DNA from: Bifidobacterium actinocoloniiforme DSM 22766
Lineage (GTDB): Bacteria; Actinomycetota; Actinomycetes; Actinomycetales; Bifidobacteriaceae
Assembly: GCF_001263395.1 (NCBI RefSeq)
Contig: NZ_CP011786.1
Coordinates: forward strand, 1,736,001-1,800,000
Direction of reading: 5' to 3'
DNA: 64,000 nt
Shown one piece after another: positions 1 to 64,000 of the stretch; within the stretch, counting starts at the first letter, position 1, and each line of letters starts with the position of its first letter. The notes under the pieces are model-generated. The model was not told the origin of the DNA and did not search any database. It worked only from the letters and a program-made list of their open reading frames with translations. The position numbers and the translations under genes were made by a program.

Positions 1-441
1 GGTTTGCAGGTCATCGCCGTGATTACGGTCATCACCACCATCGGCGCCTCGGCGATCTCCGGCCCGCTCTCTGATTTCCTGCACCGTCGCAAGATCATCG
101 TCGCCGCCTCCACAGTGCTCTTTGCCATCGGCTTGGCTGTCCCCATCTTCATGCCCACCGTGACCGGCATGTACATCTACGCGGCCTTGGCCGGCATCGC
201 GAACGGCTGCTACATGTCCGTGGACCAGGCCCTCAACGTGGACGTACTGCCCAACCCCGATGAGGCAGGCAAGGACCTCGGCATTCTCAACCTGGCCAAT
301 ACACTCGGGCAGATCCTGGCACCGGTCTTCACCACCAGGGTCATCGCCATCACCGGCGGGTATAAGATGGTCTTCCCCGTGGCCATCGTGTTCCTGTTGG
401 TGGGTGCCTTCTTCATCATGACCATCCGTAAAGTCAAGTGA
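1..441 (+). CDS. MFS transporter, C-terminal part (5' end outside window)
   Basis: The frame is open from base 1, so this is the last ~146 codons of a longer gene. The translation has hydrophobic membrane segments and a cytoplasmic loop reading GPLSDFLHRRK, which fits the Gx3(D/S)xxGRR-type loop of major facilitator proteins. The end of the protein is a membrane segment followed by a short basic tail. It stops 83 bases before a GH3 beta-glucosidase on the same strand. I infer that it imports a glycoside or oligosaccharide that the next enzyme cleaves. The substrate cannot be read from this fragment. Confidence 0.85.
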   Translation, partial: GLQVIAVITVITTIGASAISGPLSDFLHRRKIIVAASTVLFAIGLAVPIFMPTVTGMYIYAALAGIANGCYMSVDQALNVDVLPNPDEAGKDLGILNLANTLGQILAPVFTTRVIAITGGYKMVFPVAIVFLLVGAFFIMTIRKVK

Positions 442-524
442 TCCAAGTAAGCAGCAAGTGAGATTCGCAGGCCGCCCCCACGTGTCCGAACAGCTGCTGG
501 AGGCGGCAGGTGGAAAGGAACATC

Positions 525-2765
525 ATGAGTGAACCAACGCATGTGAACTCCAGCGACCTGAGCTTGGAGGAGGAGGCGAGCCTCACATCGGGTTCGGACT
601 CCTGGCACGTCCAGGGCCTGCCCGACCGGGGGCTTGAGGGGTACATGATCACCGATGGGCCCTATGGTCTGCGCAAGGCCAAGGACTCCTCGTCCACGGA
701 CGTGTATGGCTCCGTGCCCGCTACCTGTTTCCCCCCGACCGCTGGCCTGGCCTCGTCCTGGAACCCTGAACTGACCTACAAGGTGGGCCAGGCCATGGGC
801 GAGGAGTGCGTGCAGGAGAAGGTCGCGGTCATTCTGGGCCCCGGCGTCAACATCAAACGCAGCCCCTTGGGCGGACGCGACTTCGAATACTGGTCCGAGG
901 ACCCGGTGCTGACAGGGCATCAGGCGGCCGAGTTGGTCGAGGGCGTGCAGTCCCAGGGAATCGGAACCTCAGTCAAGCACTTCGCCGCCAACAACCAGGA
1001 GACCGAACGCTTGCGGGCAAGCTCCGACATGGATGAACGCACCCTGCGCGAGATTTACCTTCCGGCTTTCGAATACATCGTCAAGAAAGCCAAGCCCTGG
1101 ACCCTCATGTGCGCCTACAACAGGCTTAACGGGGTCTTTGGCTCCGAGGACGGCCGACTCATGACCGATATCCTCCGTGGCGAATGGGGCTTCGACGGCA
1201 TCGTCATGTCGGACTGGGGCGCCGTCCACAACCGCGCGGCCGCCCTCAACGCGGGTCTCAATCTGGAGATGCCGCCCTCGGACAGCGATGATCAGGTCGT
1301 CGCCGCGGTCAAGGCCGGCGAACTGAGCAAGGAACAGCTCGACAAGATGGCCCAAGGCATGATCGATCTGATTGAGAAGGCCAAGCCCGCCATGTCCCGT
1401 GACGGCTACCGCTACGACGTTCAGGCCCACAACCAGGTGGCCCGTCAGGCCGCCTGTGAATCCGTGGTCATGCTCAAGAACGAGGACGGGATCCTGCCCT
1501 TGCGCTCCAACGAGAAGATTGCGGTCATCGGCGAGTTCGCCAGGACCCCCCGTTACCAGGGCGGCGGGTCTTCACACATCTCGCCGACGATGGTCACTAC
1601 AGCCTTGGAGGCCTTCGAGAACTCCAGCATGGAGGTGAGTTTCGCGCCCGGGTTCACCCTGGATGAGGAGCCTCAGGATGAAGCCCTGACCAACGAGGCC
1701 CTGCAGGCCGCCAGCAAGGCCGACAAGGTCGTGCTCTTCCTTGGCCTGCCCGAAGAGGCGGAGTCCGAGGGCTTCGACCGCACCAGCCTTGACATGCCGG
1801 CGAAGCAGGTGGGGCTGCTGGGCAAGGTCAGCGCCGTCAACCCGAATGTGGTCGTGGTCCTATCCAATGGATCCGTGGTCAGCCTGACCGATTGGCTGCC
1901 ACAGGCCAAGGGAGTGCTCGAGGCTTGGCTCCTGGGCCAGGCTGGGGGTCAGGCCGTCGTCGACCTCCTGACCGGACGGGCCAACCCCTCGGGCAAGCTG
2001 GCCCAAACCATACCCCTCCGTTTGAACGACGACCCCACAGTGCTGAACTTCCCTGGGGAGGAAGGGCATGTCAACTATGGTGAGGGTGTCTTCGTGGGTT
2101 ACCGCTATTACGACACCCTCGACAAGCCTGTGCTCTTCCCGTTCGGATTCGGCCTCTCCTACTCTGATTTCGAGGTCAGCGGCGTGCAGGTGGAGAAGAC
2201 CGGCGCGAACGCGGCCCGCGTCCATGCCACGGTGACCAACACCTCCCAGGTGGATGGCGCCGAGACCTTGCAGGTCTACGTGGCCCCAGGCAAGGCCAAG
2301 GTCAACCGCCCCGCCCATGAGTTAAAGGCCTTCAGCAAGGTCTTCCTCAAGGCCGGGGAGTCCAAGGCCGTCTCGATGGACTTGGATGAGCGCGACTTCG
2401 CTTATTGGTCCAGGATCATGAAGGACTGGCATATCGAAGCCGGCGATTACGGCATCGAACTGGCGACTTCCTCGCGAGATATCGTCCAGACCGTCACCAT
2501 CCATATCGATGGTGACGGTAAGACTTTCCGCCTGAATGAGGAATCCAGCATGCAGGAGTGGGAGGAGGACCCGATTGGGTCCCCCATCCTGAGCGCCAAG
2601 CTCAAGGAGCTGGAGGCGGATGGCGTCCATCTGCCCGATGATCCGAACACCATGGTGCTGTTCCGCACCATGCCCATGGGGACGGTCGTCACCTTCTCCG
2701 GCGCCAACGGCCGCCAGGTGATCAAGGATCTGATGGCTTCCTATAAGGCGGCATTGGCGAAGTAG
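525..2765 (+). CDS. Glycoside hydrolase family 3 beta-glucosidase
   Basis: A 746-residue cytoplasmic GH3 enzyme that should release terminal beta-linked glucose (or a related sugar) from glycosides. The N-terminal barrel contains the family motif KHFAANNQE and the nucleophile region IVMSDWGAVH, with Asp about residue 230. A C-terminal fibronectin-III-like domain follows (GAETLQVYVAP region). There is no signal peptide. I chose ATG 525 because an AAGGAA Shine-Dalgarno lies just upstream; the in-frame GTG at 510 has none. The MFS gene upstream suggests a transport-plus-hydrolysis pair. Exact sugar specificity is not evident. Confidence 0.93.
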   Translation: MSEPTHVNSSDLSLEEEASLTSGSDSWHVQGLPDRGLEGYMITDGPYGLRKAKDSSSTDVYGSVPATCFPPTAGLASSWNPELTYKVGQAMGEECVQEKVAVILGPGVNIKRSPLGGRDFEYWSEDPVLTGHQAAELVEGVQSQGIGTSVKHFAANNQETERLRASSDMDERTLREIYLPAFEYIVKKAKPWTLMCAYNRLNGVFGSEDGRLMTDILRGEWGFDGIVMSDWGAVHNRAAALNAGLNLEMPPSDSDDQVVAAVKAGELSKEQLDKMAQGMIDLIEKAKPAMSRDGYRYDVQAHNQVARQAACESVVMLKNEDGILPLRSNEKIAVIGEFARTPRYQGGGSSHISPTMVTTALEAFENSSMEVSFAPGFTLDEEPQDEALTNEALQAASKADKVVLFLGLPEEAESEGFDRTSLDMPAKQVGLLGKVSAVNPNVVVVLSNGSVVSLTDWLPQAKGVLEAWLLGQAGGQAVVDLLTGRANPSGKLAQTIPLRLNDDPTVLNFPGEEGHVNYGEGVFVGYRYYDTLDKPVLFPFGFGLSYSDFEVSGVQVEKTGANAARVHATVTNTSQVDGAETLQVYVAPGKAKVNRPAHELKAFSKVFLKAGESKAVSMDLDERDFAYWSRIMKDWHIEAGDYGIELATSSRDIVQTVTIHIDGDGKTFRLNEESSMQEWEEDPIGSPILSAKLKELEADGVHLPDDPNTMVLFRTMPMGTVVTFSGANGRQVIKDLMASYKAALAK

Positions 2766-2796
2766 CCTTCCTGGCATCCACCCAGGCGTCCTCGCC

Positions 2797-2843
2797 GGTT
2801 GCGCCCCATCCCGACTGCATCTCAGTCTGGATGGGGCGCAACC
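2797..2843. terminator. Bidirectional hairpin terminator between convergent genes
   Basis: Perfect 15-bp arms (2797-2811 and 2829-2843) enclose a second 5-bp stem (GACTG/CAGTC). The hairpin sits between the end of the GH3 gene and the end of the convergent lipoprotein gene. There is no clear T tract, so its strength is inferred from the stem alone. Confidence 0.7.
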
Positions 2844-2866
2844 GTTATGGCCTCGGTCCCGGGGCG

Positions 2867-3820
2867 TTACTCGTTCGGGGCCGTCGATTCCTGGACGAAG
2901 GAGAGCAAGGCCTGAGGAAAGGCAGGGTAGCCCTGGCTGAGGGCGGTGTAAGTATGGGCCGTAGCCAAGAGGGAGAGGGTGCGTAGGGTGGACTCATGCT
3001 CGTGGCAGGCGGGCGTTGGGCCTTCGGAACGGTCGTCGCGACCTTGGCTGGCGGTGCCGAAGCCGTCGGCGTCCTGGACGGTGGAGACAGCGGAGCGGAA
3101 GACCTGGGTGAGGGAGCGGGCGCAATTGACCTCCACCACCGATTCGGTGGGCGCTTCCAGACCGTTGGCCGGGTCGGTCATGGTCTGTGGATGCTTGAGG
3201 AGCTTCTGAACGGAATAGACGGCTTGACGGGGGTCTGCGGTAGGGTCGGCCGAGGCCAGTGTCTGGGCGGCCTCATGGTGGCGGTCGCCGACCGATAGGA
3301 GGGCTTGGTCGCCTCCTGGCCGCCGACCGGCCAGGAGGATGAGCGAGAAACCGGATTCGTCCTCCGCCTTGGCGGCATCGGACACCTGTACGGGGTTCAA
3401 GAGGCGGGCCGCAGCGGGCAGGCTCTGTACCGCCTGTGTGGTCAGGGTTCCTGGGTCTTCGACGGTGGCGGACAAGGGGCTGGCGGGGGTCTGCTGCGCC
3501 CGGGTGTGGGCGGTCATCCACGCCAAGGCCGAGCGGTTGACGGCTTCGTCGAAACGGGTGGGGCAGCGGACGGTCACATCCTGCCAAGTCTGGGCGGCCG
3601 CAAGGGGCAGGATGATTCGGGCACCGGCGGCGCTGGTGAAGAAGGGATCCGCGGCGCGCCGGGTGAGCAAGCGGGCGTCGGTCCAAGCGCGGTCGCAGGA
3701 GCTCAGGCTCAAGTTGTCCTGGTGGGGATCCACCCGCTGGATGGCGATTGGGGAAGCGCAACCGGAGGCTGTAACGAATACGCCCAACAGGAGCAGGAGG
3801 CAGCGGCGGAACCGGCCCAT
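2867..3820 (-). CDS. Putative lipoprotein of unknown function
   Basis: I do not recognise the family. From ATG 3820 the protein has 317 residues and starts with a short basic N-end, a run of leucines and a lipobox-like ASGC, which suggests export and lipid anchoring. The rest is mostly soluble and alanine-rich with no repeats. An earlier in-frame start at 3877 gives 336 residues but puts 19 residues ahead of the signal sequence, so the later start is preferred; neither has a good ribosome-binding site. It stands alone, divergent from nusA and convergent with the GH3 gene. Confidence 0.6.
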   Translation of the reverse strand: MGRFRRCLLLLLGVFVTASGCASPIAIQRVDPHQDNLSLSSCDRAWTDARLLTRRAADPFFTSAAGARIILPLAAAQTWQDVTVRCPTRFDEAVNRSALAWMTAHTRAQQTPASPLSATVEDPGTLTTQAVQSLPAAARLLNPVQVSDAAKAEDESGFSLILLAGRRPGGDQALLSVGDRHHEAAQTLASADPTADPRQAVYSVQKLLKHPQTMTDPANGLEAPTESVVEVNCARSLTQVFRSAVSTVQDADGFGTASQGRDDRSEGPTPACHEHESTLRTLSLLATAHTYTALSQGYPAFPQALLSFVQESTAPNE

Positions 3821-3961
3821 GCTCCGCCGATTGAGGCCGCCTCGGCCGTTCGCTCCCAGCCTCAATAGTGTCTGCATGAAAGGCTAGAATAGTATGGATT
3901 GCAGACTGCGGACCGCGAGCCTGCGGGCTTACAAAAGCATAACTTCATAGGAGGTCTTGAC

Positions 3962-5113
3962 ATGGAATTGGACCTGGCTGAGATTCATCAGTTAGCCGCA
4001 GAGCAAGGAATAGATGCCGAGACCTTAGACGAGTCGCTTACCGAGGCGCTGCGTCTGGCCTATTCCAAGACGCCCCATGCCGCCAAGCACGCCCGGGTCG
4101 AGCTTGACGATCGCGCTGGGACATTCACCGTCTGGGCCCAGGACGAGATTCCCCAAGAACCCACCGAGGAAGACTCCCACCCCGCCCCCAAGCTGGGAGA
4201 GGAGTACGACGACACGCCGAACGACTTCGGTCGGGTCGCCGCCGCCACGGCGCGCGGCGTTCTGAACGACCTCTTCCGCGAGGCCGAGGATAAGCGAATC
4301 TTTGGGGCTTTCGCCGGTCAAAAGGAGCACTTGATCACCGGTGTGATTCAGCAGGACGCCCTGGACCCCAACAACGTACACGTGGCTGTCGGCGGAGTTG
4401 AGGCCATCCTGCCCAAGCGCGAGCAGGTGCCGGGCGAGCGCTACCGGCATGGGCAGCGCATCCGCGTCTACGTGGTCACCGTCTCGCGTGGTATGAGGGG
4501 TCCGGAGATCGTGGTCTCCCGCTCCCATCCGGGCCTGGTGCGCCGTTTGTTCGAGCTGGAGGTGCCGGAGCTCAACTCGGGGGCCGTCTCGATTATGGCC
4601 ATCGCCCGCGAGGCCGGTGCCCGTACCAAGATAGCCGTCAAAGCCAACGCCAAGGGCGTCAACCCCAAGGGCGCTCTGATTGGCCCGGGCGGCGCACGCG
4701 TCCGCGCGGTCATGGAGAACCTGGGCGAGGAGAAAATCGACATTGTGGACTGGTCCGCAGCGCCGGACGAGTTCATCGCCTCCGCCCTCTCGCCGGCCAC
4801 CGTGCGCGAGGTCGCCATCGTATCCGAACGCAATCAGACCGCGATCGCGTACATCCGCGATTCCCAGCTTTCGCTGGCCATCGGCAAAGAGGGGCAGAAC
4901 GCCCGTCTGGCCGCCAAGCTGACCGGATGGAAGATAGGCATCGAGTCCCTGGAGACCCATCAGGCCAAGCTCAAGGAGCAGGAAGCCCAGGCTGCGCAGG
5001 AAGGTCAGACGGCCCAGGCCGCGCCAGCCGCCGCGCCAGAGGCGGCCGAGCGGACTTCGGATGCCGCATCGCAAGAGTCGGCAGGGCCTTCCCCCCAAGG
5101 TGAAGAGGGCTGA
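3962..5113 (+). CDS. nusA: Transcription termination/antitermination protein NusA
   Basis: A 383-residue NusA, which binds RNA polymerase and nascent RNA to control pausing, termination and antitermination. The order is an N-terminal RNAP-binding domain, an S1 domain (about residues 125-200) and two KH domains, the second containing LAIGKEGQNARLAA. It ends in an Ala/Gln-rich tail without the acidic repeats of proteobacterial NusA. ATG 3962 has a strong AGGAGG site upstream; a longer frame from 3899 has no such support. It begins the nusA-infB-rbfA-truB-ribF series. Confidence 0.96.
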   Translation: MELDLAEIHQLAAEQGIDAETLDESLTEALRLAYSKTPHAAKHARVELDDRAGTFTVWAQDEIPQEPTEEDSHPAPKLGEEYDDTPNDFGRVAAATARGVLNDLFREAEDKRIFGAFAGQKEHLITGVIQQDALDPNNVHVAVGGVEAILPKREQVPGERYRHGQRIRVYVVTVSRGMRGPEIVVSRSHPGLVRRLFELEVPELNSGAVSIMAIAREAGARTKIAVKANAKGVNPKGALIGPGGARVRAVMENLGEEKIDIVDWSAAPDEFIASALSPATVREVAIVSERNQTAIAYIRDSQLSLAIGKEGQNARLAAKLTGWKIGIESLETHQAKLKEQEAQAAQEGQTAQAAPAAAPEAAERTSDAASQESAGPSPQGEEG

Positions 5114-5297
5114 GTCGAACATCCGCAGGCGCGAGTATGCTTAAAACAGTGTCCGAAGTGCGCGGTTTTAAGCTGCCCGGATGCGGCAAAGAGACGAGGT
5201 AACACGGTCATGGTTGCACGATGATGCAGGATAGGTTCGCCGTCGAAAAGGAGTGATCGCGCCTTCATACGCGCGGTCGGTGTTAGGAGAGAAGTAA

Positions 5298-8108
5298 GTG
5301 CCCAAAGCGCGCGTGTATGAATTAGCCAAGGAGCTTGGTGTAGACAGCAAGACTGTCTTGAGCAAGCTGAAGGACATGGGGGAGTTCGTCAAGTCCGCCT
5401 CTTCCACAGTGGAGGCGCCGGTCGTTCGTCGTCTCAAGAACGCTTTCCCCCAGCCTGATCAGCAGGCGGGGAACAAGAAGACCAACCAGCAGCGCACGGG
5501 AACGCCCACTCCAGGGGAGCACCGTGCCGCCGCCAAGCCCGCCGCGAAGCCAGGCGCACCTCAGCAGCAGCCCGCAGCGAAGCCTGCGCCGGCTCCGACG
5601 CAAGCCCAGCCCAAGCCCCAGGCTCAGGCCCCGGAGCGCCCTGCGCAGGCTGAAAGCCCGAGCCCGGCGGCCCCCCGTCCAGCCGACCGCCGTTTCCCCG
5701 CCCCTGGCGGTTCCCGCCGTCAAGGCGCACCTGGGGAGCACGAGCGCCAGGCGCGCCCTGGTCAGCAGCCCCAGCGGCGGCAGGCCCAGACGCCCCGTCC
5801 CGGTACGCCCGGAGCGGCTATGCCCGGCCCGCGCCCACAGCAGCCTGGAGCCAGGAAGGGCGCCAACGCTCCACGGCCGGGCAACAATCCCTTCAGCCGC
5901 AAGCAGGGTATGAGGACCCCTACGCCTGGCGACATCCCTCGTCCGCACCCAATGGCCAGGCCTACAGTCAGCGACGGCAGGCGAGGCGGCGGCAAGGGCC
6001 GTTTCCGCAACGGACGCCCCGGACAGGGCACCGGTACCGGCAGGCCGGGGCAGTGGGGTCATAACCACACCGGCGCATCCGCAGGCGGCGCCCGTCCCGG
6101 TCAGACCGGCGGCAACCGCTTCGGCGGCGGCTTCCAGACCTCCGGCCCCGCCGGGCACAACCACGGTCATGGCGGAGCGGCGGGCGCTTTCGGGCGTCAG
6201 GGAGGCAAGTCCTCCAAGGCGCGTAAGAACCGCATGGCCAAACGCCATGAGTTCGAGGAGATGAAGGCACCCGTCATCGGTGGCGTGCGCATCCCCGCAG
6301 GCAACGGGCGCACCATTAAGCTGCGCCAAGGCGCCACCCTGTCCGACCTGGCCGAGAAGATCAACGTCAATCCGGCCGCCCTGGTCACTGTGCTCTTCCA
6401 CCTCGGCGAGATGGCCACGGCCACCCAGTCGTTGGACGAGACCACCTTCGAGGTGCTGGGCCAGGAGATCGGTTGGAACATCAAGATCGTCTCCGCTGAG
6501 GAAGAGGACCGTGAGCTCCTGCAGCAGTTCGACATCGACCTGGACTCCGAGAAGGAGGGTCAGGACGATCAGGACCTGAAGCCACGGCCGCCGGTGGTGA
6601 CGGTCATGGGCCATGTCGACCACGGCAAGACCCGACTCCTGGACACCATCCGCAAGACCAACACGTCCGCACACGAGGCCGGCGGCATCACCCAGCGCAT
6701 CGGCGCTTACCAGGTGACCGTCGATCTGGAGGGCGAGCCGCGCAAGATCACCTTCCTGGACACCCCCGGTCACGAGGCCTTCACGGCCATGCGCGCCCGC
6801 GGAGCCGAGCTGACCGATGTGGCCATCCTGGTGGTGGCCGCGGACGACGGCGTGATGCCGCAGACGGTCGAGGCCATCAACCACGCCAAAGCGGCCGACG
6901 TGCCGATCGTGGTGGCGGTCAACAAGATCGATGTCGAGGGAGCCAACCCCGAGAAGGTGCGCGGGCAGTTGACCGAATTCGGCCTTGTCTCGGAGGAGTA
7001 CGGCGGCGACACCATGTTCGTCGATATCTCCGCGAAGCTGGGCACGAATGTGGACAAGCTCCTGGAAGCCGTGCTCCTGACGGCGGACGCCGACCTGGAC
7101 CTGCGCGCCAACCCGGACATGGACGCGCGTGGAGCCACCGTCGAGGCCCGTCTGGACAAGGGCCGCGGCGCCGTCGCGACCGTGCTGGTCCAGCAGGGCA
7201 CCCTGCGCGTGGGCGATGCGATTGTGGCTGGTTCGGCTTACGGGCGTGTGCGCGCCATGATGGACGAGAACGGCCGCTCCATGAAGGAAGCTACGCCCTC
7301 CACGCCCGTGCAGGTGCTAGGGCTTACATCCGTGCCTTCGGCCGGTGACCTGTTCCTGGTCGCCCCCGAGGACCGCACGGCCCGCCAGATCGCCGAGAAG
7401 CGGGAGGCCACCACCCGCGCCGCTCAGCTGGCCAAGCGCCGCAAGGTCGTCTCCCTGGAGAGCCTGAAGGAGCAGTTCGCCAAGTCCGAGGTGGACATGC
7501 TGAACATCGTCATCAAGGGCGATTCCTCCGGCTCGGTCGAGGCCCTGGAGGACTCCTTGATGAAGATCGAGGTCTCCGACGAGGTCGGCATCCAGGTGAT
7601 CCACCGCGGCGTCGGCGCCATCACGCAGAACGACGTGAACCTGGCGACGGTCGACAAGGCCGTCATCATCGGCTTCAACGTCCGCCCCAACCGGCAGGTG
7701 CAGGAGCTGGCCGATCAAGAGGGCGTGGAGATCAAGTACTACTCGGTCATCTACCAGGCGACCGAGGACATCGAGGCCGCCCTCAAGGGCATGCTCAAGC
7801 CCGAGTACGAGGAGGCGACAACCTCGCACTCGGAGATCCGCGAGATCTTCCGCTCCTCCAAGTTCGGCAATATCGCCGGAGTCATGGTCCAGGACGGCAC
7901 GGTCAAGCGGGGCACCAAGGCCCGCATCTCCCGCAACGGGGTGGTCACGGTCAACGAGCTGGAGATCTCCTCCCTGCGCCGGTTCAAGGACGACGTCAAC
8001 GAGGTCTCCGAGGGTTACGAGGCCGGCATCAACCTGGGCGACTTCAACGACATCCAGGTCGGTGACATCATCGAGACCTACGAGATGCGGGAAGTCGAGC
8101 GCAAGTAA
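5298..8108 (+). CDS. infB: Translation initiation factor IF-2
   Basis: A 936-residue IF-2, the GTPase that places initiator tRNA on the 30S subunit and promotes subunit joining. It has an IF2_N domain (1-50), then a very long Pro/Arg/Gly/Gln-rich, probably disordered stretch (about 50-330), a second IF2_N domain, and the G domain with GHVDHGKT near residue 438, DTPGHEAF and NKID. C-terminal domains complete the factor. The start is GTG 5298, preceded by TTAGGAGA. It lies 184 bases after nusA with no ylxR gene between them. Confidence 0.97.
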
Positions 8109-8175
8109 GCGCCCGGGCCCTAAGGGCGCCGATCGGACAGATGTACAAGCGAAGGACGAGTAAGGAGAATAGGCG

Positions 8176-8730
8176 ATGGCCTCTGGCAGCAACCCGAGAG
8201 CGGTACGAATCGCGGCACTGATTCAACGGGTCATCGCCTCATCCTTGGAATCCAAGATGCACGACAAGCGCCTGGATGGGGTGACGATCACCGAGGTGCG
8301 GGTCACCAACGACCTGCAAATCGCCAAGGTCTACTGGACCCAGATAGGCAAGCCCGGCCACGAGCAAGGCGAGCGAAAGCGCGCCCAGCAAGCCCTGCGC
8401 CAGGCGACCGGCCGCCTGCGCTCGCTGGTGGGCGCCAAGGCCGGTCTGAGGTTGACGCCGACCCTGCGGTTCATCTACGACGAGGTGCCCAGCCAGGCCA
8501 CCGAGATCGAGGATGCGCTCACCATCGCCCAGAAGCGCGACCAGGAGCTCCAAGCGGCCCGGGCCGACGCTGAATACGCCGGCGACCCTGACCCATACAA
8601 GCATGATGACGAGGAAGACGAGGCCGGGGACGACCCCGACCGCACCGCCGATGATGACGAGGGGCACGACCAGGCTGGTTGGTCCGACTTGGACCCGGAG
8701 TTCGGCCACGCCCAAGAGGTCGAGGACTGA
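8176..8730 (+). CDS. rbfA: 30S ribosome-binding factor A
   Basis: A 184-residue RbfA, a KH-fold protein that binds immature 30S subunits and helps 16S rRNA 5'-end maturation, especially in the cold. The core covers about residues 1-115 and contains the usual N-terminal segment (RVAALIQRVIAS-like) and the FIYDEVP segment. The last ~60 residues are strongly acidic (Asp/Glu runs), longer than in many bacteria. It sits between infB and truB, the common order. An AAGGAG site precedes ATG 8176. Confidence 0.95.
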   Translation: MASGSNPRAVRIAALIQRVIASSLESKMHDKRLDGVTITEVRVTNDLQIAKVYWTQIGKPGHEQGERKRAQQALRQATGRLRSLVGAKAGLRLTPTLRFIYDEVPSQATEIEDALTIAQKRDQELQAARADAEYAGDPDPYKHDDEEDEAGDDPDRTADDDEGHDQAGWSDLDPEFGHAQEVED

Positions 8731-8798
8731 CCGCCAACCGCTCTCAAGAGGACGGCGACCCCTGGCGGCGGGCGGCGAGGCGAAAGAGACGTGGGCGG

Positions 8799-9812
8799 AT
8801 GCGCAGCGGAATACTGATAGTCGATAAACCCCAAGGGGTCACCAGCCACGACCTGGTGGCTGCGGTGCGCGCCCGGCTGGGGATGCGCCGCGTGGGCCAT
8901 GCCGGCACCCTGGACCCGATGGCGACTGGGGCCCTGATTGTGGGGTTCGGCCAGGCTACGCGGCTGCTTAACGCCATCGTGGGGCACGACAAGACTTACG
9001 AGGCCACCATCCGCCTCGGTCAGGCCACCGACACCGACGATGCGGACGGCGAACCATTGCCGGCCGAGCCGGGCGCTGAGGAGCTGCTGTCCGAACTCAC
9101 CCGGCAAGGGGTGGAAGCGGTCATCAAGGAGCACTATACCGGGGACATCGAGCAGGTGCCGAACGTCTATTCCGCTATCAAAGTGGACGGCAAGCGGGCG
9201 TACGACCTGGCGCGCGCGGGGCAGGACGTCAAGCTGAAAGCCCGACCAGTCACTATCAGCGAGTTCGAACTACTGAGCTATGAGCCCACCCGGGCGGCGG
9301 ACGGGGCGGCGGTCATTGACTGCCGGGCTCGCGTGTCCTGTTCGTCAGGCACCTACATACGCGCCCTAGCCCGGGATTTAGGCCGGGAACTGGGCGTCGG
9401 CGGTCATCTGACGGCCCTGCGCCGCACCCGGGTGGGGCGGTTCGATTTGGCCGACCCGGACATGCGCGCACGAGCGCTCACTGCACGCGTAGGGGAGCGC
9501 ACCTACACGGACCGGCAGGGGCAGATCAGAATCCGTAAGCGGGCCGACCTGGACCAGGACCGGCTGGAGCTGCATCGGCGGGCTCTGAGCCTGGCTGAGG
9601 GCGCGAAACTCGCCATGCCGACCCAACCGGTGAGCCCAAAGCAAGCGCAGGAGCTCCAACACGGGCGGTTCGTGGACTTGACCTTATCCGGTCCCACGGC
9701 GGCCCTGCTCGCTCCAACTGACGGCTGTGAAGAGCGTCTGGTGGCCATACTGGAGCCATATGGGGTGGGTCGGGCCAAGCCCCGCGCGGTATTCACCCTT
9801 GACGAAGGCTGA
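8799..9812 (+). CDS. truB: tRNA pseudouridine(55) synthase TruB
   Basis: A 337-residue enzyme that converts U55 in the tRNA T-loop to pseudouridine. The catalytic loop GHAGTLDPMATG carries the essential Asp (residue 39). DKPQGVTSHD at the N-terminus and the YIRALARDLG motif are typical of the family. ATG 8799 gives the standard N-terminus; the frame stays open to 8679, overlapping rbfA, but those codons have no family similarity. It lies 68 bases after rbfA and 58 before ribF. Confidence 0.96.
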   Translation: MRSGILIVDKPQGVTSHDLVAAVRARLGMRRVGHAGTLDPMATGALIVGFGQATRLLNAIVGHDKTYEATIRLGQATDTDDADGEPLPAEPGAEELLSELTRQGVEAVIKEHYTGDIEQVPNVYSAIKVDGKRAYDLARAGQDVKLKARPVTISEFELLSYEPTRAADGAAVIDCRARVSCSSGTYIRALARDLGRELGVGGHLTALRRTRVGRFDLADPDMRARALTARVGERTYTDRQGQIRIRKRADLDQDRLELHRRALSLAEGAKLAMPTQPVSPKQAQELQHGRFVDLTLSGPTAALLAPTDGCEERLVAILEPYGVGRAKPRAVFTLDEG

Positions 9813-9870
9813 AAAAGCCACCTGCCCGGTGAGCGGCGAATCGCCGGGCGGCGAGAGGAAAAGGACACGA

Positions 9871-11124
9871 ATGAACGTCAGCAGATTGGAACCGGATACC
9901 AGCGGGATTGTGGACTGGCCCACACTGAGCACTAGAAAACAGAGCGTGGTGAGCGTAGGCGTGTTCGACGGGATGCACCGAGGGCACCGGGCCGTCATTG
10001 AGCGGTTGGTGGAGCTGGCCCACGAACAGGGCGACTATGCGGTCGTCATCATGTTCGACCCCAGCCCCAAGCGCGTGCACTCCTACGCGGCCACGCACGG
10101 CGGTGCTGAACTGCCCGACGGCGAGCCCTCGGCCGATCCGGACGAGCTGATGGCTGCGGGGGAGCGGATTCGTCTGATGCGCGGCCTGGGGGTGGACTGG
10201 GTGCTGTCCGTAGGTTACTCCTTGGCCTTCGCGGCCAAATCATACCGGTACTTCTTGGGATCGCTGGCGGGCACAATCGGTATGCGCACGCTAGTGCTCG
10301 GGCAGGACGCGAGTATGGGCTCGGGGCGCGTGGGCGACATCCGCGCCATCCAGGAGCTGGCCGAGGCCACCGGCGTATTCAGGCTGGAAGTGGTGGACGA
10401 TGCCGGTCCTGGCCTGACCTGGACGCCCACTTGTCACATCCCCGTCCCCCAAGGCCCGGGCGAGCCGGCGGACCCGCTGGAGGGGATGAACAAGGCTGAG
10501 CGGCGGGCCTGGACCAAGGCTCACGCTTGCAAGCATGTGCGGGCCTGGAGCTCCTCGAACGTGCGCTCGCTGCTGGACCAGGGCCGTATTGGTGCCGCCG
10601 ATGCTGTGTTGGGGCGGCCGCACGTGGTTGAGGGCGAAGTGGTGCACGGGGAGCAGCGGGGCCGCGCCCTTGGCTACCCGACCGCCAATATCTCGCCTGA
10701 TTACAGCGGATACATGCCCGCAGAAGGGGTGTATGCGGGCTGGTTGGTGGACTTGGGGCCCGCCGAGGAGGCCGAGCGCGATGCCAAGGCAGCCAGCGGT
10801 GACCAGGACCAGGAGCGCGTGGCCGTCAGCAGCCTTGAGGCTCGGCTAGCCCCCGGATCGCCCTGGCGCTGGCCCGCCGACATTTCGATAGGCAGCAAGG
10901 AGACTTTCGCTGAAGACGGGCGGACCTACGAGCGGGTCTTGGAGGTCAACGCCATAGCCGGCGACGACTGGCTGGAGCTGTATGGCCACCGGGTCCGGGT
11001 GGAGTTCCTGGCCTACCTGCGGCCACAGGAGAAGTTCGCCGACGGGGATGCGCTCGCCGACCAGCTCCAGCGTGACGCCGCTGATTCGCTCCGTTTGGCG
11101 CAGGAGGCCGCCGCTCGCTCCTAG
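9871..11124 (+). CDS. ribF: Bifunctional riboflavin kinase/FAD synthetase RibF
   Basis: A 417-residue enzyme that phosphorylates riboflavin to FMN and then adenylates it to FAD. The N-terminal nucleotidyltransferase domain has GVFDGMHRGH. The C-terminal kinase domain has GRALGYPTANIS and an EGVYAGW segment. It is longer than the usual ~310 residues because of inserted loops, one between the domains (Gly/Pro/Glu-rich) and one inside the kinase domain (Ala/Glu-rich). ATG 9871 follows GAGAGGAAAAGGA. Its place after truB is the common arrangement. Confidence 0.94.
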   Translation: MNVSRLEPDTSGIVDWPTLSTRKQSVVSVGVFDGMHRGHRAVIERLVELAHEQGDYAVVIMFDPSPKRVHSYAATHGGAELPDGEPSADPDELMAAGERIRLMRGLGVDWVLSVGYSLAFAAKSYRYFLGSLAGTIGMRTLVLGQDASMGSGRVGDIRAIQELAEATGVFRLEVVDDAGPGLTWTPTCHIPVPQGPGEPADPLEGMNKAERRAWTKAHACKHVRAWSSSNVRSLLDQGRIGAADAVLGRPHVVEGEVVHGEQRGRALGYPTANISPDYSGYMPAEGVYAGWLVDLGPAEEAERDAKAASGDQDQERVAVSSLEARLAPGSPWRWPADISIGSKETFAEDGRTYERVLEVNAIAGDDWLELYGHRVRVEFLAYLRPQEKFADGDALADQLQRDAADSLRLAQEAAARS

Positions 11125-11306
11125 GGGTCGACACCGGCGGGCCGGGGAGGCGATCGCGGTTTCTTCCATCCCGTTCTGCCCGTAGCACCGCCTGGCTTTG
11201 GGGCCGACAGCGTTGCATGCATTGTGCGGGGGCGCCGCTGGCTTTCGGCAGGTTGTGGCTGTGGTAGTGCTCGTAGGCGGTGTGAGTGTGGCGGTGGCGG
11301 CCTGGA

Positions 11307-12275
11307 TCAGGCTTGGGCGGCGAGCTTGGCTGCCAGGCGGTCCAGGAGTCCGGCGACTGGGGAAGCCATTGGCGCGCAGCTTAGGGCTTGGCGGGCCTGG
11401 GACACCTGGGAGCGGGCCTGGGCCTTGGCGCCTTCAATCAGGTCCGGATGGGCTTGGAGATAGTCCAGCACCTTCAAGGGGTCGTCGGCCTCCAAGACCT
11501 GTTTGAAGGTGGGATCGGACTCCAAGCCCAGGATGACCGGCAGGGTGTAGATGCGGTCCTGGATGTCCTCCAGCTTGGGCTTGCCGGAGTCGTGGACAAC
11601 GTCGAAGTCGCCGATGTCGTCGATGATTTGGAAGGCCATCCCCAAGTGTTCGCCGAAAGCGCTGGCAGCGGCCAGCAGACCCTCCTCCGGCTCGGACGCG
11701 CTCAGTTTGACGCCGGTGAGGCAAGCCAGGCGGAAGAGGGCAGCGGTCTTTCCCTGGATGGCGCGCTCGTAGTAAGCGCGGGTGACGGTCAGGTCTCCTC
11801 GGCCCGACTCCTGCAGGAGTTCACCGCCCACAATCTCGCACACTGTGCCAGCCTGCTCGCGGATGAACGCGGTAGAGGGCGCGATCGAGGCCATAATCTC
11901 CATGTAGCGGGACAGAATCAGGTCGCCCAGGTAGATGGCCGCCTTGTTGCCGCGGATCCTGTGGACTGTGGGCTGGCCGCGCCGCACGTCCGCGCCGTCG
12001 AGCACGTCGTCGTGGACCAGCGTGGCCAGGTGGAGCATCTCTATCGCCGCCGCTCCGGTCACCAGCAGGCTGTCAGGGCCGAAGGGTCGGGCGTCATCGG
12101 ACTCTTGGGCACGGCCGAAAATCAGGACCAGGGCGGCGCGCACCATCTTGCCGTGATTGTTCAGGAGCCTGCGGTAGTCCTGCTGGTAAGGCTCCACGGA
12201 GGTCTCCTCGCGTTCCAGCCGACCGATGACCTGCTGCATGTCCCCCTTGAGCAGCTCTCGTTGCCTGTCTGTCAT
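11307..12275 (-). CDS. Polyprenyl diphosphate synthase (trans-isoprenyl type)
   Basis: A 322-residue all-alpha prenyl synthase that condenses isopentenyl diphosphate onto an allylic diphosphate to make longer prenyl chains. The two aspartate-rich motifs are present: DDVLD in LVHDDVLDGADVRRG, and DDIGD in FQIIDDIGDF. Chain length cannot be fixed from motifs alone; geranylgeranyl-like or longer products are both possible. It is transcribed opposite to the flanking ribF and phosphoesterase genes and has its own upstream region. Confidence 0.9.
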   Translation of the reverse strand: MTDRQRELLKGDMQQVIGRLEREETSVEPYQQDYRRLLNNHGKMVRAALVLIFGRAQESDDARPFGPDSLLVTGAAAIEMLHLATLVHDDVLDGADVRRGQPTVHRIRGNKAAIYLGDLILSRYMEIMASIAPSTAFIREQAGTVCEIVGGELLQESGRGDLTVTRAYYERAIQGKTAALFRLACLTGVKLSASEPEEGLLAAASAFGEHLGMAFQIIDDIGDFDVVHDSGKPKLEDIQDRIYTLPVILGLESDPTFKQVLEADDPLKVLDYLQAHPDLIEGAKAQARSQVSQARQALSCAPMASPVAGLLDRLAAKLAAQA

Positions 12276-12465
12276 AAGCGACTCAACCTCTCAAACGATT
12301 TGACTGCTCCCAATATAGCAAGGAGGAGCGGTGATGACCCGCCTGATTCACCGCCGACCGACCCTGCTTGCGCCCAACTGTGCCTCAGCTCACAGAGAGG
12401 CGGGTCCCGGCTGGCGGCGCCCGATGAGGCGCTGGCCGGCCGCCGCCCAGCGGGAGGGAATGAAG

Positions 12466-12480
12466 TAGGGTGGAGGCATG
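12466..12480 (+). promoter_or_regulatory. Leaderless-type -10 box at the metallophosphoesterase start
   Basis: TAGGGT lies exactly six bases before ATG 12478, the spacing expected when transcription starts at the A of the start codon. A GGAGG is also present but too close to the ATG to be an ordinary ribosome-binding site. Confidence 0.4.
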
Positions 12481-13959
12481 AGCGATGCACACCGATTTTT
12501 GAGCAGCCAGCCCGGCGGCGTCAGCGAGGACGACCGTCGCCTGTCTGTCTCCGCCCGGCTGGGACGCCTGCAATTTCACCGTTCCGGCAAGTTCCGGGTC
12601 CTCCAATTCGCGGACGTTCAGGAGGGCCCCAAAGTCTCCAAGGACACCGTCCGCCTGATTGCCGCCGCCTGCGACGCGGCCCGGCCCGATCTGGTGATTT
12701 TCACCGGCAACCAAATCGCCGGCTACGACTCCGCCTTCGAGAAGACCTTCCGCAAGCGCCGCTGGTCCACTCGCCTGGACTCCGTGTATTCCACCGGCCT
12801 GACCATGAGCCGGTGGATGGGGGACGCCTTGCACGGCTTCATGAGGCCCAACCAGTCCGCAGTCCCTGGCCAGGCGCGCGGACAGGAAGCCGATTCCGCC
12901 CCGCGCCGGGAGCAGGAGCTGCGGGCCAGTGAGGACCTGGTGCGACAGACCATCGCGCAAATCGTGCAACCCCTGGTCGAGCGGGGCGTGCCCTTCGCCG
13001 TGACCTACGGCAACCACGACTTCCAGTGCGGTCTGGACACCGACCGGATGGACGCCATCTACAGGGAGTTCCCCGGCTGCTTGAACCCGGAGTCCGCGGC
13101 GGCGGCCCAATCCGACTTGCCCCGGTCCCTGCCGGCCTCCGGCATGTCCGACCAGCGGGCCTATGCTTGCGAGCCTGGCACCTTCGCCCTGCCTGTCGCC
13201 CCCGTCCAAGGCGAGGCGCCCGTCCTGGGGCTGGTCCTGCTGGATTCGGGCGACTACGCGCGCACGGGAGGCTATGGATCGCCCTCACGGCGGGGCTTGG
13301 ACTTCCTCAGGCGGGCGCCTGGCTTCATCGGACAGCGTTCCATGGTCTTCCAGCACATGCCGCTGCCCCAGTACTACCAGCTGCTTAAACCGGTCCCCGC
13401 GACCACGGCCAACGCCATCCAGGGCTACCGCGCCTTCGACTCCGCCTGTTACACCCTGGATGAGGCCAAGACCCTGCCTGGTTCATTCCTGGGCGAGGGC
13501 GTCTCCTGCCCGGACCACGACAGCGGTGAGTTCGCAATTCTGAAAAAGGCCGACTATTTCGCCTTGTTCGCGGGCCACGACCACCGCAACGGTTTCGTGG
13601 GCTCGGTGGATGGGGTCACGCTGGGCGTCACGCCCACCTGCGGGTTCGCCTCCTACGGCCCGGTGCCGGCCAAGCGGTCCGCCCGCCTGTTCGAGTTCGA
13701 CATCCGCCATCCCCACCAGCCGCGCACCCAGCTCCTGGAGTTCGGAAGGCTTGTCGGACGGCCCAGTTCCAACAAGGCCTACACCTTCGCCTTAAGTCAT
13801 ATGCCCGTGTCTAAGGGCGATGCCTTCGACCTGCTGCGTAAGCCCAGGATCCTGGCCGGCAGTCTGGCCACCTTGGCGGCGGGGCTGGTCGCTTCGCTTG
13901 GATCCTCAGGTTCCGGCGCTGTCGGAGACGGCGAACGCAGGGGACACTCGGACCGTTAA
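12478..13959 (+). CDS. Metallophosphoesterase-family protein with altered metal motifs
   Basis: A 493-residue calcineurin-like phosphoesterase. Later motifs are canonical: YGNHDFQ (GNHD), FQHMPLP and the closing FAGHDHRNGF (GHDH). The first two are changed: the usual DxH is DVQ (in LQFADVQEG), and the usual GDxx is GNQ (in VIFTGNQIAG), so a histidine and a bridging aspartate ligand are replaced. The enzyme may use a different metal arrangement or have low activity. The C-terminus is weakly hydrophobic and its stop overlaps the stop of the convergent IclR gene by four bases. Substrate unknown. Confidence 0.8.
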   Translation: MSDAHRFLSSQPGGVSEDDRRLSVSARLGRLQFHRSGKFRVLQFADVQEGPKVSKDTVRLIAAACDAARPDLVIFTGNQIAGYDSAFEKTFRKRRWSTRLDSVYSTGLTMSRWMGDALHGFMRPNQSAVPGQARGQEADSAPRREQELRASEDLVRQTIAQIVQPLVERGVPFAVTYGNHDFQCGLDTDRMDAIYREFPGCLNPESAAAAQSDLPRSLPASGMSDQRAYACEPGTFALPVAPVQGEAPVLGLVLLDSGDYARTGGYGSPSRRGLDFLRRAPGFIGQRSMVFQHMPLPQYYQLLKPVPATTANAIQGYRAFDSACYTLDEAKTLPGSFLGEGVSCPDHDSGEFAILKKADYFALFAGHDHRNGFVGSVDGVTLGVTPTCGFASYGPVPAKRSARLFEFDIRHPHQPRTQLLEFGRLVGRPSSNKAYTFALSHMPVSKGDAFDLLRKPRILAGSLATLAAGLVASLGSSGSGAVGDGERRGHSDR

Positions 13960-14795
13960 CCGCGCGGTCCTATGCTGGAAGCGCTCTGTTGGAGGGCATC
14001 GCTCAAGTACTTGCCTGCAGCCATGACCAGTGGCGCGTAGTGGCGGCCGGGGGCTTGGCTCATGCGTTCGACCGGGCCGGATATGGCGATTGCGGCCATG
14101 ACTTGGCCCGCTGGGTTGCGAATCGGGGCGGAGATTGAGCACACGCCCTGCTCATGCTCGTTAATCGACTCAGCCCAGCCGCGTTTGCGCACGTCGGCCA
14201 GCCGGGAGGCGCTGAATTTGGCCCGTAGCAGGATTTGATGGATACGCTCGGGGGAGTCCCAAGCCAGTAGAATCTGCGAGGCGGCGCCCGCCTGCATGGA
14301 AAGCACGGCGCCCACGGGGATTGAATCACGTAAGCCGGAGGGGCGGTCCAGGGCGGCTATGCAGATTCGATGCTCGCCCTGGCGGCGGAAGATTTGCGCG
14401 GATTCGCCGGTCCGGTTCAACAGGGTGCGCAGGATGGGACCGGCGGCGTTGAGGAGCCGGTCCTCGCCAGCGGCGGCTGCCAGCTCGGCGAAGCGGGAGC
14501 CCAGCGTGAAGCGCCCGTGCTCGTCGTGGCAGACGAAGCGGTGCCTCTCCAAGGCGGTGGCCAGGCGGTGGGCCGTGGGTCGGGCGAGGCCGGTGGCTTT
14601 GACGAGTTGACCTAGTGTGATGGGCCCATTTTCCAGAGCTTCCAGGATTTTGACTGTTTTGTCGAGCACTCCGACGCCGGAATGTATGTCGCCATCGTCG
14701 GTTGCAGGCTCGTCTGCGTCACGGTACCGCGCTTCCTGTACGGCTTCGCGGAGCCAGGTATGGTCGATAGCTGCTGCATGTGAAGAATGCGCCAT
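13956..14795 (-). CDS. IclR-family transcriptional regulator
   Basis: A 279-residue regulator with an N-terminal winged helix (about 45-105; GQLVKATGLARPTAHRLATA) and an IclR effector domain (about 120-270). About 40 residues come before the winged helix, longer than usual. IclR proteins usually bind small metabolites and control nearby catabolic or biosynthetic genes. None of the neighbours points to a clear target here. Two small palindromes just upstream suggest autoregulation. The gene is divergent from the first CPBP gene. Confidence 0.9.
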   Translation of the reverse strand: MAHSSHAAAIDHTWLREAVQEARYRDADEPATDDGDIHSGVGVLDKTVKILEALENGPITLGQLVKATGLARPTAHRLATALERHRFVCHDEHGRFTLGSRFAELAAAAGEDRLLNAAGPILRTLLNRTGESAQIFRRQGEHRICIAALDRPSGLRDSIPVGAVLSMQAGAASQILLAWDSPERIHQILLRAKFSASRLADVRKRGWAESINEHEQGVCSISAPIRNPAGQVMAAIAISGPVERMSQAPGRHYAPLVMAAGKYLSDALQQSASSIGPRG

Positions 14796-14824
14796 ACCCT
14801 GACAGGGTACATCTCACTATGTGA
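14795..14824. promoter_or_regulatory. Possible IclR operator palindromes
   Basis: TACCCTGACAGGGTA (14795-14809, 6-bp arms) and TCACTATGTGA (14814-14824) lie directly at and upstream of the IclR start codon. Their position suits autorepression, but no matching copies elsewhere in the window were used to support this. Confidence 0.35.
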
Positions 14825-14967
14825 ACGATAGAAGTCAGTTTTGTTACTGGAAGCTTACGGTCCCGGGGTCGTCCGAGCGGGCGAGCCGTGCGGAGCTGGT
14901 GTATCTTTGACTGGGAGAGAGAACGCGCTGGGCATTACAGCCCGGGGTTTCGGCAGTTGGGGAGTGG

Positions 14968-16077
14968 ATGACGGGCAGACACGCTGGATGCGGCAAGGGT
15001 CATCCCCGTCCGGGGTCTCGTCGCATCCTCGCCAAGGTGCCAGCCGTCGCGGCATCTGCGCCCGGTCGGGTCGATCCGCAAGCCCTGAGCCGGAGCGCCC
15101 TGGCCAAAGTGCGGGACGAGGTCAGCTCCCAGGCCGTCTTCGTCTTCCTGTACATGGTTGCCATGCAGCTGGTCGGCTACGCCCTCGGAATCATGCTGAT
15201 AGCGGTCCGACAACTGCCTCGGACGGGCGGCATAGCCTTCGATCGCACCGTCGCCAGTCTGGACGGTTCGTCCACCGCCGAGCTCTATCTCTTCTCCACC
15301 GCCATCGCCTTCGCGTTCATGGTCCTTTACCGGCGCGAGCAGGTCGCTGATCCGGGACCCTACGGCGTCTTCCGTCGTTCCAGCCGGTCCATGACCGCGC
15401 CGCTCATGCTGACCTGCCTGCTCCTGTCCCTAGGCGCCCAATCGCTGTCCATGTTCTACGACTTCGGCCTGAGCCGGACCGTCGGTGGCCTGAGAGAGAC
15501 CACCTTGAACGGTCTGGGAGCCTCGGCCTTGGAGACCGTGGGCTCGTCGCCCGCCTCGCCGCCCATGCTCCTATACAGCTGCCTGTGGGCGCCGGTGGTG
15601 GAGGAGACCGTCTTCCGGGGGGCCGTCCTGGGCTCCCTCAAACGCTACGGGCGGGGGTTCGCGGTCGTTACATCCTCCTTCCTGTTCGCACTGATGCACG
15701 GCAGCCTCTCCCGGTCCTTCTTCGCCTTCGGCCTGGGTCTGGTGCTGGGTTTCCTGGCCTGCGAGCACAGCCTGATTTGGTCGATTGCCCTGCACATCAC
15801 CTCGAACCTGATCGCCATCTTCCTGCCAGGCCTCCTGCGAGAGTCCCTGGAGGCCCGAGGTCTGTCGGGGGCTGGACTGGAGGGTGGGCAGGCGGCTTTC
15901 TGGGCGATGATAGCGGCCCTGGCCGCCCTGACCTTGCTTGTCCAGCGCCGCAGCTTGGTCGCCTTCCTGCGCTCCGAACGGTCGGCGCCCAACCTCTACG
16001 CCTCTTGGGGCTCCTACTGGTTCCTGTTCGTCAGTGGGATCCAGGTGGCCCTGATTCTGTGGCGCCTGGTCCATTGA
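14968..16077 (+). CDS. CPBP-family intramembrane glutamic endopeptidase
   Basis: A 369-residue multi-pass membrane protein of the CPBP (Abi/CAAX protease) family. The active-site motifs are EETVFRG (Glu 212-213, Arg 217), FALMH (His 244) and a final HITSN. Around eight hydrophobic segments are visible. In bacteria such proteins act as membrane proteases, in bacteriocin self-immunity or in unknown roles. ATG 14968 follows GGGGAG, but the first ~50 residues are hydrophilic and the true start could be later. The next gene is a paralogue with the same layout. Confidence 0.85.
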   Translation: MTGRHAGCGKGHPRPGSRRILAKVPAVAASAPGRVDPQALSRSALAKVRDEVSSQAVFVFLYMVAMQLVGYALGIMLIAVRQLPRTGGIAFDRTVASLDGSSTAELYLFSTAIAFAFMVLYRREQVADPGPYGVFRRSSRSMTAPLMLTCLLLSLGAQSLSMFYDFGLSRTVGGLRETTLNGLGASALETVGSSPASPPMLLYSCLWAPVVEETVFRGAVLGSLKRYGRGFAVVTSSFLFALMHGSLSRSFFAFGLGLVLGFLACEHSLIWSIALHITSNLIAIFLPGLLRESLEARGLSGAGLEGGQAAFWAMIAALAALTLLVQRRSLVAFLRSERSAPNLYASWGSYWFLFVSGIQVALILWRLVH

Positions 16078-16216
16078 CGCGCCTGACCGCAGGCGCTCGC
16101 GAGCGTTCCGGAGGCCAGTAAGGGGTGGCGCTAGACTGGGAATCGTTACATTTCGGAGAGCCGCGCCTGAAAGACTGTCGGAGCGGATGGCTGCAAGCAC
16201 GGGAAAAGGGGTGGTT

Positions 16217-17305
16217 ATGAAGCGGTCGAGGAAAGCGGCCAGTGGACGGGAGCGTGCCTTAGGCCAAGCCGAATCCAGCCTGACTCCTCAGCTCTCACCT
16301 TCCCAAACCTGGCCGTCGCAATCGGCCGAGTCGGCCTCCCGCAGTACGACCAGGCAAGCGCGGATTAGGTTGAACGACCAGTCGGGCGCGTTAATCATCT
16401 ACCTGGTGGTCATGCAGCTGATCGGGCCAGCTGTGGCCGCGGCCCTGATCGTCATCTTGCAGAGCATGCGCAAGCAGATGGTGTCGGTCGATACTGTCGT
16501 CTCGCAGATCGACGGCAAGTACGCAGGGGTGATGAACCTCGTCTGCGCGGCCACCGCTTTCGTCTTCTGGATCGCCACCCACAAGCGTCAGATCGCCGAC
16601 CCGGGCCCCGACGGGGTCTTCCACCGCCGTCTGCGCCGGATGACCCCCTGGGTGCTCCTGGGCTGCATGGCCCTGCTCCTGACCGGCCAGTCCTTGAGCA
16701 CCATCTACGACCAGGGCTTCAACTGGGTCATCCACCGACTGTCTCTCAGGGCCACGACCTCCTCCGAGATGATCGAGGCCGCGTCCGGCTCCACGGCCAT
16801 GTTCCTCTATGTCTCCTTCTTTGGACCGGTCGTCGAGGAAGTGGTTTTCCGGGGCGTGATCATGAACAGCCTCAAGCCCTACGGCAAGGTCTTCGCCATC
16901 ATCACTTCGTCAACCATGTTCGCCTTCTTCCATTCCGACATTTCCCAGGGGCTTTTCGCCTTCTGCATTGGGCTGGTCCTGGGCTATGTGGCCTGCGAGT
17001 ACTCGATTTTCTGGTCCATCCTCCTGCACATAGCGAACAACCTGCTGATTTCCAACCTGGGTTCCATGGCCGTGTCGAGCCTGCCCGGCCCCGCCAAGGA
17101 CTGGGTCGACCCGGTCCTGTTGGTCGGCGGCCTCCTTTTGGGCGCCTTGGTCCTCTACCTGGCCCGGGGGCGCGTCCGTGGCTTCATCCTGGCCAACCGC
17201 GCCAGCAAGGGGATTTACGCCTCCTGGGGCGGCTTGTGGTTCATTGTCTACCTCATCCTGCAAATCCTCGTCACGGCAATGGAGTTCGCGCCGTCTGTGT
17301 CGTGA
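16217..17305 (+). CDS. CPBP-family intramembrane glutamic endopeptidase (second copy)
   Basis: A 362-residue paralogue of the preceding gene. The motifs are EEVVFRG, FAFFH and HIANN, and the two proteins share segments along their full length (for example ADPGPxGVF and YASWG). ATG 16217 follows AAAAGGGG and is preferred to the frame start at 16187. The N-terminal ~60 residues are Ser/Arg/Gln-rich and cytosolic. It probably arose by tandem duplication. A run of 13 C begins one base after the stop codon. Confidence 0.85.
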   Translation: MKRSRKAASGRERALGQAESSLTPQLSPSQTWPSQSAESASRSTTRQARIRLNDQSGALIIYLVVMQLIGPAVAAALIVILQSMRKQMVSVDTVVSQIDGKYAGVMNLVCAATAFVFWIATHKRQIADPGPDGVFHRRLRRMTPWVLLGCMALLLTGQSLSTIYDQGFNWVIHRLSLRATTSSEMIEAASGSTAMFLYVSFFGPVVEEVVFRGVIMNSLKPYGKVFAIITSSTMFAFFHSDISQGLFAFCIGLVLGYVACEYSIFWSILLHIANNLLISNLGSMAVSSLPGPAKDWVDPVLLVGGLLLGALVLYLARGRVRGFILANRASKGIYASWGGLWFIVYLILQILVTAMEFAPSVS

Positions 17306-17306
17306 T

Positions 17307-17319
17307 CCCCCCCCCCCCC
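17307..17319 (+). repeat. Homopolymer run of 13 C
   Basis: Thirteen C in a row start two bases after the TGA of the second CPBP gene and lie about 185 bases before murA. The run is outside every gene I accept. It is one of three runs of 13 or more G/C in the window. Confidence 0.9.
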
Positions 17320-17502
17320 ACGAGGCCATTGAGCTCGGGCGGTTGCGCCCGCAGTTGGGAGCTTTCGGCTCCGCGCGCATTTTCACGGGGCGCTTACAGT
17401 CGCTGTGGCACACTGTTCCTTAGTGGTGTTATGAGTATGGATTTCAGTGTATAAGAGGCGCGCAGGCCGATGTGGGTCCGGGGCGCGTGAAGAGGAGCGG
17501 GA

Positions 17503-18834
17503 ATGACAGCGGTGAACCCTAAGGCGGACGTGCTGCACGTAGTGGGCGGCAAGCCTTTGACCGGCAGCATCCATGTGCGCGGGGCCAAGAACTTCGTCTC
17601 CAAGGCCATGGTCGCGGCCCTGCTGGCGCCTGGCGTCTCGATTCTGAAGAACGTGCCGGAGATCCGTGACGTGCAGGTGGTCTCGGACCTCCTGCGCCTG
17701 CACGGGGTAAGCGTGGACGTGGAGCCCGAGGAGGGCGTGGTCACGATCGACGCGACCCACGTGGAGCTGGCGGACGTGGCGGATGTGGACACCCTATCCG
17801 GTTCCTCCCGCATCCCGATCCTGTTCTCCGGTCCTCTCCTGCACCGCCTGGGCGAAGCCTTCATCCCGGCCCTGGGCGGCTGCAAGATCGGCTCGCGGCC
17901 CATCGACTTCCACTTGGAAACCCTGCGCAAGCTGGGGGCCAAGGTGGACAAGGAGCACGAGGCCGGCATCCACATCACCGCGCCCGACGGCCTGCATGGC
18001 GCGAAGATCCACCTGCCCTACCCCTCGGTCGGCGCCACTGAGCAGACCCTGCTGGCTGCGGTCTTGGCCGAAGGCAAGACCGAGCTGTCCGGCGCTGCCA
18101 CTGAGCCCGAGATCATGGACCTGGTGGCGGTGCTGCAGAAGATGGGCGCGCAGATCTCCGTGGATGTGGACCGCACGATCCGCATCGAGGGCGTCAAGTC
18201 CCTGCAAGGCTACCGGCACACCTCCCTGCCCGACCGGATCGAGGCGGCCTCCTGGGCCTCGGCGGCCCTGGCCACCCACGGCGACATCTTCGTGCGTGGC
18301 GCTCACCAGCCCGACATGATGACTTACCTGAACGTGTTCCGCAAGATCGGCGGCGAGTTCGACGTGCGCGACGATGGCATCCGTTTCTGGCACCCGGGCG
18401 GTGACCTGAAGCCGGTGGCGATCGAGACCGACGTGCACCCCGGGTTCATGACCGACTGGCAACAGCCGCTAGTGGTGGCCATGACCCAGGCCAAGGGCCT
18501 GTCGATCGTGCACGAGACCGTTTACGAGAACCGCTTCGGCTTCACCAAGCCCCTGGTGCAGATGGGCGCCACCATCCAACTCTACCGGGAGTGCCTGGGT
18601 TCCCTGCCTTGCCGCTTCCAGCAGCGCAACTTCGAGCATTCGGCTGTGATTTTCGGCCCCACGCCACTGACCGGGCAAGACATCGACGTGCCCGACCTGC
18701 GTGGCGGCTTCAGTCATCTGATTGCGGCCCTGGCGGCCTCCGGGCCCTCCGAGGTGCACGGCATCTCGTTGATCGACCGGGGCTACGAGGACTTCCGCGA
18801 CAAGCTGGTCGCCCTGGGCGCCGACATCGATTGA
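17503..18834 (+). CDS. murA: UDP-N-acetylglucosamine 1-carboxyvinyltransferase
   Basis: A 443-residue MurA, which transfers enolpyruvate from PEP to UDP-GlcNAc in the first committed step of peptidoglycan synthesis in the cytoplasm. The catalytic loop reads GGCKIGSRP, keeping the cysteine that fosfomycin targets in susceptible MurA. KNFVSKAMVAALLA near the N-terminus replaces the usual KNA motif region. An AGAGGAGCGG ribosome site precedes ATG 17503. A hairpin terminator follows. It starts a run of envelope/lipid genes (murA, acyltransferase, gpsA, ddl). Confidence 0.95.
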   Translation: MTAVNPKADVLHVVGGKPLTGSIHVRGAKNFVSKAMVAALLAPGVSILKNVPEIRDVQVVSDLLRLHGVSVDVEPEEGVVTIDATHVELADVADVDTLSGSSRIPILFSGPLLHRLGEAFIPALGGCKIGSRPIDFHLETLRKLGAKVDKEHEAGIHITAPDGLHGAKIHLPYPSVGATEQTLLAAVLAEGKTELSGAATEPEIMDLVAVLQKMGAQISVDVDRTIRIEGVKSLQGYRHTSLPDRIEAASWASAALATHGDIFVRGAHQPDMMTYLNVFRKIGGEFDVRDDGIRFWHPGGDLKPVAIETDVHPGFMTDWQQPLVVAMTQAKGLSIVHETVYENRFGFTKPLVQMGATIQLYRECLGSLPCRFQQRNFEHSAVIFGPTPLTGQDIDVPDLRGGFSHLIAALAASGPSEVHGISLIDRGYEDFRDKLVALGADID

Positions 18835-18883
18835 GACTGACGGCGGTCCCGTAGCAAGTCCAGTGATTGCTTGTTGAAGGCAG

Positions 18884-18921
18884 GGGAGGGCGGCTCGTTC
18901 GGGGCCGTCCTCCCTTGTTTG
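18884..18921 (+). terminator. Rho-independent terminator after murA
   Basis: An imperfect 11-bp G/C-rich stem (GGGAGGGCGGC with GCCGTCCTCCC) is followed by TTGTTT. It lies 50 bases after the murA stop. Confidence 0.75.
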
Positions 18922-19017
18922 TGCTCCCATGCAGCCGAGTCTCCTCGCAGTCCTGCGGAAAAGTGTAGAAAGTCCACTGCTTGTCTGCGCCCGTGAGCTC
19001 CTGGGCTTGCCCTGGTG

Positions 19018-19032
19018 CACAATAGTGGCATG
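19018..19032 (+). promoter_or_regulatory. Possible leaderless promoter of the acyltransferase
   Basis: CACAAT ends exactly six bases before ATG 19030 and there is no Shine-Dalgarno. The same hexamer and spacing recur at 53201 before another gene. Confidence 0.35.
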
Positions 19033-19917
19033 GCATCGAAAGGCAAACCCTCACCGCGTTCGGCGGTCAGCCCGCTCTCGAACGAACAGGTGGCCAAGCT
19101 GGCCCAGGCCCATCGGCTGGTGGACCCCACCCACTACTACCCGACAGGGCCGCGTAAACCCAACGAGGCCGAGATCGACGAGCAGAACCCCAAGGCGACG
19201 GGCCGCCTTCTGGCCGGCGCCTCCCGGGTTGTTCGCGCCTCCTGCAAGGTGCGCGCCTGGGGGCTGGAGCAGGTGGCTGAGACCGGCCCCTTCATTACCG
19301 CCGCCACCCATGTCACCCAGTTCGACGTGTTCATCCCCATGATTTCGCTCTTCCACCAGGGGCGTCGCCCCCGGTACATGGCTAAGGCCGAGATGGCCAG
19401 CTGGCCACTGATAGGCCGCTGGTTCCGCTGGGTGGGCATGCAGCCGGTGCCGCGCAGGAGCGGGCAGGCCGAGCGGATCGAGCGTGAATCCATCAAGATC
19501 GTGACCTCCGGCAGGCCGCTGACCATCTGGCCTGAGGGCACAGTGACCCGTGACCCCCTCAAGTGGCCCATGTCCCTGAAACCCGGCGTTGGGGTCATAG
19601 CCCTCAAATCCTCGCGAATACTGGGTCGACAGGTGCCCCTCTTCCCTTGCGTGACCTGGGGGGCCGCCTCAATCAACCACTGGTGGCCGTGGCCCCGCAA
19701 AAACGTGGTCATGTGCTACGACAAGGCCCTGGACTACTCCGACCTACTGGAAGGCATGGAGGACTGGGGGGAGGAGCCGCCGCGTGAGGCGGTGGACGAG
19801 CTGTGCCGTCGTCTGCGCGATCGGATGGAAGCCGTCATGAGCGAGATCCGGGGCGAGGACCCGCCGGTCGAAGGCTACTTCGACTATGGGAGCATGACGC
19901 GCAAGCCCAGAGCATAA
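19030..19917 (+). CDS. 1-acyl-sn-glycerol-3-phosphate acyltransferase family protein
   Basis: A 295-residue PlsC-like acyltransferase that probably adds the second acyl chain in phosphatidic acid synthesis at the membrane. The HX4D catalytic motif is HVTQFD and the downstream EGT motif is WPEGTVT. About 60 residues precede the domain. ATG 19030 is chosen over the GTG at 19015. It lies close to gpsA, which supplies glycerol 3-phosphate, the backbone for the same pathway. Confidence 0.88.
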   Translation: MASKGKPSPRSAVSPLSNEQVAKLAQAHRLVDPTHYYPTGPRKPNEAEIDEQNPKATGRLLAGASRVVRASCKVRAWGLEQVAETGPFITAATHVTQFDVFIPMISLFHQGRRPRYMAKAEMASWPLIGRWFRWVGMQPVPRRSGQAERIERESIKIVTSGRPLTIWPEGTVTRDPLKWPMSLKPGVGVIALKSSRILGRQVPLFPCVTWGAASINHWWPWPRKNVVMCYDKALDYSDLLEGMEDWGEEPPREAVDELCRRLRDRMEAVMSEIRGEDPPVEGYFDYGSMTRKPRA

Positions 19918-20118
19918 GGGCCTGGCGGCTCTGTGCCGCGTGCGCCCTCAAGGATTGGTCTGCCCCCGGGTGGTGACGGTCCCTGACGGTCTCGGTTCGG
20001 CGCAACTTGAAGGCCGTATGGGCGCAAGTCTAGGATGGGTGTGTTTGAACGCATCCAGAATCGGCAAACAGTTGGTCAGGTGGCATTGATGCCAACCCGG
20101 CCAGGCACAAGGAGCGGT

Positions 20119-21117
20119 ATGACGAAGATTGCGGTCTTAGGAGCCGGAGCGTGGGGCACCACCTTCGGGCAGGTGCTGGCGGACGCGGGCAACCAGGTGG
20201 TCATGTGGGGCATTGAGCCTGCAGTGGTGGACGCCATCAACCATGACCATCGCAACCCCGTACGTACGCCGACCATAGAGCGTCTGCCGGATGCCATGAC
20301 CGCCAGCCTGGACCGGGAGGAGGCCGTGGACGGCGCCGGAATCGTAGTCGTGGCCATCGCGGCCCAGCACGCCCGCGAGGCCCTGGAGCCCTTCCGGCCC
20401 CTAATCGGAGCGGACGCCGTCGTCGTCTCCCTGATGAAAGGCATCGAGCGGACGACCGACAAGCGCATGGACCAGGTGGTCACCGAAGCCCTGGGGCTGC
20501 CGGAAGAGCGGTTCGCCGCCGTCTCCGGGCCCAACCTGAGTCGGGAGGTGGCCGTCCGCCAACCTTCGGCCGCAGTGGTCGCCTCAGTGAGCCCCGAAAC
20601 CGCGCAGCGCGTGGCTCAAGCCTGTGAAGCGCCGTATTTCAAGCCGTTCGTGTCCACCGATGTCATCGGGCTGGAGCTGTGCGGGGCCTTGAAGAACGTG
20701 ACCGCGCTCGCTGTCGGCATGTCGCGCGGGGCAGGCTACGGCGAGAACACCGCCGCCATGATCCAAGCCCGTGGGCTGGCCGAGTTGACCGCACTGGGCG
20801 AGGCGGCCGGTGCCGATGCCAAGACCTTCGCCGGGCTGGCCGGCGTGGGGGACCTGATCGCCACTTGTGCCTCATCCCTGAGCCGCAACTACACCTTCGG
20901 ATTCAATCTGGGCCGTGGGATGAGCATCGAGGAGGCCACCGAGGCCAGCCAGGGCGTGGCTGAGGGCGTGCCCGCCACGAACGCGGTGGTAGGCATGGGC
21001 CGGAGCCTGGGCGAGCCGACGCCGCTGGCTCAGGCCATGAGCCATGTGTTGGACCAGGGCCTGGACTGCGCGGGAATGATCGAGGAACTGTTCGGTGGTC
21101 CGATTTCGGCCGAATGA
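20119..21117 (+). CDS. gpsA: NAD(P)+-dependent glycerol-3-phosphate dehydrogenase
   Basis: A 332-residue GpsA, which reduces dihydroxyacetone phosphate to sn-glycerol 3-phosphate for phospholipid synthesis. The Rossmann motif GAGAWGTT is at the N-terminus, and the catalytic lysine lies in ALKNVTALAVGMSRG. An AAGGAG precedes ATG 20119, so the longer frame from 20035 is not used. It follows the acyltransferase and precedes ddl; the gap before ddl is 169 bases, so ddl may have its own promoter. Confidence 0.95.
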   Translation: MTKIAVLGAGAWGTTFGQVLADAGNQVVMWGIEPAVVDAINHDHRNPVRTPTIERLPDAMTASLDREEAVDGAGIVVVAIAAQHAREALEPFRPLIGADAVVVSLMKGIERTTDKRMDQVVTEALGLPEERFAAVSGPNLSREVAVRQPSAAVVASVSPETAQRVAQACEAPYFKPFVSTDVIGLELCGALKNVTALAVGMSRGAGYGENTAAMIQARGLAELTALGEAAGADAKTFAGLAGVGDLIATCASSLSRNYTFGFNLGRGMSIEEATEASQGVAEGVPATNAVVGMGRSLGEPTPLAQAMSHVLDQGLDCAGMIEELFGGPISAE

Positions 21118-21286
21118 GCCTGGTGGGGATGGTCCGTCCCTGGTTCCGCTGATTGCGCCGCGCGGGCTTGAGCCGAACCGCCGCCGGGCCATGCCGGGGC
21201 CTATCCTGGCAAGTAAGGGAACGCCTGCGGGCGCAGCGGGCGCGCGATTGCGCATGCGCTGATTCGCGGGCCAAGGAATCTAAGGA

Positions 21287-22492
21287 ATGAGAAGCGATAT
21301 GGCGAGTAAGCGGCGGGTGGCGGTACTGTACGGTGGCCGGGCGGATGAGCACCCTATTTCCTGCGTTTCCGCAGCCGGGGTCCTCAATGCCATAGATCGC
21401 GACCGGTTCGAGCCGGCGCCGATTGGCATCACCCGTGATGGCGTGTGGACCGTCGGTGGTGAAGACCCGCGCCAGTGGAACCTGGGCGGCCCTGAGCTGC
21501 CCGAGGTGCTCGTACGTGAGACCAGCCGGCCGGTCCTGCTCGACATCGCCGAGGGGGCCGACGGCTTCTATGCCGGCGCCCACGAAGACCTTGAGGCCGC
21601 CTCGCGGGCTTCGCGCCCGCCGGTCCTGGGTTCGGGCGCGAATGGCCGGTCCCTGGAGCCCCTGGGGCACATCGACGCGGTCTTTCCCGTCCTGCACGGT
21701 CCCTTCGGCGAGGACGGTACGGTCCAGGGTCTTCTGGACATGATGGGCCTACCGTACATCGGTTGCGGCGTCTTCGCTTCGTCCGCCTGCATGGACAAGC
21801 ACTTCACGAAGATCCTGCTGCGCGCGGCGGGCATTCCTGTCGCGCCCGGCATCACCGTGGATTCTCGCACCCTGGCAGGGGGCGAGTCCATTGAGGCGGC
21901 CGGCGACGAGCTGGTCGGCCTGGTGCGCGAGGCCAACTTGACCTACCCTGTCTTCGTCAAGCCTTCCAGGGCCGGCTCTTCCTTCGGGGTGACCAAGGTG
22001 GAGCATGAGAATGCCAAGGACCTGGCCCGGGCGCTCTTTGAGGCTTCGCGCCACGACTGGCGCGTCCTGATCGAGCAGGGGATTGAGGCCCGCGAGATCG
22101 AGTGCGCGGTCCTGAACCCGGTTGACGGCGAAGAGCCATGGACCGCCTGGCCCGGTGAGATCGTGCTTGACAAGCCCGCCGATGACGCGTTCTACGACTT
22201 CGACAGCAAGTACATGGATGCGGCCGCATCGCATGTCGAAGTGCCGGCCAAGTTGGATGAGGACGTGCTCCAGCGGGTGAGGCGGACAGCTGCGCGCGCC
22301 TTCAAGGCTGTGGATGGGCGGGGGCTGAGCCGGGTGGACTGCTTCGTGCTGCCCGACGGCCAAGTCCTGGTCAACGAGATCAACACCATGCCCGGTTTCA
22401 CGCCGATTTCCATGTACCCCAAGGCGTGGGAAGCCACGGGCGTCTCCTACACAGACCTGATTACCCAACTCATCGAGGGTGTCCTGCAATAG
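21287..22492 (+). CDS. ddl: D-alanine--D-alanine ligase
   Basis: A 401-residue ATP-grasp enzyme that joins two D-alanines for the peptidoglycan stem peptide. The N-terminal GGRADEHPIS stands for the usual GGxSxEHxVS. The ATP-grasp core has FVKPSRAGSSFGVTK, and NEINTMPGFT holds the metal-binding Glu/Asn. Two starts are possible (21287, 21299); AAGGA sits before the first. It is the last gene of the murA-to-ddl envelope run. Confidence 0.95.
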   Translation: MRSDMASKRRVAVLYGGRADEHPISCVSAAGVLNAIDRDRFEPAPIGITRDGVWTVGGEDPRQWNLGGPELPEVLVRETSRPVLLDIAEGADGFYAGAHEDLEAASRASRPPVLGSGANGRSLEPLGHIDAVFPVLHGPFGEDGTVQGLLDMMGLPYIGCGVFASSACMDKHFTKILLRAAGIPVAPGITVDSRTLAGGESIEAAGDELVGLVREANLTYPVFVKPSRAGSSFGVTKVEHENAKDLARALFEASRHDWRVLIEQGIEAREIECAVLNPVDGEEPWTAWPGEIVLDKPADDAFYDFDSKYMDAAASHVEVPAKLDEDVLQRVRRTAARAFKAVDGRGLSRVDCFVLPDGQVLVNEINTMPGFTPISMYPKAWEATGVSYTDLITQLIEGVLQ

Positions 22493-22793
22493 GTCGGCTC
22501 GCCTGTCAAGGAAGGCTCTCGTCGGCAACTTTGGAAGAGCGGTGTTCTAGGCTATCCCTTTACAGGGATGGCTGCTGAGTGAAGCGTTGATGCTTGTTTT
22601 GGCATGTTTGCTTTACCGGCTCTGAGTTGGTGATGTCTGGATTCGCGTGTTGGGTTTTTACACTCTAGTTGATTCGCTCTGTTTTGGGCGTGCTGTTGGC
22701 GGGATTGGTTGCTCAGCAAGGGAACTGCTTATTGCTTCACAACGAATCCCGCCAACAGCACGTTTCGCATCGCGGGCTTGAATATACCTAACC
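22493..22793. other. Convergent intergenic region after ddl
   Basis: About 300 bases between the stop of ddl and the stop of the first RCC1 surface protein. It is less GC-rich than its surroundings and holds one long inverted repeat (22689-22762). No plausible gene was found. Confidence 0.7.
22689..22762. terminator. Long inverted repeat, probable convergent terminator
   Basis: Perfect 18-bp arms (22689-22706 and 22745-22762, CGTGCTGTTGGCGGGATT and complement) enclose 38 bases, and the stem extends inward by four more pairs after one mismatch. It separates two convergent genes. Neither side has a T tract, so a terminal-repeat remnant of a small element is the alternative. Confidence 0.5.
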
Positions 22794-25700
22794 TCAAGGT
22801 TGCGTGTGATGAAGGCGGAGTGTATGTGGGCTTTGGCGCTGTTTACGGGCCTTCGAGAGCTGGTAGCCTGCGAGAGTGACCCCTGCGAGACAAGTGAAGG
22901 CGATGAACGTTGTTCCGATGAGCCCGTGGAAGGGGATACTGCCGGCTCGGGGGAGGGTGTAGGGAATGTAGATGTAGGTGAAATCGTGGATGGGGTAGTC
23001 GGTTTGCGCTACGCCATCCAAGGTCCAGGTGACGATGACGGGGACTGGGCCTCCCGAGTCGTATCTGGGCGAGGTGACGTTCCAGGTGCTGGCACCGTCG
23101 TTGGGTGTGGGGCCGCTTTGGGCTGGAGCAGTACCGAACTTGACGGCAGTGATGTTGATGTTGTAGAACATGCCTGTGCTCACGGGGGTGAGGCTTATTT
23201 TGCCTGGCCCGCCTTGCTTATCGCCGAGTTGTCCGTATTGGTTGTCTCCCCAGGTCCAGACTCCACCGGTGGTGTCTACTCCGATGGTGTGTTTCCAACC
23301 GGAGAGGAGTTTGGCGAACGTGGTACCGGGCTTAGGGTTAACCACGATGGGCCGGGTTGGGGTGGTTTGGCTACCGGTACCAAGTTGGCCGGAGGCGTTG
23401 TCGCCCCATGCGTAGATGCTCCCGTTGCTGGCGATGCTCATGGCGCTGTCGCTGCTGGTGGTCACGCTGGTGAAGGTGATACCAGCGGGTAGGGTCGGTT
23501 CGGCTGGTAGTTGCTGATTTGTGGTGGTGCCGTTGCCGAGCTCGTAGTCGTTGTTGTACCCCCACGTGTAAATGCGCCCAGTGTCGCTGATAGCGAGTGA
23601 CCAATCCGCGGTAGCGGTGGCCTGCTTGAAGGTGCTCACGCCAACGGGTAGTTGCACTTGTACGGGCACGGCGCTGCTGCCGCCCACGTTGATGACACTG
23701 GTTCCCAGTTGTCCGAATTGGTTGGACCCCCAACTATAAGCCTGCCCGTTATCTCCGATGCCGATGGAGTGCCCGGCGGCAGCACTGACTTGGGTGAACT
23801 GGTAGACGCCAGCTGGCATCTGCACCGCTACCGGACTGAGCTGGTTAATGGTGGTATTGTCGCCAAGCTGTCCGCTGTTGTTGGCTCCCCACGCATAGGT
23901 GGTACCGTTGTCGCCTATGGCGAGAGTATGGTCTACGCCTGGACTGACCTGCCTGTACGCGCCCACGCCAGCAGGCATGCTGATCGGCAGAGGTTGCAAC
24001 TGGTTATTAGTGGTCCCGAGACCCAATTGACCACTCGTATTAAACCCCCACGCGTACCAGCGGTTATCGCTACCCAGTGCGAACGAGTTGTTAGGGCCTG
24101 CACTGACTTTCAGGAACTTCACCCCGTTTGGCGTGACTGCCTTCGTGGGTTGCAGCCGGCTGGTGATGCTGTTGTCCCCAAGCTGCCCGGCATCGTTTTC
24201 CCCCCACGCGTACAGGTCACCATCAGAGCCGATAGCGAGTGTGTGATACCAACCTGCTGATACTTGGGTAAACTGCACACTTGACGTTGCAGGATGCGGG
24301 GTGATGGTGACACTGGTGCCACCACTGTTAGGCCCTCGATTCGGGTCCATCGTGAACGTGAAGGCTGGTTTTTCCCAACGAGCGGTCAAGGTAATGTTGC
24401 TCGTGACTGGCTCGTTAAACGTGTAGGGCTTGTTGTCGAGGAACCAGCCCACAAACCGATGCCCATTCCAGGATGGTTGCGTTGGCCATGCTGCTTTCGA
24501 GTTTTCCTCCACGTGCTGAGGACTTGGCGTGCTACCAGGAGCGGCACCCAGGTTAAAACTGACAGTAAACGTATCCAAGTAATGGTACTTCAATGTCTCA
24601 TTCGGTTGCGCAACCTCATTCAAGGTCCAACTCACTACCACATCCACATCCCCCGGAGCATGGGGCGGGGTGTTCCCTGTCCAAATACTCGACACATCAG
24701 TCACCGTACCCGGCGTAGCGATACCCCCAAACGTAACCCGAGTAATCCTAATCGGCCCACCCACACGTACCGGAGTACTGCTATTGGTGGTGCTACCGTC
24801 GCCGAGATTCGCGAGTTCACCAAGTCCCCAGCTGTAGGTGTTGCCGTCGCTACCAATAGCGAAAGAGTTCCAGTAGCCGGCTGTGACACTGACAAAGGTT
24901 ACTCCTACTGGTACTTGCACCGTAACTGGTGTTGTAACATTTTCTGAGCTGTTGTTGCCGAGTTCAGTATAGTAGTTGCTTCCCCATGCGTATGTTTTGT
25001 GGTCGCTTCCTATAACGAGGGTGTGCCAGCCGTTGCTGCTGCGTTGTACGATATGCACTCCAGCTGGCATGCGAAGTGTGACCAGTGTTGGCGTGTGTTT
25101 TTCGGCTGTGGGCTCGCTTGGATAGGTTGAGGTTCCGTCCCCATACTGGCCACCTATGCGATTGGCTCCCCATGCGTAGTTGTTGCCGTCATTAGTGGTA
25201 GCGAAGGCTGTGTATCCGCCTGCGGTGATGCTAGTCCATCGAAGGCCGTTAGGAGGGTTTACCGGAAAGGCGGAAGTGCGGTTAGTGGTGTCACCGGTGC
25301 CTAGCTGACCATATTCGTTGTCTCCCCAGGTGTAGATGACGCCATTGTCGCCTAGTGCCATGCTGAAATAGGCAGCTGCGCTGATGCTAATAATGCGAAC
25401 TGTGCCCGGAATGCCAGCAACCAGCGTGGGGCTGGAACGCATTACCGTATCACCAACTCCAAGCTGGCCACCGCCCGAAACGTTGTTAATCGATGTATCG
25501 TTGCAGCCCCACGCGTAGACTTTGCCGTTGTCGCCGATAGCGAGGTTGAAGTCGGCCCCGGCATTGATTTGGGTGAATCGGTTCACGCCTGCGGGTAGTG
25601 GCTGTATTTTGGTGGGAATAAGGCGGTTGTTAGTATCTCCTAAACCCGATTGGCCCCTATTATTCAGGCCCCAAGTGTAGATATAGCCATCGGTGCCTAG

Positions 25701-26106
25701 AGCTATCGAATGTCCGTAAAAGCCTGCGCTTATTTCGGTGAATTTGATGCCTGCTGGTGTTTGTATGCGCACGGGTGCGAGTCGTTGAGTGTTGGTGTCG
25801 TCGCCCAGCTGGCCGTACTGGTTGTCTCCCCAGGCGTAAGCGTTGCCATCATCGCCGAGAGCCAGCGTGTGATAGTAACCAGAACTAATAGTTGTGAATT
25901 TCACGCCACCTATGGTGTAGGGGTTGATGGTAGCCCTTGTGCCTCCGGCGGCAGGGCCTGATTTAGGGGACAGCCGGAAGTGGTTGGAGGTTTCGTCAGC
26001 GCGCACTGGAGTGGGATGGATCAGTGAACTAGCTGCTCCCCCCCCCCCCCAGGACAATCATGGAGATAAGCGCCAGTATGGCGCTTGCTGTGCGAAACCG
26101 TCGCAT
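22794..26106 (-). CDS. LPxAG-anchored RCC1-propeller surface protein, phase-OFF by a G13 run
   Basis: A wall-anchored protein of about 1103 residues when in frame. The signal peptide MRRFRTASAILALISMIVL starts at ATG 26106 after a GAGGAG site, but a G13 run at 26038-26050 shifts the frame and a TAG ends the product after 25 codons. The remaining frame is intact and begins around an internal TTG at 26057. With 12 or 15 G the protein reads through to a cleavage-like PVRADE. Then follow an IPT/TIG-like entry (SPKSGPAAGGT), seven RCC1 blades, the second part of that domain (VTFGG), a Flg_new repeat (FVGWFLDNKPY), a second GPNSGGT entry, seven more blades, an Ig-like end and LPRAG plus a hydrophobic segment and basic tail. 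Binding target unknown. Alternatives are a sequencing error in the run or a true pseudogene. Confidence 0.8.
26038..26050 (-). repeat. G13 run in the signal-peptide codons (probable slippage switch)
   Basis: Thirteen G on the coding strand directly follow codon 18 of the signal peptide. Frame arithmetic shows that 12 or 15 G join the signal peptide to the propeller frame and 13 does not. The paralogue has six G at the matching place. Confidence 0.9.
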
Positions 26107-26473
26107 AATTGCACTCCTCAAACCGTATGTAGTGCCCGGTGGCCCCATTTAAGTTTCTTGCGCGCCTAATCGCAGGCTTGCCGTTCCCCAATCGCCTACG
26201 CGCTTGACACGAACCCCAATTTCCTGAAGCCAGTTTACCATCATTCGCGCAAAAGATAGCTCAAACCCTTGCAGTTTAGGACACAGTCCAGGTTGCTGCC
26301 TTGCGATTCGGGCTGTCTGAGCTGGCGGTGGTTGGCACTGATGCGGTCTGTGCCGGGCGTGTGGGTCCGGCGCTGGCTGGTGTGTGTGGGTCGAGCGCTG
26401 ACGGTGATTGTGATCGGGTGGGGTGCGGTCCGGCCCATTTTGGGGTGGGCCGGACCGCAGGCCTTGGGATCAA
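26107..26473. other. Region between the two RCC1 surface-protein genes
   Basis: This holds the ribosome-binding site (26114-26119) and presumed promoter of the distal gene, and near 26424-26459 the terminator of the proximal gene. No other gene is supported here; long frames crossing the region are shadows. Confidence 0.7.
26424..26459 (-). terminator. Hairpin terminator of the second RCC1 surface-protein gene
   Basis: Perfect 14-bp arms (26424-26437 and 26446-26459, TGCGGTCCGGCCCA and complement) with an 8-base loop lie just after the stop on the minus strand. There is no strong T run. Confidence 0.65.
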
Positions 26474-29400
26474 TCACCTGCCGCTGGTGGTTGTTGTGGT
26501 GGTGGTGGGTTGGTGGGTGTGGTGGTGTTTGCGGGTGATGTGGTGGCTGGTGAGGGTGAGGGCGGTGAGGGTGGTGAGGGTGAGGAGGGTGGCTCCCGCG
26601 AGTTGTTGGGTGGGGGCGCCGCCTGCTTTGGGCAGGGTGTAGTAGTGGGTGTAGTCGTAGGTGAGGGTGTAGTCGGGTTGGGTGGCGCCGTCGAGGGTCC
26701 AGTGGATGGTGACGGTGGCTTGTCCTTCGGGGTGGGTTGGGCTGGTGGTGTCCCAGGTGTGGGTGGTGGGGTTCCAGGTGGGTGTGGGGGCGTTGGTGGG
26801 CTCGAAGGTGGTGCCGGTGATGGTGATGGCGCGTGTGGTTGGGGTGGGGGTGTGTCGTTCGGTGGTGGTGGTGTCGCCGAGTTGGCCGTAGCCGTTGGCT
26901 CCCCAGCTGTAGGCGTGCCCGTCCGTCGCGATGGCGAGGCTGTGCCAGCCGCCGGCGCTGATGGCGGTCCAGGTGGCGGTGCCGTCGGCGGCCGGGCTGG
27001 CGGGCGCGGGCGTGTTGCGGTCGCTGCTGCCGCCGTCGCCGAGCTGGCCGTTGCTGTTCCATCCCCAGCTGTAGGCGTGGCCGTCGCCGCTGATGGCGAG
27101 GCTGTGCCAGCCGCCTGCGCTGATGGCGGTCCAGGTGTCGGTGGGGTTGCCGCTGGCGGGGGCGTGGACGGGCGCGGGCGTGTTGCGGTCGCTGCTGCCG
27201 CCGTCGCCGAGTTGGCCGTTTCTGTTCCATCCCCAGCTGTAGGCGTGCCCGTCCGTCGCGATGGCGAGGCTGTGGTTGGAGCCTGCGCTGATGGTTTTCC
27301 ACGTGTTGGCGGGGTTGCCGCTGTCGGGCGCGTGGACGGGCGCGGGCGTGTTGCGGTCGCTGCTGCCGCCGTCGCCGAGCTGGCCGTTTCTGTTCCATCC
27401 CCAGCTGTAGGCGTGCCCGTCCGTCGCGATGGCGAGGCTGTGGTAGTTGCCTGCGCTGATGGTTTTCCACGTGTTGGCGGGGTTGCCGCTGTCGGGCGCG
27501 TGGACGGGCGCGGGCGTGTTGCGGTCGCTGCTGCCGCCGTCGCCGAGCTGGCCGTTGCTGTTGCGCCCCCAGCTGTAGGCGTGCCCGTCCGTCGCGATGG
27601 CGAGGCTGTGGTAGTAGCCGGCGCTGATGGTTTTCCACGTGTTGGCGGGGTTGCCGCTGGCGGGGGCGTGGACGGGCGCGGGCGTGTTGCGGTCGCTGCT
27701 GCCGCCGTCGCCGAGCTGGCCGTTGCTGTTGCGCCCCCAGCTGTAGGCGTGGCCGTCGCTGCTGATGGCGAGGCTGTGGTAGTTGCCTGCGCTGACGCTG
27801 GTGAACCGCACGCCTGGGGGCGTGTTCACGCGTACGGGCGCGCTGCTGTCGTTGGTGGTGCCGTCGCCGAGCTGGCCGTTGAAGTTGTACCCCCAGGCGT
27901 AGGTGTTGCCGTCGGTGCCGATGGCCAGGCTGTGGTAGGTGCTGGCGCTGACCTGGGTGAACCGCAGGGGCCGCGGCGGGTCGGGGGGCGTGATGTGGAC
28001 GGTGGTGCCGCCGGTGTCCGGGCCCCGGGTGGGGGTCATGGTGAATTGCGGGGTCCTCCATTTGGCGGTCAGGGTCATGTTGGAAGTGACGGGCGTGTTG
28101 AAGTTCCACAGGCTGCCGTCGGGTTTGGCCCACCCGTCGAACCAGTGGCCCGCCCAGGCCGGGTCGGGCTCGGGGTAGGTGATGGGCCGCGGGTCGTCCG
28201 GGTACGAGTACTGGCTGGCGGGCGCCTGGCTGGTGGTGTGCCCGGCGGCGTCGCCCAGTTGGAAGCTGACGGTGTACGCTGTGGCGTACGTGTAGTTCAG
28301 GGTGACCGTGCCGGACTGGTAGTTGGGGCTGGCGACCCTGCCGTTCACGTCGAGGCCGTCGAGATGGTAGGCGACGGTCACGTCGACGGCGCCCGGGGTA
28401 TGCTGGGGCACGTGCATGTCCCGCGCGCCGGTGGTGGCGTTGACGGTCTTACTGGCGACGCTTGCCCCGCCGAAGGTGACGTTGTCGATCACATACCGGG
28501 GCGTGAGCATCGTCGCGGGCTTGCTGTGGGGGTTGGTGGTGCCGTCGCCCAGCTTGCCGTATTCGTTGTATCCCCAGCTGTAGGCGTGGCCGTCCGAGTC
28601 GAGGGCCAGGCTGTCATAGTAGGCTGCGCTGATTTGGGTGAAGCGCGCGCCGGCTGGCGCGTGCACGAGCACCGGTTTGCTGCTGTTGCTAGTGGTTTCG
28701 TCGCCCAGCTGGCTGAGCATGTTGTTTCCCCATGCGTAGGTGTTGCCGTCCGATCCGATGGCCAGGCTGTGGTAGAAGCCTGCGCTGATTTGGGTGAAGC
28801 GCGCGCCGGCTGGCGTGTGCACGCGCACCGGTTTGTTGCTGTCGCTACCGGTTTCGTCGCCCAGCTGGCCGTAAGTGTTGTATCCCCATGCGTAGGTGTT
28901 GCCGTCCGATCCGATGGCCAGGCTGTGGTAGTAGCCTGCGCTGATTTGGGTGAAGCGCGCGCCGGCTGGCGTGTGCACGCGCACCGGTTTGTTGCTGTCG
29001 CTACCGGTTTCGTCGCCCAGCTGGCGGAACACGTTGCTTCCCCATGCGTAGGTGTTGCCGTCCGATCCGATGGCCAGGCTGTGCCAGTTGCCTGCGCTGA
29101 TTTGGGTGAAGCGCACGCCGGCTGGCGCGTGCACGCGCACCGGTTTGCTGCTGTCGCTAGGGGTTTCGTCGCCCAGCTTGCCGTAGCTGTTGCTTCCCCA
29201 AGCGTAGGTGTTGCCGTCGGAGCCGATGGCGAGGCTGTGATCGTTGCCTGCGCTGATTTGGGTGAAGGTCACGCCGGTTGGCGCGTGCACGCGCACCGGT
29301 TTGCTGCTGTCGCCACCGGTTTCGTCGCCCAGCTGACCGGAGTCGTTGCTTCCCCAGGCGTAGGTGTTGCCGTCCGAGCCGATGGCCAGGCTGTACTCGT

Positions 29401-29815
29401 AGCCTGCGCTGATTTGGGTGAAGCGCACGCCGGCTGGCGCGTGCACTCGCGTGGGCGTGCTGTGGGTGCTGCGGTCGGTGGCGGTGTCGTCGCCTAACTG
29501 GCCAACGAGGTTGCCTCCCCATGCGTAGGTGTTGCCGTCCGAGCCGATGGCCAGGTTATGCCAGCAGCCTGCGCTGATTCGGGTGAAGCGCAGGTTGGTT
29601 GGCGGGGCTGGTGGTGTGAGTGTGGCGGTGGCGTCTTGGTTGGCGGGGCCTTTGGTGGGGGTGAGGGTGAAGCCGTTCACGGTTTGCGAGGCGGGGGCTC
29701 CTGATCGGGTCAGGTGGTTGGGTTCAGCGTGGGCGGGCCGGGCCGCCGCGTTGCCCCCCAGGAGGATCATGGCCAGGGCCGCGAATGCGGCGCTGGCGGC
29801 GCGGAAACGACTCAT
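26474..29815 (-). CDS. LPxAG-anchored RCC1-propeller surface protein (in frame)
   Basis: A 1113-residue wall-anchored protein, intact. Its signal peptide MSRFRAASAAFAALAMILLG ends near PAHAEP, and ATG 29815 has a GGAGGGGG site. An IPT/TIG-like entry (TPTKGPANQDATATLTPP, about 52-69) leads to seven RCC1 blades of ~52 residues (about 77-442), then NVTFGGAS and further strands of the Ig-like domain to ~510, a Flg_new/InlB-type repeat (HWFDGWAKPDG, about 512-586), a second entry (TPTRGPDTGGTTV), seven more blades of 52-56 residues, a closing Ig-like part, and LPKAG at 1061 with a hydrophobic segment and a His/Lys/Arg tail. RCC1 proteins form seven-bladed propellers, so each block should make one whole propeller. 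Ligand unknown; host attachment is only a guess. No sortase gene is in the window. Confidence 0.85.
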   Translation of the reverse strand: MSRFRAASAAFAALAMILLGGNAAARPAHAEPNHLTRSGAPASQTVNGFTLTPTKGPANQDATATLTPPAPPTNLRFTRISAGCWHNLAIGSDGNTYAWGGNLVGQLGDDTATDRSTHSTPTRVHAPAGVRFTQISAGYEYSLAIGSDGNTYAWGSNDSGQLGDETGGDSSKPVRVHAPTGVTFTQISAGNDHSLAIGSDGNTYAWGSNSYGKLGDETPSDSSKPVRVHAPAGVRFTQISAGNWHSLAIGSDGNTYAWGSNVFRQLGDETGSDSNKPVRVHTPAGARFTQISAGYYHSLAIGSDGNTYAWGYNTYGQLGDETGSDSNKPVRVHTPAGARFTQISAGFYHSLAIGSDGNTYAWGNNMLSQLGDETTSNSSKPVLVHAPAGARFTQISAAYYDSLALDSDGHAYSWGYNEYGKLGDGTTNPHSKPATMLTPRYVIDNVTFGGASVASKTVNATTGARDMHVPQHTPGAVDVTVAYHLDGLDVNGRVASPNYQSGTVTLNYTYATAYTVSFQLGDAAGHTTSQAPASQYSYPDDPRPITYPEPDPAWAGHWFDGWAKPDGSLWNFNTPVTSNMTLTAKWRTPQFTMTPTRGPDTGGTTVHITPPDPPRPLRFTQVSASTYHSLAIGTDGNTYAWGYNFNGQLGDGTTNDSSAPVRVNTPPGVRFTSVSAGNYHSLAISSDGHAYSWGRNSNGQLGDGGSSDRNTPAPVHAPASGNPANTWKTISAGYYHSLAIATDGHAYSWGRNSNGQLGDGGSSDRNTPAPVHAPDSGNPANTWKTISAGNYHSLAIATDGHAYSWGWNRNGQLGDGGSSDRNTPAPVHAPDSGNPANTWKTISAGSNHSLAIATDGHAYSWGWNRNGQLGDGGSSDRNTPAPVHAPASGNPTDTWTAISAGGWHSLAISGDGHAYSWGWNSNGQLGDGGSSDRNTPAPASPAADGTATWTAISAGGWHSLAIATDGHAYSWGANGYGQLGDTTTTERHTPTPTTRAITITGTTFEPTNAPTPTWNPTTHTWDTTSPTHPEGQATVTIHWTLDGATQPDYTLTYDYTHYYTLPKAGGAPTQQLAGATLLTLTTLTALTLTSHHITRKHHHTHQPTTTTTTTSGR
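27013..27852 (-). repeat. Tandem 168-bp repeats encoding RCC1 blades of the second propeller
   Basis: The same anchor sequence recurs at 27013, 27181, 27349, 27517 and 27685, an exact 168-bp period (56 codons). Units are nearly identical in DNA, differing mainly at the positions that vary between blades. Confidence 0.9.
28539..29474 (-). repeat. Tandem 156-bp repeats encoding RCC1 blades of the first propeller
   Basis: An anchor around GTTTCGTCGCCCAGCTGG recurs every 156 bases (28695, 28851, 29007, 29163, 29319). The boundaries of the array are approximate. Confidence 0.85.
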
Positions 29816-29838
29816 TGCCCCCTCCAAAACAGGCTGGC

Positions 29839-29866
29839 GGAAGAGCGCACAGATGCGCGCTCTTCC
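29839..29866 (-). promoter_or_regulatory. Leader hairpin before the second RCC1 surface-protein gene
   Basis: Perfect 10-bp arms (GGAAGAGCGC with GCGCTCTTCC) and an 8-base loop end 24 bases before ATG 29815. It may be a regulatory stem or attenuator; a TGTTTT follows it on the minus strand. Confidence 0.45.
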
Positions 29867-29991
29867 ATGAAAAAGTGTGTTGTTGGTATTCGGGTGGTGC
29901 GCGGCAGAACAAAACTCTCCAGCCAGTTCAGGGCAGCAAAACCCATTTTCTGATTATTAAGTTTAGCACAACTGTGGCGGGTTGAGGCAAA

Positions 29992-30014
29992 GTGGCGGTG
30001 GCGTCTTGGTTGGC
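29992..30014 (-). repeat. Remnant matching the N-terminal codons of the RCC1 surface protein
   Basis: These 23 bases are identical to 29622-29644, which encode the ANQDATAT segment of the IPT/TIG-like entry. No frame continues from this copy. Confidence 0.6.
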
Positions 30015-30364
30015 ATGCCCGCTGGTGGGGTGGACGGCGCCTGCCTGCCGCTGCCCCTGAACATGATGGGCACGATGATGGGGTTCTCGGCCTCAAGCAA
30101 GTTTACGCCCCGTCAGATCCAAGGAGCGCAGCAAGCCGTCCTGCACCGTTGCTCCAGGCTCAATAGCTGCGGGAATTACGCGCTGCGGGAGTCGGTGTAG
30201 TCGTGGGTGAGGAGCGAAGCGCCTGATGCGCTCCGGGGCATGTCCGAGAACATGATTGGCTGCGTTACTTATCGCTTTGTGTGTTAAAAAGGTGACTTGA
30301 AGAGTCCTTATGAATCGAATATTTGATGTTACAGTAGAATATATGGATAAATAAGCTCAATATA

Positions 30365-30390
30365 GAGCATAATTATAGTGCTCCTATAAT
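30365..30390 (+). promoter_or_regulatory. AT-rich promoter region of the fic gene
   Basis: A consensus -10 box TATAAT (30385-30390) lies 27 bases before the start codon, and an inverted repeat GAGCA/TGCTC (30365-30369 and 30379-30383) sits directly upstream. I do not see a good -35 box, so the repeat may bind an activator or repressor. Confidence 0.4.
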
Positions 30391-30417
30391 TAGTGGAATG
30401 GGTAGAGAGGTGAGACT

Positions 30418-31680
30418 ATGGCGGATGCTTACAGGTCATTGGCGAGGGAGTACCACGCCGATAGGTCGGCGAATATCCTGTCGAATCACAAAGAGCTCGA
30501 GCGCCAGCGGTTGGAGTCCACCTCCTCCTTCCGTACGGGCATAGAAACGAGCTTTGGTGAGCTCTTCGTGGCCATGTCGCGCGATTTGGTGCTCAAGCTT
30601 GAGGACGTTCTGACGACAGACAAGCGGATCGCCTTGATGTGGAAGGACGCCTATCCCGAGTTCCGCGACTCGTACATAGAGGAGGCAATTTCCGACGAGC
30701 TGCTGAACACCAACCTGATGGAGGGGGTGCGCAGCACCCGCAAAGAGACCAAAGCCGCGGTGGAGGCCATCTACGGCGCCCGTAAGGGTTCCGCGACCCC
30801 GCGGTTCGGCGAGTTCGCCAGGCTCTACAAGGAGCTGGTGAACAGCGCCGATACCGATTCCCGCACTGACCGCACGAAGATGCCGAAGGACTTGGCTGAT
30901 ATTCGCCGGGTCTACGACGCCATCGCCCTTGACGGGGTGCCCGATGCGGACAAACCCGACGGAGAGCTCTTTCGCAAAGGAAGCGTCGAGATAGAGGGGC
31001 CCCGGGGTGTGGAGCATGCAGGCGTGTCCGGCGAGGTCAATATCGGCGCGATGCTGATGCAAATGCTGGGACTGGTCTTTTCGCGCGAGATTCCGCACAT
31101 ACCGGCAGTCATCATGTCCCACTTCCTCTTTGAGTACATCCACCCCTTCTATGACGGCAATGGGCGGACAGGCCGCTACCTGCTGTCCCTGTACCTCAAC
31201 GAGGATTTGTCCTTGCCTGTCGTGCTCTCTCTGTCGCGGGTCATGGCGGAGCACAGAAGCGAGTACTACCAGGCGTTTCGCGAAGCCCAGGATAAGTTGA
31301 ACTGCGGCGAGCTCACCCAGTTCGTAATCACCTTCCTCGGGTTCATCCAAGAAGCCCAGGATGATTTCATGAAGGCCTTTGGCAGGCAGCTTGAAGAGAG
31401 GACCCAGATTTCCCCCCTGTGCGAAAGTATCGGGAGGGAGAGGGGCTTGACGGGTCCGGCCACCCGCATCCTTGAGAGCGTCTTCAGGGAGGCGGTTCTG
31501 GGCACGCGCAAGGGTGTCGGCTTAGGCGATTTGTCTCAGGAGCTCGGGCGCAGCAAGCAGAGCGTCAGAATCCATGTCGGCGAGCTCCTGGAAAAGGGGC
31601 TCGCCGTGTACACCAAGCGCAGGCCTTTGATGATAACGGTTTCACACGCCGCCCTGGGCCGCTTTTACGCGCAAGGCTAG
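30418..31680 (+). CDS. Fic-family protein (putative AMP transferase)
   Basis: A 420-residue Fic protein. The core motif [12 protein letters not shown] (His242 to Arg253) matches the HxFx(D/E)GNGRxxR site that transfers AMP from ATP to a protein hydroxyl. TNLMEG (about 98-103) fits the (S/T)xxxE(G/N) inhibitory helix placed before the Fic domain, so this would be a self-inhibited class II protein. The last ~60 residues look like a winged helix ([18 protein letters not shown]), suggesting DNA binding. Its upstream DNA is much more AT-rich than the surroundings, hinting at transfer. An AGAGAGGTGAG site precedes the ATG. The target is unknown. Its stop overlaps that of mscS. Confidence 0.9.
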
Positions 31681-32492
31681 TCGGCGCTGTCTTGGACCAG
31701 GTAGGGCTGGTTGGAGAGGGCTCGGGTGGCGGCGTCCTGCATGTCGCTGGCGGCTACGCCCGGTTTGGCGAACATGACCACCTGGCCCGTCGCCCCGTAC
31801 GGGGAGAAGCCCTGGAACTGGACGACGGGCGGCTTGCCGGGCAGCATCATGGCGCTGGTGGCGGTCTCGACCCGTTGGGCGATTGACTGGGCGCAACGGT
31901 CCAGGTCCTGGCCGCCGCGCACCGTGAAGGAGACCGTGGCCGCTGATTCGCTCAGGGGCGGGATCTTCTCCAGGGCGGTGGTGTTGAGCACCGAATTGGG
32001 AATCCACATCTGGTTGCCGGTGCGATCGGCCACGATCGTGTGCCGCCAGGTGATGTCTTCCACCGTGCCGGTGATGCCCTGGATGGAGATGATGTCGCCA
32101 GGCTGAATCACCTTGCTGAGCATCAGGCCGAAGCCGCCCACGATGTTCGCGATCGTGTCCTTCAAGCCCAGCGACAGGGCCAAACCGGAGACGCCAAGGG
32201 CCGTGGCCACCGTCGTCGGATTGATGCCGAAGACCGGCTGCAACACGCAGGCCGCCGCGAAAATCCAGATGACCGCCTTGACGATGTTGACGAAAATCGA
32301 CGCCGATGGGATGACCGTGTGCTCCAAGGTGCGCTTCATGACCACCGAGACGCAGCGGGAGGCCAGGGCTGCGCAGATGATGACGATGGCCAGCAGGACG
32401 ATGTGCCCGAAGTTGCGCTCCAGCCAGGTCTGCGCCAGGTTAGCGGTCTGTTCGGCCTTCTGCTCGGCGCCCGCCGCCAGCAACCAGTTCAT
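31677..32492 (-). CDS. Small-conductance mechanosensitive channel (MscS family)
   Basis: A 271-residue MscS-type channel that lets solutes out when the membrane is stretched by osmotic downshock. An N-terminal hydrophobic segment ([11 protein letters not shown]-like) leads to the pore region, and the conserved [23 protein letters not shown] stretch covers TM3. A soluble beta domain and cytoplasmic tail follow. ATG 32492 has an AGGGGGAA site; 30 upstream codons in the open frame belong to the previous gene. The start overlaps the GNAT gene's stop as ATGA, so the two are likely translated together. Confidence 0.92.
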
Positions 32493-33046
32493 GCCAATTC
32501 CCCCTGCCCTCGCCCTGGTTCTTGCCCTTGCCTGTGCTCGGCCCGCCCGGCGCTCCCGCCGCCCAGGCGCTTGCTCATCCACATGTGCGGGCAGCCTTCG
32601 TCCAAATCGCGCAAGCCGGTCGGCTCATAGCCGAGACTGCGGTAGAAACCCTCCGCCTGCTCCTGGGCGTGGAGGAGCACCCGCTCGCCCCCGTGCCCGG
32701 TGATCGCGGCTTCGGCCGCGGTCAGCAGGGCCGCGCCCACATGGTTGCCACGGTGGTCTTTGAGCACGGCGAGGCGGCCTATGGTGTACTGCCTTGAGCG
32801 TCCGCCGGCGTCGAACCGGCCCTGCGGGTCGCTGGGGAAGAACCGGCAGGTGGCGATGGCCTCCCGCCTGGCGGGGTCGCCCTGTTCGCCGCCCGCGAGT
32901 CCGTCTGCATCGGCGAAGGCCAGCATGTGGGTGCTCAGGTCGTCGAGCGCGTCGAATTCGTCGTGGAAGCCCTGCTCTCGCATGAAGACGAGCTCGCGGA
33001 TGCGGCGGGCCTGGTCCGGCAGCCTTCGGTAGGTCTGCGTGCGCAT
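32489..33046 (-). CDS. GNAT-family N-acetyltransferase
   Basis: A 185-residue acetyltransferase with the acetyl-CoA fold visible as IGRLAVLKDHRGNHVGAALL (motif A, RxxGxG/A-like) and the C-terminal YRSLGYEPTG. The shape and order resemble ElaA-like GNAT proteins. Substrate unknown. The last ~20 residues are Gly/Gln/Arg-rich and may be a translation artefact of overlap pressure. It precedes mscS with an ATGA overlap. ATG 33046 follows GAAAGAAG. Confidence 0.82.
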   Translation of the reverse strand: MRTQTYRRLPDQARRIRELVFMREQGFHDEFDALDDLSTHMLAFADADGLAGGEQGDPARREAIATCRFFPSDPQGRFDAGGRSRQYTIGRLAVLKDHRGNHVGAALLTAAEAAITGHGGERVLLHAQEQAEGFYRSLGYEPTGLRDLDEGCPHMWMSKRLGGGSAGRAEHRQGQEPGRGQGELA

Positions 33047-33235
33047 GTCGGTCTTCTTTCGGGTGGGAGCGTGCCTGTTCTGCCATTCTAATCTGAACCG
33101 CACCATCAGGCATGAAAGCCTCCTGGGCGCAGGCTGGACGCTTCCGCGTCAGCGCTCGCGGCTTTGCCCGCTGCGCTGGCCAAGGTGACCGATAAGGTGA
33201 TGCATGACGATTGTCGACTACTCGAAGGGGCGCTC

Positions 33236-33904
33236 ATGGCAGCCGATACGATGAACCAAGCCAACCAGCGGGACGCGCGCGGAGAGCGCGAGCGGATGCT
33301 GGCCGGGGAGCCCTACAACGCCGCTGACCCCGGACTGTCCGCCATGCGCGCCAAGGCCCACGAGCTCTGCCGGCGCTACAACGCGCTGTCTGAGGCCGCC
33401 AGCCAGGAGCGCGAGGCCATCATGAAGGAACTGGTGGGCGGCATAGGCGCGGACAGCGAGATCCTGGGGCCGGTCTTCTTTGACTACGGCGTATTCACGA
33501 CCATAGGGGAGCGGGTCTTCGCCAACTTCAACTTCAGCGTGCTGGACGTGTGCCCGGTCACGATCGGCAGCAACGTGATGTTCGGGCCGAACGTCTCCCT
33601 GATGACGCCCCTGCACCCCCTGTGCTGGGAGGACCGAAACCTGCGTGAGGCCGAGTCCGGCGAGCTCTTCGACTACGAGTACGGCGCCCCCATCACAATC
33701 GGATCCAACTGCTGGCTGGCCGCGAATGTGACTGTGACCGGCGGCGTCACGATTGGCGAAGGCTCCGTCATCGGCGCCGGCTCGGTCGTCACCCACGACA
33801 TCCCGCCCCACTCCCTGGCCTATGGCACCCCCTGCCGTGTCGCCCGCCAGCTGACTGAGGCGGACCGTATGGCCCTCCCCACCCGGTTCCCCGAGCGCTC
33901 CTAG
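33236..33904 (+). CDS. Sugar O-acetyltransferase (maltose acetyltransferase type)
   Basis: A 222-residue left-handed beta-helix acetyltransferase. An N-terminal Mac domain ([16 protein letters not shown]) is followed by hexapeptide repeats ([42 protein letters not shown]). Such enzymes move acetyl groups from acetyl-CoA to sugar hydroxyls. Several starts are possible; ATG 33236 follows GAAGGGG. It stands before the marR operator and is divergent from the GNAT gene. Confidence 0.88.
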
Positions 33905-33991
33905 TCGCACGGCTTCGTTTCCGCCGCTCGCATTGGAAAGCGTGGGGGCGTAGTGACCTGCGAATCGCACTATGTGTAGAGTGTGTGTAAT

Positions 33992-34030
33992 AGTATCTTC
34001 TACCCAAAATAGTTTTGGGTAGAAGATACT
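33992..34030 (+). promoter_or_regulatory. Perfect 39-base palindrome, probable MarR operator
   Basis: AGTATCTTCTACCCAAAA (33992-34009) and its exact complement (34013-34030) flank a 3-base centre TAG. It lies 76 bases before the MarR start codon and probably overlaps its promoter. A terminator role for the acetyltransferase gene is possible but there is no T run. Confidence 0.65.
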
Positions 34031-34106
34031 CTGTATGGGAGCGGGCGGCCAAATTGGTCGGTCCAGCGGCTGGTACCGGCAGGCGCCAGGGTCAGGAGGC
34101 GAACTG

Positions 34107-34571
34107 ATGTCCTATGCCGAGGAAGCCTTCGATGAGCTCTCGCGCCTGGTCATGGAGCACCGGGCCGTCGTGCCGGAGAAGGTGGACCGGTCCATCCGTG
34201 GGGAAGCCGTCATCTTGCGGGCCTTGGAGAAGTTCGGGAGACTGACGCCTTCGCAACTGTGTAAAGTCGCCCGGCTCAGCTCGGGGCGGGTCTCCTCGCT
34301 CTTGCGCTCGCTGGAGGGCAAGGGCTGCGTCAGCCGGACTGCCGACGACGAGGACCGCCGCAACGTGCATGTCTCAATCACCGAGGTCGGCAGGGAGCGT
34401 AACCGTCAGGCCTACGGCATGATGAGACGAGACATATGCTGGGTTTTTGGGCAGATGGGACAGGCGCAAGCCAGCGAGTTCCTGAGGTTGTGCGCCCTCT
34501 TCGACAGGTATGTGGCTGAGCGCTGCGAAAGCCGCATAAGCCAAGCCGGCCGGAGGCGGCCTGTGCCCTGA
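34107..34571 (+). CDS. MarR-family transcriptional regulator
   Basis: A 154-residue winged-helix repressor. The DNA-binding helices are in LTPSQLCKVARLSSGRVSSLL, and the wing segment VSRTADDEDRRNVHVSIT (DxRxxxx-like) is typical of MarR proteins. MarR proteins are usually relieved by phenolic or drug-like ligands and often regulate nearby exporters. The two ABC genes downstream fit that pattern. An AGGAGG site precedes ATG 34107. The large palindrome upstream is its likely binding site. Confidence 0.9.
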   Translation: MSYAEEAFDELSRLVMEHRAVVPEKVDRSIRGEAVILRALEKFGRLTPSQLCKVARLSSGRVSSLLRSLEGKGCVSRTADDEDRRNVHVSITEVGRERNRQAYGMMRRDICWVFGQMGQAQASEFLRLCALFDRYVAERCESRISQAGRRRPVP

Positions 34572-34642
34572 TGGGCGGACGTAAGCAGGGCCTTGCGCCC
34601 CAAGCCGTCGCACCTTTTTCGTGACAACAAAACCCGGGGTCC

Positions 34643-34695
34643 TTGACCCCACCTATGAGAAGACGTACTGCCAACAGTTGGTCGAACCGGTTCGA
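34643..34695 (+). promoter_or_regulatory. Possible promoter and operator of the ABC exporter genes
   Basis: TTGACC (34643-34648) and TACTGC (34666-34671) are 17 bases apart, a weak sigma-70-like pair. The 14-bp palindrome TCGAACCGGTTCGA (34682-34695) lies at the expected transcription start, where a repressor could act. Confidence 0.4.
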
Positions 34696-34779
34696 GTCCT
34701 GTTCGCGCGGGGCGACGAGCGGGCTGACGCGGCGCAGGCGACCAGTAAGTGGACGCTTAGATAAGCAGAAAGAAGCAGC

Positions 34780-36549
34780 ATGATACGAATCTGTCGATAC
34801 CTGTCCAAGGCGGAGCTGGGCCAGCTGGTCCTGGTGGTCGGCTTCATCGTGGCCCAGGTCTGGCTGGACCTGAAGCTGCCGGACTATATGGCCGACATCA
34901 CCCGCCAAGTCGAGACTCCGGGAAGCCAGATGAGCGAGATTTGGAAGTCCGGAGGCAAGATGCTCCTGGTCTCGCTGCTCTCCCTGGTGTGCGCGGTATT
35001 GACCTCCTACTTCGCTGTGCGCGTGGCCTCCTCCTTCTCCCAGCGCTTGCGCTCGCTGGAGTTCGCCAAGGTGGAGTCCTTCTCCACAGCCGAGATGGGC
35101 CGTTTCTCCACCGCCTCGCTGATCACGCGCTCCACCAACGACGTGACCCAGGTGCAGATGTTCATCACCATGGGTCTGATGATGCTGATCAAGGCGCCGA
35201 TCATGGCCGTGTGGGCGGTCTGCAAGATCGCGGGCAAGGGCTATGAGTGGACTATGGCCACCGGCATCTCCGTGGTCATCCTGCTGGTCGTCGTCGGGCT
35301 GCTGATGGTCTTCGTCATGCCTAGGTTCAAGCGGATGCAGTCCCTGACCGACAACATCAACCAGGTGGCCCGCGAGAACCTGACCGGCCTGAAAGTCGTG
35401 CGCGCCTACAACGCGGAGGACTACCAAGAGGATAAGTTCACCCGGGCCAACGACGAGCTGACCGGCACCCAGCTTTCCACCACACGCGCCATGAGCATCA
35501 TGATGCCGGTGATGAACACGATCATGAACGGGCTGATGCTGGCGGTCTACTGGATCGGCGCCTACCTGATCAACGCCGCCGGAATGATGGACCGTATCAC
35601 CCTGTTCGGCAACATGGTGGTCTTCTCCTCCTACGCGGTGCAGGTCATCATGTCCTTCCTGCTGATGAGCATGGTCTTCGTCCTGTGGCCTAGGGCCGAC
35701 GTCTCCGCCCACCGCATCATGGAGGTCCTGGACACCAGGCCCTCGATCGCCGACGGCCAGCAGGCCTCCGGCAAGCCGGGCGAGCGCGGGCAGGTGACCT
35801 TCCGCGACGTGTCCTTCACCTATCCGGGAGCCTCGGCCCCCATCCTGGAGCACGTGGACTTCTCGGTGGGGCAGGGGCGGACCGTGGCCTTCATCGGCTC
35901 CACCGGCTCAGGCAAATCCACCCTGGTTAACCTGGTGCCCCGCTTCGCCGACGTCTCCAGCGGGCAGGTCCTGGTCGACGGAGTGGATGTGCGCGACTAC
36001 CAGGTCAAGGCCCTGCGCGACAAGATCGGCTACGTGCCCCAGCAGTCCTTCATGTTCCGCGGCACCGTCGAGTCCAACGTGGCTTACGGCGACCAGGCCG
36101 ACGGCGTGAGCGAGCAGGAGAAGCTGGAGCGGGTCAAGCAGGCCGTGGGTGTGGCCCAGGCCGAGGAGTTCGTCTCGGGCATGCCCGACACCTACCGGTC
36201 GGCCATCTCGCAAGGGGGCTCCAATGTCTCCGGCGGGCAGAAGCAGCGCCTCTCGATAGCCCGGGCCGTGTGGCGCAAGCCGGAGATCCTGATCTTCGAC
36301 GACTCCTTCTCCGCTCTGGACTTCAAGACCGACCGCCAGGTGCGCGACGCCCTGAAGGACCAGATGAAGGGGGCCACGATGATGATCGTGGCCCAGCGCA
36401 TCGGCACGATCATGGACGCCGACCAAATCCTGGTCCTGGACCAGGGCAGGGTGGTGGGCAAGGGCACCCACCAGGAGCTCCTGAAGACCTGCCCGGTCTA
36501 CCAGCAGATCGCCAAGAGCCAGCTGACCGAAAAGGAGCTGGCCGCATGA
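34780..36549 (+). CDS. ABC exporter half-transporter, degenerate-site partner
   Basis: A 589-residue fused membrane/ATPase subunit. Six membrane helices cover about residues 1-310. The ATPase domain has Walker A GSTGSGKST, signature SGGQKQRLSIARA and Walker B IFDDS. Asp in place of the catalytic Glu after Walker B indicates that one of the two ATP sites is inactive, as in heterodimeric exporters such as BmrC/BmrD and TM287/288. The partner is the next gene, 85 bases on. The MarR gene upstream suggests multidrug or peptide export; substrate unknown. Confidence 0.9.
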   Translation: MIRICRYLSKAELGQLVLVVGFIVAQVWLDLKLPDYMADITRQVETPGSQMSEIWKSGGKMLLVSLLSLVCAVLTSYFAVRVASSFSQRLRSLEFAKVESFSTAEMGRFSTASLITRSTNDVTQVQMFITMGLMMLIKAPIMAVWAVCKIAGKGYEWTMATGISVVILLVVVGLLMVFVMPRFKRMQSLTDNINQVARENLTGLKVVRAYNAEDYQEDKFTRANDELTGTQLSTTRAMSIMMPVMNTIMNGLMLAVYWIGAYLINAAGMMDRITLFGNMVVFSSYAVQVIMSFLLMSMVFVLWPRADVSAHRIMEVLDTRPSIADGQQASGKPGERGQVTFRDVSFTYPGASAPILEHVDFSVGQGRTVAFIGSTGSGKSTLVNLVPRFADVSSGQVLVDGVDVRDYQVKALRDKIGYVPQQSFMFRGTVESNVAYGDQADGVSEQEKLERVKQAVGVAQAEEFVSGMPDTYRSAISQGGSNVSGGQKQRLSIARAVWRKPEILIFDDSFSALDFKTDRQVRDALKDQMKGATMMIVAQRIGTIMDADQILVLDQGRVVGKGTHQELLKTCPVYQQIAKSQLTEKELAA

Positions 36550-36634
36550 TCCGGTCCTTACAGGGCCTTGGCGCCCCGGCGGCCGGAGCCGCGGTAGTTG
36601 CAGAGTTCGCTATGGCGAGGAGTTTGAGGACACG

Positions 36635-38521
36635 ATGAGTACAGCACAGCGTTCGATGGCCGCCAGGCCGTCCAGGGGCGGCCACGGCCAGATGCGCGGT
36701 CGCATGGAGAAACCTGAGAGCTTCGGGCAGGCCATGAAGCAGTTGGGGCGCTTCTCCAAGCGATACATCCCAGCCGTGATTGTGGCTTTCGCTTTCGGCG
36801 CGGTGGGCGCGGCCTGCCAGATCGTGGGCCCCGACTGGCTTAAGAGGGTGACCGATGCCATCGCTAAGGGCATGCCGGCCATCGTCCACGGGCGCCCCGT
36901 CATGGCCTCGATCGACCTGGGCTATGTGGAGCGCGTCTGCTTCGTGCTCGTGGGCCTGTACGTGGGCTACGCCTTGTTGACCTATGTGCAGTCCTGGATC
37001 ATGGCCACGCTCACCCAGCGCACCGCCCAGGGCCTGCGCGAGGCCATCTCGAAGAAGATCAACCGTCTGCCCCTCAGGTACTTCGACAGGGTCTCCTACG
37101 GAGACGTGCTCTCACGGATCACCAACGACGTGGACGCTATCGGCCAGACCCTGGGCCAGAGCCTGGGTTCCTTGGTGATCTCAATCACTACGTTCGTGGG
37201 CTCGTTGATCATGATGTTCGCCAACGACGTGATCATGACCGTGGTGGCGATTGGGTCGGCGGTCGTGGGCGGCATCCTGATGATGGCCATCATGGGGGTC
37301 TCCCAGAAGTACTTCGTGCGCCAGCAGATCGCCCTGGGCGACGTGAACGGCCACGTGGAGGAGAAGTACTCGGGCCACGTGATCGTCAAGGCGTACTCGG
37401 GCGAGCGGGATTCGATCGAGCAGTTCGAGCGGTACAACCAGGACCTGTACGAGTCGGGCTGGAAGTCCCAGTTCCTCTCCTCGCTGATGATGCCGCTGAT
37501 GAACTTCGTCGGCAACTTCGGCTACGTGGCCGTATGCGTGGTCGGCGCCTCACTCGCCATGAACGGCAAGATATCCTTCGGCGTGATCGTGGCCTTCATG
37601 ATGTACATCCGCCTGTTCACGCAGCCCCTGAGCCAGTTCGCGCAAGCCTTCCAGAACCTCCAGCGCACCGCGGCCGCATCCGAGCGCGTCTTCGGCTTCC
37701 TGGACGCACCCGAGATGGCCGACGAGTCCGACAAGCGGGCCCTGCTGGGTCGGTCGGCGGATGGAAGCCCCAAGCCGGTGCGCGGGCAATTGGACTTCGA
37801 GCACGTGAACTTCTCCTATAAGCCGGATCATCCGATCATCAAGGACTTCACCGCTCAGGCCCAGCCAGGGCAGAAGGTGGCCCTGGTCGGGCCGACAGGC
37901 GCTGGCAAGACCACGATGGTGAACCTGTTGATGCGCTTCTATGAGCTGGATTCCGGCGACATCCGCATCGACGGGGTCTCCACCGAGGATGTGCCCCGCT
38001 GGAACGTCCACGACCAGTTCTCCATGGTCCTGCAGGACACCTGGGTCTTCCGCGGCACGGTCAAGGAGAACGTGATTTACTCCAAGCAGGGGGTCACCGA
38101 CGAACAGGTGGTCTCCGCCTGCCAGGCCGTAGGGTTGGACCGTTTCATCCGCACCCTGCCCCAGGGCTACGACACGGTGCTGACCGACGACACCTCGCTC
38201 TCCCAAGGCCAGCGGCAGTTGCTGACCATCGCCCGGGCCATGGTCCAGGACGCGCCGATTCTGATCCTTGACGAGGCCACATCCTCGGTGGATACCCGAA
38301 CTGAGGAGTTGATCCAGAAGGCCATGGACGCGCTGACCGTGGGCCGGACCAGCGTGGTTATCGCCCACCGCCTGTCGACCATCCGCGACGCCGACCTGAT
38401 TCTGGTAATGGACCACGGCCGAATCATCGAGCGGGGCACCCACGAGCAGCTGCTTAAGCAGGGCGGCTTCTACGCCGACCTCTATAACAGCCAGTTCGCT
38501 TCAACCGAGCTCCTGGCCTAG
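36635..38521 (+). CDS. ABC exporter half-transporter, catalytic partner
   Basis: A 628-residue fused membrane/ATPase subunit that pairs with the previous one. The ATPase domain has Walker A GPTGAGKTT, Walker B LILDEATS with the catalytic Glu, and an altered signature LSQGQRQLLTIARAM (LSQGQ for LSGGQ). In a heterodimer the degenerate signature and the degenerate Walker B of the partner combine into a single weak site, leaving one active site. An N-terminal ~50-residue cytosolic stretch precedes the helices. A GAGGA site lies before ATG 36635. Confidence 0.9.
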   Translation: MSTAQRSMAARPSRGGHGQMRGRMEKPESFGQAMKQLGRFSKRYIPAVIVAFAFGAVGAACQIVGPDWLKRVTDAIAKGMPAIVHGRPVMASIDLGYVERVCFVLVGLYVGYALLTYVQSWIMATLTQRTAQGLREAISKKINRLPLRYFDRVSYGDVLSRITNDVDAIGQTLGQSLGSLVISITTFVGSLIMMFANDVIMTVVAIGSAVVGGILMMAIMGVSQKYFVRQQIALGDVNGHVEEKYSGHVIVKAYSGERDSIEQFERYNQDLYESGWKSQFLSSLMMPLMNFVGNFGYVAVCVVGASLAMNGKISFGVIVAFMMYIRLFTQPLSQFAQAFQNLQRTAAASERVFGFLDAPEMADESDKRALLGRSADGSPKPVRGQLDFEHVNFSYKPDHPIIKDFTAQAQPGQKVALVGPTGAGKTTMVNLLMRFYELDSGDIRIDGVSTEDVPRWNVHDQFSMVLQDTWVFRGTVKENVIYSKQGVTDEQVVSACQAVGLDRFIRTLPQGYDTVLTDDTSLSQGQRQLLTIARAMVQDAPILILDEATSSVDTRTEELIQKAMDALTVGRTSVVIAHRLSTIRDADLILVMDHGRIIERGTHEQLLKQGGFYADLYNSQFASTELLA

Positions 38522-38552
38522 GGCGGCTGGCGCGACAGGCCGCGCGGGGCGC

Positions 38553-38581
38553 TTGCCGGTCGCTCGCGGATATGGTATCTT
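38553..38581 (+). promoter_or_regulatory. Promoter of rpmB
   Basis: TTGCCG (38553-38558) and TATCTT (38576-38581) are 17 bases apart, a sigma-70-like pair about 88 bases before the rpmB start. Confidence 0.55.
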
Positions 38582-38668
38582 AGACAAGTTGTGTGTTTGA
38601 GCGGGTGCTTGCAGCCGCCGGCCCAGCGCACGGTAGGACTTGGAAGAACGACGTCAAAGGGAGTCATC

Positions 38669-38863
38669 ATGGCAGCTCGTTGCGCAGTGTGCGGCAAAGG
38701 CCCGCGCTCTGGTTACAGTGTTTCACATTCGCATATCCGCAATAAGCGCGTCTTCCGCCCCAACCTGCAGTCCGTGCACACCCAGATCGACGGCGAGAAC
38801 GTGCGCGTCCGCGTGTGCGTCAAGTGCATCAAGGCTGGTAAGGTGCAGCGGGTCGCGGCCTGA
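38669..38863 (+). CDS. rpmB: 50S ribosomal protein L28
   Basis: A 64-residue ribosomal protein L28. It keeps two CxxC pairs, CAVCGKGP near the start and CVKCIKAG near the end, so it is the zinc-binding form. The [20 protein letters not shown] region is characteristic. ATG 38669 follows AAAGGGAG. A terminator comes right after it, so recG further on has separate expression or readthrough. Confidence 0.96.
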
Positions 38864-38892
38864 CCCATCCGGCGGAAGTCGGCTGTTTTTCG

Positions 38893-38926
38893 GACCTCCC
38901 AGGGCTTAGGCCCTGGAGGTCTTTTT
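38893..38926 (+). terminator. Rho-independent terminator after rpmB
   Basis: A G/C stem (GACCTCCCAGGGC pairing with GCCCTGGAGGTC, one bulge) with a TTAG loop is followed by TTTTT. It is the clearest intrinsic terminator in the window. Confidence 0.92.
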
Positions 38927-38980
38927 CGTATTCGGCCTCCGGGTCTTCCGGTAGAGTCGGAAGGGCAGGGAGGAGGAGCC

Positions 38981-41539
38981 ATGGAGAAAGGTCCGGCTGT
39001 CAGCCTGGATAGCGCGGTCTCTGCGCTACTGCCCAACAAACGGCGGGTCAGCGCGCTCAAATCCCTGGGAATCACGACCGTGGGGGAGGCTCTGACCTAC
39101 TACCCTTTCCGGGTGAGCGAGCCAGTGCCGGTGCTGCCGATTCGGTCCGTGCGCCTGGGCTCACCAGTGGCCTTCGCGGCCCGGGTGAAGTGGGCGCGGG
39201 TGGTGCCTATGGGAAGCAAGCGGGGCCTGCGCCTGGACGTGCTGGTCAGCGATGAGGACTTCGCGGCCTCGTGCGGGGTGGCCTCGTCCTCAGCCCGCCT
39301 GGTCTTCTTCTCGCACCGTAAGTCCTACATAGACTGGATGAGCCTGCGCCTGCGCCCCGGCGCCCGGGTCGTGCTGGCTGGCGAGCCCTCCGTCTTCAAC
39401 GGCCAGCTGCAGTTCACCCACCCGGACGTCCTCCTGCTGCCTGAGGCGGGCGGGGGCGAGGGGGGCGCCGACCCTCTGCCGGGTTCCATTCGACCTGACG
39501 CGGACTCCCAGGAACAGGCCCTGGCCAAGGTCTCGCGGCCCAGACCGGTCTACCACGCCAACTCCCGCATCTCCTCAGACCACATCCATGACGCGATTCT
39601 GGGTTTCATCCGCCTCCTGGCCCGGGCCCACGGCGGCGGGACGGCTCTGGGGGAGCAGGCCCAAGGCGCGACCCTCGGCACAGCCCAGAGCGCGAGCCAG
39701 GGGCAGCCCTTCGAAGGCGAGATGGAACCGGCGATCGACGCTGAGGCTTTCGGCCGGGCTGTGCCCGATATCCTGCCTGAATCGGCGCGCGTCAACGGGC
39801 ACTACCTCCACCGGGCCCAGGCCTTCCTGGGGATGCATGACCCCGGCGCTGTGGAGGACTTCCGCGAGGCCTTGCGGACCCTGCGCTTCGAGGAGGCCTT
39901 CGTCTCCCAGACGGCCCTCCTGCGCAGCCGCGAGGACTCCCGGAGGGTCCGTGCCTACCCCTGCCCCCAGCCGGGCCAGGATTCCTTGGTCACCCGCTTT
40001 GTCGACTCGCTGCCCTTTCGTCTGACCCAGGGCCAGGAAGAGGTCATAGGGCGCATCGGGGGCGACATGGCCCGTGACTACCCGATGCAGCGCCTCTTGC
40101 AAGGCGAGGTGGGCTCAGGCAAGACCGTGGTCGCCCTGGCCGCCATGCTTCAGGCCGTGGACGCCGGTTTCCAAGCCGTCTTGGTGGCGCCTACTCAGGT
40201 CCTGGCCGAACAACACTTCGAATCAATCGGCCGGATGCTCCAGGCCCTGGCCGCCTCCGGCCCTGCCGCCAGCGCCGGCACCGAGCCCAGCGGTGGCGCG
40301 GACGCAAGCGAGGGCCAGTCCAAGCCTGAGCACGTAAACGAGGCGGGCCAGGTGCCGCTGGTCCTGCTGACCGGCGGCATGCGCCTGGCCGAGCGTCGCC
40401 GGGCCTTGGCGATCCCCGCTTCCGGACGGCCCTGCATCGTCGTCGCCACGCACGCTGCTTTCTCCAAGACCTTCCAGGCCCCCCACCTTGCCCTCGCCGT
40501 CATCGACGAACAGCACCGCTTCGGCGTCGAGCAGCGCGAGGCCCTGCGCCGCAAGTCCGAACGTTCCCCCCACCTGCTGGTCATGACCGCCACGCCGATC
40601 CCGCGCACCGCCGCGATGACGTGGTTCGGCGACCTGGACATCTCTTCGCTCACCGAGCTGCCCGGCGGCCGCAAACCCATCAGGACCTTCGTGGTTCCGG
40701 AGGCGGATGGCCCCACTATGGCGGCCATGTTCCTGCACATCCGCGAGCGGGTCCAGGCTGGGGAACGGGCCTACATCGTCTGCCCCCGCATCGACGAGGA
40801 CGAGGAGGGCGCTCAAACCGGGTCTGGCGCCAAGCGCAAGGGCTCCGCCCGCCGTTCGGCTGAGGGCGACCTGCCGGAGATCGACCCGTACGCCCAGGCG
40901 GATGCTGAGGGCGCCGAACCTAAGCCTCGCCTGCATTCGGTGGAGGAGATGAGCCATCGCCTGGCCGCGCTGCCCCAGTTCCAGGGCATCAGCATGGCCA
41001 CCCTGACCGGTCGCGACGATGATGAGACCAAGAACCAGGTGATGGCGGACTTCTCATCCGGCAAGACCCAGGTCCTGGTTTCCACCACCGTCATCGAGGT
41101 GGGCGTGGATGTGCCCCAGGCTTCGCAGATCGTCATCTTCGACGCCGACCGATTCGGCCTGTCCCAGCTCCACCAATTGCGCGGCCGGGTGGGGCGCGGC
41201 GGCACCGACAGCTGGGCCTTCCTGGTCTCGCGCGCCGAATCCGATTCCCTGGCCGCCCAGCGCCTGGAGGTCATCCGTGCATCAACCGACGGGGCCGAGA
41301 TAGCCCAGGCCGACATCGAGATGCGCGGCGCGGGCGATGTGCTGGGCGACGCCCAGTCGGGCGGCCGTTCATCGCTGAAGCTCTTGCGCGTGGTCAAGGA
41401 CGCGAAGATGATCGCCCAAGCCCGGGAACAAGCCGAGGGGCTCCTGAAGCAGGACCCGGAGCTTAAGGGCCATGTGGAGCTGGCGGGCGCGGCCCTGGAC
41501 TTCACCCGGGGTAATGAGACCTTCCTGACCTCCACCTGA
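38981..41539 (+). CDS. recG: ATP-dependent DNA helicase RecG
   Basis: An 852-residue RecG, which remodels stalled replication forks and branch-migrates Holliday junctions. An N-terminal wedge/OB domain is followed by helicase domains with Walker A GEVGSGKT and the DEQH box (VIDEQHRFGVEQR); QLRGRVGRGG is motif VI. Two low-complexity insertions (Ala/Gly/Ser-rich near residue 420; Gly/Arg/Asp-rich near 610-650) make it longer than usual. ATG 38981 follows GGAGGAGG. It precedes rsmD by 69 bases, the usual order. Confidence 0.96.
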   Translation: MEKGPAVSLDSAVSALLPNKRRVSALKSLGITTVGEALTYYPFRVSEPVPVLPIRSVRLGSPVAFAARVKWARVVPMGSKRGLRLDVLVSDEDFAASCGVASSSARLVFFSHRKSYIDWMSLRLRPGARVVLAGEPSVFNGQLQFTHPDVLLLPEAGGGEGGADPLPGSIRPDADSQEQALAKVSRPRPVYHANSRISSDHIHDAILGFIRLLARAHGGGTALGEQAQGATLGTAQSASQGQPFEGEMEPAIDAEAFGRAVPDILPESARVNGHYLHRAQAFLGMHDPGAVEDFREALRTLRFEEAFVSQTALLRSREDSRRVRAYPCPQPGQDSLVTRFVDSLPFRLTQGQEEVIGRIGGDMARDYPMQRLLQGEVGSGKTVVALAAMLQAVDAGFQAVLVAPTQVLAEQHFESIGRMLQALAASGPAASAGTEPSGGADASEGQSKPEHVNEAGQVPLVLLTGGMRLAERRRALAIPASGRPCIVVATHAAFSKTFQAPHLALAVIDEQHRFGVEQREALRRKSERSPHLLVMTATPIPRTAAMTWFGDLDISSLTELPGGRKPIRTFVVPEADGPTMAAMFLHIRERVQAGERAYIVCPRIDEDEEGAQTGSGAKRKGSARRSAEGDLPEIDPYAQADAEGAEPKPRLHSVEEMSHRLAALPQFQGISMATLTGRDDDETKNQVMADFSSGKTQVLVSTTVIEVGVDVPQASQIVIFDADRFGLSQLHQLRGRVGRGGTDSWAFLVSRAESDSLAAQRLEVIRASTDGAEIAQADIEMRGAGDVLGDAQSGGRSSLKLLRVVKDAKMIAQAREQAEGLLKQDPELKGHVELAGAALDFTRGNETFLTST

Positions 41540-41608
41540 GCCCGCCGCGCCCCTGCAGCGGGCGGTCCAGGAATCATCCATCAGCCAGACAGAGGGAGGG
41601 CGGCGGCC

Positions 41609-42205
41609 ATGCGCGTCATCGCCGGTAGGTTCAAGGGGGCGGCGATACCGTCAGCGCTCAAAGGCACCCGGCCCACGACCGATCGGACCAAAGAGGCGAT
41701 GTTCTCCCGGTTGGACGCTTGGGGGGCTCTGAGCGGCGCCCGGGTGCTCGACCTCTACGCTGGCACCGGAGCGCTCGGCTTCGAGGCTCTCTCCCGTGGG
41801 GGTCGCGGTCTGGTCGCCGTTGAGGCCTCGCGTCGGGCCGCAGGCTTGATTTCCCGCACCCTGGCCGCGCTTAAGGCCTCACCGGCCTGGGGGGAGGATG
41901 ACAGCGCCCAGGTGCTGAGCGTCAAGGTCGAGCGCTTCCTGGAAGCGGAGGTGGAACGTTCCCGTGAAAGCCACGCGGAGCGGTCATTCGATCTGATTTT
42001 CATCGACCCGCCCTACGCGCTGCCGTCGGCGGACTGCGATCGCATCCTGGATTCCTTAGCGGCCCGCGGCCTGGCCTTGTCTGGATGCCTGGTCGTCCTG
42101 GAGCGTTCCGCCCGTTCCGAGCCGCCGCAGCTGCCCGAAGGCTGGTCCCTGGATGACGAGCGGACCTACGGCGAGACCCGCGTCTACTACATCTCCAGAA
42201 TCTAG
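41609..42205 (+). CDS. rsmD: 16S rRNA (guanine(966)-N(2))-methyltransferase RsmD
   Basis: A 198-residue SAM-dependent methyltransferase that modifies G966 in 16S rRNA. The SAM-binding motif is DLYAGTGALGFEALSRG and the catalytic motif is DPPYA. The N-terminal RVIAGRFKGAAI is typical. A GGAGGGCGG site precedes ATG 41609. coaD, which often follows rsmD, is instead at 61.8 kb. Confidence 0.95.
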   Translation: MRVIAGRFKGAAIPSALKGTRPTTDRTKEAMFSRLDAWGALSGARVLDLYAGTGALGFEALSRGGRGLVAVEASRRAAGLISRTLAALKASPAWGEDDSAQVLSVKVERFLEAEVERSRESHAERSFDLIFIDPPYALPSADCDRILDSLAARGLALSGCLVVLERSARSEPPQLPEGWSLDDERTYGETRVYYISRI

Positions 42206-42230
42206 CCTGCGAGCTCAGCGGCAGGCTAGA
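42201..42230 (+). terminator. Hairpin at the end of rsmD
   Basis: A perfect 10-bp stem (TCTAGCCTGC with GCAGGCTAGA) whose left arm includes the rsmD stop codon. It lies in the 207-base gap before the convergent trmD; no T run follows. Confidence 0.5.
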
Positions 42231-42412
42231 ACCGGCTGTTTAGGCGGCGCCGGCCGAGCCTGGCACGGGCGCCGACCTCCAGCGACGCGACCCGTTGATC
42301 GCGCGAGGCGCGAACGAACGCTCCGACCGGGCCGCCTCCTGGGATGGCGGGCTGGCCACTGGCTCTGGTCCTCATGCCCCTAGCCAGCCCGAGGCCTCGC
42401 GCTCCAGGGTCG

Positions 42413-43294
42413 TCAGTCCTCGTGGGGGCGGGGGTGATCGCCGTCCACCCTCCAGCCCAGGTCCTCCAGCTTGGCTAAGTCGTGCTTATCCAGTTGGGAG
42501 CAATCCAGGCGCTCAATCAGGTCCGGCCGGATCCGACTCGTGCGCTCAAGTGCTTCATCCCAGCGGAAACGGTCCACTTTGGCGTGGTCGCCGGAGATCA
42601 GCACCTGCGGCACCTCCATGCCCCGCCAGTTGGTTGGTCGCGTGTACTGGCGGTACTCCAACAAGGGTTTCGCGCCGGTGTAGGACTCCTCCTCGATTGA
42701 GGCGGGATTGCCCATGAACCCGGGAAGCAGGCGGGCGATGGCCTCCATCATGACCGATACGGCCACCTCGCCACCGTTGAGCACGTAATCGCCAATCGAG
42801 TACTCGCGCACGTCCAGGCCCTGCCCCCGGTAGTAGTCGGGGATGCGGGCGTCGTAGCCTTCGTAGCGGCCGCAGCCGAAGATCAGATGGTCCGCCTGGC
42901 TGAGCTCGGCGGCATCGGCCTGTTTGAAAAGCGGGGCTGAAGGGTTGGGGAAGATGAGCACAGGCCGTCCGCCCCGCCCGTCGCGGGCTTGCTGGACAGG
43001 GGCGTCCTCTGACCTTTCCGTGGGAGTGGCTTGCGCGTCTCCCGTTTCCTCCGCGCCGGCCGCATCCAGGCCCAGCAAATCATCCAGGCACTCGGCCCAG
43101 ACCTGCGGCTTCATCACCATCCCGGCCCCGCCCCCCACGGGCGTATCGTCCACCGAATGATGCACGTCGTGGGTCCAGTCGCGCAGGTTGTGAGCCTTGA
43201 CCGTCACCAGCCCCTTGTCCTGGGCTTTGCCCAGCAGGCTCAGCCCCGCTACCTCAAAGTATTCAGGAAACACTGAAACAATATCGATCTTCAT
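42413..43294 (-). CDS. trmD: tRNA (guanine(37)-N(1))-methyltransferase TrmD
   Basis: A 293-residue SPOUT methyltransferase that makes m1G37 next to the anticodon and prevents frameshifting. The N-terminus MKIDIVSVFPEYF, the ADHLIFGCGRYEGYDAR knot region and EYSIGDYVLNGGE are family signatures. A Glu/Ala/Gln-rich insertion sits between the knot and the N-terminal part. ATG 43294 is used; the frame stays open to 43582 but those 96 residues are not TrmD-like. It is separated from rimM and rpsP, with which trmD often forms an operon. Confidence 0.95.
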   Translation of the reverse strand: MKIDIVSVFPEYFEVAGLSLLGKAQDKGLVTVKAHNLRDWTHDVHHSVDDTPVGGGAGMVMKPQVWAECLDDLLGLDAAGAEETGDAQATPTERSEDAPVQQARDGRGGRPVLIFPNPSAPLFKQADAAELSQADHLIFGCGRYEGYDARIPDYYRGQGLDVREYSIGDYVLNGGEVAVSVMMEAIARLLPGFMGNPASIEEESYTGAKPLLEYRQYTRPTNWRGMEVPQVLISGDHAKVDRFRWDEALERTSRIRPDLIERLDCSQLDKHDLAKLEDLGWRVDGDHPRPHED

Positions 43295-43307
43295 GCCCCT
43301 CACTCTA
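43292..43307 (-). promoter_or_regulatory. Possible leaderless promoter of trmD
   Basis: On the minus strand TAGAGT lies seven bases before ATG 43294. A GAGGGG also sits close to the ATG, so ordinary initiation is possible too. Confidence 0.35.
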
Positions 43308-43653
43308 ACCGTCGCCCCGCCCCGCCTTCCCCGACGTCGTCCCCGCTCTCGCTGGCTGGTGAGAGACGTTGGCGCATATGCGTAAGGCGTCGCGTGCCTG
43401 CCGTCCTTGGGCCGGATAAGGCCGTCCGAGGGTTGGGGCGGGTACAGGTCCATGCGTCGGGTTAGGGAAAGATTGGGCGAAAGGGGGTGTCTGGGGCGGG
43501 GTTGGTGAGATGATTGAGGGTGTGGTTCCCAACCAGGCTTCATCAATGTTGCATGAGGCCAGGCGAGTTCGGGCGCAGTCATGATGGCGCCCTGTCGGTT
43601 TCGCAGGCTGTCGAGGGCCTGCAGGCGAGAACGCTCACGGAAAAGGGGTAGAC
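43295..43653. other. Divergent intergenic region between trmD and lutA
   Basis: About 360 bases with promoters expected in both directions. A 10-bp palindrome CGCATATGCG (43373-43382) is the only distinct motif seen; it may be a regulator site for the lut genes. No gene is supported. Confidence 0.5.
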
Positions 43654-44433
43654 ATGAAAGTGGCCATCTTCTCCACCTGCGTGGTAGACCTGATGTTTCC
43701 CAATGTAGGCAAGGACATGGTCGAGGTCCTGGAGCGCTTCGGCTGCGAGACCTGCATGCCCATGCAGCAGATTTGCTGCGGCCAGCCGACGTTCAACAGC
43801 GGATACATCAAGGAAACCAAGCACGTGATGCACAACGAGGTCGACGCCCTGCTTGGCGTGGACGCGGACTATATCGTGGGCCCGGCCGGCTCCTGCGTCA
43901 ACATGCTCAAGGAGCTTCCCTTCCACCTGAAGGGTGAGCCAGCGTACCAGGCTAAGGCCCAGGCTGTGGCGGACAAGACATACGAATTCTCCCAGTTCCT
44001 CTACCGGGTCCTGGGCGTCGAGAACGCCGGCGCCGAACTGGACGCCGTGGCCACGTACCACCGTTCCTGCCACATGACCCGCCTGCTGGGGGAGCGCACC
44101 AGCCCCTTCGTGCTGCTGGACCATGTCAAGGGTTTGAAGATGATTCCACTGCCGCATATCGAGAACTGCTGCGGGTTCGGGGGCATGTTCTCCATGAAGG
44201 AGCCTGAGATTTCCCGGCAGATGGTGGATGAGAAAGTCAACGATGTGCTCTCCACTAACGCCTCGGTCCTGATTTCCTGCGATCCGGGCTGCCTGATGAA
44301 CATCGGCGGACGTTTTAACCGCCGGGGCGAGAAAATCACCATCATGCACCTGGCGGAAGTGCTCAACCACAACGTGGACATGAGCCGGGTGACCTATGTG
44401 GATGCCAAGGAGAACGAAGGGGTGCCGGCATGA
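43654..44433 (+). CDS. lutA: Lactate utilization protein A, (Fe-S)-binding
   Basis: A 259-residue protein with two cysteine-rich CCG domains (QQICCGQPTFNSG and IENCCGFGGMFS), as in LutA/YkgE and GlpC-like subunits. With LutB and LutC it forms an iron-sulfur complex that oxidises L-lactate to pyruvate. An AAAAGGGG site precedes ATG 43654. The stop overlaps the lutB start as ATGA, pointing to coupled translation. Confidence 0.92.
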   Translation: MKVAIFSTCVVDLMFPNVGKDMVEVLERFGCETCMPMQQICCGQPTFNSGYIKETKHVMHNEVDALLGVDADYIVGPAGSCVNMLKELPFHLKGEPAYQAKAQAVADKTYEFSQFLYRVLGVENAGAELDAVATYHRSCHMTRLLGERTSPFVLLDHVKGLKMIPLPHIENCCGFGGMFSMKEPEISRQMVDEKVNDVLSTNASVLISCDPGCLMNIGGRFNRRGEKITIMHLAEVLNHNVDMSRVTYVDAKENEGVPA

Positions 44434-46190
44434 AGACCGCAACGATGATTCGTAATAACGACCATGATTTCCTGACCCGCGTCGCCGATTCCGAGAAGAA
44501 CACCTTCGCCCAGAAGGCCGTGGCCAAGGCCCAGGACGCCCAGTGGGTCAAGCGCGAGGGCGCCCGCCAGGAGCTGGGCAACTGGGAGGACTGGCGGGAC
44601 CTGGGCGAGCAGATCCGACAGCATTCGGTGCGCTATCTGCCGGACTACCTGGAGGAGTTCTCCGACAACGTGGAGAAGAACGGCGGTCACGTCTTCTTCG
44701 CCCAGACCGACGTGGAGGCGCGCGACTTCATCGTCAATCTGGCCAAGGAAAAGCAGGTCAAGAACGTCGTCAAGTCCAAGTCGATGGTCACCTCCGAGAT
44801 CGGCATCGACAAGGCCCTGCTCAAGATTGACGGCATGAACCTGCTGGAGACCGACCTGGCCGAGTTCATCCTCCAGCAGGACGACTGGGACGAACCCACC
44901 CACCTGGTGTTCCCCGCCCTGCACAAGAACCGCGACCAGGTGCGCGAGGTATTCATGAAGAAGCTGGGCTATGAGGGCGACAACGACCCCCAGCACTTGG
45001 CCCGCTTCGCCCGAAAGGTCATGCGTGAGCGCTTCCTGAAGAACGAGATGTCGATCACCGGCTGCAATTTCGCGGTGGCTGACAACGGCATGATCAACCT
45101 GGACACCAACGAGGGCAATGCCGATTTGTGCATGGCCATCCCCAAGATCCAGGTGGTCTGCATGGGCATGGAGCGGATCGTGCCGAGTATGCGCGAGGCC
45201 GAGACCATGGATAACATGCTGGCCCGCTCGGCGGTCGGCCAGAAGATCACCACCTACTGCACGTTCACCTCGCGACAGGTGGACGGGGAGGCCGACGGGC
45301 CTGAGGAGTTCTACGTCGTCATCATCGACAACGGCCGCTCCAACGCCCTGGGCACCGACTTCGAGCCCATCCTGCAGTGCATCCGTTGCGCCTCCTGCCT
45401 GAACGTCTGCCCGATATACCGCCACATCGGCGGCGAAGGCTACGGCTCCATCTACCCCGGACCGGTCGGCTCCGTGCTCTCGCCCGTCTTGCAGGGCAAT
45501 TACGACGACTTCTCCGAACTGCCCTACGCCTGCTCCCTGTGCTCGGCCTGCACGGCCACGTGCCCGGTCAAGATTCCGCTGCATAAGCTGCTGATCAAGC
45601 ACCGAGAGATTGAGATGGACGACCTGCACCAGAGCAAGCTGATTGATGACGCGGTCATGCGGGTGGTGGGCATCGGCACCGGCCACTCCTCGCTCTTCCG
45701 CATGGCCTTGGGCTTGGACCACACCATGCTCACCCCCCTGCAGAAATCCAAGCCGGAAACAGCCGAGAACCTCTACTCCAACGGTAAGCACCTGGAATGG
45801 ATGCCGTTCGTCTTCGGTGGTTGGACCAAGGTGCGCGACCTGCCTGATCCGCCTGCCCACTCCAAGAACTTCCGTTCCTGGTTCCGCGAGCATAAACGGG
45901 AGCAGGCCATGCAGGGAGGCGGACAACCCGCTGAGCCCCAAGCGCCTAAGAATCCGAACGCCTTCCGTCCCAGCGGCGAACCCGTACTGAAGGCCGATGG
46001 GTACTACCAAAATGGCCATCGAATCACCGAGGAGAGGGCGCACGCCGAAGGGCAGGCCGCAGCGCCCGGACGGGTCGCGTCACGGGCAGCTTCGCTCTCC
46101 CAGGAGGAAGTACCGGCTGGCAGCCACATCGACGGTGATGACATCGCCAAGGCAGCCGCCCGTCAGGAAGGAGTGCAAGAGCATGACTGA
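44430..46190 (+). CDS. lutB: Lactate utilization protein B, iron-sulfur
   Basis: A 586-residue protein with an N-terminal LUD domain (about 40-300) and two 4Fe-4S motifs, CIRCASCLNVCP and CSLCSACTATCP. These should pass electrons during lactate oxidation. The C-terminal ~100 residues (Ala/Gln/Glu-rich, after FRSWFREHK) extend beyond the usual ~475 and are probably disordered. It overlaps lutA by four bases and lutC by eight. Confidence 0.92.
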   Translation: MKTATMIRNNDHDFLTRVADSEKNTFAQKAVAKAQDAQWVKREGARQELGNWEDWRDLGEQIRQHSVRYLPDYLEEFSDNVEKNGGHVFFAQTDVEARDFIVNLAKEKQVKNVVKSKSMVTSEIGIDKALLKIDGMNLLETDLAEFILQQDDWDEPTHLVFPALHKNRDQVREVFMKKLGYEGDNDPQHLARFARKVMRERFLKNEMSITGCNFAVADNGMINLDTNEGNADLCMAIPKIQVVCMGMERIVPSMREAETMDNMLARSAVGQKITTYCTFTSRQVDGEADGPEEFYVVIIDNGRSNALGTDFEPILQCIRCASCLNVCPIYRHIGGEGYGSIYPGPVGSVLSPVLQGNYDDFSELPYACSLCSACTATCPVKIPLHKLLIKHREIEMDDLHQSKLIDDAVMRVVGIGTGHSSLFRMALGLDHTMLTPLQKSKPETAENLYSNGKHLEWMPFVFGGWTKVRDLPDPPAHSKNFRSWFREHKREQAMQGGGQPAEPQAPKNPNAFRPSGEPVLKADGYYQNGHRITEERAHAEGQAAAPGRVASRAASLSQEEVPAGSHIDGDDIAKAAARQEGVQEHD

Positions 46191-46920
46191 CCGCGAGACC
46201 TTTCTGAATTACCTGGCCGAAAAGGCCCGGCGCCCCCGCCACCAGCTGGCCGACAACCCCCTGGTGCCGGTCAACGACCTGCCGGAGACCACACTATCCG
46301 GCAAGAGCCAGGACGAGCTGATGGAGATCGCCAGGGCCAACAGCAAGGCCGTTAATGTGAACTTCCAGACCACCAGCAAGGCCGGTCTGCCACGCGCTTT
46401 GGACGACTTCATCAGGGCTAAAATCTCCGACCGCCCGGACGACGAGTATCAGGCGAACGGCCACAACCACCTGTTGCTGCCCACATCCGACCTGTACGCG
46501 GACTTCGGTCTGGAAGGTTGGAGGGATGGCCTGCACGACCCGGAGCCCACGTTCTGGAAGCCGGGCGCGGGGCGGGACGCGAACATTGACACGGCTGAGC
46601 ACGCCGGGGCGGCGATCGCCTTCGCCGATTACATGCTGGCCGAGTCCTGCTCGATCACTACGGCCACCACGCCGGGGCAGGGGCGGGCCTTCCACTTCCT
46701 GCCAGTGCACTACCTGGCCATCGTGCGCAAGTCCTGCATCCTGCCGCGCTCGCGCCAGGCCATGGACCGCTACGACAAGGCCATGAAGTCCGGCGAGCTC
46801 AAAACCTCCAACATCAACATCATCACCGGCCCGTCCAACACCGGTGACATCGAGATGGTGCTGGTCGTGGGCGTCCACGGTCCCTTGGACATGACCTACC
46901 TGGTCGTCGAGGACATGTAG
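46183..46920 (+). CDS. lutC: Lactate utilization protein C
   Basis: A 245-residue LUD-domain protein and third part of the LutABC complex. Recognisable segments include the central AGAAIAFADYMLAESCSITT and the C-terminal TGPSNTGDIEMVLVVGVHGP. ATG 46183 follows AGGAAGGAG; the longer frame from 45997 runs within lutB. The operon ends with the hairpin at 46944-46986. Confidence 0.92.
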   Translation: MTDRETFLNYLAEKARRPRHQLADNPLVPVNDLPETTLSGKSQDELMEIARANSKAVNVNFQTTSKAGLPRALDDFIRAKISDRPDDEYQANGHNHLLLPTSDLYADFGLEGWRDGLHDPEPTFWKPGAGRDANIDTAEHAGAAIAFADYMLAESCSITTATTPGQGRAFHFLPVHYLAIVRKSCILPRSRQAMDRYDKAMKSGELKTSNINIITGPSNTGDIEMVLVVGVHGPLDMTYLVVEDM

Positions 46921-46943
46921 GGCAGAGCCTGGGCGTTGATAAG

Positions 46944-46986
46944 GCGACCCCCTGCCGGAGGATCAATAATCCTGGCAGGGGGTCGC
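46944..46986. terminator. Bidirectional terminator between lutC and rimM
   Basis: A 13-bp outer stem (GCGACCCCCTGCC and complement) continues into a second stem (GGAT/ATCC type) in the loop. It lies between two convergent genes. Confidence 0.75.
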
Positions 46987-47031
46987 GGTGCGTCTGCTGG
47001 GAGGGGAGGGGTACGTGGCCCCTGCCTCCGC

Positions 47032-47661
47032 CTAATCCAGGCCGGGTAAGAGGCCCTTGGGCGGGTCGATGCCAATGTATCCCGCGTCCGGGTCCACTTC
47101 GGGCACTAGCTGCTCTACAAACGGCACTAAGCCGGTCACGGGTCCGGCCTCTTCGTCCGTCCCGTTCTCGCCGTGGTCGCCCGCCTTGCCGGTGGGGGCG
47201 AGCTCTATTTCCAGGAGCTGCTGGGCGGTGGCGTCAATCACGTCCTTGACGGTGCCCACCAGTTTGTCAGCCGGCAATCCCAGGGCGTTGCCGGGGGCCA
47301 TGCGCACTTCAAGGCCAATGAGGTCCTCCAAGTACCAGGCATCGTCTTGTTCTTCAGTTTCCGGGTCGGGCTCCACGTACAGCTCGGTGCCGCTCAGGGC
47401 TTCGGAGGCGTTCCGGTCCGCCACGCCCTCAAAGAGCACAATCCAGCGGCTTTTGAATCGACGGGAGGATACGACGGTGAACGCCCGGCTCCGGTCGGCG
47501 GTGGTGAGCACGGAACCGGGGGAGAAGCGGCGTTCGGGCTCATCGGTGTACGCGAACACGTTCACCTCGCCCTTGAGCCCTTGAGCGCGCCCAATACGGC
47601 AGACCCTCAACAGTCTTGACTGCTGAGGGTCTGCAACCGAGCGATTGGCGTCCGCGCTCAC
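47032..47661 (-). CDS. rimM: Ribosome maturation factor RimM
   Basis: A 209-residue protein needed for late 30S assembly. The N-terminal domain starts with LLRVCRIGRAQGLKGEVNV and the C-terminal PRC-like barrel has YLEDLIGLEV. The start codon overlaps the khpA stop (ATGA). A Gly/Glu-rich insertion is present in the second half. It is the last gene of the rpsP-khpA-rimM group. Confidence 0.94.
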   Translation of the reverse strand: MSADANRSVADPQQSRLLRVCRIGRAQGLKGEVNVFAYTDEPERRFSPGSVLTTADRSRAFTVVSSRRFKSRWIVLFEGVADRNASEALSGTELYVEPDPETEEQDDAWYLEDLIGLEVRMAPGNALGLPADKLVGTVKDVIDATAQQLLEIELAPTGKAGDHGENGTDEEAGPVTGLVPFVEQLVPEVDPDAGYIGIDPPKGLLPGLD

Positions 47662-47891
47662 CTGCGTACGTCCATGATGTCGACGCGGATCTTATGGTCG
47701 CTGATGGCCTGGGCCACGGTGCGAACGGCGTTGGCCGTCCGCCCGTTGCGCCCGATCACACGCCCGATGTCCTCCGGGTTCACCCGCACCCGCAGCAGTT
47801 CGCCACGGGCGTTCTCATGGGAGCGCACGGAGACGTCGTCGGGGAAATCGACAATGTTCTTAATCAGGTGTTCGACTGCTTGCGCGAGCAT
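47658..47891 (-). CDS. khpA: KH-domain RNA-binding protein KhpA
   Basis: A 77-residue single KH-domain protein (formerly YlqC). The GxxG loop is GRVIGRNGRTANAVR. KhpA and its partner bind many RNAs and affect cell elongation and division in Gram-positive bacteria. ATG 47891 follows GAGGAGTGA. It sits between rpsP and rimM, the common arrangement. Confidence 0.93.
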   Translation of the reverse strand: MLAQAVEHLIKNIVDFPDDVSVRSHENARGELLRVRVNPEDIGRVIGRNGRTANAVRTVAQAISDHKIRVDIMDVRR

Positions 47892-47932
47892 GGCAATCAC
47901 TCCTCCAAACGCTTCAGGTCCCCTGGGGCCGC

Positions 47933-48406
47933 TCACTCGGCGGTGGGGTTCTCCTCTTCACCGGACTGGGCTTCGGCGGTCTCAGCCTCGCTGTCCTGGG
48001 CCGCCTTGGCTTCGGCTTCGGCCTTGGCCTTCGCCTCGGCCTCGGACTTCTTGGCCTTGAGCTTCTGGGCCTCGGCCTCTGCCTGCTCGATGCGGGCTTG
48101 GGCGTCCTTCTCGGCCTGGGGCACCTTCAGCGTGCCCTCCTGGCCGGGCAGACCCTTGTACTTCTGCCAGTCGCCGGTGATCTTGAGCAGGTTGGAAACC
48201 GGCTCGCTGGGCTGGGCGCCCACACCGAGCCAGTACTGCGCGCGCTCGGAGTCGATCTTAATCGTAGAAGGCTGGGTGTTGGGGTTGTAGGTGCCGATCT
48301 CCTCGATCACCTTGCCGTCGCGCTTCTTACGCGAATCGACGACGACCACGCGGTAAAAGGCGTAGAACTTCTTGCCCATTCTCTTCAGGCGAATCTTGGT
48401 TGCCAA
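47933..48406 (-). CDS. rpsP: 30S ribosomal protein S16 with long C-terminal tail
   Basis: A 157-residue S16. Residues 1-85 are the ribosomal core ([18 protein letters not shown]). The C-terminal ~65 residues are an Ala/Glu/Lys-rich tail with a coiled-coil look, longer than many S16 proteins. The start is TTG 48406, chosen because the family N-terminus MATKIRLKR begins there and AAGGAGAG lies eight bases upstream; no ATG or GTG fits. Confidence 0.95.
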
Positions 48407-48525
48407 AGCGGCTCTCCTTGTAGCTAGGTTTGCGGTATCCGCACTCCATGTGGGGCATGGAATCCAGGCGCCACGTGTCCTCGCGCGCGACGGTATGAGA
48501 GGGCCCGTCCACACGAATAACAGCA

Positions 48526-48531
48526 ACAGTA
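48526..48531 (-). promoter_or_regulatory. -10 box upstream of rpsP
   Basis: TATACT on the minus strand (48531-48526), in the context GGTATACT, lies about 120 bases before the TTG start. No convincing -35 box was found. Confidence 0.35.
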
Positions 48532-48610
48532 TACCGCTCAGACCGGATAAATCGTGCGTGAACGATGCGCCTGAGCCGCGCGACGGGCCCTGGCTCCAGC
48601 GGGAGGTCCC

Positions 48611-49654
48611 TCAGGCTGCTTGCAGGGTGGCCACCAGGGCCATATGATCGGTGGAGGGGATGCGCAAGGAACGCAGTCCGGTGCAGGCCAATCCTTGGGT
48701 GTGCAGGACATGGTCGATCTCTATGAGCGGGGGCAGGGTAGCCCAGGATGCGGGGAACGTGGGATGAAGCCCCGCGCTGGCCTCGCCGCCGGCGTCAAGC
48801 AGGTGGCCGTCGCTCAGCAGACGGCGGAAGGAGGGGTGGTGGACTGATGAATTGAGGTCGCCCATGATGAGCGCGTCATCCGCGTCTCCCGCCTGCCGAC
48901 GCGCGCTGGCTTGGGCGGCGGGGGAGGGGGCCGCAGGGCTCAGGCCCGCCAGAGCCAAAATCGAGGCCCCCCAGTTGCTGCCGCCACGCTGAGGGGATTT
49001 GGGGTGGGCTGACGCGACCAGTATCGTGCGCCCCAAAGCTTCTACCGTCAGTGTCGGCACGGCGGAAGCGGGCAAGGATACCGATTGAGGGCGCCGGCCC
49101 TTCGGCTGGATCCGGCTGAATACCGCATTGAAACCGCCGTTGTCGTCAGTGGTGGCGACCCCTACTGATTGGTAGGGCAGCACCATGGGCAGTCCAGCTT
49201 CCCGGAGGCGGTCGAGCAGGGTCTGGCTGACCTCTTGCAAAGCGAGCAGATCCACATGCTGGCGCTCGACCGCGGCCTTTATGGCCTGCGCATCGGCGTG
49301 GCCATACTTGCAGTTCAAGCTCATGACGGTTAAACGCTTTGGGCTGACCGTAGCGGCGTCAGGCTGGCTGAAACCCGGAAGGGCGGATATGGCAAGGACC
49401 CCGGAAGGGAGGTGGAGAAGGAAGGGGAGGAGCCAGATGGTTTCCAGGAGCAGCAGAAGCGTGGCGGCTACCGCTTGAGGCCAGGCGGTGATGACCAGGG
49501 ACCAAACGAGCAGCACCATCAAAGGCGCGCTCAGTAGTGGTACGAGGGCTATCAGCTCGGGCAGGGGCCGGTGCCAGTCCCAGCCGGCGGGCAGGTAGCG
49601 CAAGGCCATCCACAGGGCGCATAGGGCCAGCAGGGCCCAGAGCAGGGTGGACAC
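48611..49654 (-). CDS. Membrane-anchored endonuclease/exonuclease/phosphatase-family protein
   Basis: A 347-residue protein with about three N-terminal membrane segments (1-100) followed by an EEP-fold domain. Key motifs are present: LNCKYG, LALQEVS (metal-binding Glu), MGDLNSS (Asp/Asn) and STDHMALV (catalytic His). Members cleave phosphodiesters in nucleic acids, lipids or nucleotides; the membrane anchor suggests an outward or lipid-side role. The start is 49654, seven bases after ffh ends, so it is probably in the ffh transcript. Confidence 0.85.
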   Translation of the reverse strand: MSTLLWALLALCALWMALRYLPAGWDWHRPLPELIALVPLLSAPLMVLLVWSLVITAWPQAVAATLLLLLETIWLLPFLLHLPSGVLAISALPGFSQPDAATVSPKRLTVMSLNCKYGHADAQAIKAAVERQHVDLLALQEVSQTLLDRLREAGLPMVLPYQSVGVATTDDNGGFNAVFSRIQPKGRRPQSVSLPASAVPTLTVEALGRTILVASAHPKSPQRGGSNWGASILALAGLSPAAPSPAAQASARRQAGDADDALIMGDLNSSVHHPSFRRLLSDGHLLDAGGEASAGLHPTFPASWATLPPLIEIDHVLHTQGLACTGLRSLRIPSTDHMALVATLQAA

Positions 49655-49661
49655 GCGGCTG

Positions 49662-51278
49662 TCAGGCTCCTAGGAGCCCGCCCAGGCCACCGCCTAGGTT
49701 CGGTGGAATCTGGGGCATGCCATCGGGCACCTGAGTGGTCTGGGGCTTCGCGAAAGCGGAACCCGAGTTGGGCGCGCCGGAGCCCTTGCCTCCGGACAAG
49801 CGCTCGCGCAAGGCCTTCTCCTCCGCCTCGCGCTTCATTGGGTTGCCGGAGCGGGATTTACCCTTCTTCTTGCTTTTCTTGCCCTTCTTCGACCCCTTGC
49901 CCCCAAAACCGGGCATACCGGGCATCTGACGGACGCCGTTGGTCATCCGCCGCATCATCTTGGCGGCCTGATCGAAGCGCTGGAGGAGGCCGTTGACCGA
50001 GGAGACGGTGACGCCTGCTCCGTAAGCGATGCGGGCGCGGCGGGAGCCGTCGATGATCTTCGGGTCACGCCGCTCCTGGGGGGTCATCGAATTGATGATG
50101 GCCTCCGTGCGGTCGACCTCCCTCTCGTCGAACTGCTCCAGCTCCTTGCGGTGCTGGGCCATGCCGGGGATCATGCCCAGAATCGACTTCAAGGAGCCGA
50201 GCTTGCGCACCTGCTGCAATTGGTCCATGAAGTCGTCCAGGCCATAGGAGCCCTCGAGCATCCTCTCGGCGGCCTTGCGCGATTCCTCCTCGTCGAACTC
50301 GCGTTGGGCCTGCTCGATCAGGGTCAGGATATCGCCCATGTCGAGGATGCGGGAGGCCATGCGATCGGGGTGGAAGACCTCGAAGTCCTTGAGCCCCTCG
50401 CCGTTGGAAGCGAACAGAATCGGTTTGCCGGTCACTGAGGCTACGGACAAGGCCGCGCCGCCACGGGCGTCGCCGTCCAGCTTGGAGAGCACCACGCCGG
50501 TGAAGTCCACGCCCTCATCGAAGGCCTTGGCGGTTTGCACCGCGTCCTGGCCGATCATCGCGTCGATCACGAACAGGATTTCGTCGGGGTGGACCGCGTC
50601 GCGGATGTCGCGCGCCTGAGCCATCAGCTCCTGGTCCACGCCCAGACGGCCGGCCGTATCGATAATGACCGTGTCGTAGAGCTTGGACTGCGCCTCTTGA
50701 ATCGAGTCGCGCGCCACCTTCACCGGGTCGCCGGTGGCTTGACCAGGCGAAACCACGTCCGAGCTTTCGGTCTGTACGCCGGGCTGGGGGGCGTACACCG
50801 GCACACCGGCGCGCTCGCCGACCACTTGCAGCTGGGTCACCGCGTTCGGCCGCTGCAGGTCGGCCGCCACCAGCAGGGGGGTGTGGCCAGCGTCTTTGAG
50901 CCAGTATCCCAGCTTGCCGGCCAGGGTGGTCTTACCGGCGCCCTGCAAGCCCGCGAGCATGATCACAGTGGGCGGGGTCTTGGCGAAGTTGAGCGGCCGG
51001 TCCACGCCGGCGCCCAGAATCTGCGTGAGCTCGTCGTTGACGATCGAGACCACCTGCTGGGCCGGATTGAGCGCCTCCGACACTTCGGCGCCCAACGCGC
51101 GTTCGCGCACCTTGGCTGTGAAGGAACGCACCACGTCGAGCGACACGTCGGCGTCCAGCAGGGCGCGGCGAATCTCGCGGATGGTGCCGTCGATATCGGA
51201 TTCACTCAGCTTGCCCTTGGAACGCAAGTGGGTGAAGGCGTTCGACAGCCTGTCGGTCAAAGAAGAAAAAGCAGCCAT
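49662..51278 (-). CDS. ffh: Signal recognition particle protein Ffh
   Basis: A 538-residue SRP GTPase that targets membrane proteins co-translationally. The NG domain has GLQGAGKTTLAGKL, DTAGRLGVDQELM and LSKLDGDARGGAAL. The M domain follows, ending in a Lys/Gly-rich stretch and a Gly/Leu-rich tail. It starts at ATG 51278, 52 bases downstream of cysS, and is followed by the EEP gene. Confidence 0.96.
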   Translation of the reverse strand: MAAFSSLTDRLSNAFTHLRSKGKLSESDIDGTIREIRRALLDADVSLDVVRSFTAKVRERALGAEVSEALNPAQQVVSIVNDELTQILGAGVDRPLNFAKTPPTVIMLAGLQGAGKTTLAGKLGYWLKDAGHTPLLVAADLQRPNAVTQLQVVGERAGVPVYAPQPGVQTESSDVVSPGQATGDPVKVARDSIQEAQSKLYDTVIIDTAGRLGVDQELMAQARDIRDAVHPDEILFVIDAMIGQDAVQTAKAFDEGVDFTGVVLSKLDGDARGGAALSVASVTGKPILFASNGEGLKDFEVFHPDRMASRILDMGDILTLIEQAQREFDEEESRKAAERMLEGSYGLDDFMDQLQQVRKLGSLKSILGMIPGMAQHRKELEQFDEREVDRTEAIINSMTPQERRDPKIIDGSRRARIAYGAGVTVSSVNGLLQRFDQAAKMMRRMTNGVRQMPGMPGFGGKGSKKGKKSKKKGKSRSGNPMKREAEEKALRERLSGGKGSGAPNSGSAFAKPQTTQVPDGMPQIPPNLGGGLGGLLGA

Positions 51279-51330
51279 AATCCCATAATTCTAGCGGTCG
51301 CCCGGGAAAAGACGGCAGGACCGGCCGGGC

Positions 51331-52938
51331 TCAGCCTTCCAGCTGCCAAGTGGGGCCGGTTGGGGTGTCCTCTATGGTGATGTGGGCCTGTGCCAGGCGG
51401 TCGCGGATGGCGTCAGCCTGGGCGAAGTCCTTGGCGGAGCGCGCGGTCTGGCGGGCGGCGAGCTCCTGGGAGACCAGGGCGTCCAGGGCCTCGTGGGCGG
51501 TATCGGCGGCGGCCCCCCGTCCTGGTTGGGCCCAATGGGGGTCAAGAGGGTCAAGGCCGAACACGTCGAGCATGGCGCGTACGTCCAGCAGGTCCCGCAG
51601 CAGTCCGTCCTGGGCGTCGCGGGCGTTCGGGTCACCGGCAATCCCGGCCATGCCGGAATTAGCGCGGCGGATGGTGGCGAACAGAACCGCCAGCGCCTCG
51701 GGCACCTTGATGTCGTCGTTCATGGCGGCCACGAAATCGGCGGGCAACTGGTCGGCCGTGCGCTCGGCCACCTCCTGCCGGGAGGGTTGCCAGCCCAGGG
51801 CCTTACCGGCGCGATCCACGAACCCGTTGATGCGCTCATAAGCCGCCTGCGCCTCGTTCATGGTCTGATCGCCCCACTCCAGCATGGAGCGGTAGTGGGT
51901 GGAAACCAGCGCGTACCGCACCACCCAAGCGGGGTAGGCGTCCAGCACGGCGTCCGCGGCCAGCCCGTTGCCCAGCGATTTGGACATCTTCTCGCCTTTT
52001 TGCGTCACCCAGGCGGTGTGCATCCAGCGGTGGGCGAACCCCCACCCAGCGGCGTGGGATTGGGCCATTTCGTTCTCGTGATGAGGGAAGCGAAGGTCCA
52101 GTCCGCCACCGTGGATGTCGAAATCCGCGCCCAGGTACCGCCGGCTCATGGCCGAGCATTCCAGGTGCCAGCCCGGGCGTCCGGTGCCGAACGGCGTGGT
52201 CCAGCGGGCGGTCGGCGGGTCGGTGGGCTTGGAGGCCTTCCAAAGGGCGAAATCCCGGGGTCCGCGCTTACCTGAGGCCAGGTCGGCGTCGTCAGCCGGT
52301 TTGTACTGGTCCGGCCCTTCGGCGTCTACGCTCGGCCCCATGCGGTCGGCCACGGCGGCTTGCTCGTCGGCGGCTTGGGTGCCGGTCTCCTGGTGGGTGA
52401 GCGCCCCGTACTCGGGCCAGGATTCCACGTCGAAGTACACGTTGCCGGATGGGCGGCCTTCCTCGTCGGGCACGATGTAGGCGTGGCCCCGGTCGATCAA
52501 CCGTTCCACCAGCTCAACCATCTGCGGCACATGCCCGGTGGCGCGCGGTTCGTAAGTGGGGGGCAGGGCCCCCAGGGTGTCGTAAGCGGCGGTGAACTCG
52601 CGCTCATAGATGTAGGCGCGTTGCCACCATTGTTGGCCGGCGGCGGCCGCCTTATCCAGGATTTTGTCGTCGATGTCGGTCACATTGCGCACGAGCGTCA
52701 CTTGGTAGCCCAGCTTGAGCATCCAGCGGCGGATCACGTCGAAGGCGAGCGTGGTGCGCAGGTGGCCCACGTGCGGCGAGCTCTGCACCGTGGCCCCGCA
52801 CACGTAGATCCCCACCCGGTCCGGTTCGATGGATTCGAAGGCGCTCACCGCCTTGGTCGCTGTGTCATACAGCCGCAGCCCCGCCGCCGCTCGGCTCAGA
52901 GAATCGTTGAAATCGCGCGCTTTCGAGCTCATATCCAT
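51331..52938 (-). CDS. cysS: Cysteine--tRNA ligase
   Basis: A 535-residue class I synthetase that charges tRNA-Cys. The N-terminal [17 protein letters not shown] holds the zinc Cys and the HIGH-like motif (PHVGH). WHLECSAMS gives a further zinc Cys, and KMSKSLGN is the KMSKS motif. It is somewhat longer than the ~460 residues of many CysRS. A leaderless-type TAGCAT lies seven bases before ATG 52938, which supports this start over 52983. Confidence 0.94.
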
Positions 52939-52951
52939 AGGGTTGATGCTA
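52936..52951 (-). promoter_or_regulatory. Possible leaderless promoter of cysS
   Basis: TAGCAT (minus strand, 52951-52946) followed by seven bases and ATG 52938. There is no Shine-Dalgarno. Confidence 0.4.
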
Positions 52952-53200
52952 CCCGCCAAGCCTGACATCGAGCCCTGCGTCATCCGCCCGGTTCCGCGCA
53001 GGCTTGCGCGGATTGTGCGCCCGGTTTTCCACTCGGAAGCGAGGGTGGGGCGCGGCGGTGTGAGGGGCGTGCGTGATGCGGTGTCGGTCGGAGGCGGAAT
53101 GAGGCCTGGGAGGGTGGATGGTCGGGGAGAGTCAGCGCTTGGAGGCGTAGGGAGAGGAGCCTGTCTGACGGGGCGTGTGTCGCTAGGGTGGTGGGCGTGT

Positions 53201-53215
53201 CACAATGGGGGTATG
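53201..53215 (+). promoter_or_regulatory. Possible leaderless promoter of the amidotransferase
   Basis: CACAAT ends six bases before ATG 53213, the same box and spacing as at the acyltransferase gene (19018). Confidence 0.35.
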
Positions 53216-53941
53216 GCGAAACGCACTGTGCTGGTCATCCAACATGCACCCTGGGAACGAGCCGGGCGAGTCGGAGAGGCCTTGGAAGACGCCGGGCTCG
53301 ATATTGAGACCCTGAGCGTGGTGGACGTGAATAAACCCGAACTGCCGAAGCCAGGCGAGCTGGCCGGGTTGGTCCTGATGGGCGGGCCTATGCGGGCGGA
53401 TGACTACGAGCACCACCCGGGGCTCAAAGCCGAAACCAAGCTGGTCAAGGAAGCCACGCAAGCGGAGGTGCCGGTGCTGGGCGTCTGCTTGGGGCACCAG
53501 ATACTGGCCCGGGCGCTCGGTGCGCGCTTGCAACCCAGCGACGGGATGCACCAGGGGATGGGAACCGTGAAGTGGGTGGCGACCGACGATGCTGTGTCCA
53601 CCTGGGCGAACAAGACCACCCCGGTGCTGCAATGGCATTCGGACTCGGCAAGCCTGCCGGAAGGTGCCAAACTGCTGGCCAAATCCGCCGACACCAAGGT
53701 CGAGGCGTTCCGGGCTGGATCGGCTTTGGGTCTGCAATTCCACTTGGAAGTGACCGGACCGCTGTTCGAGCAGTGGCTTGACATGCCGCAAATGGTGAAA
53801 GGGCTTAAGAAGAGGCAGATAGCCGAGCTATTGGAGGACTTCCAGGCCAAGGACGACCTGGTCCAACCGTTGGCGGACTCGATCTTCTCCGCTTTCGCCG
53901 CGCGCTGCTCCACCTGCGCGGCGCAGCCCGTCGGGGAGTAA
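53213..53941 (+). CDS. Type 1 glutamine amidotransferase (class I)
   Basis: A 242-residue GATase1-domain protein. The nucleophile elbow GVCLGHQILARAL has Cys92, and the FHLEVTGP segment supplies the His/Glu of the triad. It is not fused to a synthase domain and no partner subunit is near. Such stand-alone forms are often annotated GMP synthase-like and act in unknown amidations. ATG 53213 is chosen; the open frame extends upstream but is not domain-like. It is convergent with the ABC-F gene. Confidence 0.88.
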   Translation: MAKRTVLVIQHAPWERAGRVGEALEDAGLDIETLSVVDVNKPELPKPGELAGLVLMGGPMRADDYEHHPGLKAETKLVKEATQAEVPVLGVCLGHQILARALGARLQPSDGMHQGMGTVKWVATDDAVSTWANKTTPVLQWHSDSASLPEGAKLLAKSADTKVEAFRAGSALGLQFHLEVTGPLFEQWLDMPQMVKGLKKRQIAELLEDFQAKDDLVQPLADSIFSAFAARCSTCAAQPVGE

Positions 53942-53956
53942 GGCAGGCGGACTGGC

Positions 53957-55801
53957 TCAGTCCTCCAGATCCTCGCCGATCTCAAGCCACTCCTCTTCCA
54001 GGGGCTCGATTTGGGCTTGGATGGTTTTGACTTGCTCGTTGAGCTGGCCCAGGCCCTCGTAATCGGCTGGGTCGTGAGCCGCCATCCGGGCCTGCAAGTC
54101 CTGGACCTGGGTGTTGAGCTTGGAGAGTTTGCGCTCGATGGCGCGGGCGCGTTTGCCCAGCTCCCGCTGGGCCTGGCGGCCCGATTTGCCGGCCTGGGAG
54201 GAAGCGTTCTTAGCGGTGGCGCTATAAGCTGAATTCGGGCTGCGGGTTCCGCGCGCGTCGCCGCCGATCTCGGGGGAGGAGCCTGTCCCAGATTTTGCGG
54301 ATTTGACCATATCCAGGTAGTCATCCACGCCGCCGGGCAGGTGGATCACCTTGCCGTCCAGCAGCGCGTATTGCTGGTCAGTCACGCGCTCCAGCAGAAA
54401 ACGGTCGTGGGAGACGACGATCAAGGTGCCAGGCCAGGAGTCCAGCAGGTCCTCCATGACGGCCAGCATGTCGGTATCCAAGTCGTTGCCTGGCTCGTCC
54501 ATGATCAGCACGTTGGGCTCGTCGAGCAGGATAAGCAGGAGTTGCATACGGCGCTTCTGGCCGCCGGACAGGTCGCCTATGCGGGTCATCAGCTGGGCGG
54601 AGGAGAAGCCCAAACGCTCCATCAGCTGGGAAGGCGTGACCTCCTTGCCCTCGACTTCGTAGGTGGCCTTATAGCGGGAGAGGACCTCACGGATACGGTA
54701 CTGGGCCAGCTCCTCCAGCTCGTCCAAACGCTGGGTGAGGACCGCGAACTTGACCGTCTTGCCGATTTTGACATGGCCGGAAGTGGGCTGGACGGTGCCG
54801 TCAATCAGGCCCAGGAGGGTGGATTTGCCTGCGCCGTTGGCGCCGACGATGCCGAAACGGTCGCCCGGGCCAATCAGCCAGGTCACGTCGTCGATCACCG
54901 TGCGAGGCGGATACGACTTGGTCACGTTCTTGAGGTCCACCACCTGCTTGCCCAGGCGGGAGGTGGCCATGCGCTTGAGCTCCAGGGAATCGCGGATGGG
55001 CGGTACGTCGGCGATCAACTCGTTGGCGGCCTTGACGTGGAACTTCTGTTTGGTGGAGCGGGCACGGGCGCCGCGAGTCAGCCAGGCCAGCTCCTTGCGG
55101 GCGAGGTTCCTGCGCTTGGTCTCGGCCACGTCCGCCTGGCGGTCGCGCTCCACGCGCTGGAGCATGTAGGCCGAATAGCCGCCCTCGAAGGGGTCGATCG
55201 CGCCGTCGTGCACCTCCCACATGCGGGTGCAGACCTCGTCCAGGAACCAGCGGTCGTGGGTGACGACCAGGAGCGCTCCCGAGCCCTTGGACCAGCGGTG
55301 CCTCAAGTGCTCGGCCAGCCAGTGGATGGTGAGGATGTCCAGATGATTAGTGGGTTCGTCAAGGGCCAGGATGTCCCAATCCTGGAGCAGGAGCCGGGCC
55401 AGGTCCGCCCGCCGCCGCTGCCCGCCGGACAGGGAGCCCACCGGGGCGTCCAGGTCCATGCCGGCCAGCAAGGTCTGCACGATTTCGCGGGACTTGGGGT
55501 CGGATGCCCACTCGTAATCCTCGCGGTCGCCTAGGGCCGCCTGGCGCAGGCTGTCCTCGTCGCGCAGGGGGTCGCGCTGGTCCAACCTGCCGAAGGTCAG
55601 GCCGCCCCGGCGGGTCACGCGCCCTGAATCCGGCTCCTGGTCGCCTGCAAGCAAGCGCAGGAGCGTGGACTTGCCGTCGCCGTTGCGGCCGACGATGCCA
55701 ATCCGATCACCTTCGAAGACGCCTTGGGTCACATCGGTGAAGATGTTCTTGGTGGCGAAAGAGAGGGAGACGTTTTCCAAACCGAGGTCATAGGTAGGCA
55801 T
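53957..55801 (-). CDS. ABC-F family ATP-binding protein
   Basis: A 614-residue soluble protein with two ATPase domains (about 1-230 and 285-500) joined by a linker, and no membrane segments. Walker A motifs GRNGDGKST and GANGAGKST and signature motifs LSGGQRRR and LSGGQKRR are present. The C-terminal ~90 residues are a coiled coil. ABC-F proteins act on the ribosome or, as in Uup, in DNA/translation maintenance; subtype is uncertain. It follows ilvN by 43 bases on the same strand but has its own TAGATT box. Confidence 0.9.
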   Translation of the reverse strand: MPTYDLGLENVSLSFATKNIFTDVTQGVFEGDRIGIVGRNGDGKSTLLRLLAGDQEPDSGRVTRRGGLTFGRLDQRDPLRDEDSLRQAALGDREDYEWASDPKSREIVQTLLAGMDLDAPVGSLSGGQRRRADLARLLLQDWDILALDEPTNHLDILTIHWLAEHLRHRWSKGSGALLVVTHDRWFLDEVCTRMWEVHDGAIDPFEGGYSAYMLQRVERDRQADVAETKRRNLARKELAWLTRGARARSTKQKFHVKAANELIADVPPIRDSLELKRMATSRLGKQVVDLKNVTKSYPPRTVIDDVTWLIGPGDRFGIVGANGAGKSTLLGLIDGTVQPTSGHVKIGKTVKFAVLTQRLDELEELAQYRIREVLSRYKATYEVEGKEVTPSQLMERLGFSSAQLMTRIGDLSGGQKRRMQLLLILLDEPNVLIMDEPGNDLDTDMLAVMEDLLDSWPGTLIVVSHDRFLLERVTDQQYALLDGKVIHLPGGVDDYLDMVKSAKSGTGSSPEIGGDARGTRSPNSAYSATAKNASSQAGKSGRQAQRELGKRARAIERKLSKLNTQVQDLQARMAAHDPADYEGLGQLNEQVKTIQAQIEPLEEEWLEIGEDLED

Positions 55802-55815
55802 GATTCACCAATCTA
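55799..55815 (-). promoter_or_regulatory. Possible leaderless promoter of the ABC-F gene
   Basis: TAGATT (minus strand, 55815-55810), eight bases before ATG 55801. The spacing is one to two bases longer than at other candidate sites. Confidence 0.3.
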
Positions 55816-55844
55816 GCGCGCGGCCTGGAGCGCGCCGGACCAGT

Positions 55845-56396
55845 TCAGCGGCCCGTTCGGGAGCCGATCTCGGTATCCGGCACTTTCTCCGAGAGGGCTT
55901 TGGGGCCCCGGGTGACCGCCACCGTGCCGGAGCGCACCATCTCCACAATGCCGAAAGGGGCCAGCAGCCCCAGCAGGGCGTCCAACTTGCCTTGGGCGCC
56001 GGTAGCCTCGATCGTCAGCGATTCAGGGTGGACGTCCACCACGCGCACGCGGAAGAGCTGGACAATCTCCAGCACGTCGGAACGGTTGCGCTCATTGGCT
56101 TTGACCTTGATGAGGACCAGCTCGCGCTCCACGGTCCGGCCCGGGTCCAGCTCCACGATCTTGAGCACATGCAGAAGCTTGTTCAGCTGCTTGATGATCT
56201 GCTCCAGCGGGGCGTCCTCCGCCTCCGTGGTGACCGTGATGCGGGAGATGTCCGCGCGTTCGGTGGAGGAGGCGGTCAGCGAGGTGATGTTGAAGGAGCG
56301 ACGGGCGAACAGGTCGGTGATGCGGGCCAGGGCGCCCGGCCTGTTCTCCGCCAGAATCGAGAGGGTGTGCTGCTGGGTGCCGTTGTTCGTAGCCAT
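55845..56396 (-). CDS. ilvN: Acetolactate synthase small (regulatory) subunit
   Basis: A 183-residue ACT-domain protein (HTLSILAENRPGALARITDLF) that binds the large subunit and gives valine feedback control of branched-chain amino acid synthesis. The C-terminal half completes the regulatory fold. It starts three bases after ilvB ends, so the two are one operon. Confidence 0.94.
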   Translation of the reverse strand: MATNNGTQQHTLSILAENRPGALARITDLFARRSFNITSLTASSTERADISRITVTTEAEDAPLEQIIKQLNKLLHVLKIVELDPGRTVERELVLIKVKANERNRSDVLEIVQLFRVRVVDVHPESLTIEATGAQGKLDALLGLLAPFGIVEMVRSGTVAVTRGPKALSEKVPDTEIGSRTGR

Positions 56397-56399
56397 TGT

Positions 56400-58310
56400 T
56401 CAAGCCTTCCCTTGCTGCTCGGGCCGCGGTGCCTGGCCGTCGGCCCCGTGGGTTGAGCCCTGGGCCGCCAGCGGGGTGACACCCGGCCGGTAGACGATTT
56501 CGCTGTTCGAGGCGCCCGGGGGCACGACCGGCCACACCTGGGCATCCTTCCAGACGCGCATGTCGATGAGGACCGGCCGGTCGTTGACGGCCAAGGCCCG
56601 CTCGATCGCGCCGGTGACCTCCTGGCGGTTGCTGGCCCTGATGCCAAGGCAGTCGTAGGATTCGGCCAGCTTGACGAAGTCCGGCACCGGCAGCCCCGGG
56701 CCGTCCGCCGGGCCGGCTGCGCCGGAAGCCAGGTCGCTCAGGATGTGGTGGTCCCCGTAGAAGAGGGTCTGCCACTGGCGAATCAGGCCGTAGGAGGCGT
56801 TGTCGAGGATTGCGATTTTGAGGGGGAGTCCCTCCTGGCGGGCCACGGCCAGCTCGCCGCTGGAGGCCTGGAAGCCGCCGTCGCCCTCGATCAGCCAGAC
56901 CGGACGGGAGCCTGCGACGCCCACTGTCGCGCCGATCGCGGCCGGTAGCCCGAAGCCCATGGTCCCCATGCCGCAGGAGGAGATGAAGGAGCCAGGGAGC
57001 TCGAAGTCCAGGAAGAGGCTGGCCCACATCTGATGCTGGCCTACGTCCGTGACCCATAGGGTGTCCGGCGAGGCCAGGCGGCCCAGCTCCTGAATGGCCC
57101 ACTGCGGCTCGACCTGGCCGTCGGGGGCCGGGTCGTAGGTCGATGGGAACCGCGAGCGCCAGGCGTCGATCTGCCGCCACCAGGGGGCCAAGTCGGTTCG
57201 GCCCAGGCGCTCTTGGACGCGGGGGAACTCCCGGTTCAGGTCGGTCAGCACTTGGGCAGCATCGCCTACGATAGGCACGTCAACGGTCCGGTTCTTGCCG
57301 ATTTCGGCCGGGTCGATGTCAATGTGGATCACCTTGGCGGCAGGGGCGAAACTCTCCAGGTCGCCGGTCACCCGGTCGTCGAAGCGGGCGCCGACCGCCA
57401 GCAGGAGGTCGCACTCCTGCATGGCGCCGTTCGCCGCCACTGTGCCATGCATACCGGGCATGCCGAGCACGTGCTGGTCGCTGTCAGGCACGATCCCGCG
57501 GGCGGATAGGGTGGTCGTGACCGGGGCGCCGGTCAGCTTCGCCAGCTGCGCCACCTGCTCGGAGGCGTGGGCCCGGGTCGCGCCTCCGCCCACGTAGATC
57601 ACCGGCCGGTACGCGCGGGCCAGGAGTTCGGCCGCGTCCTGGAGCATGTGCCCGTGGGCCTTGGTGGTGGGTTTGTAGCCCGGCAGAATCATCCGCTGGG
57701 GCCAGGAATAAGCCATGCTTTGGGTTTGGGCGGTGTAGGGCAAGTCGATCAACACCGGGCCAGGCCGTCCGCTGAGGGCCACATAGTAGGCCTCGGTCAG
57801 CACGCGGGGGATGTCCTGGGCCTGGGTGACCAGGTAGGAGTGCTTGACCACTGGGTAGGTCATGCCCAGTATGTCCGCCTCCTGGAAGGCGTCCGTGCCC
57901 ATGGCCTCGGCCCCCACTTGGCCGCTGACCACTATCAGGGGCACCGAGTCGCGGGCCGCCTCCGCGATGGGGGTCACCATATTCGTGGCCCCTGGCCCGG
58001 AGGTGACCAGGCAGACACCCGGCTGGCCGACGGCCAACGCATAGCCTTCAGCGGCCTGACCGGCGGCCTGCTCGGTGCGGGTCAGGACGAAGCGGAACTT
58101 CGTGTCTGGGCCGATCGCGTCGAAAGTCGGCAGAATCTGGCCGCCGGGCAGGCCGAAGACCACCTTGACGCCCAAGTCCTCCAAGGAGCGGACGAGGGCC
58201 TGGGCCCCGGTCATCGGCTCGCCGGCGGGCTCCGCATCGCGCGCGGTGTCTTTGTCTGACGGCTCCTTGGGAACCGAGTTGAATGCTTGCAGAGGTGTCG
58301 GCAGTGCCAT
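56400..58310 (-). CDS. ilvB: Acetolactate synthase large (catalytic) subunit
   Basis: A 636-residue thiamine diphosphate enzyme that makes acetolactate/acetohydroxybutyrate, the first common step to valine, leucine and isoleucine. The catalytic Glu region (FVLTRTEQAAGQAAEGYA) is N-terminal, and the ThDP motif GDGGFQ...NN is in the C-terminal third (ending IAILDNASYG). The start is ATG 58310 after GATAGGAG; a TTG just before it is not used. It lies downstream of rnc. Confidence 0.95.
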   Translation of the reverse strand: MALPTPLQAFNSVPKEPSDKDTARDAEPAGEPMTGAQALVRSLEDLGVKVVFGLPGGQILPTFDAIGPDTKFRFVLTRTEQAAGQAAEGYALAVGQPGVCLVTSGPGATNMVTPIAEAARDSVPLIVVSGQVGAEAMGTDAFQEADILGMTYPVVKHSYLVTQAQDIPRVLTEAYYVALSGRPGPVLIDLPYTAQTQSMAYSWPQRMILPGYKPTTKAHGHMLQDAAELLARAYRPVIYVGGGATRAHASEQVAQLAKLTGAPVTTTLSARGIVPDSDQHVLGMPGMHGTVAANGAMQECDLLLAVGARFDDRVTGDLESFAPAAKVIHIDIDPAEIGKNRTVDVPIVGDAAQVLTDLNREFPRVQERLGRTDLAPWWRQIDAWRSRFPSTYDPAPDGQVEPQWAIQELGRLASPDTLWVTDVGQHQMWASLFLDFELPGSFISSCGMGTMGFGLPAAIGATVGVAGSRPVWLIEGDGGFQASSGELAVARQEGLPLKIAILDNASYGLIRQWQTLFYGDHHILSDLASGAAGPADGPGLPVPDFVKLAESYDCLGIRASNRQEVTGAIERALAVNDRPVLIDMRVWKDAQVWPVVPPGASNSEIVYRPGVTPLAAQGSTHGADGQAPRPEQQGKA

Positions 58311-58330
58311 CAAGCTCCTATCCCCTCGTT

Positions 58331-58336
58331 TTTATA
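58331..58336 (-). promoter_or_regulatory. -10 box upstream of ilvB
   Basis: TATAAA on the minus strand (58336-58331), 20 bases before the ilvB start. No clear -35 box. A G15/C15 run lies about 60 bases further upstream. Confidence 0.4.
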
Positions 58337-58396
58337 CAGTCTAAACGCCAGACCGACAGGATGGGGAAGCGGTTCCTCATAGTGGGAAGGCCGTGA

Positions 58397-58411
58397 GGGG
58401 GGGGGGGGGGG
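58397..58411. repeat. Homopolymer run of 15 G (C on the ilvB strand)
   Basis: Fifteen consecutive G lie between the end of rnc and the start of ilvB. It is outside both coding regions and about 60 bases upstream of the ilvB -10 box. Confidence 0.9.
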
Positions 58412-58497
58412 AGGCTTCCGGCTGGGGTTGAGCCGGCAGCGCCCTTGGCTGACTACGGGGCGGGGATGGGTCAGGAGCGGTCGGAGCTGTTCTCCTC

Positions 58498-59385
58498 CTA
58501 CGCCTCCTGCTTGGACTGTTCTTCCTGGGCGAGCTCCCGCTCCTCGGCTTGCTCCTGCTTGAGCGCTTTCAGGGCGCTGGGTCCATCCAAGGCCTTCCAC
58601 GCCTGTTCGGCGGCGGCCAGCTGGGCCTTGCGCTTGCTGGAGGCCCGTCCGTGGCCGATGACCGAGTGGGTGCCCTCTAAAACCAGGTCCGCTGTGAAGA
58701 CCTGGGCGTAGTCCGGTCCGGAGACCGCCATCCGGTACTCGGGTTGGCCTAATCCCGACTGGCGGGCTTTCACGCTGATTGAGGTCTTCCAGTCCAAGGC
58801 CGGGCCTTCGGTGGCCACTTCCGCCAGCGTGTCGTCCACCAGCGTGTGGACGGTCTTGCGGGCGCCCTCGATGCCGTGTTCGATGAAAACCGCGCCGATC
58901 AGCGCCTCGACTGTGTCGCACAGGATCGAGTTCTTGTCCGATCCGCCGGACTCCGCTTCGCCCCGGCCCAGCAGGATGTACTGGCCCAAGTGGAGCTTGC
59001 TGCGGGCTATGGCGGACAGGGAGTCCTCCGAGACGGCCTTGGCCCTCATCTTGGCCAGCTGGCCCTCGTTCATGCTTGGATGGTCCTTGTACAGGGTTTC
59101 GGTGGAGACCAGCTCCAGCACCGCGTCGCCCAGGAACTCCAAGCGCTCGTTATTGGGCATCCCCTCGTGCTCGTGGGCGAAGGAACGATGGGTGAGCGCA
59201 TGGATCAGCAGGTCCGGCTTGAGGGATTGCCCCAGGGCCTTGAAGAGCTCCCTGGCGGGCAGCTCCTGGCTAGCGGTCCCGTCTTGCGCCTCCTGGCTGC
59301 CCGCCGCCTCGGTCCGCATGGCGGCTTGCGTCGACCTGCCGTGCGTTTCGCTCCCCTGCGCTTCGTCGTGACTTGATGAGGTCAT
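58498..59385 (-). CDS. rnc: Ribonuclease III
   Basis: A 295-residue double-stranded RNA endonuclease for rRNA and mRNA processing. The signature NERLEFLGDAVLEL is present, and a dsRNA-binding domain covers about residues 200-270. About 45 residues of Ser/Glu/Thr-rich sequence precede the catalytic domain and a Glu/Gln/Lys tail follows the dsRBD. ATG 59385 follows AGGAGCGG. It lies after rpmF, as in other actinobacteria. Confidence 0.94.
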   Translation of the reverse strand: MTSSSHDEAQGSETHGRSTQAAMRTEAAGSQEAQDGTASQELPARELFKALGQSLKPDLLIHALTHRSFAHEHEGMPNNERLEFLGDAVLELVSTETLYKDHPSMNEGQLAKMRAKAVSEDSLSAIARSKLHLGQYILLGRGEAESGGSDKNSILCDTVEALIGAVFIEHGIEGARKTVHTLVDDTLAEVATEGPALDWKTSISVKARQSGLGQPEYRMAVSGPDYAQVFTADLVLEGTHSVIGHGRASSKRKAQLAAAEQAWKALDGPSALKALKQEQAEERELAQEEQSKQEA

Positions 59386-59470
59386 GTCCCGCTCCTAACC
59401 AGCCTGCCGAGGCCTTCCTCAGGCCAGCGCGCGGGCGTTGTATCAATCCAAGTACGTTAATCCGAATATC

Positions 59471-59505
59471 AAAGGGCCCCGCCACCCGTCGATGGCAGGG
59501 CCCCG
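59471..59505 (-). terminator. Hairpin terminator after rpmF
   Basis: GGGCCCTGCCA pairs with TGGCGGGGCCC (one bulge) and is followed on the minus strand by TTTGATATT. It lies between rpmF and rnc. Confidence 0.6.
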
Positions 59506-59552
59506 TATGATGCCGCCAGCGGCCGGATCACCGGCCTGTGACGGGTTCGCGC

Positions 59553-59750
59553 TCACTTGGCGGCGAACTTGGAACGCATAGCATCCTTGTAGACGCGGCC
59601 GCGGAAGGTGCCGCAGGAGGGGCAAGCCATGTGCGGCAGGGTCGGGGCCCCGCAGTTGGGGCAGGCGACCGTGCTCGCGGCCTGGGTCTTCCAGTTGGCG
59701 CGGCGCGAATGCGTGTTAGCGCGCGAAGTCTTGTACTTTGGCAGTGCCAT
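59553..59750 (-). CDS. rpmF: 50S ribosomal protein L32
   Basis: A 65-residue ribosomal protein. The N-terminal [19 protein letters not shown] and the zinc-binding pair CPNCG/CPSCG are typical. It sits downstream of the DUF177 gene, a widely conserved pairing. Confidence 0.96.
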
Positions 59751-59860
59751 TGTCTTCCTCTGTTCCGATCGAAACTACATTGAGCTTAAGCCTAGAGCAG
59801 TCTAGCGCATACCCTACCCAAAAGCCAAGCGGCCGGACAAGCGCTGGAGGCCCGCCGGGG

Positions 59861-60487
59861 TTATTCGGCCGCTGGGCCAGCCTGCCGGCCTTGAGCCTCG
59901 CGCTCCAGCCGGGCCTTGAACGAGGTCAGGGCGGCGAAACGATCGTCGCTCACCTCGTGGTGGTGGTCAGGGTGCTCGTTCAGGTTCACGCCGCACTGGG
60001 GGCACAAGCCCCGGCAATCCGGCTTGCACAGGGCCTTGAAGGGCAGGGCCTCCACCAGGTTGTCGCGCAGGAGGGCTTCGATGTCCGTCACCGTGCCCGA
60101 ATCCGCCAAGGGGTAGGTGTTGCCGTCGTCGGCTTCCTCCTCGCCGGCCACGATCTCCACTTCGCCCTGGAGCTGACGCTGCTCGCGCGGGTCCTCGAAG
60201 GGGAAGAAGGCCACGACGTCCAACTCGCGTGGGCCGGAGAGCGGCTTGAGGCAGCGGGTGCACTCGGCGTGCACGGGGGCGCTGAGGCGGGCGTTCAGAA
60301 TCAGTCCGTCCACGATCGAATCCATGCTGCCGGACAAGTGGACCGGTTCGCCCTCGGTCACGCCTACGATGGCATCGCCGATGCCACTGGGGGCGGGGAA
60401 ATCAGCGTCAATCGGCTTGCTCTGCCCGGCTCGCTGGGCCACTTGCGCCACTGGTATAGCCCAGGGTGAGTCTGCTGCTCTCGTCAT
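59861..60487 (-). CDS. YceD/DUF177-family protein
   Basis: A 208-residue DUF177 protein, almost always encoded next to rpmF. CTRCLKPL and CKPDCRGLCPQCG are the conserved cysteine segments. In plants and bacteria members have been tied to 23S rRNA handling, which fits the ribosomal neighbours; the precise role here is an inference. The N-terminal ~20 residues vary and the start at ATG 60487 could be later. Confidence 0.88.
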   Translation of the reverse strand: MTRAADSPWAIPVAQVAQRAGQSKPIDADFPAPSGIGDAIVGVTEGEPVHLSGSMDSIVDGLILNARLSAPVHAECTRCLKPLSGPRELDVVAFFPFEDPREQRQLQGEVEIVAGEEEADDGNTYPLADSGTVTDIEALLRDNLVEALPFKALCKPDCRGLCPQCGVNLNEHPDHHHEVSDDRFAALTSFKARLEREAQGRQAGPAAE

Positions 60488-60575
60488 ATCAGTGTTCGTC
60501 TCCTTTAGCCTTCATGTGCCGCGCCCGGGCGGCCACCTGGTGCTGCCGGGGCCTGCTTGGTCCGCCAAGGCCTGC

Positions 60576-61832
60576 TTATTGGTCGGAATGCTGATCGGGG
60601 TTCTGGTCGGAGTAAGACCCCTCCAGCTTGGAGGCGGCCTCGCGTTCGCGTTCGCGCAGCACTTCGACGCCTGCCTGCACGTCTTGCTGGTAACGCTCCA
60701 GTTGGGAGGCCAACGCTTCCATCACCTTGGACGAATACTGGTTGGCCCCCTGGACGAGCTTATCGCTCTGGGCTTGAGCCTTATCGAGGATGACCTGGGC
60801 CTTGCGCTGGGCGATCGCGACCACGTTCTCCTGGCCGGCCAGGAATTCGGCCTGCTTCCCGGCCTCTTTGACTACGTCCGCCGCCCGGCTTTGCGCCTCC
60901 GAGATGATGGCGTTGGCTTGGGTCTGGGCCCCGTCCAAGCGGCGCTCGGACTCGCGCATCAAGGCCGAGGCGCGTTCCAACTGCACTGGGAGCATCTTCT
61001 TCAGGTCCGCCAGGGCCCCCAGGAACTCCTCGCGGTCCACCTTGGCCACGGAGGGGGTGAAGACCGAGGACTTGGCCTCCTCAAGGAGGTTCTCCATCTT
61101 GTCGATGATGTCGTAGACGGTCGTGAACTCGGCCCTGGATGTGGGGGAGGCGGCGGATGCGGTCTCGTTCTCACGCAGGTCAGGCATGGCCTGCAACTCA
61201 CGGGAAGCAAGCGATCCCTCCGCTGCTGCGGGTTTGCGCTTGGATGCCTTGCCTGCGTCGGCCGCGGATGCCGATGACGCGGCGAAGGCCGCTGAAGGCG
61301 TGGACGCTGCGGTGTGGATGTCGGTGTTGGTGGCGTCGTCCGAGTCAGAGGCGTCGGCTCCTGAGTCCGGCTCGACCTGTGGGGAGGCGGCGGGCATGGC
61401 GGCCGAGGACGTGGAGGACGCGAAAGTCACGGAAGCCGCGGGCAGGGAGGGACTGGTAGGTGTTGGGCGCTGTCGGTTCCGCCGGGCCTTGGCGGCCGCG
61501 ACGGTCCCAGTGCCGGTCATGAAGCCGGGCAGGGACCCTGTCATGGCTGGGCCGCCGGAATTGGCCGCCACTGGGGTCGGGCTCCCTTTCTCGGAAGCCT
61601 TGGCTGCGGGGAGCGAAGCGCCTGGCTCCTGGGCCTTGACCCTGCTGGGCACTGCGGTCGAGGAGTTGGTGCTGTCGTCCTCAGCGATCAGCCTGCGCGC
61701 GCGTCCGCTGGCCTGGATGGGCATATCGGCAACGGAATCGGCCGGCTTGAAGCGGGCGTTCGGGTCCGCGTCGGCTTTGGTGGCCTGGCCTTCCGGCTCG
61801 CCGCTACGCTTGTTGCCTGTGCCTTCCGTCAT
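60576..61832 (-). CDS. SepIVA/DivIVA-like coiled-coil protein
   Basis: A 418-residue protein. The first ~210 residues are Ala/Ser/Thr-rich and probably disordered. The rest starts with TTVYDIIDKMENLLEEAKSS and is a long coiled coil, as in the actinobacterial DivIVA-related family that includes mycobacterial SepIVA. Its place between coaD and DUF177/rnc matches the mycobacterial order. A role in septum or polar growth is inferred. Its start is one base after the coaD stop. Confidence 0.8.
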   Translation of the reverse strand: MTEGTGNKRSGEPEGQATKADADPNARFKPADSVADMPIQASGRARRLIAEDDSTNSSTAVPSRVKAQEPGASLPAAKASEKGSPTPVAANSGGPAMTGSLPGFMTGTGTVAAAKARRNRQRPTPTSPSLPAASVTFASSTSSAAMPAASPQVEPDSGADASDSDDATNTDIHTAASTPSAAFAASSASAADAGKASKRKPAAAEGSLASRELQAMPDLRENETASAASPTSRAEFTTVYDIIDKMENLLEEAKSSVFTPSVAKVDREEFLGALADLKKMLPVQLERASALMRESERRLDGAQTQANAIISEAQSRAADVVKEAGKQAEFLAGQENVVAIAQRKAQVILDKAQAQSDKLVQGANQYSSKVMEALASQLERYQQDVQAGVEVLREREREAASKLEGSYSDQNPDQHSDQ

Positions 61833-61833
61833 G

Positions 61834-62325
61834 TCAGCTCTTTCCCTTGTTCATCGCCATTTGCAGTTTGCCGATCACGTTGTCCGGCACCATGCCCTCT
61901 ATGTCGCCCCCGTGCCGGGCCACGTCCTTCACAATCGTGCTGGATATGTGTTCGCGCAAGGGGTCGGCCGGCAGGAAGAGGGTTTCCACGTCGGAGAGCT
62001 TGCGGTTCACTAGCGCCATGCCCAGCTCAGCCTCGTAATCGCCGTTCTGCCGCAGCCCCTTGACGATCACCGTGGCCCCCACCTGCTTGCAGTAGTCGAT
62101 GATCAATCCGTCCGTGGATGCCACCTTGATGTTGGAGTAGCCGTCCGCCGCCAGCGCCTCCTGGACCATGCCCACGCGCTCCGCCTCCGAGAAGAGGGGC
62201 GTTTTGGCCATGTTGACCGCCACCACCACATGGACCTCCTCGAAGAAGGAGGCGCAGCGCTCGATCACGTCAAGATGTCCAGAGGTCACGGGGTCGTAGG
62301 ACCCAGGGCACACAGCTATAGTCAT
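61834..62325 (-). CDS. coaD: Phosphopantetheine adenylyltransferase
   Basis: A 163-residue enzyme of CoA synthesis that adenylates 4'-phosphopantetheine. The nucleotidyltransferase motif is [15 protein letters not shown] (the TSGH motif), and [13 protein letters not shown] is the conserved second motif. The start is ATG 62325, which has a leaderless-type TAGGCT seven bases upstream; the frame's earlier start at 62358 adds 11 unlike residues. Confidence 0.95.
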
Positions 62326-62338
62326 GCCTTCAAGCCTA
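62323..62338 (-). promoter_or_regulatory. Possible leaderless promoter of coaD
   Basis: TAGGCT (minus strand, 62338-62333) sits seven bases before ATG 62325. Confidence 0.35.
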
Positions 62339-62428
62339 CCGCGCGTCCCGGAAACCAACCACTCGCGTGTAGCTGCCCGCTGGCCCAGCGCTCTGCGGCG
62401 ATGAGGTGGTGAGGGTTGACTGGGTCGG

Positions 62429-62444
62429 TATGATGGGGGGTATG
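62429..62444 (+). promoter_or_regulatory. Possible leaderless promoter of the DUF3039 gene
   Basis: TATGAT (62429-62434), seven bases before ATG 62442; no Shine-Dalgarno beyond a G run. Confidence 0.4.
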
Positions 62445-62747
62445 GAGACGATGACTTGGGATTGGACGGACGAGGACGCGCCGGCGGGCAGCCCTGAGGA
62501 GGGCCGCGGGACGGCCCTGCTGGAGCGGCCTGAGACGCGCGAAGAGACGCAGCGGAGCGACACCGGCGACGCCGACCGTTACTCCCACTATGTGTCGGCG
62601 GATAAGATCGCTGAATCCAAGTTGACCGGGCGGCCGGTGGTGGCCCTGTGCGGCAAGGTATGGGTGCCTAAGCACGACCCCTCGCGCTACCCGGTGTGCC
62701 CGGACTGCAAGCGCATCTACGAGCAGATGAAGCAGGGCGGGTTCTAA
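62442..62747 (+). CDS. DUF3039-family protein
   Basis: A 101-residue actinobacterial protein of unknown function. The C-terminal part, about residues 45-100, is the conserved domain and holds [20 protein letters not shown], with a cysteine and a CxxC that could bind metal. The N-terminal part is acidic. It is divergent from coaD. Confidence 0.88.
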
Positions 62748-62768
62748 GCGGGCAAAGCCCGTGGCAGG

Positions 62769-62818
62769 GCGACGAACCCCCGTGGTGGCCAGGAGCGGCC
62801 GCTGCGGGGGTTCGTCGC
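62769..62818. terminator. Bidirectional terminator between DUF3039 and the reductase
   Basis: A perfect 14-bp stem (GCGACGAACCCCCG and complement) encloses 22 bases that include a further GGCC/GGCC stem. It separates two convergent genes. Confidence 0.75.
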
Positions 62819-62847
62819 TAGTGGGGCGAAGCGCTTTTCGCGGGCGC

Positions 62848-63861
62848 CTAGCCCAGGCTGGCCCGGTCGATGGCTGCCAGCTCCTCTGCGGTGAAGGAGG
62901 TGTTGGACAGGGCGCCGATGTTGTCGAGGATTTGCTGGGACTTGGAGGCGCCGATCAGCACCGAAGTGACGCTGTCGTCGCGCAGGATCCAGGCCAGGGC
63001 CATTTCGGCCAGGGTTTGCCCGCGTTCGCCGGCCAGGCGGTTCAACTCGCGTATCTGCGCCAACCGGCCCTCGGTCAGGGCATCGGACTTCAGGAACCGT
63101 CCGTCCACTTTGATGCGGGAGTCGGCCGGGATGCCTTGCAGGTAGCGGTCGGTCAGGAGCCCTTGGGCCAAGGGGCTGAAGGTGATGAGCCCCTTGCCCA
63201 GTCGGCTGGCCGCGTCTTTGAGCCCGTTCCTCTCGACGGTGCGGTCGAAGATCGAATAGCGGTTCTGGCAGATGATGAAGGGGCAGTGCAATTCGTTCAG
63301 GATGGTCGTGGCGCGTTCCAAGGCGGGGCCGTCGTAGTTGGACAGTCCCACGTACAGGGCCTTGCCGGAGCTCACCGCCTGGGCCAGGGCGCCCATGGTC
63401 TCCTCCAGCGGGGTGTTCGGGTCGGGGCGGTGATGGTAGAAGATGTCGACATAGTCCAAGCCCAGGCGCTCCAGACTCTGGTCCAGGCTGGAGAGCAGGT
63501 ATTTGCGGCTGCCCCAGTCGCCGTAGGGCCCCGGCCACATCAGGTAGCCGGCCTTGGTGGAGATGACGAGTTCATCGCGATGGCCGGCGAAGTCGTGGGA
63601 CAGGATCTCACCGGCGTGGCGCTCGGCGGCACCCGGTTGCGGACCGTAGTTGTTGGCCAGGTCAAAGTGGGTGATGCCGTGGTCGAAGGCCGTGAAGAGC
63701 ATGGATTTCATATGCTCCACAGGCGTCAAATCGCCGAAATTGTGCCACAGGCCCAGGGAGACGGCGGGCAGTCTGAGGCCGCTGGTCCCGCAACGCCTAT
63801 AGGACATCGACTCGTAGCGATCCGGCGCGGGTATGTATTGCTTGGCGCACTCGTCCATCAT
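62848..63861 (-). CDS. Aldo/keto reductase (YghZ/Kv-beta-like)
   Basis: A 337-residue NADPH-dependent reductase. The barrel contains FDLANNYGPQPGAAE (catalytic Tyr), ISTKAGYLMWPGPYGDWGSRK (catalytic Lys) and VIIGASKSQQ-like SVLIGASK at the cofactor end. The overall form resembles L-glyceraldehyde 3-phosphate/methylglyoxal reductases. Physiological substrate is not proven. Two adjacent ATGs (63861 and 63858) follow GGAAAGGAA. Confidence 0.9.
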   Translation of the reverse strand: MMDECAKQYIPAPDRYESMSYRRCGTSGLRLPAVSLGLWHNFGDLTPVEHMKSMLFTAFDHGITHFDLANNYGPQPGAAERHAGEILSHDFAGHRDELVISTKAGYLMWPGPYGDWGSRKYLLSSLDQSLERLGLDYVDIFYHHRPDPNTPLEETMGALAQAVSSGKALYVGLSNYDGPALERATTILNELHCPFIICQNRYSIFDRTVERNGLKDAASRLGKGLITFSPLAQGLLTDRYLQGIPADSRIKVDGRFLKSDALTEGRLAQIRELNRLAGERGQTLAEMALAWILRDDSVTSVLIGASKSQQILDNIGALSNTSFTAEELAAIDRASLG

Positions 63862-64000
63862 GTTTCCTTTCCAGCGGGGGACGGTCCCTCGCTTATGAGC
63901 GTTCGATACGTGTTCGTTACAGGTGCGGCTGACGGTCGGGGCTTGTGCCGCGCGTGCGCGGCCAGCGGCCCGGAGCGCTGAGCCTGGGATCTAGGAGCCC
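63862..64000. other. Right edge of the window
   Basis: This holds the upstream region of the reductase gene and a GC-rich end. No complete gene is visible; whatever follows lies outside the window. Confidence 0.6.

Follow-up and report, generated by a model that had tools for sequence, protein, structure and literature searches.

Two neighbouring minus-strand genes of Bifidobacterium actinocoloniiforme DSM 22766, here called A and B, each encode two blocks of RCC1 repeats bordered by pieces of IPT/TIG sequence. They raise the question of how these propellers are built into their proteins and what they may do at the cell surface. Both genes lie in the window, the 64,000-nucleotide stretch of DNA that was analysed. 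Gene B has no internal stops and starts at the ATG at 29815 (a TTG at 29827 merely gives the longest possible ORF). Its product reads in the order signal peptide, TIG1 with propeller 1, Flg_new, TIG2 with propeller 2, and LPKAG sorting signal. Gene A runs from an ATG at 26106 to a stop at 22794. The architecture given in the original prediction holds for the pair, but in gene A the reading frame is not continuous: a run of 13 G residues (G13) separates its ATG and leader from the RCC1 frame. The features of both genes are as follows.

26474-29815, minus strand: gene B, intact, 1113 amino acids (ORF listing, Pfam, motif count, AlphaFold2 model)
29726-29815, minus strand: gene B signal peptide, MSRFRAASAAFAALAMILLGGNAAARPAHA (sequence; the tract site has no more than G6, with no switch)
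29591-29680, minus strand: gene B TIG1 N-terminal half, VNGFTLTPTKGPANQDATATLTPP... (alignments)
28496-29590, minus strand: gene B propeller 1, seven RCC1 blades (model with 28 strands and a fold like that of UVR8)
28286-28495, minus strand: gene B TIG1 C-terminal half, YVIDNVTFGG... (alignments, model)
28052-28285, minus strand: gene B Flg_new / InlB B-repeat-like linker (alignment to gene A)
27965-28051, minus strand: gene B TIG2 N-terminal half (alignment of 24 proteins)
26831-27964, minus strand: gene B propeller 2, seven RCC1 blades (model, UVR8-like fold)
26642-26830, minus strand: gene B TIG2 C-terminal half (alignment, model)
26477-26641, minus strand: gene B LPKAG sorting motif, hydrophobic stretch and basic tail (sequence)
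22794-26106, minus strand: gene A, ATG to stop, leader split from RCC1 frame by G13, OFF as assembled
26038-26050, minus strand: G13 (C13 on the plus strand) in gene A signal-peptide codons, phase-variation candidate
25902-25988, minus strand: gene A TIG1 N-terminal half, SNHFRLSPKSGPAAGGTRATINPY... (25.7 bits to Pfam TIG when the flanks are joined)
24753-25901, minus strand: gene A propeller 1, seven RCC1 blades (Pfam, motifs, alignment)
24579-24752, minus strand: gene A TIG1 C-terminal half, IRITRVTFGG... (Pfam TIG positions 33-82)
24363-24578, minus strand: gene A Flg_new, Listeria-Bacteroides repeat (Pfam match of 40.1 bits, E=3.9e-10)
24276-24362, minus strand: gene A TIG2 N-terminal half (alignment; joined flanks 15.8 bits, below cut-off)
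23163-24275, minus strand: gene A propeller 2, seven RCC1 blades (Pfam, motifs, alignment)
22962-23162, minus strand: gene A TIG2 C-terminal half (alignment)
22797-22961, minus strand: gene A LPRAG sorting motif, hydrophobic stretch and basic tail (sequence)

A relic TIG fragment is present upstream of gene B. An NCBIfam search returned no family and an Rfam search found no RNA.

The predicted count of seven blades is borne out in all four blocks by [YW]xWG motifs (7+7 in gene B and 7+7 in gene A), and the two proteins have strong Pfam RCC1 matches (E=2e-142 and 5e-180). The AlphaFold2 model of the gene B product (mean pLDDT 87.3) has 28 strands in each of its propellers, arranged as 3 + 6x4 + 1 with Velcro closure, as in RCC1-like (RLD) domains. 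Its closest solved fold is UVR8 (TM 0.93 on the target, 30-33% identity), the plant UV-B receptor, which also has seven RCC1 blades; propellers take up the Foldseek output for the complete model, which is uninformative on the Ig part. UVR8 is a free intracellular photoreceptor. Its GWRHT motif corresponds to blade positions 8-9, which vary more than any others in the bifidobacterial propellers. Because these residues, the tryptophan positions included, are hypervariable here, the likeness does not imply photoreception, and a UVR8-like light response was rejected.

The proposal that each propeller is inserted in a loop of a TIG domain, with this module duplicated around Flg_new in a wall-anchored protein, is supported by four kinds of evidence: a joined-flank profile test, a natural empty-site relative, an unguided alignment and the predicted strand order. 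TIG-like flanks occur on both sides of every module in 24 aligned proteins (48 of 48 modules). The intact proteins score below the Pfam TIG cut-off of 20.9 bits (gene A reaches 12.2 bits and gene B gives no match). When the flanks of gene A module 1 are joined, they match the profile at 25.7 bits over positions 6-82 of 84, and the C-terminal half alone scores 14.3 bits. A B. mizhiense module with its insert removed also exceeds the cut-off (24.2 bits). The joined flanks of the other three of the four window modules stay below it, at 15.8 bits for gene A module 2 and with no score for those of gene B. Among the RCC1 ORFs of the genus, most TIG matches begin at profile position 28-44.

In the natural relative, L172, TIG1 is uninterrupted; Flg_new comes next, and then a propeller-bearing TIG2. 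This TIG1 matches the profile from position 6 to 84 (23.4 bits in a six-frame search, 18.1 bits with hmmscan), and MAFFT, unguided, places the entire propeller in a single gap near its residue 27-30. The L172 model (pLDDT 92.6) matches EBF3, Met and CAMTA1 among TIG/Ig structures at Z about 9, and its strand order agrees with that predicted for the gene B model. Compared with the IPT/TIG domains of EBF, plexin, Met and CAMTA1, the window proteins differ in being interrupted at about profile position 28-30 by a propeller of ~365-383 residues. It is scarcely credible that the flanks are separate linkers rather than halves of one domain, for although Pfam finds no full TIG in the intact proteins and the joined flanks of gene B score nothing, the empty homologue, the unguided alignment and the strand-order match all argue against it. 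Sequence and model thus support a predicted arrangement in which the loop that joins strands three and four of each TIG would hold a closed seven-bladed RCC1 propeller. The two TIG halves would then presumably pack directly against each other.

Between the two modules, the Flg_new segment of gene A scores 40.1 bits against a Pfam cut-off of 27; that of gene B is below the threshold, yet it aligns with the gene A segment column by column. L172 matches the InlB B-repeat 2y5p (Z 9.7, rmsd 1.9, 68 residues, 32% identity). The difference from InlB is that a single repeat here links two TIG-propeller modules. The features of a sortase anchor (signal peptide, LPxxG, hydrophobic stretch and basic tail) are complete in both genes, but the leader of gene A sits in another frame. 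The genome has three sortase genes. The best reading of these sequences is that A and B belong to a large family of predicted sortase-anchored surface proteins.

The family itself has been described before, and the remark that it matches no known family holds only in part. Proteins with RCC1, Flg_new and LPxTG were reported from bee bifidobacteria in 2012 (PMC3447821) and 2015 (PMC4449606), with about seven repeats per domain, 2-4 domains per protein and many diverging copies, including 10 RCC1 proteins in B. actinocoloniiforme. Genes A and B share their RCC1 domains, Flg_new, C-terminal sorting signal and multicopy occurrence, and RCC1 matches are present in 22 of 27 genomes of the genus. The nesting, however, is absent from both papers, which mention no TIG halves, hypervariable positions, or homopolymer or phase switch. 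A literature search combining RCC1 with phase variation, IPT TIG or LPXTG returned nothing beyond the known papers. What the present analysis adds to the two papers is the nesting, a set of five hypervariable positions per blade and the G-tract in the leader.

Five paralogues of gene A have a tract at the site of its G13. Across 20 genomes, tracts of G10-G15 occur at the leader in 58/99 RCC1 genes versus 6/251 other ORFs (Fisher p=3.5e-32, which overstates the evidence because the 58 tracts are non-independent, their genes being paralogues of common ancestry), and only 3/99 have a long tract on the C strand. Among 21 orthologue-like pairs, defined by flanks at least 86% identical upstream and at least 77% identical downstream, 12 have tracts of unequal length, and three genes at 1068-1077 kb of one genome (G006) carry G13, G15 and G14. 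The rest of the gene is intact in most tract-bearing members examined. A frame-setting simple repeat within coding sequence whose length varies between orthologues is typical of phase-variable contingency loci, and the tract-bearing genes of the family probably switch ON and OFF at random. As assembled, gene A would be OFF (G13) and gene B locked ON (G6). In the asteroides-like group G12 predominates, so a purely random three-state switch would need selection or assembly bias; all of these tract lengths come from assemblies and are error-prone. Most other G-tracts of the genome are intergenic or in short or doubtful ORFs, and no second clear class of switch appears among them. Joining two contig ends leaves a frame break within an RCC1 gene, which we take as an assembly matter and left out of the evidence.

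A close known system is the sortase pili of B. breve UCC2003, where a G-tract acts as an ON/OFF switch by replication slippage and the ON state is enriched in vivo (PMC9187656, 2022). There too, a tract of G10-G11 lies between the secretion signal and the remainder of a surface protein anchored by sortase. It belongs to a pilin operon at one or two loci per genome, whereas the propeller family has several tracts per genome; RCC1 and B. asteroides are not mentioned in that paper.

The tracts could be explained without switching in three ways. Decay of out-of-frame copies as pseudogenes of an expanding repeat family is highly unlikely: 41 of the 58 tract-bearing genes are OFF in the assemblies, with 17 ON, and a TIG relic lies upstream of gene B, but most OFF genes keep the RCC1 frame open for at least 1000 codons to the sorting signal, their sole lesion is the tract at one site, and purifying constraint persists at scaffold positions. 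Nor is it at all likely that the tracts are assembly or sequencing errors in genes that are simply ON. Homopolymers do sequence poorly, and Penno et al. found true G-tract lengths unlike those of the deposited genome (PMC9187656). Such errors shift length by ~1 base, however, and cannot make tracts of at least 10 at the same codons in 58/99 genes and most of the 20 genomes, nearly always on one strand; gene B shows that a working leader is possible with G6. Polymerases and ribosomes tend to slip on long G runs, and transcriptional or translational slippage might give constant partial expression at a level tuned by the tract. This is a little less improbable, but orthologues differ in tract length and the like tract of B. 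breve is a replication-slippage switch (PMC9187656).

The same proteins vary in sequence at five hypervariable positions per blade, which fall in two loops (entropy 3.4-3.8 bits) on a conserved scaffold. In 89 close blade pairs, pN/pS is 0.51/0.31 at these positions versus 0.07/0.17 elsewhere. The two variable loops should lie on one face of the propeller, and the resulting 35 variable positions may form one exposed binding face. In an exact-match search, the 57-kb paralogue has identical blocks of 976 and 1418 bp in common with two other genes, which speaks for shuffling between copies.

We put at roughly 0.65 the probability that these genes belong to a repertoire of wall-anchored binding proteins that is phase-variable and recombines, with both the switching and the ligands deduced rather than observed. 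The chain of TIG domains and B-repeat would serve as a stalk that keeps the propellers off the wall, the genes would be switched on or off independently of one another by replication slippage in their G-tracts, and propellers and blades would be shuffled as paralogues recombine. The population could then display ever-changing binding surfaces to the insect gut, directed at host glycans, neighbouring bacteria or phages. More tentatively, and at somewhat worse than even odds, the family may amount to an antibody-like surface repertoire of bee-gut bifidobacteria, with several to dozens of propeller genes, each propeller with 35 hypervariable face positions, the genes being switched independently by G-tract slippage and reshuffled by recombination via the shared TIG/B-repeat linkers.

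Phage evasion is a common use of phase variation, and the variable faces might instead be phage decoys, with variation and switching as the means of escape, or inhibitors of secreted enzymes. The bacterial RCC1-like protein BLIP-II is a secreted inhibitor, as cited in PMC3447821. Adhesins usually have just this construction, a sortase anchor with a TIG/B-repeat stalk, and the analysis turned up no link to phages. The decoy or inhibitor role is the less likely one, although it is the strongest of the alternatives.

If the repertoire of switching, wall-anchored binding proteins is real, the nested TIG-propeller would be an example of a complete 365-383-residue domain carried in an Ig loop, and a natural scaffold for binder engineering. 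Many OFF genes would be hidden from annotation, since the called frame has no signal peptide. A harmless insect symbiont would possess the sort of contingency system that is mostly discussed in connection with pathogens, here with a propeller as the scaffold and a face that is programmable, and this would help to account for the diversity of strains in bee guts and for their host specificity.

RCC1 proteins are present in 22 of 27 genomes of the genus, in which the named relatives include B. asteroides, B. mellis, B. mizhiense, B. polysaccharolyticum and B. xylocopae. The genome that carries the window (1,736,001-1,800,000) is a single contig of 1.83 Mb, and genes A and B form a tandem pair on its minus strand.

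29815-26474, minus strand: gene B, intact
26106 (ATG)-22794 (stop), minus strand: gene A, not intact, with a G13 run between its leader and its RCC1 frame
29976-30037, minus strand: a third TIG N-terminal half remnant (HPTSGHANQDATATLPQPA), upstream of gene B

Both genes encode, after a signal peptide, two sets of seven blades, each set bracketed by a pair of TIG halves, with Flg_new between the two modules and an LPxAG sorting signal at the end. The remnant is 76% identical to the gene B TIG N-terminal half in a region with no intact ORF, and it is probably the leftover of another RCC1 gene.

Seven blades per block, as originally predicted, are found in gene B as 7+7 motifs and in its predicted model as two sets of 28 strands (3 + 24 + 1), which make seven four-stranded blades with Velcro closure. 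UVR8 chains are the nearest solved structures to this model. Because the first and last strands share one blade, this topology would bring the propeller ends close together, which would fit the requirement for insertion in a loop.

The proposal that each propeller is nested in a split TIG domain is supported by four observations. First, the Pfam TIG profile matches only the C-terminal part of intact gene A (12.2 bits) and does not match gene B, but with the propeller taken out, module 1 of gene A scores 25.7 bits over nearly the full profile (C half alone, 14.3) and a B. mizhiense module scores 24.2. Module 2 of gene A reaches only 15.8 and the gene B modules do not match, so sequence alone does not prove nesting for every module. 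In a genus-wide search, TIG matches in RCC1 ORFs mostly start at profile position 28-44, which marks the break. Second, a relative (L172, G001:C1:468163-470430) carries a natural empty site, with an uninterrupted TIG1 followed by Flg_new and a TIG2 that contains a propeller. Third, a MAFFT alignment of this empty segment with 19 intact modules places the propeller at residue 27-30, almost wholly in one gap. Fourth, the strand orders agree: the empty-TIG model (pLDDT 92.6) has strands 6-9, 12-14 and 19-25 before the break and 31-38, 41-43, 45-49, 52-57, 63-73 and 81-88 after it, and TIG1 of the gene B model has 19-22, 25-27 and 32-37 before the propeller and 408-418, 426-428, 435-439, 445-458 and 464-481 after it. 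On this reading, the two TIG halves would be in mutual contact. The empty TIG matches EBF3 (Z 9.3, rmsd 3.5, 82 aligned), Met (Z 9.1, rmsd 2.2, 73 aligned) and CAMTA1 (Z 8.9, rmsd 3.4, 83 aligned) at a level with other Ig-like chains, and the repeat after it matches an InlB B-repeat (Z 9.7, rmsd 1.9, 68 aligned).

The gene A leader (MRRFRTASAILALISMIVLGGGG) ends at a stop shortly after, and the RCC1 frame resumes past the G13 run in another frame. Six of the seven RCC1 genes in this genome have G11-G13 in leader codons, the exception being gene B (G6). Among 99 RCC1 frames with their 5' end present in 20 genomes, 58 carry G10-G15 (five of G10, 17 of G11, 24 of G12, seven of G13, three of G14 and two of G15), compared with six of 251 other ORFs from the same regions, two of which resemble leaders of the RCC1-gene type. 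The window contains three tracts of at least 10 versus 0-2 in order-1 simulations, so any single tract is weak proof and the evidence is their recurring position. As assembled, 17 of the 58 genes are in frame (ON) and 41 out of frame (OFF), given a signal-peptide call by a simple hydrophobicity rule, and tract length is unequal in 12 of 21 orthologue-like pairs. G12 (OFF) prevails in the asteroides-like group, a poor fit to a simple coin-toss that is perhaps due to culturing of the isolates. Enrichment for the ON state in vivo has been reported in B. breve (PMC9187656).

The tract lies within the signal peptide in the window-genome group and directly after it in the asteroides-like group, and the leader sequences also differ, which suggests that it was acquired or retained more than once. 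The L172 leader itself has a G11 tract. Arrays with an asteroides-type leader occur on G020:C2, G020:C3 and at 1068-1077 kb of G006:C1 (contigs of two other genomes). In the last of these, three sites spaced by ~4 kb have tracts of G13, G15 and G14, so that each frame is represented by one length. Two other homopolymers occur in the window, the first of which may influence expression of the adjacent ORF.

58397-58411: G15 tract that closely precedes an ORF for an ilvB-like acetolactate synthase (56400-58313, minus strand), on its upstream side
17307-17319: C13 tract right where an ORF for a CPBP-like membrane protein (16187-17305, plus strand) terminates, upstream of a MurA-like ORF

Five blade positions, chosen by eye in gene B before the family-wide test, stand out with entropies of 3.4-3.8 bits among 359 aligned cores of 32 residues: 8-9 in SAGxxHS, and 25, 27 and 28 in WGxNxxGQLG. 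For 89 close neighbouring blade pairs, pN/pS (uncorrected proportions) is 0.51/0.31 at these positions versus 0.07/0.17 elsewhere. Given RCC1 topology, the A-B and C-D loops that carry them should point to the same propeller face, and this homology suggests a variable surface. In an alignment with UVR8, positions 8-9 fall on its GWRHT motif, which belongs to the UVR8 dimer interface.

Exact blocks are also shared among paralogues. The 57-kb paralogue (L040, G000:C1:55488-58114) has 976 bp in common with the 1191-kb gene and 1418 bp with the one located at the ends of the contig, and is therefore a mosaic; it has lost blades, retaining 9 motifs in 876 aa. Four paralogues share 254-408 bp near mid-gene, by position around the Flg_new/TIG linker. 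Both ends of G000:C1 lie inside an RCC1 gene (L039, L044), and joining them gives a frame break and a short duplicated stretch, so clean closure of the assembly at this point is unlikely.

The original prediction found no described family to match these proteins, but one is already published, with 19 copies in B. asteroides (PMC3447821) and 7-24 copies across bee bifidobacteria that have 2-4 domains of ~seven repeats, Flg_new and LPxTG (PMC4449606). Diversification of the family has been proposed; neither paper mentions homopolymers, slippage or phase variation. Relative to the open-access literature searched, what is new here is the putative leader switch and the predicted variable face. Together they would constitute a phase-variable binding repertoire, a mechanism to which we assign a probability of roughly two in three, and which might act as an adhesin or, alternatively, as a phage decoy.

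Follow-up and report, generated by a model that had tools for sequence, protein, structure and literature searches.

Poly-G contingency loci are known from Neisseria, Campylobacter and Helicobacter, where, as with the meningococcal haemoglobin receptors, intragenic tracts switch surface structures at many loci per genome (PMC3786947). In bifidobacteria, an ON/OFF switch of this kind has been demonstrated experimentally for the sortase-dependent pili of Bifidobacterium breve UCC2003 (bbr_0113 and bbr_1889). There, a poly-G tract in the 5' part of the gene joins a Sec signal and an LPXTG-bearing part that lie on two different frames, productive slippage follows -1+3n, and the usual state is one G too many (PMC9187656). 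The bifidobacteria of bees also carry surface proteins composed of RCC1 repeats, Flg_new and a C-terminal wall anchor, in 7-24 copies per genome in honeybee strains and in 10 reported copies in B. actinocoloniiforme (PMC4449606, PMC3447821). A text search of these two papers returned no mention of phase variation or homopolymers, and no report linking poly-G switching with the RCC1 family of bee bifidobacteria was found in searches of an open-access library.

The stretch analysed here, referred to as the window, comprises 64,000 nucleotides of the chromosome of B. actinocoloniiforme DSM 22766T (CP011786), a bumblebee gut bacterium sequenced by Illumina MiSeq and HiSeq with gap closing by PCR (PMC4582582). 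It includes an RCC1 gene whose signal peptide is interrupted by a run of 13 G (Table 1). The initial annotation of this locus had described an intact signal peptide and an intact propeller frame linked only via that run, and translation bears this out, the propeller frame extending over 1,080 codons with no internal stop. Translation from the ATG at 26106 through 13 G gives MRRFRTASAILALISMIVLGGGGSS followed by a stop, which is the 25-residue peptide ended by TAG that had been proposed, while with 9, 12, 15 or 18 G the propeller frame is read in register (...GGGGAASSLIHPTPVRA/DE...). The arithmetic by which 12 or 15 G would restore a full-length exported protein with a PVRADE cleavage site is thus correct, with cleavage predicted after PVRA at about 25998/25997 (PVRA/DE), and the gene is ON at 9, 12, 15 or 18 G and OFF at 10, 11, 13, 14, 16 and 17. 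The claim of a paralogue with six G at the same site, in frame, likewise holds. This tandem copy is apparently locked ON; its run is probably too short for frequent slippage, and it gives no Flg_new match at 0.001 in Pfam.

Table 1. Positions of the features of the focal gene and its tandem paralogue within the window
Feature	Position	Strand	Basis
Shine-Dalgarno-like GAGGAG, 7 nt 5' of the start codon	26114..26119	-	read off the sequence, GAGGAGTGCAATTATG
Start codon and n/h-region of the signal peptide (MRRFRTASAILALISMIVL...), 5' of the tract	26051..26106	-	translation; layout shared by 6 genes of the genome and dozens in relatives
G13 tract, putative slippage switch (13 C on the + strand)	26038..26050	-	sequence and frame count
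TAG stop reached with 13 G (off-frame, one G too many)	26029..26031	-	sequence and translation
TGA that ends translation at 11 or 14 G (other off-frame)	26021..26023	-	sequence and translation
Propeller frame 3' of the tract, with the remainder of the signal peptide, RCC1 propellers and one Flg_new	22794..26037	-	Pfam, dN/dS
LPRAG cell-wall sorting-type motif, then hydrophobic stretch and basic tail	22941..22955	-	sequence
Tandem paralogue, RCC1 propeller, in frame	26474..29827	-	ORF translation, Pfam
Run of six G in the paralogue, at the homologous codon	29754..29759	-	placed from ORF translation, ...ILLGGNAAARPAHAEP

In the propeller frame, Pfam matches were obtained for RCC1 (2.1e-142), WD40_RLD (8.8e-190) and Flg_new, the Listeria-Bacteroides repeat (3.9e-10), with 13 RCC1 stretches, and the combination of RCC1 repeats with Flg_new places the protein in the same family as the RCC1 proteins described in bee bifidobacteria (PMC4449606). 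The C-termini of the RCC1 genes of this genome carry LPKAG or LPRAG where LPxTG would be expected, then a hydrophobic stretch and a basic tail. Because of these LPxAG-type signals and of three sortase genes elsewhere in the chromosome, about 280-300 kb from the focal gene, the RCC1 proteins are presumed to be displayed on the wall, where their role in the bee gut may be one of adhesion or evasion. A sequence search among solved structures retrieved the RCC1-fold proteins UVR8, HERC2 and RCC1 itself, which are uninformative on the ligand. As to the role of the propeller, one may guess at adhesion, immune evasion or the avoidance of phage. A search around the gene for sigma-70-type promoters gave none, and the only terminator-like site nearby lies on the opposite strand and is no better than chance. 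An internal start at TTG 26057 was considered and rejected; it would yield the propeller frame minus most of the signal peptide, so that no export would be expected.

That slippage at poly-G runs switches bifidobacterial pili, as the initial annotation had noted, agrees with the B. breve work. In the pili and in the focal gene alike, the tract lies in the 5' part and joins a Sec signal and a sorting-signal part that occupy two frames, and the focal gene shares the -1+3n rule and the state of one G too many (PMC9187656). In contrast to the one or two B. breve pilus operons with a dedicated sortase, the genes considered here are stand-alone RCC1, LRR or Flg_new genes numbering 6 to 39 per bumblebee-type genome, and the focal gene encodes an RCC1 propeller protein rather than a pilin heading an operon with its own sortase. 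Unlike in the pili, moreover, the tract of the bumblebee-type set lies inside the signal peptide and stops close both off-frames. The likeness to Neisseria, Campylobacter and Helicobacter is in intragenic poly-G tracts that switch surface structures at many loci (PMC3786947), whereas here the host is a Gram-positive commensal without MutS, and the switch recurs throughout a single paralogous family, with a signal peptide that is also found on other folds.

The G13 run is very probably a contingency (phase-variation) switch driven by slippage, and one of a family of such switches. Replication slippage would add or remove one or more G, and so decide whether the start codon and the initial half of the signal peptide share a frame with the remainder and with the wall-anchored RCC1 beta-propeller. 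With a multiple of three G (12, 15) the whole protein would be made, exported and anchored, while at other lengths translation would end within a few codons at the stops present in both off-frames, which would make for a tight OFF state. Since each gene has a tract of its own, switching should be independent, and a clonal population could hold many surface combinations. Slippage is presumed to occur in living populations at useful rates. The reading of the locus as phase-variable, first proposed for a single gene, is supported by tracts across the family, tract lengths in orthologues, selection on the OFF frame, off-frame stops and the lack of MutS, and the set of putative switches appears to be genome-wide and clade-wide.

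By number alone, runs of G8 are unremarkable in the window, which holds 20 matches against 13.6 expected, a count reached in 13 of 100 shuffles. Despite this ordinary count, a chance run was rejected because the tract recurs at the same place in RCC1 genes. Among the 45 tracts of at least 9 G in the genome, six occupy the coding strand of RCC1 genes at around codon 19, in six of the seven members. Uniform scatter would place about 0.01 there by our own arithmetic, which treats paralogues that are not independent. In seven genes of the window, 16% of the glycine codons are GGG. At least seven RCC1 genes are present in the genome. Six have similar signal peptides, each with 11-13 G at the same codon, and the seventh is the G6 paralogue; one of the switch genes spans the start of the chromosome record and is hence split (L113, genome positions 1-3100, and L114, 1828000-1830060; tract neighbourhoods were read as separate genome stretches). 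The same layout, M-R-R-F-R-x-x-S-A-hydrophobic-V-L-G(n), was found in 39 genes of one related species (G007) and about 27 of another (G018). Most encode RCC1 proteins, and of seven others checked by Pfam five are leucine-rich-repeat (LRR) and two Flg_new proteins, indicating that a switch-bearing signal peptide is common to different folds. Tracts in frame, with one G too many and with one too few numbered 2, 1 and 3 in this genome (L011 being scored OFF, from its corrected start), 9, 26 and 4 in G007, and 20, 6 and 2 in G018, the last counts including one false positive (L119:6646) whose removal leaves 27 tract genes.

Comparison of orthologues points to tracts that change in length while the genes around them are kept. 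In G023 (taken as B. indicum, NZ_CP006018) and G026, RCC1 orthologues that belong to the family but do not represent the focal locus are 99.3% identical over 1,695 bp, with a single indel of 14 versus 13 G that sets the former OFF and the latter ON. In seven well-matched pairs between G007 and G018, length differed in six, the required phase was kept in six, and the state differed in all seven. The same two species allow the focal gene to be assessed for recent loss, in which case it would be a decaying, frameshifted pseudogene, as its being out of frame in the assembly might suggest. However, its 1,080 codons are free of stops, with signal peptide and anchor intact, and the OFF frame is under purifying selection: dN is 0.177 and dS 1.10 against the G018 orthologue over 1,061 codons (dN/dS about 0.16), and 0.216 and 1.24 against the G007 orthologue, which is also OFF (dN/dS about 0.17). 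The same seemingly broken state in many genes with intact frames is likewise not what decay would produce. On the dN/dS values and the intact frame this reading was rejected, and recent loss of the gene is extremely improbable.

The sequence just beyond the tracts also departs from the rest of these genes. In particular, both off-frames are stopped after a mean of 17 codons in this genome, 16.4 in G007, 9.6 in G018 and 7.3 in a set of honeybee-clade genes, whereas control positions elsewhere in these genes gave 62, 43, 37 and 65, respectively. Resampling, repeated 5,000 times, never produced a mean this low, although the effect size counts more than the P value since the genes are not independent through paralogy. 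In parallel, MutS_I was detected in none of 27 genomes of the genus and in 11 of 14 controls, and NucS, the alternative repair system of actinobacteria, leaves indels uncorrected (PMC8228993).

These observations bear on a very unlikely alternative, in which the tract is a sequencing or assembly error, its true length is 12 G and the gene is always in frame with no switch at all. Homopolymers are error-prone and the G-tract lengths held in databases are known to be unreliable (PMC9187656), so that in an Illumina assembly the focal tract could be mis-assembled; tract lengths are also nearly uniform in some relatives. An assembled length of 10 accounts for 26 of the 28 rows of G018, one of 11 for 31 of the 39 of G007 and one of 12 for 27 of the 45 honeybee genes, and such narrow distributions could reflect either sequencing technology or slow switching. 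Nevertheless, an error would leave unexplained the 10-13 G at one codon in six of seven paralogues and in dozens of genes of relatives, the early stops that close both off-frames and the single 14/13 indel between near-identical genes, which could itself be a miscall. The state of the focal gene, OFF at 13 G, is provisional, but an error at this one locus would alter its current state and not the design. Tracts with no long downstream open reading frame differ between G023 and G026 as well, at 14/11 (L251/L264), 10/15 (L253/L267), 11/12 (L254/L268), 10/12 (L257/L271) and 11/10 (L261/L273), indicating that slippage, or the miscalling of lengths, is general and extends beyond the switch genes.

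Besides the narrow length distributions, another feature of the data counts against the switch reading. Tracts with one G too many exceed one third in G007 (26 of 39) and in the honeybee set (27 of 43), which is not what simple random drift predicts. The excess, and the clustering by species, may arise from an equilibrium length of each species, from selection in culture for OFF tracts that a single deletion would turn ON, or from length calls specific to a technology. As these causes are inseparable here, slippage at the level of expression was kept as a rival. Long homopolymers can slip during transcription, and if RNA polymerase or the ribosome slipped on the G tract, a fixed fraction of in-frame product would be made at any DNA length, the tract being a dosage device instead of a heritable switch and the excess of one G the set point for omitting one. 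Yet lengths and states vary among orthologues and paralogues and the required phase varies among genes, which argues that no single offset is kept; ribosomal -1 shifting would require the opposite offset; and the same architecture in B. breve depends on DNA length (PMC9187656). We consider slippage during expression to be very unlikely.

A second arrangement of the tract, consistent with the contingency switch, is present in the honeybee clade. A preliminary view that honeybee species have no tracts, based on counts of the TCYTG9 pattern, was wrong, as their tract lies after the signal peptide and in another context. Indeed, in B. asteroides, B. apousia, B. mizhiense, B. polysaccharolyticum and relatives the tract of RCC1 genes sits 3' of the signal peptide and is followed by the near-invariant TCGTCAGACCCCTCGCGTAGCTAAG, a pattern present in 11 of the 27 genus genomes in 1-16 copies each, while the same pattern reversed, as a control, had no match among the 27. 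In addition, GTAGCTAAG supplies a stop to each off-frame, TAG to one and TAA to the other. The 45 honeybee-clade tract genes have lengths of 11-17; the state was scored for 43 of them, of which 9 proved to be in frame and 27 to carry one G too many. The genes of B. indicum type provide a third flanking context.

The conservation of this module invites the reading that tract and following sequence are kept as an anchor for recombination or gene conversion by which surface domains are swapped, frame switching being a by-product. The honeybee module (G8 and TCGTCAGACCCCTCGCGTAGCTRA) is near-identical across different signal peptides in 11 species, and one type of signal peptide is found on RCC1, LRR and Flg_new proteins. 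Under such an anchor, however, one would expect neither unbroken G tracts that differ in length nor the closure of both off-frames by stops, and it is unlikely as the explanation of the tracts, even though it may be true alongside switching. About 25 bases after the tract are near-invariant despite different signal peptides (L220-L249, L282-L311), and this stretch could also serve recombination between surface genes. We hold with some reservation to a broader reading, in which a portable poly-G cassette, made up of start, signal peptide, G tract and stops in both off-frames, has spread over the unrelated RCC1, LRR and Listeria-Bacteroides-repeat folds, so that a genome may carry as many as about 40 independent switches. 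The cassette would have at least two forms at different positions, a bumblebee type and a honeybee type, and would confer combinatorial surface switching on a genus without MutS.

Poly-G switching, including that of bifidobacterial pili, and the RCC1 family were known; the family-wide occurrence, the several folds, the placement of the tract in the signal peptide in one lineage and the built-in off-frame stops appear to be new. If the switch reading is true, the symbionts of bees vary their surface in a way familiar chiefly from mucosal pathogens, the lineages examined here having 6 to about 39 switches per genome, and each cell may show a different surface. RCC1 genes of bee bifidobacteria that look frameshifted would then be switched off, not broken, and genomes represented by a single consensus may misreport the surface proteins that are made. 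It would also provide a testable handle on the function of these abundant RCC1 proteins in the bee gut, be it adhesion, strain competition, or immune or phage avoidance.

Long G or C runs are also found outside surface genes. A C13 run at 17307-17319 begins two bases past the stop of an open reading frame for a CPBP-like membrane protein (16187-17305), about 180 bases ahead of a murA-like frame (17503), and is possibly a contingency tract of a promoter or leader. A G15 run at 58397-58411 lies between ilvB-like (56400-58313, -) and rnc-like (58498-59385, -) frames. Elsewhere in the genome (L028, 967946-967994), G15 and G11 runs about 23 bases apart have no long open reading frame over them.
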